From Candidatus Rokuibacteriota bacterium (GTDB taxonomy: Bacteria > Methylomirabilota > Methylomirabilia > Rokubacteriales > CSP1-6), in assembly GCA_003221515.1 (NCBI GenBank), contig QHSI01000114.1, positions 1-41,307 on the forward strand: DNA of 41,307 bases. Reading direction: 5' to 3'. The notes beneath the pieces are model-generated. The model did not search any database. It saw nothing but the letters and a program-made list of their open reading frames with translations, and was not told the DNA's origin. A program made the position numbers and the translations under genes. Of this stretch, positions 1-41,307 are shown in pieces; position 1 is the first letter of the stretch, and every line of letters starts with the position of its first letter.

Positions 1-2270
1 GTGCAGGCGTGGTCGGCGAGCATCGTGACCGCGCCGGTCGCGCACGCCGGATCACCACTCCAGCCCGCGAAATACGAGCCGGCCGCCGGCGCCGGCGTGA
101 GCGTCACGACGGTGCCCTCGGTGAACTGGGCCGCGCAGCTCGGGCCGCACGCGATCCCGGCCGGCGCGCTGGTGACGCCGCCGCTTCCCGTGCCCGTCAG
201 CCCCACCGTCATCGTGAAGAGACGTGGTACGAGCGGATTGCGTGCCACGACGACGGTCGCGTCGGCGCGGCCGTACACGATCGTTTCGCCCCCGGACGAG
301 AAGACGATCGATCGCACACCTTGCGTGGTGCGGCCCGGCGTCAGCCCCGTCTCCTGGTCCAGGATCTTCAGGAGGCTGCCGTCGACGGTGCTCCAGAAGC
401 GAATCGTCGCGTCGTCGCCGCTGGACGCCAGCGCGGCGCCGTCGGGCGAGACCGCAAGCGTCACGATCGTGGCGGTGTGCCCAACGAGCGGCGACCCGAC
501 CGCGGTGCCATCGGCCACGCGCAGGCTGACGATGCTCGCGCCCGCGCTGCTGGTCTGGCTTGGTTTCACTCCGGCCGCGAGCGTCTCACCGTCGAGCGAG
601 AAGGCAAGCGCGGTCACGTACTGCCCGTACTGCAGCGTGGTGAGGGGCGTCCGGCTGATCGTGTCCCAGATCTGGACCTGCTTGCCATCACCGATGATGG
701 CCGCGAGACGAGTCCGATCGGCGGAGACCGTCAGGAGATTCCCGCCCGTGCTCGGGTCCTGGGCCAAGAGCGAGACCGAGCCGTCGATCAGGCTCCACAG
801 CTGGATCGAGTTGTCGGAGGAGCTGCTGGGGTACGAGGCGACCGTCTGGCCATCGGCGACAACCGCCAGGCTCCGGCGGCCGGGGATCGGATTCCCCGAG
901 GGGATCTGGAGCAGGCTGCCGTTGGAGACGCTTCGGGCCGCGAGCGTCCAGGTGCAGCACACACTGGCCGACACCAGCGTCTGGCCGTCCGGTGAGAGCA
1001 AGATCGCCGATTGCCCGAGATCGGGGATGGTGAGGGCCAGGTTGCCGGTCGGCGCGTCCCAGAGCTTGAGCGCATTCGGCCCGAGGGGATCGGTTTGTCC
1101 AGTGATGGTCTCGCTAGCCGCCGCCACGGTCGCGTCGTCTGGAGTGAGCGCGACCTTCCAGATGAAGCCCGAATAGGCCGTGAGCGTGCGCTGGAAGCTA
1201 CCGTCCGCGACGTTCCACAGCCGGAGGCTGAGGATGTAGTTGCTCTGGAGGGAATAGCGCGCCCCGGCCGAGACGAGCGTCTGGCTGTCGGGCGAGAACG
1301 CGATGACCGCCTGGCCGCCGGCGTGCGGGCTCCACACGGCAAAGGGCGCCGGCGACGGGTTGGCCAGGTCGGCGCGCCGGAAGAGCTTGATGATGGAGTG
1401 GAGCGTCGTGGCCGGCGGCGGATCGTGCTCGAAACCCGAGTATGCGAGCGTCTGGCCGTCAGGCGAGAAGCCGAAGCCCCCGAAGGTCAGTCCGGATGCG
1501 CTGACCAGGGCCACCAGGGCGCCATCGAGCGCGCTGTAGACCGCGCCGCCGGCGGTCGCGAGCAGCTGGGCATCGGGCGAGAAGGCGGGGTTCAATGGAC
1601 CGCCCGCGTTGATGTTCAGCAGCGCGGCGCCGTCGGGGATCCTGATGATGTCCAGGCCGTTGCTGGACATCGTGGCGACACGATCGGGCGTAGACGGGTC
1701 CGGCGAGAACGAGAAGGGCCCGTAGGACGGGCTGTCGAACAGCACTGTCCAGTCGGCCACGCGCCAGATGCGCAGCCCAGCGGGCCACCCGCTCGTGATG
1801 GCCAGGCCGAGCATCTGGCCGTTCGGCGAGAACGCGAGGCCGCAGAGGCTGAGGCACCCCACCTGGCCGGGGAACGCTCCAGACAGCGTCCGGACCACGC
1901 TTCCGTCCGCCACGCTCCACACGAGAACGGAGTTGTCGTTCCCGGCCGAGGCCAGTAGCGTGCCGTCGAGTGAGAAGGACAAGGACCTGATGGTGGCGAC
2001 TGCCTGGTACTGCGGAGGCGGCGCCTGGTGGCCGGTAAGGGTGCGCAGGAGCATGCCGTCGGCAGCACGCCAGAGCTTGATCGTCCCGTCGTCACCGCCA
2101 GAAGCGATGATGGACCCATCCGGCGAGTATTGGACCGCCGTCGCCGAGTGCGCGTGTCCGCCCCGCATCCAGAGGACGTCGGGCCGCTCGGCCAGCGCCG
2201 GCCCGGCCGTACAGAACAGCGAGGCCACGATCACGGACGCGGTCCACCGATCCAAGCGAAGTGATTTCAC
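1..2270 (-). CDS. Secreted WD40-like beta-propeller protein (partial, 3' end missing)
   Basis: This reading frame starts at GTG 2270 and stays open to the left window edge (about 756 residues seen, no stop). A GGGAGG-like ribosome site lies 6-7 bases before the GTG. The N-terminus has basic residues, then a hydrophobic stretch ending in an ALA-type cleavage site near residue 26, so export is likely. About a dozen degenerate repeats follow, with phrases such as SPDGQTLVSAS and NSIQLW or GTIKLW, typical of WD40 blades; this is enough for two propellers. The last visible part (GIACGPSCAAQF, then GTVVTLTP and FAGWSGDPAC) matches the short bacterial surface repeat with paired Cys and a GWSG core that often follows propellers in secreted proteins. 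Partner and function cannot be told from the sequence. Extracellular or periplasmic scaffolding is an inference. Confidence 0.85.
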   Translation of the reverse strand, partial: MKSLRLDRWTASVIVASLFCTAGPALAERPDVLWMRGGHAHSATAVQYSPDGSIIASGGDDGTIKLWRAADGMLLRTLTGHQAPPPQYQAVATIRSLSFSLDGTLLASAGNDNSVLVWSVADGSVVRTLSGAFPGQVGCLSLCGLAFSPNGQMLGLAITSGWPAGLRIWRVADWTVLFDSPSYGPFSFSPDPSTPDRVATMSSNGLDIIRIPDGAALLNINAGGPLNPAFSPDAQLLATAGGAVYSALDGALVALVSASGLTFGGFGFSPDGQTLAYSGFEHDPPPATTLHSIIKLFRRADLANPSPAPFAVWSPHAGGQAVIAFSPDSQTLVSAGARYSLQSNYILSLRLWNVADGSFQRTLTAYSGFIWKVALTPDDATVAAASETITGQTDPLGPNALKLWDAPTGNLALTIPDLGQSAILLSPDGQTLVSASVCCTWTLAARSVSNGSLLQIPSGNPIPGRRSLAVVADGQTVASYPSSSSDNSIQLWSLIDGSVSLLAQDPSTGGNLLTVSADRTRLAAIIGDGKQVQIWDTISRTPLTTLQYGQYVTALAFSLDGETLAAGVKPSQTSSAGASIVSLRVADGTAVGSPLVGHTATIVTLAVSPDGAALASSGDDATIRFWSTVDGSLLKILDQETGLTPGRTTQGVRSIVFSSGGETIVYGRADATVVVARNPLVPRLFTMTVGLTGTGSGGVTSAPAGIACGPSCAAQFTEGTVVTLTPAPAAGSYFAGWSGDPACATGAVTMLADHAC

Positions 2271-2303
2271 GGGGTGCCTCCCTCTCGAGGGATACCGGCG
2301 AGC

Positions 2304-2346
2304 GGTTCGGGTCTCCGTCCACTATAGGTTTTGAGACCCGTGAACC
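2304..2346. promoter_or_regulatory. Inverted repeat upstream of the propeller gene
   Basis: CGGGTCTC (2308-2315) and GAGACCCG (2333-2340) form a perfect 8-bp dyad. Beyond a 2-base bulge the stem extends with GGTT/AACC. The spacer of 17 bases contains TATAGT on the minus strand (2326-2321), which could serve as a -10 box for the GTG at 2270. No convincing -35 box is seen. It could be an operator or a leader hairpin. It is not a classic terminator, because no T-run follows on either strand. Confidence 0.35.
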
Positions 2347-2574
2347 AGAAGATTTCTCGTTCACGCCGCCGGCGCAGACCTGTCCAGCCTCGCGCCCGAC
2401 GGTGTCCGTTTTCTGTCGCCGATCGGCACCAGCGCTCAGCCGCGAAATCCAGGCGGTAACTCGTGCCGTAGCGGACGACCGACGCCAACAGCGGTGCGCG
2501 CTGTCAATCGGGATTCGATCGGACGGATCTGCTGGTCGCTGGGGATTTTCTGCGGCGGTGCCGGAGTGCTCTTG
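2347..2574. other. Gene-free stretch
   Basis: This lies between the end of the MFS gene and the dyad upstream of the propeller gene. The open frames here are short and lack a ribosome site or recognisable protein content. I found no clear terminator hairpin for the MFS gene and no RNA gene. Confidence 0.5.
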
Positions 2575-3762
2575 TCAGGCCCGCGCGGGCTCGGCGACGG
2601 AATCGCGCAGCGCCAGGCAGAGCGGGATCGTCGTCAGCACGATGGCGGCGACGATGACGAGCGTGAAGGTGACGCCGGCCACGTCGCCCAGCACGCCGTA
2701 GAGGGAGGGCGCCAGCGCCGAGGCCGCGATGGTGGTGGTGTAGTAGAGCCCGTACGCGCGCGAGCGCCGGTTGGCGTTGACGAGATCGGCGACCGTGCCG
2801 TAGAGGACGGACGAGGTTCCGTTGAGCGCCACGCCGATCAGCGGCAGGATCGCGAGCGCCAGCGGCAGCGGCGCCGCGATGATCGCCAGGATGCCGAGCG
2901 CGGTCGCGCCCTCGGTGAGCACGACCGTCCGGATCACGCCGAGCCGCTCGGCGACGAGGCCGCAGGCGAACTTGCCGGCGGCGCCGCCCGCGAAGAGCAG
3001 CGCCATCGCCGTCCCGATTCCCGCGACCGAGGAGCCCTTCGCCATCAGCGCGAACGGCAGGAACGTGAGGAAGCCGGTCCGCGTTGCGTTGTCGATCATG
3101 CCGATCGCGGTCAGTGCCTGGAAGCCGCCCCGGTCGCGGATGCCCCATCCCGAGCTGACGGCGCCAGGCGCCGCCGAGCCGTCGTCCACGTCGGGCATTC
3201 CGGTGTCGAGCCGCGCCAGCACCAATATTATTACGATCGCGGCCGCGATCCCGAGGACGCCGTACGCCGCGCCGGCCCACCGCCAGCCGACGACGCTCGC
3301 CCCGAACGCGACGACCAACGGGACCACGACCTTGCCGAGGTCGCCGGAGACGTTGTAGGTCCCGAGCGCCGCGCGCCGCCGGCCCGTCTCGTACGCTTTC
3401 GCGACGAGGGACGACGACAGCGGGTGCTGCACGCCCGAGCCGAGCCCGGCGATCAGCAGCACGGCCAGTAGCGACAGAAAGCCACCGGTCGCGCCGGCCA
3501 CGATGAAGCCGCACGCGGTCACCGCGGTGCCGAACGCGAGGAGCCACCGTTCGCCGAGGCGCTCGGCGAGCAAGCCGGCCGGGATCTGAAACGCTGACAT
3601 CCCACCGCTGTAGGCGGTACGGATCATCCCGACCTGCGCGAAGCTCAGTCCGAACTCGGACGCCCACAGCGGCAGCAGCACGTAGAGGATGTCGGAGAAT
3701 CCGTCGTGGACGAAGTGAATACTACAAGCGGCCGCGAGCACCGCACGCGCGCGGGATCTCAC
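2575..3762 (-). CDS. MFS transporter, fosmidomycin-resistance-like
   Basis: A 395-residue, strongly hydrophobic protein with about 12 predicted membrane helices, the usual length for the major facilitator superfamily. The N-terminal motif HFVHDGFSDILYVLLP followed by WASEFGLSFAQVG resembles the Fsr (fosmidomycin resistance) branch. Loop motifs LAERLGERW and VAERLGVIRT lie after helices 2 and 8. The start is taken as GTG 3762, because an upstream ATG is in another frame and runs into a stop. It is divergent from the cobalamin adenosyltransferase gene. The probable role is proton-driven export of a small molecule across the inner membrane; the substrate cannot be inferred. Confidence 0.85.
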   Translation of the reverse strand: MRSRARAVLAAACSIHFVHDGFSDILYVLLPLWASEFGLSFAQVGMIRTAYSGGMSAFQIPAGLLAERLGERWLLAFGTAVTACGFIVAGATGGFLSLLAVLLIAGLGSGVQHPLSSSLVAKAYETGRRRAALGTYNVSGDLGKVVVPLVVAFGASVVGWRWAGAAYGVLGIAAAIVIILVLARLDTGMPDVDDGSAAPGAVSSGWGIRDRGGFQALTAIGMIDNATRTGFLTFLPFALMAKGSSVAGIGTAMALLFAGGAAGKFACGLVAERLGVIRTVVLTEGATALGILAIIAAPLPLALAILPLIGVALNGTSSVLYGTVADLVNANRRSRAYGLYYTTTIAASALAPSLYGVLGDVAGVTFTLVIVAAIVLTTIPLCLALRDSVAEPARA

Positions 3763-3883
3763 GCCACGATCATCCCCGTGCCTCCAACCCCGTTCAAGTA
3801 GAATACCGGCGACGGTAGTGCGAGCCGAGCCGGTTCGACCGGCGAGGCGAGCCTACAAGGTTCGAGATGTCGGAGGGCGGAGC

Positions 3884-4504
3884 ATGACCATCAGCATCAC
3901 GCGCGTGTACACGCGAACCGGCGACAAGGGCGAGACCGCCCTGGTCGGCGGCAAGCGCGTCCCCAAGGACTCGCCGCGGATCGTCGCCTACGGGACCGTC
4001 GACGAGCTGAACGCGGCGGTCGGCCTGGCGCGGGTCTTCAACGCCGAGCGCCTCGCCGAGGGCGAGCGGCACCGATGGCTCGACGAGGTGCTCCGGAAGA
4101 TCCAGAACCAGCTCTTCGACCTCGGCAGCGAGCTGGCGACGCCCCCCGACGCCGCGTACGAGGGGATGTTCCGGATGAGCGAGGGCGAGGTGAAGGAGCT
4201 CGAGGATCTGATGGACCGGTGCCAGAAAGATCTGCCGCCGCTCAAGTCCTTCATCCTGCCGGGCGGCGGCCGGATCCACGGATTCCTCCATCAGGCGCGC
4301 ACCGTGTGCCGTCGCGCCGAGCGCGAGCTGCTGGCGCTCTCCCGCGTCGAGCCCGTCGGCGAGTGGCCGCTCCGCTATCTGAACCGGCTGAGCGACGCGT
4401 TCTTCGTGCTCGGCCGCTGGGTCGGCAAGCACCTGGGCGAGCAGGAATACCTCTGGGAGCGCGGGCTGTCGAGCCACGCCCGCGCGAGGAAGCCACGCTC
4501 ATGA
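3884..4504 (+). CDS. pduO: PduO-type cob(I)alamin adenosyltransferase
   Basis: This 206-residue enzyme is predicted to transfer the adenosyl group of ATP to cob(I)alamin, making coenzyme B12. Family signatures are visible: TRTGDKGET near residues 10-18 (ATP site), GTVDELN at 37-43, FILPGG, then RTVCRRAERE and RYLNRLSDAFF in the C-terminal helices. The ATG at 3884 is preferred over an in-frame upstream ATG at 3818 because GGAGG lies 7 bases before it and homology begins there. Its stop overlaps the start of the next gene (ATGA), so it leads a three-gene operon. No B12-dependent enzyme is visible in the window, so its client must be elsewhere. Confidence 0.92.
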   Translation: MTISITRVYTRTGDKGETALVGGKRVPKDSPRIVAYGTVDELNAAVGLARVFNAERLAEGERHRWLDEVLRKIQNQLFDLGSELATPPDAAYEGMFRMSEGEVKELEDLMDRCQKDLPPLKSFILPGGGRIHGFLHQARTVCRRAERELLALSRVEPVGEWPLRYLNRLSDAFFVLGRWVGKHLGEQEYLWERGLSSHARARKPRS

Positions 4505-5586
4505 AATTCGGCCTGTTCTACGAGCTGTCGGTGCCGCGTCCGTGGACCCGTGAGTCGGAGCGCACCGTGTACGACAACGCCCTCGAGCAGGTGAAGCTCG
4601 CCGACGAGCTGGGATTCGATCAGGTGTGGGCGGTCGAGCACCACTTCCTCGAGGAGTACTCGCACTGTCCGGCGCCCGAGCTGTTCCTGACCGCATGCGC
4701 GATGGTGACGAAGCGGATCCGCGTCGGGTTCGGGATCGTGGTGTGCGTGCCGCAGTTCAATCATCCGATCAAGATCGCCGAGCGGACGGCGGTGCTCGAC
4801 ATCCTCTCCGGCGGCCGCGTCGAGGTCGGCACCGGCCGCTCGGCCACCTGGACGGAGCTGGCCGGGTTCAACGCGGACCCGGACAGCACCAAGAAGAGCT
4901 GGGACGAGTTCGTGCGCTGCCTGCCGAAGATGTGGACGTCGGACAAGTACGAGTTCGAGGGCGAGTTCTGGTCGATGCCGCGACGGACGATCCTGCCCAG
5001 GGTGTACCAGCGCCCGCACCCGCCGATGTGGGTCGCCGTCACGAGCCCGGGCACCGAGCTCGACGCCGCCGACCGCGGCCTCGGCAGCCTCGGGCTCACG
5101 TTCGGCCAGTTCGCCGAGCAGGAGACGCGCATCGCCGAGTACCGGCGGCGGATCCAGCTCTGCGAGCCGGTCGGCGAGTTCGTGAACGATCAGGTCTCGA
5201 CCGTCAACTTCCTCTACTGCCACGAAGACGAGGCCGCCGGCCTCAAGACCGGCCGGCGCATGGCGGACTACTTCAACTATCTGGCCACGCAGCTCATCTC
5301 GGTCCGCGAGACGTATCCGTCCAAATCGTACCCGTCGCTCGGGCTCTTGCCGCAGCTGCGCCGTCAGGCGACCGGACCCGACAGCGGAGAGCAGGCCGGC
5401 GAGGGCCTCTGCCTCGGCGGCCCCGAGCGCATCACGCGCGCGCTGAAGCGGTGGGAATCCGTCGGCGTGGACCGCGTGAACTTCCTCGTCAACACCGCGG
5501 AGATGATCCCGCAGACCGAGGTGCTGGCGAGCCTCCGGCTCTTCGGGCGCGAGGTCATGCCCGCGTTCAACGGACGGAAGGACTGA
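4501..5586 (+). CDS. LLM-class flavin-dependent oxidoreductase
   Basis: A 361-residue protein of the bacterial luciferase-like monooxygenase family (TIM barrel, FMN or F420 as cofactor). The start MKFGLFYELSVPRPW, the ADELGFDQVWAVEHHFL segment near residues 35-50, the RIRVGFGIV strand, ERTAVLDILSGGRVEVGTGRS around 95-115 and the late GGPERITRALKRWE segment are standard family features. It overlaps the cobalamin adenosyltransferase stop by 4 bases and the next start by 1 base, indicating translational coupling. The substrate is unknown. The neighbouring acetoacetate-decarboxylase-like gene suggests a joint small-molecule pathway, which is an inference from context only. Confidence 0.9.
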   Translation: MKFGLFYELSVPRPWTRESERTVYDNALEQVKLADELGFDQVWAVEHHFLEEYSHCPAPELFLTACAMVTKRIRVGFGIVVCVPQFNHPIKIAERTAVLDILSGGRVEVGTGRSATWTELAGFNADPDSTKKSWDEFVRCLPKMWTSDKYEFEGEFWSMPRRTILPRVYQRPHPPMWVAVTSPGTELDAADRGLGSLGLTFGQFAEQETRIAEYRRRIQLCEPVGEFVNDQVSTVNFLYCHEDEAAGLKTGRRMADYFNYLATQLISVRETYPSKSYPSLGLLPQLRRQATGPDSGEQAGEGLCLGGPERITRALKRWESVGVDRVNFLVNTAEMIPQTEVLASLRLFGREVMPAFNGRKD

Positions 5587-6323
5587 TGCCGCTCTTCGGT
5601 GAGCTCGAGATCGACGCGGTCGCGCCGGCGCTGCCGCAACTCCGCGACCTCGACACCGAGGCGTGGGAGATCCCGAAGGCCGAGATCGTCCAGGTGGCCT
5701 ACGAAGTCGCCGACGGCACCCGTACGCTCCTGCCGCGCGCGCTGCATCCGGCGATTCCCGAGTACGTGACCTTCGTGGTGACGCGGTATCCCGAGAGCCC
5801 CGTCGGGCCCTTCGACCTGGCGCAGCTGCGGCTGATGGCGCGGGCGGGGGTGCACCCGCGCGGTTACGTGCTGGGCGCGGTCGCGTCGACCGACGCGGCG
5901 GTGGCCGCGCTGCGCGAGCGCTGGGGCTACCCGGTAGTCCGGGGTGAGGTCGCGTTCCGGCGCTATCACGACCGGGTGGCGTCGACCGTGCGCCGCGGCG
6001 GCGAGACGATCCTCGACATCGCGGTGGTCGATCCAGAGGTGATCGCGGGCGGCGATCTTCAGTACATCCACGCCGTCACGCTGGCGCGCGTGGACGGCGC
6101 CGCACAGCTCGTCCAGGTGGATCCGCACTACACGGTGCACCGCGCCGCGCGCGGCCGGGCTCAGGTGGGACGGTTCGCCGCCGCCGCGTGGAACGCCGCG
6201 GCCGTCAGGCTGACGACGCCGATCTCGGCGAGCGCGTCGACGTGCGACACGGATCTCCCGCGCATCCGCTTCGTGATGGACCCGCAGATCCCCGTGGTGA
6301 GCGGAACGAAGAAGGTCCGCTGA
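5586..6323 (+). CDS. Acetoacetate-decarboxylase-like protein, probable catalytic Lys missing
   Basis: A 245-residue protein with the acetoacetate decarboxylase (ADC) fold signature: HPAIPEYVTFVVTRYPESPV near residues 54-73, FDLAQLRLMARAGVHPRGY, then ERWGYPVVRG at 111-120. In true ADC the equivalent of the last segment reads roughly GYPKK, with the first Lys forming the Schiff base. Here the two positions are Val-Val, so ordinary decarboxylation is doubtful. The superfamily includes members that do other Schiff-base or hydrolytic chemistry. The ATG at 5586 overlaps the previous stop (TGATG). The gene ends one base from the stop of the opposing GAF kinase gene. Confidence 0.75.
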   Translation: MPLFGELEIDAVAPALPQLRDLDTEAWEIPKAEIVQVAYEVADGTRTLLPRALHPAIPEYVTFVVTRYPESPVGPFDLAQLRLMARAGVHPRGYVLGAVASTDAAVAALRERWGYPVVRGEVAFRRYHDRVASTVRRGGETILDIAVVDPEVIAGGDLQYIHAVTLARVDGAAQLVQVDPHYTVHRAARGRAQVGRFAAAAWNAAAVRLTTPISASASTCDTDLPRIRFVMDPQIPVVSGTKKVR

Positions 6324-6324
6324 G

Positions 6325-9300
6325 TCAGGCGCGGGGGGCCGGCGCGTCCAGCGCCTGCCGCAGGCCCTTCAGGAGCCCGTCGGGCGTGAACGGCTTCGGC
6401 AGCAGGATGATGCCCGGATCCAGGACGCCGTGGTGGCCCAGCGCGTCGTCCGTGTATCCCGACATGTAGACGACCTTGATGCCGGGGCGGATCTCATCGA
6501 CCTGGCGCGCCAGGTCCGGCCCGCTCATCTGCGGCATCACGACGTCAGTGAGGAGCAGGCAGATCTCGTCGCGATGCTGGACGCACAGGCGGAGCGCGTC
6601 GGCCCCGGTCGGGGCCTCCAGCACCGTGTAGCCGGCCATCTCGAGGATCTCCCGCGCCAGTTCGCGCACGTCGGCCTCGTCCTCGACCAGCAGGACCGTC
6701 TCGGAGCCCCGCGTCGAGCTACTACGTTGCTCGACCTCCGGCCCGGCCTCTACCGTGGCCTCGTCCACGTGCGGCAGGTAGATGTCGAACGTCGTACCCT
6801 TACCCTGGACGCTCCGCACCCCGATGCATCCGTTGTGCTGCTTGACGATGCCGTAGACCATCGCGAGCCCGAGGCCGGTGCCGCGGCCCTTTTCCTTGGT
6901 GGTGAAGAACGGCTCGAAGATGCGCGCGACGACCTCAGGGCTCATGCCGACGCCGTCGTCGGCGACCGAGAGCCGCACGTGGGGACCGACGCTGGCGTCC
7001 GGGTGCTCGCGCACGAACGCCTCGTCGAGCTCCACGTCCGCCGTCTCGATGACGAGCCGGCCGCCCCGCGGCATCGCGTCCCGGGCGTTGATCGCCAGGT
7101 TCATGAGCACCTGCTCGAGCTGGGTGCCGTCGGCCTTCACGGTGTCGCGCGGCGCGCCGGGCAGGGTCACCAGCGTGACGTCCTCGCCGATCAGACGTCG
7201 CAGCATCGACACCGAGTCGCTGACGGCGGTGTTGACGCTGAGGATCTGCGGCTGGAGCACCTGCTGCCGGCTGAACGCGAGCAGCTGCTTGGTGAGCGCC
7301 GCCGCGCGCAGCGCGGTGCGCTGGATCAGCTCCATGTCTTGTATCAGCTTGGTGCCGGGCTCGAGGCGCTTCAGGAGGATCTCGCACCGGCCGTGGATGA
7401 TCGTCAGCAAGTTGTTGAAGTCGTGGGCGATGCCGCCGGCCAGCCGGCCGATCGCCTCCATCTTCTGGGCCTGGAGCAGGGCGTCCTTGGCGCGCGATAC
7501 CTCTTCGGCGGAGATCTGCACCTGCTGGAAGAGGCGCGCGTTCTCGAGCGCGGTCGCTGCCTGCGACGCGAACGCGGTGGCGGTCGTCTCGTCCTCGGCC
7601 GAGAAGCCCTCGAGCCGGCGCGTGCGGATCGACAGCACGCCGACGACGCGCTCGCCGACCTTGACGGGCACGCCGAGGAAGTTGCGATATCCGAGCCGCC
7701 TGACCGCTTCGCGATGGGCCGGGATGACCCGCGGGTCATCGGTGAGGTCGTCGATCCGTACCGGCTGTCCCGACGTCGCCACGATGCCGCTGAGGCTCTC
7801 ACCGAACTTGAGCCGCTCGACCGACATCGTTTCCTTGGCGTCGCCCCAAAGCCCCGCCACCACCAGCTCGTCGCCTTCGACCAGGCGAAACCCGACCGAC
7901 TCCGACCCGAGGACCTGGCCGCACGCGGCGGCGATCGCTTGCAGGAGCTGCTCGGTCGGCTGGACCTTCGACAACTGGCGGCTCACGTCCAGGAGCGCCT
8001 CGAGTCGCGCCTGGTGGGCGCGCTGCGCCTCGACGAGCTGGGCGTTGCGGATCGCGATCGCCGCCTGCGCGGCCAGCCGCGTCAGGAGCTCCTCGTCCCG
8101 GTCGGTGAAGGGGCGGGCCACTCGGTTCTCGACGTAGAGCAGCCCCTCGATCCGCTCTTCCGTCTGAATCGGCACGACGAGCACCGCCACCACCCCCTCG
8201 CCCGCCGCTACCGTCTTGAAGTGGCCGCTGACCCGTGGGTCGTTCGCGTAGTCGCTCGTGCGGAACGGTTTCCCGGCGAGGAGGGCTTGCCCGCCGGCGC
8301 CGCGGCCCGGCTCGATCCGCGTTCCCAGGTGGCGCTTGCGGGCGCCCGACGGACGCATGACCATCCCGTTGTCCTTGGGGTCGCGGATTGCGATCTCACT
8401 GAGGTCCGCGCGACACAGCTCGCGCGCGCCCTCGCTGACGCGACGGAGGATCGTGTCGAGGTCGAGCGAAGCGGTGATCTGGCTCGCGAGGTCGGCGAGG
8501 ATCTCGGCCTCCCGCCGCCGCTGCTCGGCGTCACGGAACCACCGCGCGCGCTCGAGCGCCATGGCGGCCTGATCCGTGAACGTCTGGGCCAGCCGCATCT
8601 CGTCGACGTCGAAGACGCGCCCTTCGCGGTCGCCAACCGCGATTGCGCCGACGACACGATCGTGGACGATCATCGGCAGCGCGAGCATCGATCGATACGG
8701 GCGCGTCTCGATGACCGCACGCTGCTCGGGTGTCAAGGTGATGCGCGGGTCGAGAAGAATGTTCGTGGTGGCGATCGGCCGTCGGGTGGCCACGGCGCGG
8801 CCGCTCGCGCCGGTGCCGGGCGGGAACGTCATCTCGCCGATGACGTCGTCGCCGGAGACGCTTCGACCTACCAGTTGGCCCGTAGCATCGTGATGCCTGA
8901 GCGAGCACGTGACGACGCCCAGGAGCGCCCGCAGGCAGTCGGCGATCCGGCTGGCCGCCTGGTCGGCGTCGAGCGCTTCGGTGACGAGGCGTCCCACGTC
9001 CGCGAGGACCTCGGCCTCCCACCGCCGGCGAGTCGTCTCGGCGTAGAGTCGCGCGTTCTCCAGGGCGATCGCCGCCTGGTCCACGAACGCTTGCGCCAGC
9101 CGGATCTCGTCCGGGCTGAAGACGCGGCCGGTGAGGCCATGGGCGGACATCGCGCCGAAGATCCGGTCGCCGACGACCAGCGGCAGCGCGAGGATCGACC
9201 GGTACTCGAACGCCTCCAGATGCGCGCGCCGGTCGGGCGCCAGCGGGATCCGGGGGTCCGTGAGGATGTCGGACGTGCACACCGGGCCGCCCTGGCGCAC

Positions 9301-11118
9301 GGCGAGACCGACGGTCCCGATGTCACGCGGGAGCGTGCGGTTCCAGTCGACCTCTTTCCCGGCGCCGGCCAGCAGCACGAAATCCCCGTTCTCGGCGTTG
9401 ATCTGGTAGAGCGAGGCCATGCCAGCGCCGAGCAGGCGGCACAGGCTCTCGACGACGCGCTGGCCGACCTCGGTGGGCTCGAGTGACTGCGAGATGAGCC
9501 GACCGAGCGCGGTGAGGCTCTCGGCCTCGCGCCGCCGGGCGTCCGTCTCGGCGTGGAGACTCGCGTTGCCGATCGCGATGACCGCATGGTCGGCGAGCCG
9601 GCTGAGCGTGGCCTCGTCCCGGTCGGTGAACGGGCGCGCCGTCCGGTTGAAGACGTAGAGGAGACCTTTGATCTCGTCCTGCCGGATCGGGACGACGATC
9701 TCGGCGACGATTCCCGCCGCGCGGACGCGGTCCGTGTAGTCGCGGGTAATCCGCGGGTCCTCGGCGTAGTTGACGGTCCGGAACGGCTGGCCGGTCGCCA
9801 GGACGAGCCCACCCGCTCCCGCGCCGGGCCGGACGAGGATCCCCTCCAGCGCGTCGGAGCCGACGCCGCGGCGATGCTGCATGCGGACCGCGTCGGTTCC
9901 GGGCTCGCGCAACGCGATCTGGGCGCCGTCGGCGCCGGTGAGCTCGCACGCGCCGTCGACGATCCGCGCCAGGATCGTTGCGAGATCGAGCGAGCCGTTG
10001 ATCTGCCCGATCACCTCGGCGAGCACGTCCGTCTCGTGCCGGCGCCGGGCGGCATCGTCGAAGAGCCGGGCGTTCTCCAGCACGAGCGCCGCCTGGTCAG
10101 CGAACGCCTGAGCCAGTCGAACCTCGTCGTCGCTGAAGACACGCCCCTCGGCCGCGCAGGCCGCGAGGGCGCCGATCACCCGGTCCTTCACCAGGAGCGG
10201 CACTCCCAGGATCGCTCGATAGGAGACCGTTTGGAGACGCTTGCGGATGTCGGGGGCGTGCGTGATGCGGGGGTCGTCGAAGAAGTTGCTCGAGGCTATC
10301 GGCCGACGCTCGTTCACGACCAGACCCACGACCCCGGTGCCGCGCGGGAAGACGATGCCGGGGCCGAGAGCCATTTCTCCTTCGCCGGAGAGCGCGACGG
10401 CCTCCAGATCCCCGGTCTCGGGAAGGACACGGTAGAGCGCGGATTCCTCGACGCCGAGGAGCGTGCGCACGCTTTCGACCACGCGGCGCGCGACGGCGCC
10501 CCGGTCGATCGTCTCGCTGCAGAGCCGGCTGAGCTGCACCAGCGCCTCGGCCGCCAGGCGTCGCCGCTCGCTCTCGGCGAAGAGGCGCGCGTTGCGGATC
10601 GCGCCGGCGGCCTGCGCCACGAACGTCTCGATCAGGTCGTGGTCCTCGCTGGGGAGTCTGAAGGGCTGCGCGGCGAAGAGCGCCACGACTCCGAGCAGCG
10701 ACTCGCCGTGGATGATCGGCAGCGAGTACACGCTCCGCAGGCCGTGCGCGATGAACCACGAGGGGTTGCCCACCCGCGTGTCGCCCGACAGGTCGTCGAT
10801 CTGCAATGGACGCCGCTGGCCGGCGACCCAGCCGGCACCGCCCTGACCGTAAGCGAGGTGTCGGTGCGGATAGCCTGCGCCGAGCACCTCGTCCGAGAAG
10901 GCGCGCAGCTCGAGCGTACGCGTGGCCTCGTCCGCCACCCACACCGCCACCAGCCGGGTGTCGGTCAGCTGCGCCGCCGCGGTCGCGATCTGGCCGAGGA
11001 TCTGGTCGCTATCGAGCGACGACGAGACGAGGTCGGTGAGACGGGCGAGCGTGTGAAGCCGGCTCGCCGGCACCTCGGGAACCACCACGCGCGCGCCGGG
11101 GGTGCCGCGCTGGGTCAT
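6325..11118 (-). CDS. Hybrid histidine kinase with seven tandem GAF domains
   Basis: A 1597-residue soluble sensor kinase. Seven GAF domains follow each other at about 20-185, 190-355, 358-523, 530-695, 700-862, 865-1030 and 1035-1197. Next come a HisKA domain (GGIAHDFNN, phospho-acceptor His1232), an HATPase domain (N box around 1341-1349, DDGVGM at 1387, [13 protein letters not shown] at 1413) and a C-terminal receiver (acidic pair Glu1479/Asp1480, phospho-Asp1525 in LLTDVVMP, Lys1575). No membrane helix is seen. GAF 2, 4 and 5 share DPRI and GRVF-type phrases. GAF 3 and 6 share RPFTDRDE and GLLYV phrases. This points to internal duplication. It lies 19 bases after the membrane sensor gene and is last in that operon. 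Ligands are unknown. Confidence 0.93.
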
Positions 11119-11137
11119 GGCGAGGTGAGCCGCCGAA

Positions 11138-11782
11138 TCATCGCCGCCGCGCCAGGTCCAGTTGCCGCGTCGCCGACACCAGCGCCATGCCGACGGCGCA
11201 CACGATGGCGGCGAGGAGGACGGCCACGCCCTCGGGAACGACCGACGCTGTGGCGCCGGGACCGACGGTCGTGCGCTTGTCGTTCGCCGGCTGCGCGGCA
11301 GGGGCTGCTCGGAGCTGGCTGAGCACCGCCAGGGTTTTGTCGCCGAGCCGGACGAGGGCGCTCACCTGGGGCCCGGCCGTACGCCTGCCGTGGGCTGCGG
11401 GCCCGGCCAGGATCTCTCGGCCGAGGTCGTCGATACGGCGGAGCATGTGGTGCGCAGCATCCAGGAGCTGGAGCCGCTCACTGCCCTCCGTGTCGGCAAC
11501 CCCGCGGTCGACGACGGCGCTGGTCTCTTTCAGTCGCGACAGCAGGTGCGCGAACCTTTGACGGTCGGAAGCGCTTCCGGTGAGCGCGTACCGCTGGGCC
11601 GCCGCCGCGAGCGGCTCGAGCGCCGCCTCGACGTCCTCGAGCCTCAGGTGCAGGTGCCCTTCGTCACCGGTGCGGGCGTCAGCTCGCGCGGTTGTGTGCG
11701 CGCCCCCGATGCTGAACACCACCAGCGCCAGGCAGAGCGACAGGGCAGCGATGACGCAGCCGTACTGCCCGGTGCGCGTCAT
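11138..11782 (-). CDS. Two-helix membrane sensor protein without a kinase domain
   Basis: A 214-residue protein with an N-terminal membrane helix (about residues 9-27), a roughly 150-residue helical extracytoplasmic region (LRLEDVEAALEPLAAAAQRYALTG and onward, heptad-like) and a second membrane helix (about 184-204), followed by a very short basic tail. The layout matches the CHASE3/four-helix-bundle input part of a sensor kinase, but nothing catalytic follows. It overlaps the upstream receiver gene by 4 bases and precedes the soluble GAF kinase by 19 bases. It may therefore supply membrane sensing to that kinase; this split arrangement is an inference. Confidence 0.65.
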   Translation of the reverse strand: MTRTGQYGCVIAALSLCLALVVFSIGGAHTTARADARTGDEGHLHLRLEDVEAALEPLAAAAQRYALTGSASDRQRFAHLLSRLKETSAVVDRGVADTEGSERLQLLDAAHHMLRRIDDLGREILAGPAAHGRRTAGPQVSALVRLGDKTLAVLSQLRAAPAAQPANDKRTTVGPGATASVVPEGVAVLLAAIVCAVGMALVSATRQLDLARRR

Positions 11783-12216
11783 GCGTGAAGCCTCGCGGTG
11801 TACGAGACCGTGGCGTTGGAGGTCGCCTCGGCATCCCCCGGGAAGACCCGTACCACGACCTTGTCGAGGCGCTCGAGGTCCACCGGCTTGTGGAGGTATT
11901 GGACGATGCCGAGCTGCCGTGCTTCGACCTCGGTCGTGGGCCGATAGTCGCCCGTAGTCACCACGACCGGGAGCTCGGGCGCGCCCGAACGGAGCCGCCT
12001 GACGAGGTCGAAGCCCGTCATGTCGAGCAATCCGACGTCGACGATCGCAAGACCGAGACGGTATCGCTGAGCGAGTCGCAGAGCCTCGAGACCGCTGGCC
12101 ACCGGATAGGCCCTGAACCGCGCACGCAGGAGAATCCCCGCGAGCCGGTCCGCCGCGGACTTGTCCCCGTCCGCGACCAAGATCCAGCGCGCTCTGGATG
12201 TCTCCCGGGGGCTCAT
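11779..12216 (-). CDS. Receiver-only response regulator
   Basis: A 145-residue single receiver domain with no output domain. The acidic pocket is Asp16/Asp18 (VADGDKS), the phospho-acceptor is Asp60 (LAIVDVG), the switch Thr is 87 or 88 and the conserved Lys is 110 (LHKPV). It is the first gene of a coupled set with the membrane sensor and GAF kinase, so it is a probable phosphorelay partner of that kinase. I see no ribosome site before the ATG at 12216, and the sigma-54 promoter just upstream predicts an almost leaderless transcript. Confidence 0.85.
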   Translation of the reverse strand: MSPRETSRARWILVADGDKSAADRLAGILLRARFRAYPVASGLEALRLAQRYRLGLAIVDVGLLDMTGFDLVRRLRSGAPELPVVVTTGDYRPTTEVEARQLGIVQYLHKPVDLERLDKVVVRVFPGDAEATSNATVSYTARLHA

Positions 12217-12229
12217 AGCCAGTGGATGG

Positions 12230-12246
12230 AGCAGAATCGGTGCCAG
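12230..12246 (-). promoter_or_regulatory. Sigma-54 (-24/-12) promoter
   Basis: Read on the minus strand the site is CTGGCACCGATTCTGCT. TGGCAC is a perfect -24 element, and the invariant GG and GC are exactly 10 bases apart; the -12 part is CTGC instead of TTGC. The predicted transcript start is near 12219, only a few bases before the ATG at 12216. The gene immediately upstream on the same strand encodes a sigma-54 activator. Near-palindromes at about 12269-12282 and 12289-12306 could be activator sites; that is speculative. Confidence 0.6.
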
Positions 12247-12344
12247 TGGGGGGAACTCCCGATAAATCGCGCTTTTAAAGCGGAGATACGTGGGCGGCCC
12301 GCCACCCCTTTGACACTATTGGCAGCCCGATGCTGCGCGAGTGG

Positions 12345-13697
12345 CTAGATCAGACCGAACTTCTTGATGCGGCGATAGAGTGTACGAACGGTGAGGCCGA
12401 GCGCGCGGGCCGCTTGCTCCTTGTCATTCCGGAATCGATCGAGCGCGCGTCCGATGAGGTCGCGCTCGGCCTGATCCAGCGTCGGCAGCGGCTCGCTGCT
12501 GGCCGCCGCCGGCTGCTCGGCCCTCACCGAGAGCTCCGGCAGGTTCGCGCGCTTGATCTCGTCGCGCGCGCCGAGGGCGAACGCCCGCTCGAGGACATTC
12601 TCGAGCTCGCGAACGTTGCCGGGGAAGTCGTAGCTGGTCAAGGCGGCCATGGCGTCGGGGGAGATGCCCTTGACCTCGCGGCGGAAGCGCTCGTTGAACC
12701 GCCGGAGGAAGTATGCGATCAGCGCCGGAATGTCCCCCCGGCGTTCCCGCAGCGGTGGCACCACGATGTGGACGACGTTGAGCCGGTAGTAGAGGTCCTG
12801 GCGGAAGCTGCCGTTGCTCACCGCGGCTTCCAGGTTCTTGTTGGTCGCCGCGATCACCCGCGCGTTGACGGCGTGGGTCTTGGTCGAGCCGACCGGCCGG
12901 ATCTCCTTCTCCTGGAGCACCCGGAGCAGCTTGGCCTGGAGCGCGGGCGGCAGCTCGGCGACCTCGTCGAGGAAGAGCGTGCCGCCGTGCGCCGAGCGAA
13001 ACAGGCCGAGAGCATCGGCGACCGCGCCCGAGAAGGCGCCCCGCACGTGGCCGAAGAACTCCGACTCCATGAGATCGGCGGGGATCGCGCTGCAGTTGAC
13101 CGGGACGAACGGGCCCTTGCCCCGGCCCGACTGCCGGTGGATCGCCGCGGCGACGAGCTCCTTGCCGGTACCGCTCTCGCCCTCGATCAGCACGGGGGAG
13201 TCGGCGTCCGCCACCCGGGCGATCACTTCGCGAACCTGCGCCATCGACGACGAGGCGCCCACGAGGTCCTTCGCCGTGAGCTGGTCGGCGAGCTGGCTGC
13301 GCAGCGAGTGCACTTCACGGCTGAGGAAGCGCTTCTCGAAGACCTGGCGCAGGAGGTGCTGGAGCTCGTCCAGGTTCAGCGGCTTCATGAGGTAGTCGTA
13401 AGCGCCGGACTTCAGCGCCTGGACCGCCGTCTCGACCATCGGATTGCCAGTCAGCATCACGACCTCGAGCGCCGGGTCGTGCCGCTTGATCTGCTCGAGT
13501 ACTTGGAGCCCGTCCATCTCGGGCATCCAGATGTCGACCAGCGCGGCGTCGAAGATCTGGTGGCTGATCAGGTCGATCGCCTCGCGGCCATTGGCGGCGA
13601 GGGTCGGGTCGTACCCCCAGCGCGACAGCGCTTCGCCCAGGAGCCCTCTGATGTCGGTGTCGTCGTCGACGATCAGCACCCGCGGGCGGTCCGTCAT
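12345..13697 (-). CDS. NtrC-family sigma-54 response regulator
   Basis: A 450-residue bacterial enhancer-binding protein. The receiver covers about residues 5-120 (phospho-Asp55, Thr83, Lys105). The AAA+ domain covers about 147-385, with Walker A GESGTGKE at 173-180, the sigma-54 contact loop GAFSGA at 220-225, and Walker B TLFLDEV at 240-246. A Fis-type helix-turn-helix ends the protein at about 425-446. The usual contact loop is GAFTGA, so this is a Thr-to-Ser variant. The start at ATG 13697 is chosen over an in-frame start at 13760, because homology begins here and GGAG lies 7 bases upstream. It follows the hydrolase gene by 5 bases and probably activates the sigma-54 promoter at 12246. 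Confidence 0.95.
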   Translation of the reverse strand: MTDRPRVLIVDDDTDIRGLLGEALSRWGYDPTLAANGREAIDLISHQIFDAALVDIWMPEMDGLQVLEQIKRHDPALEVVMLTGNPMVETAVQALKSGAYDYLMKPLNLDELQHLLRQVFEKRFLSREVHSLRSQLADQLTAKDLVGASSSMAQVREVIARVADADSPVLIEGESGTGKELVAAAIHRQSGRGKGPFVPVNCSAIPADLMESEFFGHVRGAFSGAVADALGLFRSAHGGTLFLDEVAELPPALQAKLLRVLQEKEIRPVGSTKTHAVNARVIAATNKNLEAAVSNGSFRQDLYYRLNVVHIVVPPLRERRGDIPALIAYFLRRFNERFRREVKGISPDAMAALTSYDFPGNVRELENVLERAFALGARDEIKRANLPELSVRAEQPAAASSEPLPTLDQAERDLIGRALDRFRNDKEQAARALGLTVRTLYRRIKKFGLI

Positions 13698-13702
13698 CGC
13701 GC

Positions 13703-14527
13703 TCAGCTCCGCGTCCGGCGGTCGCACCGTGCGAGAAACTCGAGGACGGCGCGGTTCCACGCCTCGGGCTGGTCGCGATTGCCGAAGTGGCTCGCCGGCG
13801 AGAGGACGACCAGCCGGGAGCCGCGAACCTTTCGGTGCATCACCTGCATCGGGCCGAGCGACGGATCGCGATCACCACCGATCAGCAGCACCGGCACCCG
13901 GAGCCGCCGGAGCTCGTCGGTGATGTGGTCCATCGCCAGCAGCGCCCGGAGCGAGTTCGCGTACCCGATCGGCGAGAGCCGCCGGTACTCCTCGTAGAAT
14001 TCCTCGCGCGCCCCCGGATCGAGCGCGAGCCGCTCGGAGACGTTCGGGTTGGCGGCCATCGCGAACTCCGCCATCGCATCCATGCCCTTGGTGAGCGTGA
14101 TCTCGATCGAGCGCGCCCGCATGAGGAGGTTCTCGACCGAGAGCGGCAGCCCGGCCGCCGAGGACGAGTTGGTCACCACCAGCGATCGCACCCGCGCGGG
14201 ACAGCGCAGCGCGAACCGCGTGGCGATCCCACCGCCGAGCGACAGCCCACCGACGTGCGCCTTGCGGATCTTGAGGCGGTCGAGCACCGCCGCGAGGTCG
14301 AGTGTCCAGCGCTGGAACGAGTAGCGGGCCGGATCCTCCGGGCTGTCCGACCGCGCGTGGCCGCGCGGCTCCCAGAGCACGAGCCGGTGGTGGGCGGCGA
14401 GCGCGTCGCGGTTGACGTCCCACATGTCCGCGTTGCCGCCGATCCCGTAGGCGAGCACGAGCGGCGTGCCGCTGCCGTGCTCCTCGTAATAGATCCGAGT
14501 CCCATCGGGGGCCTTCGCAAATGGCAC
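13703..14527 (-). CDS. Alpha/beta-fold hydrolase
   Basis: A 274-residue cytosolic hydrolase of the 3-oxoadipate enol-lactonase/haloperoxidase-like type. The nucleophile elbow GLSLGGG carries Ser96, the acid is probably Asp221 (GGDRDPS) and the base His247 (SPASHFGN). An oxyanion region is seen near LAYGIGGNADMW. The start codon is GTG at 14527, six bases after a TAAGAT on the minus strand, so the message may have almost no leader. It is divergent from the hcr-box operon and lies directly upstream of the sigma-54 activator gene. A part in aromatic degradation (lactone or ester hydrolysis) is possible but rests only on position. Confidence 0.85.
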   Translation of the reverse strand: MPFAKAPDGTRIYYEEHGSGTPLVLAYGIGGNADMWDVNRDALAAHHRLVLWEPRGHARSDSPEDPARYSFQRWTLDLAAVLDRLKIRKAHVGGLSLGGGIATRFALRCPARVRSLVVTNSSSAAGLPLSVENLLMRARSIEITLTKGMDAMAEFAMAANPNVSERLALDPGAREEFYEEYRRLSPIGYANSLRALLAMDHITDELRRLRVPVLLIGGDRDPSLGPMQVMHRKVRGSRLVVLSPASHFGNRDQPEAWNRAVLEFLARCDRRTRS

Positions 14528-14561
14528 GGGGGTATCTTAGCCGCCTGCCCTTCCGCCGCCT

Positions 14562-14583
14562 AGGGTTTCGCCGAGGGTTTCGC
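14562..14583. promoter_or_regulatory. Direct repeats upstream of the hcr-box promoter
   Basis: AGGGTTTCGC occurs at 14562-14571 and again at 14574-14583, a 12-base period. It ends two bases before the -35 hexamer of the hcr-box promoter. Spacing and position suit binding of a regulator on one face of the helix. The XRE-cupin protein encoded within the operon is the obvious candidate, by inference. Confidence 0.4.
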
Positions 14584-14585
14584 GC

Positions 14586-14615
14586 TTGACAGCCCACGCT
14601 TCGATTCAGTATTTT
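14586..14615 (+). promoter_or_regulatory. Sigma-70-type promoter of the hcr-box operon
   Basis: TTGACA (14586-14591) and TATTTT (14610-14615) are separated by 18 bases within a locally AT-rich island. The predicted start is near 14622, giving a leader of about 40 bases before the hcrC ATG. A GGGAG ribosome site lies at 14654-14658. Confidence 0.6.
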
Positions 14616-14663
14616 TAAACCGGCGTTAAGCCCAGCTAAATCACCTGCTCCGCGGGAGTCCCG

Positions 14664-15143
14664 ATGAAGGTTCGCATCGCGCTGACCGTGAACGACGAGG
14701 TCCACGAGGCGCTCGTGCCCGTGCACAAGACGCTGCTCGAGGTCCTGCGCGAAGACCTCGCGCTCACCGGCACCAAGCACGGCTGTGAGCTCGGCGAGTG
14801 CGGCACCTGCACCGTGCTGGTGGACGGACAACCCGTGCTGTCGTGCCTCGCGCTCCCACTGGAAACCGAAGGCCGGCGGATCACGACGATCGAGGGACTC
14901 GCGGACGGCGCGCGCTTGCATCCGCTCCAGCAGGCCTTCGCGGAGCTCGGCGCCGCCCAGTGCGGATACTGCACCCCGGGCATTCTCCTCACCGCCGCAG
15001 CACTCCTGAGCGAGCGGCCCAGCCCGACGCGCCAGGAGGTCAAGGAGGCGCTCGCCGGCAACCTGTGTCGCTGCACGGGCTACACGAAGATCCTCGACGC
15101 CGTCGAGCTGGCCGCGCTTCGAATGGAGCGAGCTCGGACATGA
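14664..15143 (+). CDS. hcrC: 4-hydroxybenzoyl-CoA reductase, gamma (2Fe-2S) subunit
   Basis: A 159-residue iron-sulfur subunit of the xanthine oxidase family. The plant-ferredoxin-like cluster uses Cys41, Cys46, Cys49 and Cys61 (CELGECGTC). The second cluster uses Cys100, Cys103, Cys135 and Cys137 (CGYC and CRC). It passes electrons between the FAD/4Fe-4S subunit and the molybdenum site. Identification as HcrC rather than another hydroxylase subunit rests on its partners: hcrA overlaps it by 4 bases, and the following hcrB has the extra cluster specific to this enzyme. It is the first gene of the operon, 42 bases after the predicted transcript start. Confidence 0.9.
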   Translation: MKVRIALTVNDEVHEALVPVHKTLLEVLREDLALTGTKHGCELGECGTCTVLVDGQPVLSCLALPLETEGRRITTIEGLADGARLHPLQQAFAELGAAQCGYCTPGILLTAAALLSERPSPTRQEVKEALAGNLCRCTGYTKILDAVELAALRMERART

Positions 15144-17641
15144 CCAAGAACGACTTCGCGGTGGTCGGCCAGCCCCTTCCGAAGGTGGACGCGTGGGCGA
15201 AGGTGGTCGGCGAGACCCGGTACGCCGACGATCTGTTCCTGCCGCGCATGGCGTACGCCAAGCTGCTGCGCAGCTCGCACGCCCACGCGCGCATCCGCTC
15301 GATCGACACCGCGCGGGCTCGCGCGCTGCCGGGCGTCTACGCGGTGGTCACCGCCGCCGACCTGCCGCCGGTGAAGTTCGGCATCCTGCCCGTGTCCCAG
15401 GACGAAGAAGCGCTGTGTGCCGACAAGGTGCGCATGGTCGGCGATCCCCTCGCGGCCGTGGCCGCGGTGGACGAAGAGACGGCCGACCTCGCATGCCGGC
15501 TGATCGACGTCACCTACGAGCCGCTACCTGCGCTCATGTCCATCTTCGACGCGCTCGCGCATCCCGAGGTTCGGATCCACGAGTACGGCGACGGACCCAA
15601 CGTCCACAAGAACGTGGCGCTGCAGTTCGGCGACGTCGACGCCGCGCTGGTGGGCGCCGACCTCGTGCGAGAGGACGTCTTCTTCTTCGAGGGCAACACG
15701 CATCTGCCGATGGAGCAGCACGCCGCCGTCGCCCACTGGACCAGCGACGGCAAGCTGACCCTCTGGTCCTCGACCCAGACGCCTCACTATGTCCACCGGG
15801 TGCTGGCGAAGGTGCTCGCCACGCCGGCCGCCCACATCCGCGTGATCGCGACGCCGGTCGGTGGCGGCTTCGGCGGCAAGACCGATCCGTTTTCCCACGA
15901 GATCGTCGCCTGTCAGCTCTCGAAGCTCACGGGCCGTCCGGTCAAGATCGCGCTGACGCGCGAAGAGGTCTTCTACACGCACCGCGGGCGCCACCCGGTC
16001 CTCATGTGGATCAAGACCGGGTTCACGAAGCGCGGGGACATCACCGGCTGCCACTTGCGGACGTGGCTCGACGGCGGGGCCTACGGCTCCTACGGCGTCG
16101 CGTCCACGTTCTACACGGGCGTGATCAACCCGGTGACCTACAAGATCCCCGTGTACAAGTTCGAGGGCGCGCGCATCTTCACCAACAAGCCGGCGTGCGG
16201 GCCCAAGCGCGGCCACGGCACGCCCCAGCCCCGGTTCGCGCTCGAATGCCAGCTCGACAAGGCGGCCGAACAGCTGGGGCTCGATCCCGCCGACCTGCGC
16301 CGGCGGATCGTCGTCGAGCCCTATACCAAGACCGCCAACCATCTGACGGTCACGACCATCGGCCTCGGCGAATGCATCGACAAGGTCGTCGAGGCGTCGG
16401 GCTGGCGCGCCAAGCGCACCCGCTACGGCGTGACCGCCGCCATGGGGAGCCAGCCGACCGGGGGGAGTCGAGAGGGAGGTGCAGGCTGTACGCATCTCGT
16501 ACAGCCGGAACCCCCCTCTCCAAAAAAACCCGGCATCGGCATCGCGTGCTCCGCGTACATGACGGGGGCTGGGACCGCGATCTACTGGAACGACATGCCT
16601 CACTCGGGCGTGATCGTGCGCGCCGACCGCAGCGGCGGCGTCGCGATCCTGTGTGGCGCCACCGACATCGGCCAGGGGTCGGACTCCGTGCTCGCGTACC
16701 TGACGGCCGAGGTGCTCGGTCTCGAGCCGGTGGACGTCCAGGTGTTTCCGGCCGACACGAGCCTCACGCCGGTCGACCTCGGCTCGTACTCGTCGCGCGT
16801 GACGCTCATGTGCGGGATGGCGGCGATCCAGGCCGCCGGGCGCCTCCGCGACGCGATCTTCAAGGCGGTCGCGCGGAAGCTCGAGGTCGACCCGGCCGCG
16901 CTCGTGGCACGCGAGCGCAAGATCGGCGTGCCCGACGACTGGGACAAGGCGGTGAGCTTCGCGCGCGCAGTCGAGCTCGGCGAGGCGATGCACGGGGTGC
17001 TCGCGTTCCCCGGCTCCTACGCGCCGCCGAAGCGCGCCGGCAAGTACAAGGGCGGCGGCGTGGGGCCCTCGCCGTGCTACTCGTACTCGGCGTGCGTCGT
17101 CGAGCTGACGGTGGACGAGGAGACCGGCACCGTCGACCTCCGCGACGTGTGGATCGCCCACGACATCGGGCGCACGCTGAACCCGCTCCTGGCCGAGGGC
17201 CAGGTCGAGGGCTCGATCTACATGGGCATCGGCGAGGCGCTGATGGAGGAGCAAGTGTTTAGAAAGGGCCTGCACAAGCAGCCCTCGATGCTCGAGTACA
17301 AGAGCCCGACCACGCTCGAGACGCCCGAGATCCACACGATCCTGGTGGAGACCGACGATCCCGAGGGGCCCTTCGGGGCGAAGGAAGTCGGGCAGGGGCC
17401 GTTGCTTCCCGTCATCCCGGCCATCGCCAACGCGATCCACCACGCGCTCGGGATCCGGATCGATGAGGTGCCGATCACGCCGGACAAGATCCTCAAGGCG
17501 CTCGAGCTGAGGCGACGGGGCAAGCCGCCGCGGGTGGGCCCGGAGCGCCTGCCACTCTTCACGTTCAAGGACCCGCTGGTCGTCGAGTCGGCGTTCGGTC
17601 AGCCGGCGGACGCGATCGGCGTCCGGCCTTTCCAGTCGTGA
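15140..17641 (+). CDS. hcrA: 4-hydroxybenzoyl-CoA reductase, alpha (molybdenum) subunit
   Basis: An 833-residue molybdenum-cofactor subunit, predicted to remove the ring hydroxyl of 4-hydroxybenzoyl-CoA to give benzoyl-CoA. Motifs include a GETRYADD start region, VGGGFGGKTDPF at 240-251 (cofactor site), CGPKRGHGTPQPRFALE around 353-369, TDIGQGSDSVLAY around 508-520 and GAKEVGQG, with catalytic Glu749. It is longer than the roughly 770 residues usual for HcrA. The excess is a Gly/Pro-rich segment at about residues 427-463 that coincides with a DNA palindrome (16458-16533), in a linker that is normally short. Reading is uninterrupted, so the protein may still be active. It overlaps hcrC and lies 4 bases before hcrB. 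Confidence 0.9.
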   Translation: MTKNDFAVVGQPLPKVDAWAKVVGETRYADDLFLPRMAYAKLLRSSHAHARIRSIDTARARALPGVYAVVTAADLPPVKFGILPVSQDEEALCADKVRMVGDPLAAVAAVDEETADLACRLIDVTYEPLPALMSIFDALAHPEVRIHEYGDGPNVHKNVALQFGDVDAALVGADLVREDVFFFEGNTHLPMEQHAAVAHWTSDGKLTLWSSTQTPHYVHRVLAKVLATPAAHIRVIATPVGGGFGGKTDPFSHEIVACQLSKLTGRPVKIALTREEVFYTHRGRHPVLMWIKTGFTKRGDITGCHLRTWLDGGAYGSYGVASTFYTGVINPVTYKIPVYKFEGARIFTNKPACGPKRGHGTPQPRFALECQLDKAAEQLGLDPADLRRRIVVEPYTKTANHLTVTTIGLGECIDKVVEASGWRAKRTRYGVTAAMGSQPTGGSREGGAGCTHLVQPEPPSPKKPGIGIACSAYMTGAGTAIYWNDMPHSGVIVRADRSGGVAILCGATDIGQGSDSVLAYLTAEVLGLEPVDVQVFPADTSLTPVDLGSYSSRVTLMCGMAAIQAAGRLRDAIFKAVARKLEVDPAALVARERKIGVPDDWDKAVSFARAVELGEAMHGVLAFPGSYAPPKRAGKYKGGGVGPSPCYSYSACVVELTVDEETGTVDLRDVWIAHDIGRTLNPLLAEGQVEGSIYMGIGEALMEEQVFRKGLHKQPSMLEYKSPTTLETPEIHTILVETDDPEGPFGAKEVGQGPLLPVIPAIANAIHHALGIRIDEVPITPDKILKALELRRRGKPPRVGPERLPLFTFKDPLVVESAFGQPADAIGVRPFQS
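16458..16533. repeat. Palindromic element inside hcrA
   Basis: A nested hairpin. The core GGCTGTACG (16484-16492) pairs perfectly with CGTACAGCC (16498-16506) around a 5-base loop. After a 3x3 internal loop, AGAGGGAGGT (16471-16480) pairs with ACCCCCCTCT (16510-16519) with one mismatch. CCGGG (16458-16462) and CCCGG (16529-16533) can close the base. A run of seven A lies at 16522-16528. Composition differs from the flanking coding sequence, and the element falls where HcrA has a short linker. It looks like a mobile palindromic repeat that was read through in frame. No second copy is seen in the window. Confidence 0.7.
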
Positions 17642-17645
17642 CGCG

Positions 17646-18659
17646 ATGATCAGGCTGCCGTCCTTCACGTACCTGGCGCCCCGCACGCTCGCGGAGGCGG
17701 CGACCGCGATGGCCGAGCACGGGCGCGACGCGATGCTGGTGGCCGGCGGGACGGACCTCTACCCGAACATGAAGCGACGGCAGTTCGAGCCGAAGGTGGT
17801 GGTCGGGCTGCGCGGAATCCGGGAGCTGCGCGGTGTGCGGGTCGAGAGCGGCGGCTGGACCATCGGCGCCGGCACGACCCTCTCGGAGGTCTCGACGCAC
17901 CCGGCGATCGCGCGGGATTTTCCGGCGCTCGCAACGGCCGCCGGGCTCGTGTCCTCGCCGCAGCTCCGCAACATGGGGACCATCGGCGGGAACGTGTGCG
18001 TGGATACGCGGTGCAACTACTACAATCAATCCTACGAGTGGCGCAAAGCGATCGGCTTCTGTATGAAGAAAGACGGTGACATCTGCCTGGTGGCGCCCGG
18101 AAGCTCGCGATGCTGGGCCGTGTCCTCGTCGGACACGGCGCCCGTGCTGTGGGCGCTCGGGGCGCGCCTGCGGGTCGTCGGCGCCGGCGGCGAGCGCATC
18201 GTGCCGATCGCGGCGCTCTATCGCGACGACGGCATCGAGTACCTCGCCAAGCGCCCGGATGAGATCGTCGCTGATGTCCTGCTGCCGCCGGCCGACGGCT
18301 GGCGCTCGGCGTACCTCAAGCTTCGACGGCGCGGCTCGTTCGACTTTCCGGTGCTCGGCGTGGCGGTCGCGGCCCGGATGAACGGCGACGTCGTCCGCGA
18401 GGCGCGGATCGTGCTCGGCGCGGTCGCGTCGTTGCCGCGCCCGGCCGAGCGGGCCGCGGCGGAGCTCGTCGGGCAGCGCATCACGCGCGATCTTGTCACG
18501 CGAGTCGCGGACCTGGCGGCCGGCCCCTCGAAGCCCCTCGACAACACCGACTTCACGCATCCCTATCGCAAGCGCGTGACCCGCGTCTTCGTCGCGCGCG
18601 CGCTCGCCGCCATCGGCGGGCTCGGCGACGGCGGGCCGGCGTCGGAGGAAGTCGCGTGA
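17646..18659 (+). CDS. hcrB: 4-hydroxybenzoyl-CoA reductase, beta (FAD/4Fe-4S) subunit
   Basis: A 337-residue FAD subunit. The FAD site is shown by LVAGGTDLYPNMK around residues 31-43 and by SPQLRNMGTIGGNVC at 104-118. A loop at about 118-156, absent from ordinary xanthine oxidase FAD subunits, carries Cys123, Cys139, Cys147 and Cys156. This is the pattern of the extra 4Fe-4S cluster known from Thauera HcrB. That cluster lets a low-potential donor such as ferredoxin push electrons to the molybdenum site, so the enzyme should run as a reductase. The gene starts 4 bases after hcrA, and its stop overlaps the regulator start (GTGA). Confidence 0.93.
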   Translation: MIRLPSFTYLAPRTLAEAATAMAEHGRDAMLVAGGTDLYPNMKRRQFEPKVVVGLRGIRELRGVRVESGGWTIGAGTTLSEVSTHPAIARDFPALATAAGLVSSPQLRNMGTIGGNVCVDTRCNYYNQSYEWRKAIGFCMKKDGDICLVAPGSSRCWAVSSSDTAPVLWALGARLRVVGAGGERIVPIAALYRDDGIEYLAKRPDEIVADVLLPPADGWRSAYLKLRRRGSFDFPVLGVAVAARMNGDVVREARIVLGAVASLPRPAERAAAELVGQRITRDLVTRVADLAAGPSKPLDNTDFTHPYRKRVTRVFVARALAAIGGLGDGGPASEEVA

Positions 18660-19204
18660 CGCCGCTCGGCGACCGCATCCGCCGGCTCCGGGCCGAGCGC
18701 GAGCTGCAGCAGCGCCAGCTCGCCGAGAAGGCGGATCTCACGCCCAGCATGGTTTCGCAGATCGAGTCGGGGCGGCTCACGCCCTCGCTCCACACGCTCG
18801 GCAAGATCGCCGCCGCCTTCGGGGTGCCGATCGCCGCGCTCTTCGACGGCAAGCCGGCCGGCAGCATCGTCGTCTCGCACAAGCGCGACTACCCGGTCGT
18901 GTCGTTCGACGGCTCGTCGGAGCGGTGGGCGATCCTGGGCGCGGGGCTCTTCCAGGGGAAGATCCGCGCGGTCGTCTCGACGCTCGGATCGAAGTCGAAG
19001 GGGGTCACGACCGAGAAGGTCATCATCAAGCCGGGGCAGATGAAGCTCTTCTACGTGCTGGAGGGCCGGGTGGCCCTCCACTACAACGGCGACCGCCACG
19101 TGCTCGAGCTCGGCGACAGCGCCTTGCTCGACGGTGGCGTGCCGCACGGCTGGGAGAACCTCGGCGCGAAGCAGGCCCAGGCGCTCTGGGTCATTCTGGG
19201 GTAG
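18656..19204 (+). CDS. XRE-cupin transcriptional regulator
   Basis: A 182-residue protein with an XRE helix-turn-helix at about residues 5-60 (QQRQLAEKADLTPSMVSQIE, then GRLTPSLHTLGKIA) and a C-terminal cupin at about 105-180 (KLFYVLEGRVALHYNGD, then GDSALLDGGVPHGWEN). It starts at GTG 18656 inside the hcrB stop and sits between hcrB and boxC, so it is made with the enzymes. Known Box clusters use BoxR, an XRE protein fused to a shikimate-kinase-like domain that binds benzoyl-CoA. Here a cupin takes that place, so the effector may differ. The direct repeats at 14562-14583 are candidate sites. Confidence 0.88.
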   Translation: MTPLGDRIRRLRAERELQQRQLAEKADLTPSMVSQIESGRLTPSLHTLGKIAAAFGVPIAALFDGKPAGSIVVSHKRDYPVVSFDGSSERWAILGAGLFQGKIRAVVSTLGSKSKGVTTEKVIIKPGQMKLFYVLEGRVALHYNGDRHVLELGDSALLDGGVPHGWENLGAKQAQALWVILG

Positions 19205-19207
19205 GTC

Positions 19208-20881
19208 ATGGCGGAATCTGTGGATCGCGTTGGGGTGGACTTTCGGACGGAGCCGGCGCGGTACCGGCACTGGAAGCTGGCCGTCGACGGCCCGGTGGCG
19301 ACGCTGGCCCTCGACGTCAGGGAAGACGGCGGGCTCAAGCCGGGCTACGAGCTGAAGCTCAACTCGTACGACCTCGGCGTCGACGTGGAGCTCTACGACG
19401 CCGCCCAGCGGCTGCGCTTCGAGCACCCGGAGGTCGGCGCCGTCGTCGTCACGTCGGGCAAGGAGCGGGTCTTCTGCGCCGGCGCCAACATCCGGATGCT
19501 CTCTCAGTCCACTCACGGCTGGAAGGTGAACTTCTGCAAGTTCACCAACGAGACGCGCAACGCGCTCGAGGAGGCGACGGCCGAGTCCCGTCAGCTCTAC
19601 CTCTGCGTCGTCAACGGCGCCTGCGCCGGCGGCGGCTACGAGCTGGCGCTGGCGACGGACTGGATCATCATGGCCGACGACGGCAACACCGCGGTCTCGC
19701 TCCCGGAGGTGCCGCTGCTCGCCGTGCTCCCCGGCACCGGCGGGCTCACGCGGCTGGTCGACAAGCGGCGGGTGCGCCGGGACCGCGCGGACTTCTTCTG
19801 CACCGTCGCGGAAGGGATCAAGGGCGCGCGCGCCGTGGAGTGGGGGCTCGTGGACGAGGTCGCGCCGCGCTCGAGGCTGCCGGAGCTCGTGAAGCGCCGT
19901 GCCGCCGAGTTCGCCGCCCGCACCGATCGGCCGTCCGACGGGCGCGGGGTGGCCCTGACGCCACTGAAACGGGCGATCGACGGCGACCGGATCCGCTACA
20001 GCCTCGTCGCCTGCGACCTCGACCGGGCGCGCGGGCTCGCCGAGATCACGGTGAGCGGGCCGGGCGGGCCACCGCCGGCGGACGTGCGCGGCGTCCACGA
20101 GGCCGGGTGTGCGTTCTGGCCGCTGGCGCTGGCGCGCGAGCTCGACGACCTGATCCTGCACCTGCGCACGAACGAGGAAGAGATCGGCCTCTGGATCTTC
20201 GAGACGGCCGGGCGCGCCGATCTCGTCGACGCGTACGACCGCGCGCTCGCGACGTGGCGCGACGACTGGCTGGTCCGCGAGATCCGCCTGTATCTCAAGC
20301 GGACGCTCAAGCGCATCGAGGTCTCGTCACGCTCGGTCTTCGCGTTCGTCGAGCCCGGCTCCTGCTTCACCGGCACGCTGCTCGAGCTCGCGCTGGCCGC
20401 CGACCGCGCGTACATGCTGGACAGCACGCGATCGGGAGACACGGCGCCGCCGGCGGCGATCCGCCTCACGGAGATGAACTTCGGCGCGTATCCGATGATC
20501 AACGGGCTGACGCGGTTGGCGAGCCGCTTCCTCGCCGAGCCGGGGCGCGTGGACAAGCTTCGGGCGCGGGTCGGCGAGGAGCTGGACGCGGCCGCCGCGC
20601 TGGAGGCCGGGCTGGTCACGTTCGCGCCCGACGACATCGACTGGGACGACGAGGTCCGGATGGCGATCGAGGAGCGCGCCGCGTTCTCGTCCGACGCGCT
20701 CACCGGCATGGAAGCCTCGCTGCGATTCGGCGGCCCCGAAACGCTCGAGAGCAAGATCTTCGGGCGCCTCTCGGCGTGGCAGAACTGGATCTTCCAGCGG
20801 CCGAACGCCGTCGGCCCCAAGGGCGCGTTGCAAGTCTACGGCACGGGCCAGCGCAGCGAGTTCGACCGGAGGAGAGTGTGA
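19208..20881 (+). CDS. boxC: Benzoyl-CoA-dihydrodiol lyase (2,3-epoxybenzoyl-CoA ring opening)
   Basis: A 557-residue enzyme with two crotonase-like regions. It is predicted to open 2,3-epoxybenzoyl-CoA hydrolytically, giving 3,4-dehydroadipyl-CoA semialdehyde and formate. Visible features are the start region FRTEPARYRHWKLAVDG, the first crotonase core (ERVFCAGANIRML around residues 86-98, then NGACAGGGYELALATD near 137-152) and a second region with GSCFTGTLLELALAADRAYM. Length and order fit BoxC of the aerobic benzoyl-CoA pathway. It starts 3 bases after the regulator stop and overlaps boxB by 1 base. Confidence 0.95.
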   Translation: MAESVDRVGVDFRTEPARYRHWKLAVDGPVATLALDVREDGGLKPGYELKLNSYDLGVDVELYDAAQRLRFEHPEVGAVVVTSGKERVFCAGANIRMLSQSTHGWKVNFCKFTNETRNALEEATAESRQLYLCVVNGACAGGGYELALATDWIIMADDGNTAVSLPEVPLLAVLPGTGGLTRLVDKRRVRRDRADFFCTVAEGIKGARAVEWGLVDEVAPRSRLPELVKRRAAEFAARTDRPSDGRGVALTPLKRAIDGDRIRYSLVACDLDRARGLAEITVSGPGGPPPADVRGVHEAGCAFWPLALARELDDLILHLRTNEEEIGLWIFETAGRADLVDAYDRALATWRDDWLVREIRLYLKRTLKRIEVSSRSVFAFVEPGSCFTGTLLELALAADRAYMLDSTRSGDTAPPAAIRLTEMNFGAYPMINGLTRLASRFLAEPGRVDKLRARVGEELDAAAALEAGLVTFAPDDIDWDDEVRMAIEERAAFSSDALTGMEASLRFGGPETLESKIFGRLSAWQNWIFQRPNAVGPKGALQVYGTGQRSEFDRRRV

Positions 20882-22299
20882 TGGCCGGCGTGGACTACAG
20901 CGAGCGGATCCCGAACAACGTGAACCTGGCCGGCGACCGTCGGCTGCAGCGCGCGCTGGAGGAGTGGCAGCCGAAGTTCCTCGACTGGTGGATGACTATG
21001 GGTCCGCACGGCTTCCAGGAGAAGGACGTCTACCTGCGCACCGCGGTGAGCGTGGACGCGCAGGGCTGGGCCCAGTTCGACTGGGTCAAGATGCCGGACT
21101 ACCGCTGGGGCCTGTTCCTGGCCGAGGCCGAGCCCGGCCGCACGATCGGCTTCGGTGACCATCTGGGCGCGCCCGCGTGGCAGGACGTGCCGGGCGAGCA
21201 CCGCGGCGTCCTGCGCCGGCTCATCGTCACCCAGGGCGACACGGAGCCGGCCTCGGTCGAGCAGCAGCGCCACCTCGGCCGGACGTGCCCGTCGCTCTAC
21301 GACCTGCGCAACCTGTTCCAGATCAACGTCGAGGAGGGCCGCCACCTCTGGGCGATGGTGTACCTGCTCGACGCGTACTTCGGCCGCGACGGCCGCGAGG
21401 AGTCCGAGGCGCTGCTGCAGCGCCGCTCGGGCGATCGTGACAAGCCACGCATCCTGGGCGCGTTCAACGAGAAGACGCCGGACTGGCTCTCCTATTTGAT
21501 GTTCACGTACTTCACCGACCGCGACGGCAAGTACCAGCTCGCGAGCCTCGCCGAGAGCGGCTTCGATCCGCTGTCGCGCACGTGTCGCTTCATGCTCACG
21601 GAGGAAGCGCACCACTTGTTCGTCGGCGAGACGGGGATCGCGCGCGTGGTGCAGCGCACCTGCGAGCTCATGCGGGACGGGAAGACCGACGACGTGCGGA
21701 AGCTCGGCGCGATCGACCTCGCCACGCTGCAGAAGTACATCAACTTCCACTACTCGGTGTCGCTCGATCTCTTCGGCTCCGAGGTCTCCACCAACGCCGC
21801 GAACTTCTACACGATGGGGCTCAAGGGGCGGTTCGAGGAGGCCAAGAAGCACGACGACCACCGGCTGAAGGATGCCACCTACACGGTGAACGAGCTCGCC
21901 GGCGATCGGATCACGACCCGCGAGATGCCCGCGCTGCCGTCGCTCAACGAGCGCCTGCGCGACGACTACATCGCCGATTGCCAGCGCGGGGTGGACCGCT
22001 GGAACCAGGTCATCAAGCGGCACGGGATCGACGTGGAGCTGCGGCTGCCGCACCGAGGATTCCGTCGCGCCATCGGCCTCTTCTCCGAAGTGAAGGTGTC
22101 GCCGGACGGCCGAGTCGTCAGCGAAGCCGAGTGGGGGGCCAGCAAGTACGCGTGGCTCCCAACCGAGGCCGACCAGGCGTACATCGAGAGCCTGATGCAG
22201 CCGGTGACCGAGCGCTCCCAGTTCGCCAACTGGATCGCGCCGCCCGCCCGCGGCGTCAACAGCCAGCCCGTCGATTTCGAGTACGTGCGACTCACGTGA
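20881..22299 (+). CDS. boxB: Benzoyl-CoA 2,3-epoxidase, oxygenase subunit
   Basis: A 472-residue class I diiron oxygenase subunit that adds oxygen to benzoyl-CoA to form the 2,3-epoxide. The four-helix diiron site can be read: Glu122 (GDTEPASVEQQ), Glu152 and His155 (VEEGRHLW), Asp213 (FTDRDGKY), and Glu242 and His245 (TEEAHHLF). These lie at a constant +2 offset from the ligand numbers I recall for Azoarcus BoxB. GGAGGAGA lies just before the ATG. BoxB needs the reductase BoxA, which is not in the window. The stop overlaps the ligase start (GTGA). Confidence 0.96.
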   Translation: MAGVDYSERIPNNVNLAGDRRLQRALEEWQPKFLDWWMTMGPHGFQEKDVYLRTAVSVDAQGWAQFDWVKMPDYRWGLFLAEAEPGRTIGFGDHLGAPAWQDVPGEHRGVLRRLIVTQGDTEPASVEQQRHLGRTCPSLYDLRNLFQINVEEGRHLWAMVYLLDAYFGRDGREESEALLQRRSGDRDKPRILGAFNEKTPDWLSYLMFTYFTDRDGKYQLASLAESGFDPLSRTCRFMLTEEAHHLFVGETGIARVVQRTCELMRDGKTDDVRKLGAIDLATLQKYINFHYSVSLDLFGSEVSTNAANFYTMGLKGRFEEAKKHDDHRLKDATYTVNELAGDRITTREMPALPSLNERLRDDYIADCQRGVDRWNQVIKRHGIDVELRLPHRGFRRAIGLFSEVKVSPDGRVVSEAEWGASKYAWLPTEADQAYIESLMQPVTERSQFANWIAPPARGVNSQPVDFEYVRLT

Positions 22300-23846
22300 A
22301 CGCCTCCGACCTGCTCCCCGCGCAGTTCAACGTCGCGACCTGGTTCGTCGACCGAAACCTGGCCGAGGGCCGCGGCGCCTCGCCGGCGTTCGTCTACGAG
22401 GACCGCACGCTCACCTACGCCGACGTGCTGGATCTGGTCGACCGCACCGGCAACGCGCTCCTCGAGCTCGGCGTGGGGATGGAAGACCGCGTCCTCATGC
22501 TCTGCCTCGACGCGCCGGAGTTCATCGGCACCTTCTGGGGCGCGATCAAGCTCGGCGCGATCCCGGTGCCGGTGAACACGCTGATGCGCACCGCCGACTA
22601 TCGATACTTCCTCGACGACAGCCGCGCCAAGGTGGCGGTCGTCTCCGCCCCGTTGCTGGGCGAGGCCGCGCCGGCGCTCGCGGAGGCCCGCTACCTCCAG
22701 CACGTGCTGGTGGCCGGCGGCGCGCCTGGGAGATATTTGTCCTACGAGCAACGGGTCGCCCAGGCCTCGCCGAAGCTCGCCGCCGCCGATACCTCGCGGG
22801 ACGATGCCGCGTACTGGCAATACTCGTCGGGCTCGACCGGCTTCCCGAAGGGCGCCGTGCACCTGCACCACGACATGGTCATCTGCTGCGAGACGTACGG
22901 GAAGCACGTGCTGGCGATGCGGCCGACTGATCGCGTGCTCTCGGCCGCGAAGCTCTTCTTCGCCTACGGCCTGGGCGCCACCGGATTCCTCCCGATGAGC
23001 GTCGGCGCTCAGGCGCTGCTCTACCCGCAGCGGCCGACTGCGGAGGCGATGTTCGAGCTCATCACGCGCTACCGGCCGACGATCTTCTTCGGCGTCCCGA
23101 CGCTCTACGCCGCCATGCTCGCGGTGAAGGAAGTGGAGTCGCGGTTCGACACGTCGTCGCTGCGGCTCTGCGTGTCGGCGGGCGAGGCGCTGCCCGACGC
23201 GCTCTACAAGCGCTGGGGCGACCGCTTCCGCGTGGAGATCATCGACGGGATCGGCACCACGGAGATCGGCTACATCTTCATCTCCAATCGCCCCGGGTTC
23301 TCGCGCCCGGGCTCGACCGGGCTGGCGGTGCCCGGCTACGAGCTCGCGATCGTGGATGACGAGGGCCGCCCGGTCCACCGGGGGGATATCGGGAACGTCC
23401 GCGTCAAGGGCGACTCCACGATGGCGTACTACTGGAACAAGCACGAGAAGACCAAGGAGACGTTGTTCGGCGCGTGGATCCAGACGGGGGACAAGTACTA
23501 TCAGGACGAGGACGGCTACTTCTGGTACTGCGGCCGCGCTGACGACATGCTGAAGGTCGGCGGGATCTGGGTCTCGCCGGTCGAGGTCGAGGCGACGCTG
23601 GTGCGCCATCCCGCGGTGCTCGAGGCCGCGGTGGTCGGCGCGGAGGACACGGATCGTCTCGTCAAGCCGAAGGCCTTCGTCGTCCTCAAGGCGGAGGCGA
23701 GCGGGGGTGACGCGCTCGCCGACGAGCTCAAGGCGTTCGTGAAGGACAAGATCGCGCCCTACAAGTACCCGCGCTGGATCGAGTTCGTTACCGACCTGCC
23801 CAAGACCGCGACCGGCAAGATCCAGCGCTTCAAGCTGCGGACCTGA
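22296..23846 (+). CDS. Benzoate-CoA ligase family protein
   Basis: A 516-residue AMP-forming acyl-CoA synthetase, predicted to activate benzoate or 4-hydroxybenzoate with ATP and CoA. Motifs are YSSGSTGFPKG at 176-186 (P-loop), SAAKLFFAYGLG at 216-227 (typical of the benzoate-CoA ligase branch), GIGTTEIGY at 318-326 and the C-terminal KTATGKIQRF with catalytic Lys508. The start is GTG 22296, overlapping the boxB stop by 4 bases; homology begins at FNVATWFVDRN. Because HcrABC is encoded in the same operon, 4-hydroxybenzoate may be the main substrate. Sequence alone cannot separate the two. Confidence 0.92.
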   Translation: MNASDLLPAQFNVATWFVDRNLAEGRGASPAFVYEDRTLTYADVLDLVDRTGNALLELGVGMEDRVLMLCLDAPEFIGTFWGAIKLGAIPVPVNTLMRTADYRYFLDDSRAKVAVVSAPLLGEAAPALAEARYLQHVLVAGGAPGRYLSYEQRVAQASPKLAAADTSRDDAAYWQYSSGSTGFPKGAVHLHHDMVICCETYGKHVLAMRPTDRVLSAAKLFFAYGLGATGFLPMSVGAQALLYPQRPTAEAMFELITRYRPTIFFGVPTLYAAMLAVKEVESRFDTSSLRLCVSAGEALPDALYKRWGDRFRVEIIDGIGTTEIGYIFISNRPGFSRPGSTGLAVPGYELAIVDDEGRPVHRGDIGNVRVKGDSTMAYYWNKHEKTKETLFGAWIQTGDKYYQDEDGYFWYCGRADDMLKVGGIWVSPVEVEATLVRHPAVLEAAVVGAEDTDRLVKPKAFVVLKAEASGGDALADELKAFVKDKIAPYKYPRWIEFVTDLPKTATGKIQRFKLRT

Positions 23847-23859
23847 GCCGGTCCCGACG

Positions 23860-24348
23860 GTGTTCGACCGCACGCTGGAGACGCTGGGGCCGGAGCCGCT
23901 GCGCCACCACCAGTGGCGCCGCTTCCGGGTGATGGCCGGCGAGCTGCTCGCGTCCAATCCGTTCGTGGCGCGAAAGTGGCGCGCGGCCGGCGTGGTCGCC
24001 CTCGACGACCCTCGCACGTGGGACGACTTCCGACGGCTGCCGTTCACGCGCACGTCGGAGCTCGTGGACGACCAGGCCGAGCACCCGCCCTTCGGCACGA
24101 ATCTAACCTTCCCGCTCGAGCGCTACGTGCGCGTGCACCAGACCTCGGGGACGAGCGGCGCGCCGATCCGCTGGCTCGACACCCAGGAGTCCTGGGAGTG
24201 GTGGGCGCGCTGCTGGGGCTTCGTGCTCCGAGGCGCAGGCGTGGGGCCGGCCGACCGCGTGTTCCTCCCGTTCTCAGCGCCGGCGGGCCCTTTGCAAAGG
24301 CGATCCCAATTCTTACGCCCATCGGCTACTATTTTCTGTGCCACCTGA
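23860..24348 (+). pseudogene. Truncated PaaK-like (phenylacetate-CoA-type) ligase
   Basis: From GTG 23860 the first ~138 residues resemble the N-terminal third of a PaaK/CoF-synthetase-type ligase: WDDFRRLPFTRTSELVDDQ, the P-loop-like VHQTSGTSGAPIRWLDT, WEWWARCWGFVLRGAGVG and RVFLPFS. Family members have roughly 430 residues. After about 24278 the reading continues only as RRSQFLRPSATIFCAT-like sequence with no family resemblance and stops at 24348. None of the other frames resumes the ligase. The break therefore looks like a deletion or recombination joint next to the cyclase gene, not a simple frameshift. It follows the CoA ligase by 13 bases and was probably the last gene of the operon. 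Confidence 0.8.
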
Positions 24349-24361
24349 CGCATCGCCTGGA

Positions 24362-26353
24362 ATGAACGAGAACGCGGACGACGAAGGATCCATCCCTCAG
24401 GCCGCCCCCGACTTGGCGGCGCCGCTGGGTGACACCGTCACCATCTTCTTCAGTGATATCCGTGGGTTCACGGACTACACGGAGCGTGAAGGTGACGAGG
24501 CCGCCCGGCAGATGCTCCGTGGATACCACGCCATTGTCCGAGAGAAGATCGAAGAGGTCGGCGGTACGGTCGTCAAGGAGCTCGGCGACGGCTTCATGGC
24601 CACCTTCCGGGGGGCTCGGCCGGCTATCCTGTGCTCGATCGCGATCCAGCGGGCCATCGCCCAGGCGAAGCGACGCCAGGCGGGAGAGGGGATCGAGGTC
24701 GGCATCGGCATCAACACCGGCGAGCCGATCCAGGAGGGCAGCGACTACATCGGCCTCGACGTGAACTTCGCCGCGCGCATCTGCGCGATCGCGAAGCCGG
24801 GCCAGATCCTCGTCGCCGAAACGACCCGCTGGCTCGCCGGCCGTATCGAGATGCGGCGGTCCGACGGGGGGACCGTGGAGTACCTGGATCGCGGGCTCCA
24901 CGAGCTGAAGGGCTTTCCGGAGGCCAAGCGGCTTTTCGAGGTCACGTGGCGGCCGGGCGCGTTCGGCGAGGCTTCCGCGTCCGCCGAGACGCCGGCCCCG
25001 GGCGGGGAAGAGATCGCGGCGTTCAAAACGGCCGTGCAGCGCGCGATCGGCGTGCTCACTCGCGTCCTCGGCGTCACGCACCTCGACGACCCCGCGTTCC
25101 CGGCGCTCCTCGAGTGCCAGGCCAAGGCGAGCGAGCTTCGGCTGGCCCTGTCGCGCGCCACTGGCGACCGGCGTGGCGTCACCGCCAAGGAAGTCCTGGA
25201 GTGGGTGGCCCCGTTCGAGACGTTGCTCAGGCTCATGCTCGAGCGGAACACGCTGACCGAAGAGCGCTGGGCGCAGCTCGACACCTTGGTCGCTCGCGCC
25301 TTCGGCCGGCCGCTCGTGAACGCCGTCGCCCGGGGCCGGCTCGCCAGCGGAGCCCCGACGGCGACGACGGAGAAGTTGCCACCGGCGGGTGCGGCGAAGG
25401 AGCCCACGCGGCCGACCGTGGACCGGAGCTCGGCCGCCGCGGCGTTGGCGCCGCCGCCCCTCGATCCGCGCGCCGCCGGCATCCGCTGGTGGGCCGGCGC
25501 CTACGCGGCCTGGAGCCAGTGGAAGCCGTCCGGCATCGCCTGGGCGCACGCGCTGCGCGCGGAGGTCGAGAAGTATCCCTACCTCCTCAGCGTCAACATC
25601 CGGGCCTCCGCCGATCACGACGACGGTCAGCTCGCCGGCGGCTACTTCCTGCTGCTCGAGCATCTCGAGAACGAGTCGCCGACGCTCATGCGCACCGCTC
25701 TCGATCGCGCGATCGAGTCGGCCCAGGGCCTCGAGCCGCGCGTGCTGGGCCCGCAGCTCTATCAGCTGCTCGTGGAACGCGGCCGGCTGCGCGACACCTA
25801 CGCGTCGTTCGTGCGCGACGTGATCCAGGTCGCCATCCCCAATCCAGGGATGTGGGCCGACTGGGGCGTGGTCGAGACCGACGACACCACCACCGTGATC
25901 TCGCGCCCGCCCCCGACCGTGGGCGCCATCGACGAGCAAGTCGAGCAGATCAGCGATCCTCAAGAGCGGACCACCGACCGCGTGTTCGACCTGACGCTGC
26001 AGCCGCTGACCACGCGCTTCTTCTACATGAAGATCCCGGAGAAGCTGAAGACGCCGCGCGACGCGGAGCTGCGGCTGACCGCGGACGGCCAGCCCTCGGG
26101 CCGCGCGTGGCACTGGACGCTCAAAGACAGCCTCACCGGGCGGTCGGATCCCAAGCTCTTGCCGGTGGCCGGCATCCCGCTCGCGGGCCTCGGCCGGGAT
26201 CCCATCAGCCTCTGGGTCGCCGTGTTCAACCCCGATCCCGACGAGGTGGTGAGCTACGAGCTGATCCTCAGCGCGAAGCCGGCGCGCCCGGCAGCGCCCA
26301 AGTGGTCAGCCTTCACGCCGCCACCTCCGCCGCCGGCCGCGCGGCCTCGGTGA
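24362..26353 (+). CDS. Class III adenylate cyclase with unknown C-terminal half
   Basis: A 663-residue protein. The cyclase domain covers about residues 24-197, with metal-binding Asp32 (FFSDIRGFT) and Asp76 (KELGDGFMATF), adenine-type specificity residues Lys72 and Asp133, and transition-state Asn135 and Arg139 (GLDVNFAAR). All catalytic residues are present. A helical segment at about 215-330 and a Pro/Ala/Thr-rich linker (about 335-380) follow. A C-terminal region of about 270 residues (WWAGAYAAWSQWKPSG onward) matches no family I recognise, and the tail is proline-rich. ATG 24362 is preferred to GTG 24338, but neither has a strong ribosome site. The next gene overlaps by 4 bases. Confidence 0.88.
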   Translation: MNENADDEGSIPQAAPDLAAPLGDTVTIFFSDIRGFTDYTEREGDEAARQMLRGYHAIVREKIEEVGGTVVKELGDGFMATFRGARPAILCSIAIQRAIAQAKRRQAGEGIEVGIGINTGEPIQEGSDYIGLDVNFAARICAIAKPGQILVAETTRWLAGRIEMRRSDGGTVEYLDRGLHELKGFPEAKRLFEVTWRPGAFGEASASAETPAPGGEEIAAFKTAVQRAIGVLTRVLGVTHLDDPAFPALLECQAKASELRLALSRATGDRRGVTAKEVLEWVAPFETLLRLMLERNTLTEERWAQLDTLVARAFGRPLVNAVARGRLASGAPTATTEKLPPAGAAKEPTRPTVDRSSAAAALAPPPLDPRAAGIRWWAGAYAAWSQWKPSGIAWAHALRAEVEKYPYLLSVNIRASADHDDGQLAGGYFLLLEHLENESPTLMRTALDRAIESAQGLEPRVLGPQLYQLLVERGRLRDTYASFVRDVIQVAIPNPGMWADWGVVETDDTTTVISRPPPTVGAIDEQVEQISDPQERTTDRVFDLTLQPLTTRFFYMKIPEKLKTPRDAELRLTADGQPSGRAWHWTLKDSLTGRSDPKLLPVAGIPLAGLGRDPISLWVAVFNPDPDEVVSYELILSAKPARPAAPKWSAFTPPPPPPAARPR

Positions 26354-26781
26354 AGACCCGCACCGGCGATCCCTGGACGCCCGCGCCCGACTACGGGCGG
26401 GCGCTCCCGGCCTTCACGGTCAACCTGCTCGTCCGCGACATCCCGCGCGCGATCGAATTCCAGAAGCGCGTGCTGGCCGCGAGGGTTCACTACTCGGACG
26501 GCGACTTCGCGGCCATCAACGTGGGCGGCGTCGAGCTCATGCTGCACGCCGATCACACCTACGACAAGCACCCGTGGCACGCGCCGCTGGTGCGGGGGGA
26601 TCGGCGCGGCCTCGGCGCCGAGTTGCGGGTGTTCGGTGTGGACCCGGACGCGGTCGAACGCCGCGCCCGCGAGTATGGCTCCAGCGTGGTCCAGCCGGCC
26701 ACGACGAAGGCGCACGGCTGGCGCGAGATGATGGTGGAAGATCCCGACGGCTATCTCTGGGCCGTCGGCGTGCGCGCCTGA
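26350..26781 (+). CDS. VOC (glyoxalase/bleomycin resistance-like) protein
   Basis: A 143-residue single-domain vicinal-oxygen-chelate protein: FTVNLLVRDIPRAIEFQKR near residues 18-36, FAAINVGGVELMLHAD, GAELRVFGVDPDAVERRA and the typical ending MMVEDPDGYLWAVG. It starts at GTG 26350, overlapping the cyclase stop (GTGA), so the two are co-translated. The family includes glyoxalases, dioxygenases and resistance proteins. Which applies here cannot be told. Confidence 0.85.
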   Translation: MKTRTGDPWTPAPDYGRALPAFTVNLLVRDIPRAIEFQKRVLAARVHYSDGDFAAINVGGVELMLHADHTYDKHPWHAPLVRGDRRGLGAELRVFGVDPDAVERRAREYGSSVVQPATTKAHGWREMMVEDPDGYLWAVGVRA

Positions 26782-26794
26782 CGGTCGGCGACGA

Positions 26795-27760
26795 CTACTG
26801 CTGTTGCTGCTGGGCGCTCATGTCGTCGACGGCGCTGACGGCCCGGTCGGGCGGCCGCGCGGGGACCTCGCGGAACACCGGCAGGTCGATGTGGCGAAAG
26901 TCCTCGCGGAGCGTCGAGACGGTCTTGCCGGGCACGACCTCGGTGCTGACCTGGGCCTTCAGTGTCTCCCGCGCGACGCCGCGATAGATCCCCTTGTTGG
27001 GCGGCACGTCGTCGTAGTGACGGCCGTGGCCCACGACCACGTAGCGCTCGTCCACCACGCGGTTGTGCGTCGGGTCGAAGGGTACCCAGCCGGCCGTCGC
27101 CGAGTAGAGCTCGACCCACGCGTGGCTCTGCGAGGGCTCGCGCTTCTTGCGCTCGACGTGCAGGTAGCCGCTGACGTAGCGGCAGGGCACCTGGCGGAGC
27201 CGGAGCAGGCCGAGCATCAGGTGCGCGAAGTCCTGACACACGCCGGCGCCGATCTCCAGGAAGTCTTCGGTCGTCGAGTCGTAGGTGGTGACGTTCGTCC
27301 GGTACTCGAACCGCTCGTGGATGTAGGTGCCGAGCGCCGCCACCTGCTCGCCGAGGGGTGCGCGCGGCGCGAGCCCGACCGCTTTGAGCGTGGCGCGAAG
27401 CGTGGGCGAGAGCTTCACCGGGCCGCCGAACTCGAGAAAATCGCGCAGCGGGTAGGGGAGTCCTTCCTCCGACGGGCGCTCGCCGAGCGACGCGAGCGAG
27501 ACGGCGGCGCCGTGCGTGTGGACGAGCGAGCGCGTGGACACCGCGATCCGGTCGTGGAACTTGGTGATCGTGAAGTGGTGGGCGATGTTGTCGTTCCAGT
27601 CCCGGTAGCGGTGCACGCCGGTCCGCGGGCCGACCGCCAGCTCGAAGGACGAGACGGTCTGCTGGGACGTCGTCTTGGGCTGGACGCGCAGCTCGACGAA
27701 CGACTCGCTGATGAATCCGTCGTACTCGAACGCGAACTGGTGCTCGATCTGGATGTTCAT
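26795..27760 (-). CDS. Transglutaminase-like cysteine peptidase family protein
   Basis: A 321-residue protein with an N-terminal beta-rich domain (about residues 1-115) and a transglutaminase-like core. The catalytic triad is Cys175 (GAGVCQDFAHLM), His213 (SHAWVELY) and Asp229 (FDPTHNR). The C-terminus ends in a short Gln run. It is the third gene of the conserved set ATP-grasp, alpha-E, transglutaminase, overlapping the alpha-E stop by 4 bases. In this context a peptidase or amide-bond-forming role on a peptide product is usually proposed; the substrate is unknown. Confidence 0.9.
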   Translation of the reverse strand: MNIQIEHQFAFEYDGFISESFVELRVQPKTTSQQTVSSFELAVGPRTGVHRYRDWNDNIAHHFTITKFHDRIAVSTRSLVHTHGAAVSLASLGERPSEEGLPYPLRDFLEFGGPVKLSPTLRATLKAVGLAPRAPLGEQVAALGTYIHERFEYRTNVTTYDSTTEDFLEIGAGVCQDFAHLMLGLLRLRQVPCRYVSGYLHVERKKREPSQSHAWVELYSATAGWVPFDPTHNRVVDERYVVVGHGRHYDDVPPNKGIYRGVARETLKAQVSTEVVPGKTVSTLREDFRHIDLPVFREVPARPPDRAVSAVDDMSAQQQQQ

Positions 27761-28710
27761 GTCACGAAGTACTGGGTGGCGATCGCGTCGTGCGCCTTCG
27801 CCAGCTCGGCGACCACGCGGTCGAGCAGGTCCGCGAAGTCGCCGCGGCTCATCAGCGCCTCGTCGTCGTAGCGGAGGTCGGCGTGAAGCTTGCCGACGAT
27901 CCGCGCCGGCGCGGTGAGCGCCGCCGGCCCCGAGATCGCCGCCAGGTAGTCGCGGACGATCGAGGCCCCGTAGCGAAGCGAGCGCGGCGAGTCGGGGTCG
28001 AAGAGCAAGAAGCCGATCACGAGATTCGGCTCGAGCCGGGCGCCGTAGACCCGCCGGTAGTTCTCCAGCGACGAGAGGCCGCGCAGCAGGCTCCGCCACT
28101 GGGTGTAGTAGAGCGGGGCGTCGCCGCGCGCCTCGGCGGCGAGCAGCGCCGGGAGCTTGGCGCGCAGGACGAGCGCCGACCGTAAGCTGCGCTCGAGCGA
28201 CTCGCCCAGCTTGAGGAAGCGCCAGCCCTCGTCCCGGGTCGACGTGTGCTCGATCGCCCCCACGACCGTGAAGATGCCCTTCCGCGTGGCGCCGAGCGCG
28301 TCGCGGAAGGCCGGGAGGTCCATCATCCCTTTCCGCTCGTACGCTTCGAGCGACCGGAAGACTTCGTTCAGCGCCAGGAACACCTCGAGCGTCAGCGCCT
28401 CGCGGACCGAGCGGGCGTTCTCCCGCGCTCGGCGCAACGAGAAGTGGATGGAGTACGGATTGCTCCCGTCGATGAAGAACGCGTGAAGGTACGGCATCGA
28501 GAGCGGCGCGAACGGCGCGACCTCGCGCGAGAGCTGCGCCGACGGGAAGATCGCCAGCATGTCCTTCCAGGCGGTCTGGGCAAGGTCCTCGGCGAGCCCG
28601 TGGGTCTCGGTCGAGAAATCCTCGGTGACGAGGAGCAGGCGCGTGATGTTCTCGGCACGCTCGAGATACCGGCCCATCCAGTAGAGCGAGTCGGCGACGC
28701 GCGAGAGCAT
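27757..28710 (-). CDS. Alpha-E domain protein
   Basis: A 317-residue, almost all-helical protein of the alpha-E family. The start MLSRVADSLYWMGRYLERAEN is diagnostic, and later LENYRRVYGARLEPNLVIGFLLFD and SLRYG segments also fit. There is no recognised catalytic motif; family members are predicted helical partners of the neighbouring circularly permuted ATP-grasp enzyme. It overlaps that gene by 1 base and the transglutaminase gene by 4 bases. Confidence 0.93.
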   Translation of the reverse strand: MLSRVADSLYWMGRYLERAENITRLLLVTEDFSTETHGLAEDLAQTAWKDMLAIFPSAQLSREVAPFAPLSMPYLHAFFIDGSNPYSIHFSLRRARENARSVREALTLEVFLALNEVFRSLEAYERKGMMDLPAFRDALGATRKGIFTVVGAIEHTSTRDEGWRFLKLGESLERSLRSALVLRAKLPALLAAEARGDAPLYYTQWRSLLRGLSSLENYRRVYGARLEPNLVIGFLLFDPDSPRSLRYGASIVRDYLAAISGPAALTAPARIVGKLHADLRYDDEALMSRGDFADLLDRVVAELAKAHDAIATQYFVT

Positions 28711-30149
28711 CAGGCGCCGTCCTTCGAGGCCAGGACCCAGGTATCCTTGCTGCCGCCGCCCTGCGACGAGTTGACGACGTACGAACCGGGCCGCAGCGCG
28801 ACGCGCGTGAGCCCGCCCGGGAGCACGCGGACGGACTCGCCGTAGAGGATGAACGGCCGCAGGTCGACACGCCGCGGCTCGAACTTGCCCTCCGTGTAGG
28901 TCGGGTGCGACGACAGCTCGATCAGGGGCTGGGCGATGTAGTTGCCGGGGTTCTTCTTCATCTGCCCGACGTAGGTCTCGATCTCGCGCTTGCTCGCGAA
29001 GGGCCCCATGAGCATGCCGTACCCGCCGGAGTCGCCGGTGGTCTTCACGACCAGCTCACGCGCGTGGTCGCGGATGTACGCGAAGTCCTGGGGGCGCAAG
29101 CCGAGATACGTAGGGACTTGGGGCAGGAGAGCATCTTCGCCGAGGTAGTACCTGATGAGCGCCGGCATGAAGGCGTAGACCGATTTATCATCGGCCACGC
29201 CCGCGCCGGGCGCGTTGGCTAGCGCCACGTTGCCCTCGCGATAGACGTTCACGAGCCCGGGCACGCCGAGCATGCTGTCGCGTCGGAACGTGAGCGGATC
29301 CAGGAAGTCGTCGTCGATCCGACGGTAGATCACGTCCACCTTCTGCTTGCCGCTGGTCGTGCGCATGTAGACGTAGTTGTCCTCGACGATCAGGTCGCGC
29401 CCCTCGACGAGGGCGATCCCCATCTCGCGGGCCAGGAACGAGTGCTCGAAGTAGGCCGAGTTCGCCATACCCGGGGTGAGGATCACGACGACCGGCTTCT
29501 CGCTCGACCGCTGCGCCGTGTGCAGGAGCGTGTCGAGCAGAAGGTTCGGGTAGTCCTTGATCGGCCGGACCCCGTAGTACTTGAAGAACTCGGGGAAGAC
29601 GCGATTGAGCGTGTTGCGGTTCTCGAGGACGTACGACACGCCCGACGGGCAGCGACAGTTGTCCTCGAGCACCAGATACTCGCCCTTGTCGTTCCGGATG
29701 ACGTCGGTCCCCACCACGTGGGTGAAGATCTGCCGCGGCGGGGTGACGTTCAGGAGCTCGCGCTTGTACTCCTTACGAGAGAGCACGAGCTCCGGCGGGA
29801 TGACGCGGTCCTTGAGGCACTTCTGGCCCTGATACACATCGAGGATGAAGAGGTTGAGGGCGGTGACCCGCTGGACGAGTCCCGCTTGCAGACGCTCCCA
29901 CTCGCGCGCCGGGATGACGCGGGGCACGAAGTCGAACGGGAAGATGCGCTCGGTGCCCTCCTTCTCACCGTAGACGGTGAAGGTGATGCCCTGGTCGATG
30001 AGCGAGAGCTTCTGCAGCCGCTCGCGGCGCTCGATCTCGTCCTGGGTGAACGACTCGAGGATGGAAACGAGCGGCCGGTAGTGCTGGCGTGGCGCGCCGG
30101 TCTTGTCGAAGGCTTCGTCGAATGCGCGCGTTTCGGGCACCCATTTCAT
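28710..30149 (-). CDS. Circularly permuted ATP-grasp protein
   Basis: A 479-residue protein of the circularly permuted ATP-grasp (type 2) family. Motifs include the DQGITFTVYG segment near residues 52-61, FPFDFVPRVIPAREW, a LVLEDNCRCPSGVSYVLENR segment near 158-177, SVYAFMPALIRYYLGE and VVKTTGDSGGYGMLMGP (nucleotide-binding region). The family is predicted to form an amide or peptide bond using ATP. It is the first gene of the trio and is divergent from the ECF sigma factor gene across about 130 bases. Confidence 0.93.
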   Translation of the reverse strand: MKWVPETRAFDEAFDKTGAPRQHYRPLVSILESFTQDEIERRERLQKLSLIDQGITFTVYGEKEGTERIFPFDFVPRVIPAREWERLQAGLVQRVTALNLFILDVYQGQKCLKDRVIPPELVLSRKEYKRELLNVTPPRQIFTHVVGTDVIRNDKGEYLVLEDNCRCPSGVSYVLENRNTLNRVFPEFFKYYGVRPIKDYPNLLLDTLLHTAQRSSEKPVVVILTPGMANSAYFEHSFLAREMGIALVEGRDLIVEDNYVYMRTTSGKQKVDVIYRRIDDDFLDPLTFRRDSMLGVPGLVNVYREGNVALANAPGAGVADDKSVYAFMPALIRYYLGEDALLPQVPTYLGLRPQDFAYIRDHARELVVKTTGDSGGYGMLMGPFASKREIETYVGQMKKNPGNYIAQPLIELSSHPTYTEGKFEPRRVDLRPFILYGESVRVLPGGLTRVALRPGSYVVNSSQGGGSKDTWVLASKDGA

Positions 30150-30279
30150 GGGGCCGAGAATAGCATCTCAGCACGGGAGCGCCATCGGGGAGCGCCGAAG
30201 GACAGCTCGCTGCGCCAGTCCCTACGGACGGCGATCCGCGGTTGGATGTCGGCCGTAGTCGTGGTAGTGAAAGACGGGC

Positions 30280-30834
30280 ATGGCGACGTCGGGCACAGAT
30301 CTGCTCACGCGGATGGCCGCCGGTGACCGCGAGGCGTTCGCCGTCTTCTACGATCGCTACGCGCCCGTGGTCTTCCCGCTGATCTTGCGAATCGTCCGCG
30401 AGCGCGCCGACGCCAGCGACGTGCTCCAGGAAGTGTTCTGGGAGGCGTGGCAGAGCGCCGGCCGGTACGACTCGGCGCGCGGGAGCCCCGAGGCCTGGAT
30501 GGTGATGCAGGCGCGCTCGCGCGCGATCGATCGTGTTCGGTCGACGCGCCGACGGAGTCGCACGTTCGTGGCGCCGCTGGATGAGGCGGTCGCCGCCGCG
30601 CCCGCCGCCGATGCCGCGCGCGACGCCGCGGAGGTCGCCGAGGACCGCGGGACGATCCGCAGCGCGCTCGAGCGGCTGCCGGGGGCACAGCGCGAGGTCA
30701 TCGAGCTCGCGTACTACGCGGGGCTCACGCAAACGGAGATCGCCGAGCGCCTCAAGCAGCCGCTCGGCACGGTGAAGACGCGGATCCGACTCGGCCTCGA
30801 GCGGCTGCGCGAGGTCGTGAGGGCGAGCCCATGA
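30280..30834 (+). CDS. ECF-family RNA polymerase sigma factor
   Basis: A 184-residue sigma factor. Region 2 covers about 10-95 (AFAVFYDRYAPVVFPL, DASDVLQEVFWEAWQ, then GSPEAWMVMQARSRAIDRVR). Region 4 covers about 122-178 (LERLPGAQREVIELAYY and LTQTEIAERLKQPLGTVKTR). The stop overlaps the anti-sigma start (ATGA), the usual arrangement for a regulated ECF pair. The sequence resembles the SigK/RskA group. The regulon is unknown. Confidence 0.95.
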   Translation: MATSGTDLLTRMAAGDREAFAVFYDRYAPVVFPLILRIVRERADASDVLQEVFWEAWQSAGRYDSARGSPEAWMVMQARSRAIDRVRSTRRRSRTFVAPLDEAVAAAPAADAARDAAEVAEDRGTIRSALERLPGAQREVIELAYYAGLTQTEIAERLKQPLGTVKTRIRLGLERLREVVRASP

Positions 30835-31619
30835 GCCACGAGCCCTTCGACACGCTCGCGGCGGCGTGGGCCCTCGGCGCGCTCGACGGCGAGGACCGCG
30901 CGGCGTTCGAGCGCCACCTGGCCGAGGGGTGCGATGTCTGCGCGGCGGAGCTGCGCTCGTCCGCCGAGGCGCTCGCGGCGGTCGCGCGCTCGGTGCCCCC
31001 GATGATCCCGCCGCCCGAGGTGAAGGCGGCGCTCCTGGGGCGGATCAACGCGACCGCACCGACGCGTCGCGACGCGGCGCGACCACGGCGGCTGGTCTGG
31101 GCGGTGGCGTCGCTGGTCGCGGTGCTCGCGGTCGCCGGCTTCACCGCCACCCTCGTGGCGACGCGCTACGAGGCCCGCCTGGGCCAGATGGCGCGCGAGG
31201 CGGCGGCCCTGCGCGAAACCGTGCAGCGCGACGAAGCCGCGCTGCGCGAGCAGACCGCGGAGTACCAGAGCGCCGTCGATCTCTTGCGCGATCCGGCGAC
31301 TCAGGTCGTGCTGCTCCGCGGCCTCGGGCCGAATCCCGAGGCCAACGGCCGGGTGATCTGGCATCCGACCGCGGGCGGACATCTGATCGTCGCCAACCTG
31401 CCGACGGCGCCGGCGGGCAAGGCCTACGAGCTGTGGACGATCGGCGACGGGGCACCGCGGCCGGCCGGCCTCTTCCGGGTCGACGCGTCGGGACGTGGAA
31501 CGCACCGCATCGAACCACTGGCGGATGGCCAGCCGGTCAAGGTCTTCGCGGTGACCCTCGAGCCCGAAGGCGGTGTGCCGGCGCCGACGGGTCCGATGGT
31601 GCTGGCCTCGGCCAGGTAG
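30831..31619 (+). CDS. RskA-like membrane anti-sigma factor
   Basis: A 262-residue protein with a cytoplasmic zinc-binding anti-sigma domain (His29, Cys34, Cys37 in ERHLAEGCDVC), a membrane helix at about 86-108, a coiled segment (about 115-145) and an extracytoplasmic RskA-type domain (AYELWTIGDGAPRPAGLFRVD). It is predicted to hold the co-encoded ECF factor at the membrane until a signal leads to its cleavage. It overlaps the sigma gene by 4 bases and converges on the NUDIX gene with a 13-base gap. Confidence 0.92.
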   Translation: MSHEPFDTLAAAWALGALDGEDRAAFERHLAEGCDVCAAELRSSAEALAAVARSVPPMIPPPEVKAALLGRINATAPTRRDAARPRRLVWAVASLVAVLAVAGFTATLVATRYEARLGQMAREAAALRETVQRDEAALREQTAEYQSAVDLLRDPATQVVLLRGLGPNPEANGRVIWHPTAGGHLIVANLPTAPAGKAYELWTIGDGAPRPAGLFRVDASGRGTHRIEPLADGQPVKVFAVTLEPEGGVPAPTGPMVLASAR

Positions 31620-31632
31620 CCCGACCTGCCGA

Positions 31633-32190
31633 TCAGCCCCGCCGGCGAGCGGCGTGGAGGACGGCGACGATCGTCATCGCGTCCTTGATCTCGTCGCGCT
31701 CGACCATACGGACGACCTCGGCGAAGGGAAACGCCCGCACCTCGATGAACTCCGTCGGATCGGCCGGGCGAGACGCCGGACGCAGTCCCTCGGCGAGGTA
31801 GATGTTCGCGGTCTCGTCGAGAACGCTCTTGGAGGTGTGGAAGGCGCAGACCTTCACGAGTCGGTCGGCGACGTAGCCCGCTTCCTCCGCGAGCTCGCGC
31901 TGTACCGCGGCCGTCTCGCTCTCGCCCGGGTTGACGGAGCCGGTCGGCATTTCCCAGTAGAAGTCGCGCGCGACGTAGCGGTACTGGCCGACGAGCACGA
32001 CCGTGTCGGCATCGAGGAACGGGAGGACGCCGATGCAGCCGCTGCACTGCACGACCCCGTAGATCGTCGTTCGACCGTCCGGCAGCTCGACCTGATCCTC
32101 GCGCACGCGGATCCAGCGGTTCTCGTAGACCGGACGGCTCGCCAGCGTCCGCCACGCCGTTCGCGCGAGGGCGGTTTGCGGGTCGTGCAT
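31633..32190 (-). CDS. NUDIX hydrolase (ADP-ribose pyrophosphatase-like)
   Basis: A 185-residue protein with a complete NUDIX box at 84-106 (G-x5-E-x7-REL-x-EE-x-G, from GSVNPGE to EEAGY). The WEMPTGSVNPGE context and the flanking domain resemble ADP-ribose pyrophosphatases. The start at ATG 32190 is chosen because homology (VYENRWIRVRED) follows and the upstream in-frame extension covers the divergent DinB gene. It shares a 25-base intergenic gap with that gene. Confidence 0.9.
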   Translation of the reverse strand: MHDPQTALARTAWRTLASRPVYENRWIRVREDQVELPDGRTTIYGVVQCSGCIGVLPFLDADTVVLVGQYRYVARDFYWEMPTGSVNPGESETAAVQRELAEEAGYVADRLVKVCAFHTSKSVLDETANIYLAEGLRPASRPADPTEFIEVRAFPFAEVVRMVERDEIKDAMTIVAVLHAARRRG

Positions 32191-32198
32191 CGCGTTGG

Positions 32199-32208
32199 AG
32201 TATACTTC
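32199..32208. promoter_or_regulatory. Shared -10-like palindrome between NUDIX and DinB genes
   Basis: AGTATACT within the 25-base gap between the divergent genes reads as a -10-like hexamer on both strands (TATACT at 32201-32206 on plus). A weak TTGCGG at 32176-32181 is a possible -35 box for the plus direction, 19 bases upstream. Both predicted starts fall at or within a few bases of the start codons, so both messages would be nearly leaderless. Confidence 0.35.
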
Positions 32209-32215
32209 GTTCCCT

Positions 32216-32761
32216 ATGAGCCTTCCGAAACCCGTCGAAGCACTGTGGAGCGCGCTGCAGGCGGTGCGCGCCGACGTGCTCGCCGAAGCCGAGGGCCTCG
32301 CGCAGCGCCAGGCCGACTGGAAGCCCGGCGAGAAGGAGTGGTCGGTCGGCGAGATCGTGCACCACCTGACGATCGCCGAGATCGCGACGGGCAAGCTGAC
32401 CACGAAGCTCGCGCGCGAGGCGGACGCGGCCGGCACGCGGTCGCCGTTCCCGGCGGGTCTCGCGCAGTTCAAGCCCATGCCTGCGGTGCCGATCGGAGCC
32501 GCCGAGGCCCCCCCGGTCGTCTGGCCGGAGCACGGCAAGCCGATCGGCGAGCTGATCGCCACCATGAAGGCCACGCGCGAGCGGAGCCGCCAGTCGATCG
32601 AGCGGCTCGCGACGCTCGATCCGCAGCGGCTCACGTTCAAGCACTTCCGCCTGGGCGAGCTCGACCTGGCGCAGTGGTGGATGCTTCAGGCCAACCACGA
32701 CGGGATTCATCTCGCCCAGATCCGGGACGTCAAGCGCGCGCCGGGGTTCCCGCGGAGCTAG
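32216..32761 (+). CDS. DinB-like four-helix metal-binding protein
   Basis: A 181-residue protein of the DinB/YfiT-like superfamily. It has predicted four-helix bundle segments with EWSVGEIVHHLTIAE near residues 41-55 and QANHDGIHLAQI near 158-169. His49 or His50, His161 and His165 form the likely metal site. Bacterial members include thiol transferases (bacillithiol or mycothiol linked) and uncharacterised proteins. The exact reaction is unknown. It lies 10 bases before the sulfur-carrier gene. Confidence 0.8.
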   Translation: MSLPKPVEALWSALQAVRADVLAEAEGLAQRQADWKPGEKEWSVGEIVHHLTIAEIATGKLTTKLAREADAAGTRSPFPAGLAQFKPMPAVPIGAAEAPPVVWPEHGKPIGELIATMKATRERSRQSIERLATLDPQRLTFKHFRLGELDLAQWWMLQANHDGIHLAQIRDVKRAPGFPRS

Positions 32762-32771
32762 CGGGGCAGCG

Positions 32772-32981
32772 GTGAAGGTCATCCTCAGAAATCCACGGCG
32801 CGAGGTCGACGTGGCCGGCAACCGTCGGGTGAAGGAGATCCTGCGCGAGCTGGCGATCGTCCCCGAGACCGTGCTGGTGATCTGCGGCGACGCCCTCGTC
32901 ACCGCCGACCACATCGTGCGCGACGACGAGACGATCGAGCTCCGGCCCGTGATGTCCGGTGGCGCGGGCTCTAGGCCGTGA
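32772..32981 (+). CDS. ttuB: TtuB/ThiS-like small sulfur carrier protein
   Basis: A 69-residue beta-grasp protein starting at GTG 32772 (MKVILRNPRREVDV, LVICGDALVTADHIV, ETIELRPVMSGG). Sulfur carriers of this type end in Gly-Gly, which is thiocarboxylated. Here Gly63-Gly64 is followed by five more residues (AGSRP), so trimming would be needed, or the tail is used differently. Its stop overlaps the start of the TtuA-like thiolase, which strongly suggests it is the sulfur donor for that enzyme. Confidence 0.8.
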   Translation: MKVILRNPRREVDVAGNRRVKEILRELAIVPETVLVICGDALVTADHIVRDDETIELRPVMSGGAGSRP

Positions 32982-33883
32982 AGTGCCGCAAGTGCGGGGC
33001 GCCGGCCGCCCTCGAGCTGCGACGTCACAACGCCGCGTTCTGCGAGCCGGACTTCCTCGAGTTCTTCCGGAACCAGGTGCGCGAGGCCATCCGCAAGCAC
33101 CGGATGTTCACCAAGGACGAGCAGGTGCTGGTCGCGGTGTCCGGTGGCAAGGACTCGCTCGCGCTCTGGGACGTGCTGATCGACGAGGGCTACCGTACGA
33201 CGGGGCTCTACCTCGATCTCGGCATCTTCGACTATTCGGTGGAATCGAAGGCCCGGTGCGAGAAGTTCGCCGCGGCGCGGTCCGTTCCGCTCATCATCTC
33301 CGCGGTCGCCGAGGAAGTGGGCGCGCCGGTGCCGGTCATCCAGTCCGTGACGCGGCGGCCGCCGTGCTCCGGCTGCGGCCTGTCCAAGCGCTACCTGATG
33401 AACCGCGTGGCGCTCGAGCATGAGATCCCCGTGGTCGCGACCGGTCACAATCTGGACGACGAGGCCGCCACGCTCTTCGGCTCGGTGATGCACTGGCAGA
33501 TGGATGCGCTGCCCCGTCAGTCGCCCGCGCTGCCGTCCACGCACCCGAAGCTGGTCCGCCGCGTGAAGCCGCTCTATCGCCTCTCCGAGCTCGAGACCGC
33601 CGCGTTCGCGTTCATGCGGAAGATCGACTACATCGTGGAGGAGTGCCCCTTCGCGGCCGGCGCGACCTCGATCGCCCACAAAGAGATCCTGAGCCGCATG
33701 GAAGCAGCCTCGCCCGGCGCCAAGCACAACTTCCTGTTCGGCTTCCTCGACCGCGCGCGCCCGGCGTTCGAGCAGGCGGAGGGGGTCGCCCTCAACGAGT
33801 GCGCGCGCTGCGGCCAGGTGACGACCGGGACGATCTGCGCCTTCTGCAAGCTCTCCGACCAGGTCAAGCGCCGGGTCTCTTAG
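32978..33883 (+). CDS. ttuA: TtuA-like tRNA 2-thiolation enzyme
   Basis: A 301-residue ATP-pyrophosphatase-type enzyme predicted to make 2-thiouridine in tRNA (position 54 in Thermus). An N-terminal zinc finger begins CRKCG (Cys3, Cys6, with His17 and Cys22 near). The P-loop is SGGKDS at 55-60. The iron-sulfur ligands Cys130 and Cys133 (PPCSGCG) and Cys223 (EECPF) match the TtuA set. A C-terminal zinc finger uses Cys275, Cys278, Cys287 and Cys290. The start GTG 32978 overlaps the sulfur-carrier stop. TtcA is the alternative family, but the two zinc fingers and the carrier partner favour TtuA. Confidence 0.87.
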   Translation: MKCRKCGAPAALELRRHNAAFCEPDFLEFFRNQVREAIRKHRMFTKDEQVLVAVSGGKDSLALWDVLIDEGYRTTGLYLDLGIFDYSVESKARCEKFAAARSVPLIISAVAEEVGAPVPVIQSVTRRPPCSGCGLSKRYLMNRVALEHEIPVVATGHNLDDEAATLFGSVMHWQMDALPRQSPALPSTHPKLVRRVKPLYRLSELETAAFAFMRKIDYIVEECPFAAGATSIAHKEILSRMEAASPGAKHNFLFGFLDRARPAFEQAEGVALNECARCGQVTTGTICAFCKLSDQVKRRVS

Positions 33884-33908
33884 CTCTCTCGCTTGTTTCC
33901 GGCGCGGT

Positions 33909-33938
33909 TTGCGCCATCCCCCGACGACCCGGTAAGAT
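33909..33938 (+). promoter_or_regulatory. Putative promoter of the thiolase gene
   Basis: TTGCGC (33909-33914) and TAAGAT (33933-33938) are separated by 18 bases, about 30 bases before the thiolase ATG. A small hairpin GGCGC-GGTTT-GCGCC (33901-33915) overlaps the -35 box. It has no T-run, so termination of the upstream gene there is doubtful. Confidence 0.4.
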
Positions 33939-33969
33939 GAATCGTTCGCCAGTTTTCGAGGAGGACTCT

Positions 33970-35115
33970 ATGGGTGATGCCGTCATCGTTGGCGCCGTGC
34001 GCACCGCCGTGGGCCGCAAGGGGGGCAAGCTGTCGACCATTCGCCCCGACGATCTGGCGGCGCACGTGCTCACGCAGCTGATCGACCGGGTGAAGGTCGA
34101 CCCGGCGGAGGTCGAGGACGTCATCCTGGGCTGCGTCGATCAGCTCGGCGAACAAGGGTTCAACATCGCGCGCAACGCGGCGCTGATCGCCGGCCTGCCG
34201 GTGGACGTGTGCGGCACGACGCTCGACCGCATGTGCGGCTCGGGCCAGCAGGCCGCTAATTTCGCGGCGATGGGCGTGATGGCTGGGCAATACCAGGTGG
34301 TGATCGCGGGCGGAGTCGAGCACATGACGCGCGTGCCGATGGGCTCCAACGCCGTCGGGCCCGGCGACGGGCCGCTCTCGCCCAAGCTCCAGGAGCGCTT
34401 CAACATCGTCCCGCAGGGCATCTCGGCCGAGATGATCGCCGAGAAGTGGGGCCTCAAGCGCGAGGAGCTGGACGAGTTCGCCGCGCAGAGCCACGAGAAA
34501 GCCGGCCGAGCGATCGCCGAGGGCCGGTTCAAGCGCGAGATCGTGCCGGTGACGCTGCCCGACGGCGCGGTCTTCGACACCGACGAGGGCGTGCGCGTCC
34601 CGGTGAATCGCGACAAAATGGCCAGCCTCGTGCCCTCGTTCAAGCCGGACGGCGTCGTCACCGCGGCCAACTCGTCGCAGATCTCCGACGGCGCCTCGGC
34701 GCTGATGTTCATGTCCGAGGCCCGCGCCAAGGCCCTGGGGCTCAAGCCGCGCGCGCGCGTGGTCGCCACGGCGCTCGCCGGCGTGGATCCGGTGATCATG
34801 CTCACCGGGCCCATTCCGGCCACGCAGCGCGTGCTCAAGAAAGCCGGCATGACGCTCGACCAGATCGACCTGATCGAGATCAACGAGGCGTTCGCCTCGG
34901 TGGTGCTCGCCTGGGAGCGAGAGCTTCACCCGGACATGAGCCGGGTCAACGTCAACGGCGGCGCCATCGCCCTCGGCCATCCGCTCGGCTGCTCGGGCGG
35001 CAAGCTCATGACCACGCTGCTGCACGAGCTCGAGCGCACCGGCAAGCGCTACGGCCTGCAGACCATGTGCATCGGCTTCGGCCAGGGCATCGCCACGATC
35101 ATCGAGCGGCTGTAG
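33970..35115 (+). CDS. Thiolase (acetyl-CoA acyltransferase)
   Basis: A 381-residue thiolase with all catalytic residues: nucleophile Cys89 ([11 protein letters not shown]), His337 ([11 protein letters not shown]) and acid/base Cys367 (MCIGFGQG), plus the NEAFA loop. The start at ATG 33970 has GAGGAGG a few bases upstream. Biosynthetic (acetoacetyl-CoA) or degradative use cannot be fixed from sequence. The Box route ends in 3-oxoadipyl-CoA, which needs a thiolase, but this gene lies about 10 kb from that operon and has its own promoter. Confidence 0.92.
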
Positions 35116-35136
35116 CCGAGCGCTCCGGAGGGACCA

Positions 35137-35220
35137 ATGGCTGGGTTTCGCTGTGCGAAGTGCGGGAAGGTCGCGATGGCCCAGAAGATCTGCTGCGGAC
35201 GCCCTATGAAGCGCTCCTAG
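35137..35220 (+). CDS. Desulforedoxin-like 27-residue microprotein
   Basis: A short frame with a good ribosome site (GGAGGG 4-5 bases before ATG). The product has Cys6-x2-Cys9, then Cys19-Cys20 and Gly (FRCAKCGKV ... ICCGRPM). This is the pattern of desulforedoxin and the N-terminal domain of desulfoferrodoxin, which bind one iron through four cysteines. Desulforedoxin has about 36 residues and a longer loop, so this would be a minimal form; a zinc-binding peptide is the alternative. It follows the thiolase by 21 bases. Its stop TAG overlaps the stop of the opposing kinase gene in a shared CTAG. Confidence 0.6.
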   Translation: MAGFRCAKCGKVAMAQKICCGRPMKRS

Positions 35221-37538
35221 ACGGCGGCGAGTGCGTCCTGGATCGCGGCGTCGAGCTCGTTGATCCGGACGGGCTTGAAGAGACACTTGCGGATCCGGAG
35301 CGACTTGAGCCGCCCGTGGTCCTCCTCGCGCAGCCCCCAGCCCGTGATCAGCAGGATGGAAGTCTGGGAATCGACCCGGCGGACCCGCTCGGCGAGCTCC
35401 CAGCCGTTGATGCCGGCCATCCCTAGATTGCTCAGCACCACGTCGAACCGGCCGGGCGCGTAGGCGGCGAGCCCGGCGCCGCCGCCGGCCGCGGCGGTCA
35501 CCGTGTGGCCCACGCTGCGCAGCTGCTCGGTCAGCGTGCCGAGCACCTTCTGATCGTCGTCCACCAGGAGGACCCGCGCCGGCCGTCGCGCGCGCCGCAG
35601 CGCCGTGTCGGGCGCGGCGCCCACCGGCTCGCTGGCGACCGGGAAGGTGAGGGTGAAGGTGGCGCCCCGCGCCGGTTCGCTCTCGACGCGGATGTCGCCG
35701 CCGTGCCGTCGCACGATCGAGTAGACCATCGACAGGCCCAGGCCGGACCCGGAGTCGCCCTTGGTCGAGAAGAACGGCTCGAAGATGCGCCGCCGGACCG
35801 GCTCCGGCATGCCGATGCCGGTGTCGGTCACCGTCAGCACGATGTGGCGCCCGAGGTCGCTGCGGGTGTCGATCGTCAGCGTGCCACCGTCGGGCATCGC
35901 GTCGAGGGCGTTCAGGATCAGGTTCGTCAGCACCTCGATCAGCGCCGGCGGCCGCCCGTTGATCGTCTCGATGGTCCCGAGGTTCAGCCGCAGATCGAGC
36001 GGTCGGTTGTCACGCGCGATCTTTTCTTCCCAGCGCGGGCGGATGAGCGCGACGGCGTCGTGGACGATCTGGTTCAGGTCCACGCCGACCGGCGGCTCGT
36101 CGGGGCGCAGGCGCGCGAACTGCTGGATGCGGCGCACCGTCTCGGAGCCGTCGACTGCCGCCGCCTCGACGATGTTGAGCGAGCGGCTGACGAACTCGGC
36201 GTCGCGTGGGTTCTGCTTCATGAGCTGCGCGTAGCCGAGGATCGCCTGCAGAAGGTTGTTGAAGTCGTGCGCGATCCCGCCCGCGAGCTGCCCGAGCGCG
36301 GTGAGCTTCTCGGCCCGCCGGTGCTGGGTCTCGATCTCACGCTGCGCGGTGATGTCGCGGACGATCGCGATCAGCCCCTCGAGGCCACCCTGCCGCCCGT
36401 GGCGGGCCGACAGGCTCACCGCGAGCTCCACCGGGCGGGCCTGGCCGACCGTGACGCTGGTCTCGAAGGCGTGGCGGTCGGTGCCGTCGGCAAGCTGGCG
36501 CTTCGCTTCGCCGTAGTCACCGCGCGGGAGCAGCTCGGTGATGGGCCGGCCGTTGGCCTGCTCGGCGGTGAGACCGAAGATACGCTCGGCGGCCGGGTTC
36601 CAGATGCGCCCCTCGATGCGATCGTCCGGCGAGACCGAGATGATGGCGTCGCCGGCGGAGGCGATGAGCTGCTCGAGCGAGCGCTTCGTGTCGGTGATCT
36701 CGCCGTAGAGGCGTGAGTTCCGGAGCGCGATGGCCAGGTATTCGGAGAGCATCTCGAGCAGCTCACGCTCGCGCGGATCGATGACCCGCCGGGACGGCCG
36801 GTTGTCGATCAGCAGGTAGCCCAGCAGGCCGCCGCCGTCCTGGATCGCGCACGTCATGACGGTCGGCGGGCCCTTGTCGGCGCTCTGGGGCGGCTCCGGG
36901 ACGATTTCGACCTTGTCGTAGCCGAGCGCGGTCCGAAGCTGCTCGGTGACGGAGGCGGCCAGGCGCTGCGGATCGAGCTGCTCGACGATCGTCCGCGAGA
37001 TCTCCCGAACGATCGAGAGCTGAGTGACCCGGAGCGACTGCTCGGCCGCTTCGCGGCGGGCCGCCTCCTCGAGCTTCCCGGAGTTGGCCGAGAGCTGGCG
37101 CATTTCCTCCACCAGCTTGGCGACCTGGCCGCGCGCGCCGAGCTCGGTCTGGCGCCGCAACAACGCCCGGTGGACGACGTCTTCCAGATCCGCGCGCGAG
37201 AACGGCTTGATGAGGTACTCGAAGGCACCGTGTGTCAGCGCGTGCTTGACCGTCTCCAGCGAGGCGTAGGCGGTGATCATCACGACTTCGATCGCCGGAT
37301 CGGCGCGCTTGACGTGGCGGAGGAGCTCGAGCCCGTCCATCTCGGGCATCTTGATGTCCATGATGACGACGTCGGGCTGGAACCGCCGGAGATGGTCGAG
37401 GGCCACGCGCCCGTTCTCGGCCGTCTGGATCTGGTAGTGGGGCTTGAGCAGCATGCGCAGCGACTCGCGCGGACCGAGCTCGTCGTCCACGACGAGAACC
37501 CGCGCGAGCGGTGAAACCGCGGTGACCGCCATGCTCAT
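35217..37538 (-). CDS. Hybrid histidine kinase (REC-GAF-PAS-HisKA-HATPase-REC)
   Basis: A 773-residue soluble protein. The first receiver covers about 12-125 (phospho-Asp61, Lys111). A coiled segment (130-175), a GAF-like domain (175-280) and a PAS domain (285-400) follow. The HisKA His424 lies in GGIAHDFNN. The HATPase has Asn543, DTGIGM at 572-577 and GSGLGLSMVYSIV at 597. The last receiver (655-770) keeps its acidic pocket and Lys755, but has Asn704 (VVLSNLGM) where the phospho-acceptor Asp belongs. Its ATG overlaps the stop of the pseudokinase gene, and it is last in the three-kinase operon. Confidence 0.93.
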   Translation of the reverse strand: MSMAVTAVSPLARVLVVDDELGPRESLRMLLKPHYQIQTAENGRVALDHLRRFQPDVVIMDIKMPEMDGLELLRHVKRADPAIEVVMITAYASLETVKHALTHGAFEYLIKPFSRADLEDVVHRALLRRQTELGARGQVAKLVEEMRQLSANSGKLEEAARREAAEQSLRVTQLSIVREISRTIVEQLDPQRLAASVTEQLRTALGYDKVEIVPEPPQSADKGPPTVMTCAIQDGGGLLGYLLIDNRPSRRVIDPRERELLEMLSEYLAIALRNSRLYGEITDTKRSLEQLIASAGDAIISVSPDDRIEGRIWNPAAERIFGLTAEQANGRPITELLPRGDYGEAKRQLADGTDRHAFETSVTVGQARPVELAVSLSARHGRQGGLEGLIAIVRDITAQREIETQHRRAEKLTALGQLAGGIAHDFNNLLQAILGYAQLMKQNPRDAEFVSRSLNIVEAAAVDGSETVRRIQQFARLRPDEPPVGVDLNQIVHDAVALIRPRWEEKIARDNRPLDLRLNLGTIETINGRPPALIEVLTNLILNALDAMPDGGTLTIDTRSDLGRHIVLTVTDTGIGMPEPVRRRIFEPFFSTKGDSGSGLGLSMVYSIVRRHGGDIRVESEPARGATFTLTFPVASEPVGAAPDTALRRARRPARVLLVDDDQKVLGTLTEQLRSVGHTVTAAAGGGAGLAAYAPGRFDVVLSNLGMAGINGWELAERVRRVDSQTSILLITGWGLREEDHGRLKSLRIRKCLFKPVRINELDAAIQDALAAV

Positions 37539-39484
37539 GCCGTCGCGAGTGGGAGCGACACCAGGAAGTGCAGCTCGTGCCGGCCCTGCCGCACCGTCAG
37601 CTGTCCGCCGACCGCTTCGACGAGACGCTGACTGACGGCCGGCCCGACGTCGAGCAGGCTCTCCTGGACCATCTCCACCGGATCGAAGACACGATGGAGC
37701 TTGTCGGGCGCGACGGACGCCGTGCGCGAGCCGATCAGGATCCGCACCATCTCGCCGCTGTCACGCTCGGAGTGCCGCGCCACCGACACCGAGACGCGCG
37801 CCTGGTCGTCCGGCGAGTTGTGCGCGAGATACCAGATGAGGTACGAGAACGCCTTGCGGAGGTGCGCGGGATCGACCTTCACGACTTGCGGCGTGGTCTC
37901 GCGCGTGACGTCGAGCTGCAGCGGCTTGGCCGGCAGATCGTCGACGAGCTCGATCGCCGTGACCACATCATCGACGACGCTGTGGATGTCCACGGTCGTA
38001 AAGTTTAGCTCACCTTCCGTCACCAGCCCTGCAAGTTTCTCGAAAACCTCGACGAGCCGCCGGACGTCCCGGCGGACGACCGAGGAGAAGTGACGGCGGA
38101 ACTCCGGGTCGTCGTACCGCTCGCCGATCAGCTCGATGAAGGTGTTGATCGAGACGAGCGGATTCTTGATCTCGTCGGCGATGCGGGCCACCACGCGCGT
38201 GAGGAGCTGGGTCTGCTCGACCTGCCGCCGCTGCGTCAGCAGCTCTTTCTGCGACGTGCGGTCTTCGAAGACGAGCACGGCGCCGAGCGGCGTCCCGTCC
38301 TCGCCGCGCACCGGATAGGTGGAGACCTCGAGCCAGAGGCCGCGCAGCGCGAGCTGGATCTCGTGCCGGGCCGCCGCGCGCCCCGTCCGCAGGGTGTCGT
38401 AGAGCATGTCGCCGAGCGGCGACGGCAGCGCGCGCAGATCCTGCTTCATGACCTCGCCGGCCGACAGCTCCAGGATCTCCTCCGCCCGACGATTCATCGT
38501 GGCGATCCGGTGGTCGCGGCCGATCGTGATCACGCCGCTCGACATGTGGGCCAGAATGCGCTCGCTGAACTGCTGCTCGCGCTCGAGCCGGTTGTGCAGG
38601 GCGATGTCGCGGATCGCGGTGGCCAGGTGCGATCCGAGATCGAAGAGCGTCTCGGTCTGGCTCCGGCCGTAGCTCGAGCCGACGACGGGCTGGCCGACGG
38701 TGAGAATCGCCACCAGCTCGCCGTGGGCCAGCAGCGGCACCGCCAGGACGCTCTGGAGCAGTCGGAGCTCGCGCGCGACTTCCGGATCCGGCAGGTCTTG
38801 CAGCCGGGCCGGCCGGCCCTGCGCGGCCAGCCAGCGGGCGAGGCCCTGGCCGGCCGAGAGGTGCACGCCGCCGACGATCTGGGGCACGAGACCACGGTGA
38901 GTCGCCACGCGGTACTCGGCCGGGTCGCCGGCGGGCAGGAGCAGGGCCATGCGCGTTGGCCGGACCAGCTCGCCGATCGCGTCGAGGAACATTTCGAGCG
39001 CCCGTGGCAGGTCGAAGCCGGCCGCGAAGGCCCGTGTGAATTCCCGGAGCACCCGGGCGAACGCGACGCCTTCCCAGGGCTGGTCCGGCCCGGCGGTGCC
39101 CGGGTGATCGGGTGCCAGACTGGACCGAAGCCCAGTAATTTCCCGCGTCAGCCTCAACTTGTCAGTTACGTGACGCAGGGTCCCGTCGAGTTCGCGCTGC
39201 GTGAAGGTGGCGGGGAGGACGAGATCGGCCGCCTCGGCCTCCTCACCGGTCACGCCGATCGCGATCGTGAGCGTCGAGGGGGCAATCTGCTTCACGCTCG
39301 CGACGAACGTCTCGAGGCCCCTGGGCATGCCCCCGCCGCGCAGGATCACGTCGATGTCGATGAGCCGGAGCGTCTTCAGCGCTTCCGGATCGCTCTGGGC
39401 GACGAACACTGAATGGTCACCCAAGGCCGAGACGAGGCGTCCGCGCAGCGCGTCGTCGGCCGTGACGATGAGGATGGTGTTCAC
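37535..39484 (-). CDS. Degenerate sensor histidine kinase (pseudokinase)
   Basis: A 649-residue protein: receiver-like domain (1-115), GAF (140-298), PAS (303-412), HisKA-like (418-490) and HATPase-like (500-649). The receiver has Gly50 at the phospho-Asp place, and ATFTQ where the Lys belongs. The dimerisation motif reads RIADEIKNPLVS, so Asp437 (GAC, 38176-38174) replaces the phospho-acceptor His of the usual HEIKNP. The ATP domain lacks a convincing N box (YLIWYLAHNSPDD), DxGxG (IGSRTASV) and GxGLGL. All three active sites are lost while the frame is intact, which suggests a kept structural or regulatory role. It starts at GTG 39484 inside the stop of the upstream kinase. Confidence 0.88.
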   Translation of the reverse strand: MNTILIVTADDALRGRLVSALGDHSVFVAQSDPEALKTLRLIDIDVILRGGGMPRGLETFVASVKQIAPSTLTIAIGVTGEEAEAADLVLPATFTQRELDGTLRHVTDKLRLTREITGLRSSLAPDHPGTAGPDQPWEGVAFARVLREFTRAFAAGFDLPRALEMFLDAIGELVRPTRMALLLPAGDPAEYRVATHRGLVPQIVGGVHLSAGQGLARWLAAQGRPARLQDLPDPEVARELRLLQSVLAVPLLAHGELVAILTVGQPVVGSSYGRSQTETLFDLGSHLATAIRDIALHNRLEREQQFSERILAHMSSGVITIGRDHRIATMNRRAEEILELSAGEVMKQDLRALPSPLGDMLYDTLRTGRAAARHEIQLALRGLWLEVSTYPVRGEDGTPLGAVLVFEDRTSQKELLTQRRQVEQTQLLTRVVARIADEIKNPLVSINTFIELIGERYDDPEFRRHFSSVVRRDVRRLVEVFEKLAGLVTEGELNFTTVDIHSVVDDVVTAIELVDDLPAKPLQLDVTRETTPQVVKVDPAHLRKAFSYLIWYLAHNSPDDQARVSVSVARHSERDSGEMVRILIGSRTASVAPDKLHRVFDPVEMVQESLLDVGPAVSQRLVEAVGGQLTVRQGRHELHFLVSLPLATA

Positions 39485-41307
39485 GTCGCCACCGTGGCCA
39501 CGACGGCGAGCGGGAAATCGATGGTGAAGGCAGCGCCGCCGTCGTCGCGGTTGGCAGCCCGGAGCCTGGCGCCGTGAGTCTGGGCGATGGAGGCACAGAT
39601 CGCCAGTCCGAGTCCGGAGCCGCGCTCCTTGGTGGTAAAAAACGGGTCGAACACGCGCTCCAGAATCCCCGCCGGGATACCGCCCCCAGTGTCCACCACG
39701 GCGACAGTAGCATGGTCGGCCCTGACGGCTAGCTCTATCCGCACCATGCCGCCCGGCGGCGTTGCCTCGTGCGCGTTCATCAAAAGATTCAAGAACAGCT
39801 GCTCGAGCTCCGAATGATCGCCCAGGATCAGGCACGGCGATGGGCCCGGCGCCGAGGAGACGACGACGTTCTTCTCCGTGAACGCCGGCCCCATGGCTTC
39901 GATCGCTTCGGCGATCGGTGCCCGTAGATCGAGCAGATGACGCGGGCGTTCGCCGGGGCGCGAGAGCGTGCGCAGACGGTCGAGGAGCCGCTCCATTCGT
40001 CCGATCTCGCGCGTGACGATCCGGCCGAAGTCGTCGATGAACCGATCGTCGCCGCGCCGGCGCGGCAGGAGCTGGGCAAAGGTCTTGACCGAGACGAGCG
40101 GGTTTTTGATCTCGTGCGCGATCCCGGACGCGAGCATCTCGAAATACGCGAGCCGTTCGGCGCGGCGCCGCTCCACTTCGAGCTCCTTGAGCGGCGTCAG
40201 ATCGCTGAAGACCGCGACGGCGCCCAGCACCACGCCGTCTGGGTCGTGCAGCGGCGACGTCGCGCAGATGATCGGCCTCGTCGTCTTGCCGTCCGACAGG
40301 CTGATCTCCGGCTGCGTCCGCGCGTTGCCGTCGACCACGGTCTCCGTGAGCATCTCCCGCACGTCCGCCGGCAGCACGCTCACCGACTGATGCCGAACGC
40401 GTTCCGCCGGCAGGCCGGTGAGCTGCTCGGCGGCGCGGTTGAACAGCGTGATCTGGCCGGCGGCGTCGACCGCCACCACGCCGCTCTCGATCGTGGCGAC
40501 GATGTTGTTGAGGTGCTCGTTGGCCAGCACGACCTGCGCGTAGAGCTGCGCGTTCTTCACCGCGATCCCGGCCTGGTTGGCGAGCGTCATCAGGAGGTCG
40601 AGATCCTGAGGGTAGAAGGGATCGCCGGAGAGCTTCGGTCCGACGACGATGGCGCCGATGACCCGATTCTCAGAGATGAGCGGCAGCACGAGCGCCCAGT
40701 TGAGGCGCGCCAGCGCGTCGTGCAGCCGCTGCCGCTCGTCGGTCAGCCGTTCACGCGCGATCTCGTCGGTGAGCAGCAGATCCTTCGAGCGCATGAGCGC
40801 CGTGATGATCTCGCCCGGCGCGTCGTCCGGCGTCTCGAAGCTGCTCTGCGCGAGGCGTTTCTCCGCGATCGCCTGGCGAAACGCTCCGCCGGACTCGGCG
40901 AGATTTCGGTCGAGGTAGACGGCGGCGCCTTCGGAGTTCGTCGAGGCCGCCACGGTGTGGTTCATGAACTGCAGCAGGATCTTGAGATCGAGGACACCCG
41001 TCAGGGCGCGACTCGCCTCCCGCAGGGTGCGCTGGTAGTTCACGTGCGTGCGATAGACGTATCGATCCAGCAGCCGCCCCGCCGCATCGCGCGTCAACGG
41101 AATCAGCAGACCGACCGCGACGACCGCGGCGATCAGCGCGACGAGCTCCTCGGGATTCAGGTGATCCGAGAGCCTGGGCCACGCCATCGCCAGCAACGCC
41201 ACGACCGGCACGAGCGACACGGCCAGCGCGAGAGTCAGCGTGAGCCCGCGATGGATCACGAGGCGAACATCCATCAGCCGATGGCGGATGATGGCGTGCG
41301 CGACCAT
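39481..41307 (-). CDS. Membrane sensor histidine kinase (5' end beyond window)
   Basis: The 608 residues seen run from the right edge. The first residues (AHAIIRHRLMDVRLVIHRGL) are the kind of sequence that follows a multi-helix membrane region in 7TM-type sensor kinases, so the Met at the edge is probably internal. Two more membrane helices (about 22-43 and 55-72), a GAF domain (95-255), a PAS domain (265-370), HisKA with His398 (GIAHEIKNPL) and an HATPase (Asn511, DTGGGI at 539-544, GSGLGL at 563-568) follow. All catalytic motifs are intact. It is the upstream member of the three-kinase operon and closely resembles the kinase part of the pseudokinase next to it. Confidence 0.92.
   Translation of the reverse strand: MVAHAIIRHRLMDVRLVIHRGLTLTLALAVSLVPVVALLAMAWPRLSDHLNPEELVALIAAVVAVGLLIPLTRDAAGRLLDRYVYRTHVNYQRTLREASRALTGVLDLKILLQFMNHTVAASTNSEGAAVYLDRNLAESGGAFRQAIAEKRLAQSSFETPDDAPGEIITALMRSKDLLLTDEIARERLTDERQRLHDALARLNWALVLPLISENRVIGAIVVGPKLSGDPFYPQDLDLLMTLANQAGIAVKNAQLYAQVVLANEHLNNIVATIESGVVAVDAAGQITLFNRAAEQLTGLPAERVRHQSVSVLPADVREMLTETVVDGNARTQPEISLSDGKTTRPIICATSPLHDPDGVVLGAVAVFSDLTPLKELEVERRRAERLAYFEMLASGIAHEIKNPLVSVKTFAQLLPRRRGDDRFIDDFGRIVTREIGRMERLLDRLRTLSRPGERPRHLLDLRAPIAEAIEAMGPAFTEKNVVVSSAPGPSPCLILGDHSELEQLFLNLLMNAHEATPPGGMVRIELAVRADHATVAVVDTGGGIPAGILERVFDPFFTTKERGSGLGLAICASIAQTHGARLRAANRDDGGAAFTIDFPLAVVATVAT

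Follow-up and report, generated by a model that had tools for sequence, protein, structure and literature searches.

How can a histidine kinase serve a cell if it has lost the residues for phosphorylating itself and stands between two kinases that have kept theirs? This question is raised by a locus on a stretch of 41,307 nucleotides of a Candidatus Rokuibacteriota soil bacterium (contig QHSI01000114.1; the whole stretch is referred to below as the window), to which Candidatus Rokubacteria/Rokuibacteriota MAGs are the closest records. Few pseudo-histidine kinases are understood, and the passage from an active kinase to a dead one is seldom visible. The genes concerned are:

35217..37538, minus strand: downstream hybrid kinase DN (receiver-GAF-PAS-HisKA-HATPase-receiver); H, N, G1, F and G2 boxes kept
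37535..39484, minus strand: pseudo-histidine kinase gene PSK (649 aa, GTG start; 48 orthologues)
39481..41307, minus strand: upstream membrane histidine kinase UP, C-terminal 608 aa; H, N, G1, F and G2 boxes all kept

Sequence, fold and conservation of PSK

The reading frame of PSK is free of stops and of frame damage. GAF, PAS and HisKA domains were detected with Pfam above the cut-off, HATPase_c only below it (17.2 bits vs the Pfam cut-off of 26.4). An AlphaFold2 model built from 32 orthologues (mean pLDDT 82, pTM 0.45) folds into receiver-like, GAF, PAS, DHp and ATP-domain-like parts, the DHp as two helices (410-456 and 460-488); the low pTM makes the predicted arrangement of these domains unreliable. 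Foldseek matched the core of the model to histidine kinases (e.g., 4u7n, TM 0.83 by target length), which confirms only the general histidine-kinase core and adds nothing about function. No membrane domain was found in PSK. Its parts are as follows (all on the minus strand):

39125..39484: degenerate receiver-like domain, residues 1-120 (alternating beta/alpha in the AlphaFold2 model, pLDDT ~87; sequence match to receiver structures)
38612..39013: GAF domain, residues 158-291 (Pfam PF01590, 34.1 bits)
38246..38563: PAS domain, residues 308-413 (Pfam PF08448/PF00989)
38009..38215: DHp (HisKA) helical hairpin, residues 424-492 (Pfam PF00512, 28.7 bits)
38174..38176: codon of Asp437, at the position of the phospho-accepting His (Asp in 48/48 Rokubacteriales, His in 4/4 Latescibacterota)
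38162..38164: codon of Asn441, without variation in 52 of 52 sequences; HisKA phosphatase activity depends on this position (PMC3510030)
37538..37897: degenerate catalytic/ATP-binding-like domain, residues 530-649 (HATPase_c below cut-off; fold retained in the model)

The phospho-accepting His by which a HisKA-type histidine kinase is recognised is thus replaced by Asp437 (sequence context RIADEIKNPLVS) throughout the Rokubacteriales; among HisKA domains at large it is absent from 0.9% (PMC12632262). The N-box (NL..NA) has become SYLIWYL, the G1 box (DTGxGI) GSRTASV and the G2 box (GxGLGL) LDVGPAV, and the FDP of the F-box is retained. The N, G1 and G2 boxes are gone from 52 of 52 sequences (48 Rokubacteriales and four Latescibacterota). 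The combination of HisKA and HATPase_c domains is present, the latter as a fold in the model with a sequence score below the cut-off. On this sequence evidence, PSK was shown to lack the normal requirements for autophosphorylation, i.e. the His and the Asn/Gly boxes. The initial annotation, which had described an intact frame without the phospho-His and the ATP boxes, was correct in this respect for all 48 Rokubacteriales orthologues.

The same annotation had counted the missing phospho-Asp of the receiver as one of three losses, and this part did not hold. At position 50 of the receiver-like domain, Asp is found in 28 of 45 orthologues, and Gly is limited to the genus of the window (8 of 45). 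The standard acidic pair (Mg-binding residues) is absent from every orthologue and the Lys is seldom retained, so the N-terminal domain of PSK does not have the set of residues (acidic pair, phospho-Asp, Thr/Ser, Lys) of a receiver (PF00072). The pair is missing as well in the receiver-like domains of active kinases of the PVC group (see below). Since the loss of the Asp is not family-wide and the receiver is degenerate in relatives with an intact kinase, the three losses were not one event, and their coupling was rejected for the receiver. As judged from these residues, the degeneration of the receiver is older than, and separate from, the losses of the kinase motifs.

The 48 Rokubacteriales orthologues show about 38-94% identity. 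D437, E438 and N441 do not vary among them, and Asp437 is followed in all 48 by the stretch E-[IV]-K-N-P-L-V-S. The DHp is the most conserved part, with 21 of 69 columns invariant and a mean commonest-residue fraction of 0.87 (0.93 near the H-box), as compared to 0.78 for PAS, 0.74 for GAF, 0.68 for the ATP-like domain and 0.61 for the receiver-like domain. The mean pairwise identity of the DHp is 0.81 in PSK, 0.77 in DN, 0.64 in UP and 0.60 in HK1, a further kinase of the operon. Omega values, obtained for 11 close pairs from Nei-Gojobori counts with a custom script and without a likelihood test, were 0.06-0.23 for the whole of PSK, 0.03-0.34 for the ATP-like domain and 0-0.11 for the DHp, which is under the strongest constraint in the protein; the PSK values were similar to or lower than those of the active neighbours. 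Furthermore, new residues have become conserved at the old ATP site (Y548, Y552, S586, T588, V613-G614-P615, Q619), and with such a pattern of its own the domain is not merely decaying.

These values speak for strong purifying selection on PSK. The annotation had taken motif loss without frame damage as a sign of a selected role and had proposed to compare dN/dS and residue 437 across orthologues; the low omega, the invariant Asp and the conserved operon bear it out. It had also named a recent mutation or a sequencing error as grounds on which the idea would fall, but relatives with the His and a full ATP domain were found only in distant phyla. Combining a kept fold, lost catalytic functions and selection, as expected of a pseudo-histidine kinase, PSK is confirmed, at the level of predicted function, as a histidine kinase without catalytic activity that selection has retained.

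Operon, distribution and origin

In the window, UP is truncated by the end of the contig; its full form is a 7TM kinase of ~820 aa. UP and DN keep every kinase motif in the genomes compared, in line with the annotation's description of active-looking kinases on both sides. The UP/PSK and PSK/DN junctions in the window are overlaps of 4 bases each, as is usual in orthologous loci. Where contigs suffice, the genes usually run on a single strand from the FabF-like synthase through one or two 7TM kinases (HK1, UP) to PSK and DN; HK1 and FabF lie outside the window, as the contig ends within UP. In many Rokubacteria (L064, L065, L068, L072-L075, L071) the FabF-like synthase has Gln in place of the second catalytic His (KSMCGQ for KSMxGH) and keeps the Cys and one His; the second His is kept in L066, L067, L069 and L057. 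The enzyme regulated by the operon may itself be altered. HK1 of genomes of family f1 (L064, L066, L044 and others) belongs to two distinct lineages, one of them long-branched, which may reflect repeated gain or replacement.

DN possesses two receivers:

37173..37499, minus strand: N-terminal receiver of DN, proposed PSK target; phosphorylation residues intact
35226..35582, minus strand: C-terminal receiver of DN, a pseudo-receiver; Asn704 (codon 35427-35429) replaces the phospho-Asp

In those Rokubacteriales and Latescibacterota sequences that cover the region, the first receiver shows DDE, KPF and the phospho-Asp (L078 has Gln for the Glu). With regard to a possible direct descent of this receiver from the NtrC receiver of the other phyla, the mean identity is 0.37, but a further receiver nearby (L049) reaches 0.42. 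The second receiver has Asn in all f1 orthologues that are long enough and Asp in 4 of 4 Latescibacterota; the domain is absent in family f4, and in family f2 the contig ends before it. The lineages without the His in PSK are thus those without a working second receiver. This correlation represents essentially one split between phyla and is suggestive only.

Of the 60 genomes of the order of the window, 48 carry PSK (46 in f1, one each in f2 and f4). It turned up in none of the 35 genomes searched in the rest of the phylum, but in four of the 64 Latescibacterota genomes searched. The main matches scored at least 565 bits, other kinases and fragments at most 258. Five f1 genomes with DN and without a full PSK match (G004, G013, G027, G089, G090) are all cut by contig ends, and in two of them the C-terminus of PSK is still visible. 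Six further f1 genomes and G036 have no PSK and no strong match to DN either. No genome had DN in continuous DNA without PSK, the apparent gaps lying at contig ends. As far as the assemblies show, PSK and DN are therefore kept or missing together.

In six loci of the PVC group (L049, L050, L051, L054, L055, L056), the operon consists of FabF, a 7TM kinase, a second kinase and an NtrC-type regulator (in L049 an extra 7TM kinase precedes FabF; in L051 the contig breaks off within the regulator). This arrangement is common to Verrucomicrobia, Kiritimatiellae and Lentisphaerae. The second kinase has a receiver-like/PAS layout, with GAF detected in some cases only; its H, N, F and G2 boxes are intact and G1 is intact or near-intact. 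In the tree, PSK of Rokubacteriales and Latescibacterota forms one clade (100/100), away from UP and beside the PVC second kinases (92/96); the latter do not form a single clade, since L049 joins PSK at 98/91. A recent tandem duplication of UP as the source of PSK is excluded, because the clade groups with the second-position kinases of other phyla. The orthology of the PVC kinases to PSK is based on position, layout and a moderately supported branch. PSK goes back to the second kinase in an old operon encoding a FabF-like synthase, a 7TM kinase, a receiver-like-GAF-PAS kinase and a response regulator. The PVC second kinase resembles PSK in operon position, in the receiver-like/PAS/DHp/ATP-domain layout and in its place in the tree; unlike PSK, it has intact kinase motifs and is followed by an NtrC-type sigma-54 activator rather than by a hybrid kinase.

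Latescibacterota PSK has kept the His and lost N, G1 and G2, whereas in Rokubacteriales PSK the replacement of His by Asp is added to the loss of these boxes. The simplest reading of these sequences would be that the ATP boxes were lost first and then the His. One operon position is thus found in three states across phyla (all motifs, His only, neither), so that the intermediates can be expressed and compared.

Proteins adjoining an NtrC regulator in Myxococcota/Deltaproteobacteria (L058:6582-8663, L059:8001-8495, L060:6551-8642) have a DHp with His and NPLVS and a degenerate ATP domain, that of L058 also a partial sigma-54 AAA domain; they are possibly another pseudokinase family.

Possible modes of action

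PSK probably controls signalling by docking on a partner or by removing its phosphate, and not by adding phosphate. We tentatively favour the explanation that PSK docks via its DHp on the N-terminal receiver of DN and promotes the loss of its phosphate, receiver docking being the more likely part and actual phosphatase chemistry the less likely one. PSK would fold and dimerise through the DHp helices, and the invariant face of helix alpha1 (D437, E438, N441) would dock on a phosphorylated receiver, which, to go by gene order, is most likely the intact N-terminal receiver of DN. The phosphate would then be lost in the manner of RetS acting on GacS, with Asp437 and Asn441 placing the water, at a time set by the GAF and PAS sensor domains. 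UP would load the receiver and PSK unload it, and DN activity would be set by two signals.

In histidine kinases at large, receivers make contact with helix alpha1 of the DHp around the H-box. In PSK this is the invariant surface (around D437-N441), and it speaks for the receiver of DN no less than for UP. Other points in favour are that, among the DHp domains of the four kinases, that of PSK is conserved best, that the first receiver of DN is intact and that PSK and DN are retained together. HisKA phosphatase activity, in contrast to kinase activity, needs Asn or Thr at the H+4 position (PMC3510030), where PSK has its invariant Asn441; phosphatase activity is thereby predicted at most. In addition, the phosphatase motif DxxxQ of CheZ and NarX has an acid and an amide four residues apart (PMC3510030), and Asp437xxxAsn441 has the same spacing. 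RetS, whose HATPase domain is degenerate, acts as a transmitter phosphatase, with the receiver of hybrid kinase GacS as its substrate (PMC5992135). This precedent, together with the invariance of N441 and the spacing of D437, favours receiver docking with phosphatase action on the first receiver of DN.

Several observations speak against the phosphatase part. Nucleotide in the ATP domain stimulates HisKA phosphatase action (PMC7005713), and the His is helpful for it, though not essential (PMC12632262); PSK has neither the nucleotide-site motifs nor the contributing His. Glu at H+1 is needed for HisKA kinase but not phosphatase activity (PMC3510030). The invariance of Glu438 must therefore have another cause. 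The DivL protein of Caulobacter crescentus has Thr at the H+4 position. It keeps its DHp, yet is without phosphatase activity (PMC4211667).

A bolder scenario would be a stepwise conversion within one operon (active, His only, His to Asp) into an ATP-independent receiver phosphatase, in which Asp437-xxx-Asn441 converged on DxxxQ of CheZ/NarX, the phospho-Asp of the second DN receiver was lost in the same order and the phosphate route was rewired; we regard it as speculative and rather unlikely.

Among the alternatives to receiver dephosphorylation, the most serious one, albeit doubtful, is that the DHp of PSK binds the phosphorylated receiver, leaves it unchanged and relays the signal allosterically to DN, Asp437 being a non-phosphorylatable docking residue. 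Indeed, DivL, itself neither kinase nor phosphatase, binds DivK~P and governs the hybrid kinase CckA (PMC4211667), and PSK adjoins a hybrid kinase with an N-terminal receiver. However, the residue in DivL varies (Tyr; Ala in one species) whereas the Asp of PSK is fixed, DivL retains the N, G1, F and G2 boxes, of which PSK has lost all but F, and the operon contains no separate DivK-like receiver.

We consider it unlikely that PSK, along the lines suggested in the annotation, pairs with UP (or HK1) in heterodimers and holds back or adjusts its autophosphorylation, without itself acting on any receiver. The conserved adjacency with 4-base overlaps would favour co-production, the GAF-PAS-DHp-ATP-domain layout is common to UP and PSK, native ChrS and HrrS form heterodimers (PMC9491836), and RetS inhibits GacS autophosphorylation (PMC5992135). 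However, the DHp domains of UP and PSK are only about 35% identical, the two proteins belong to separate lineages (PSK of Rokubacteriales and Latescibacterota forming a clade apart from UP), and UP is a 7TM protein while PSK has no detected membrane domain. Moreover, the invariant residues would lie on the receiver-facing H-box rather than at known dimer contacts.

Still less probable is a passive scaffold or decoy whose only part is to bring the receiver or the kinases together and to gate signalling by way of GAF/PAS ligands; conservation of the H-box would then reflect folding. GAF and PAS are still well conserved and the general fold persists, but folding alone would leave a fixed Asp at a solvent-facing position unexplained, and the DHp of PSK is more conserved than those of the active kinases. 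Finally, a non-functional relic, a recent mutation or pseudogene, or a sequencing or assembly error deserves practically no credence in spite of the lost catalytic motifs, being ruled out by 48 concordant genomes, the low omega, the undamaged frame and the conserved operon.

Comparison with known systems

Dead histidine kinases are already known: RetS, DivL and engineered ChrS. New, to our knowledge, are an Asp fixed together with the complete loss of the ATP boxes throughout an order, syntenic intermediates in other phyla and an accompanying pseudo-receiver. A literature search revealed no Asp-for-His histidine kinases, a weak result, as subscription journals were mostly outside its scope. 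With Asp fixed in place of the phospho-His, the family is a natural case in which one can ask directly if HisKA domains devoid of the His may serve purely as phosphatases. Besides, pseudokinase and pseudo-receiver occur in one operon, both phospho-sites being missing in the lineages without the His.

The truncated ChrS pseudokinase of Corynebacterium glutamicum is similar to PSK in being kinase-dead and acting with a paralogous kinase (PMC9491836). Unlike PSK, it arose from a laboratory-evolved frameshift in the ATP domain and is not an inherited family, and its His is retained but dispensable.

DivL, which acts with DivK and CckA in C. crescentus, shares with PSK the clade-wide replacement of the phospho-His and is a PAS-DHp-ATP-domain protein tied to a hybrid kinase (PMC4211667). 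PSK does not show the features of DivL, i.e. Tyr or Ala at the His position and the kept N, G1, F and G2 boxes; DivL also reads a free receiver and, as mentioned above, is no phosphatase.

RetS of Pseudomonas aeruginosa, acting on GacS, has like PSK a degenerate ATP domain without G-boxes (PMC5992135). It has retained the phosphatase residue of the H-box, as has PSK, and acts on a hybrid kinase, as proposed for PSK. Nevertheless, PSK is not a RetS protein, which is characterised, besides the degenerate ATP domain, by an intact HExxT, including the His, and by C-terminal receivers; PSK has DExxN (DEIKN) and no C-terminal receiver. It differs also in its receiver-like/GAF/PAS domain order and in that the proposed partner is its neighbour in the operon. 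The Latescibacterota orthologues of PSK, in which the His is kept, are nearer to RetS in that respect.
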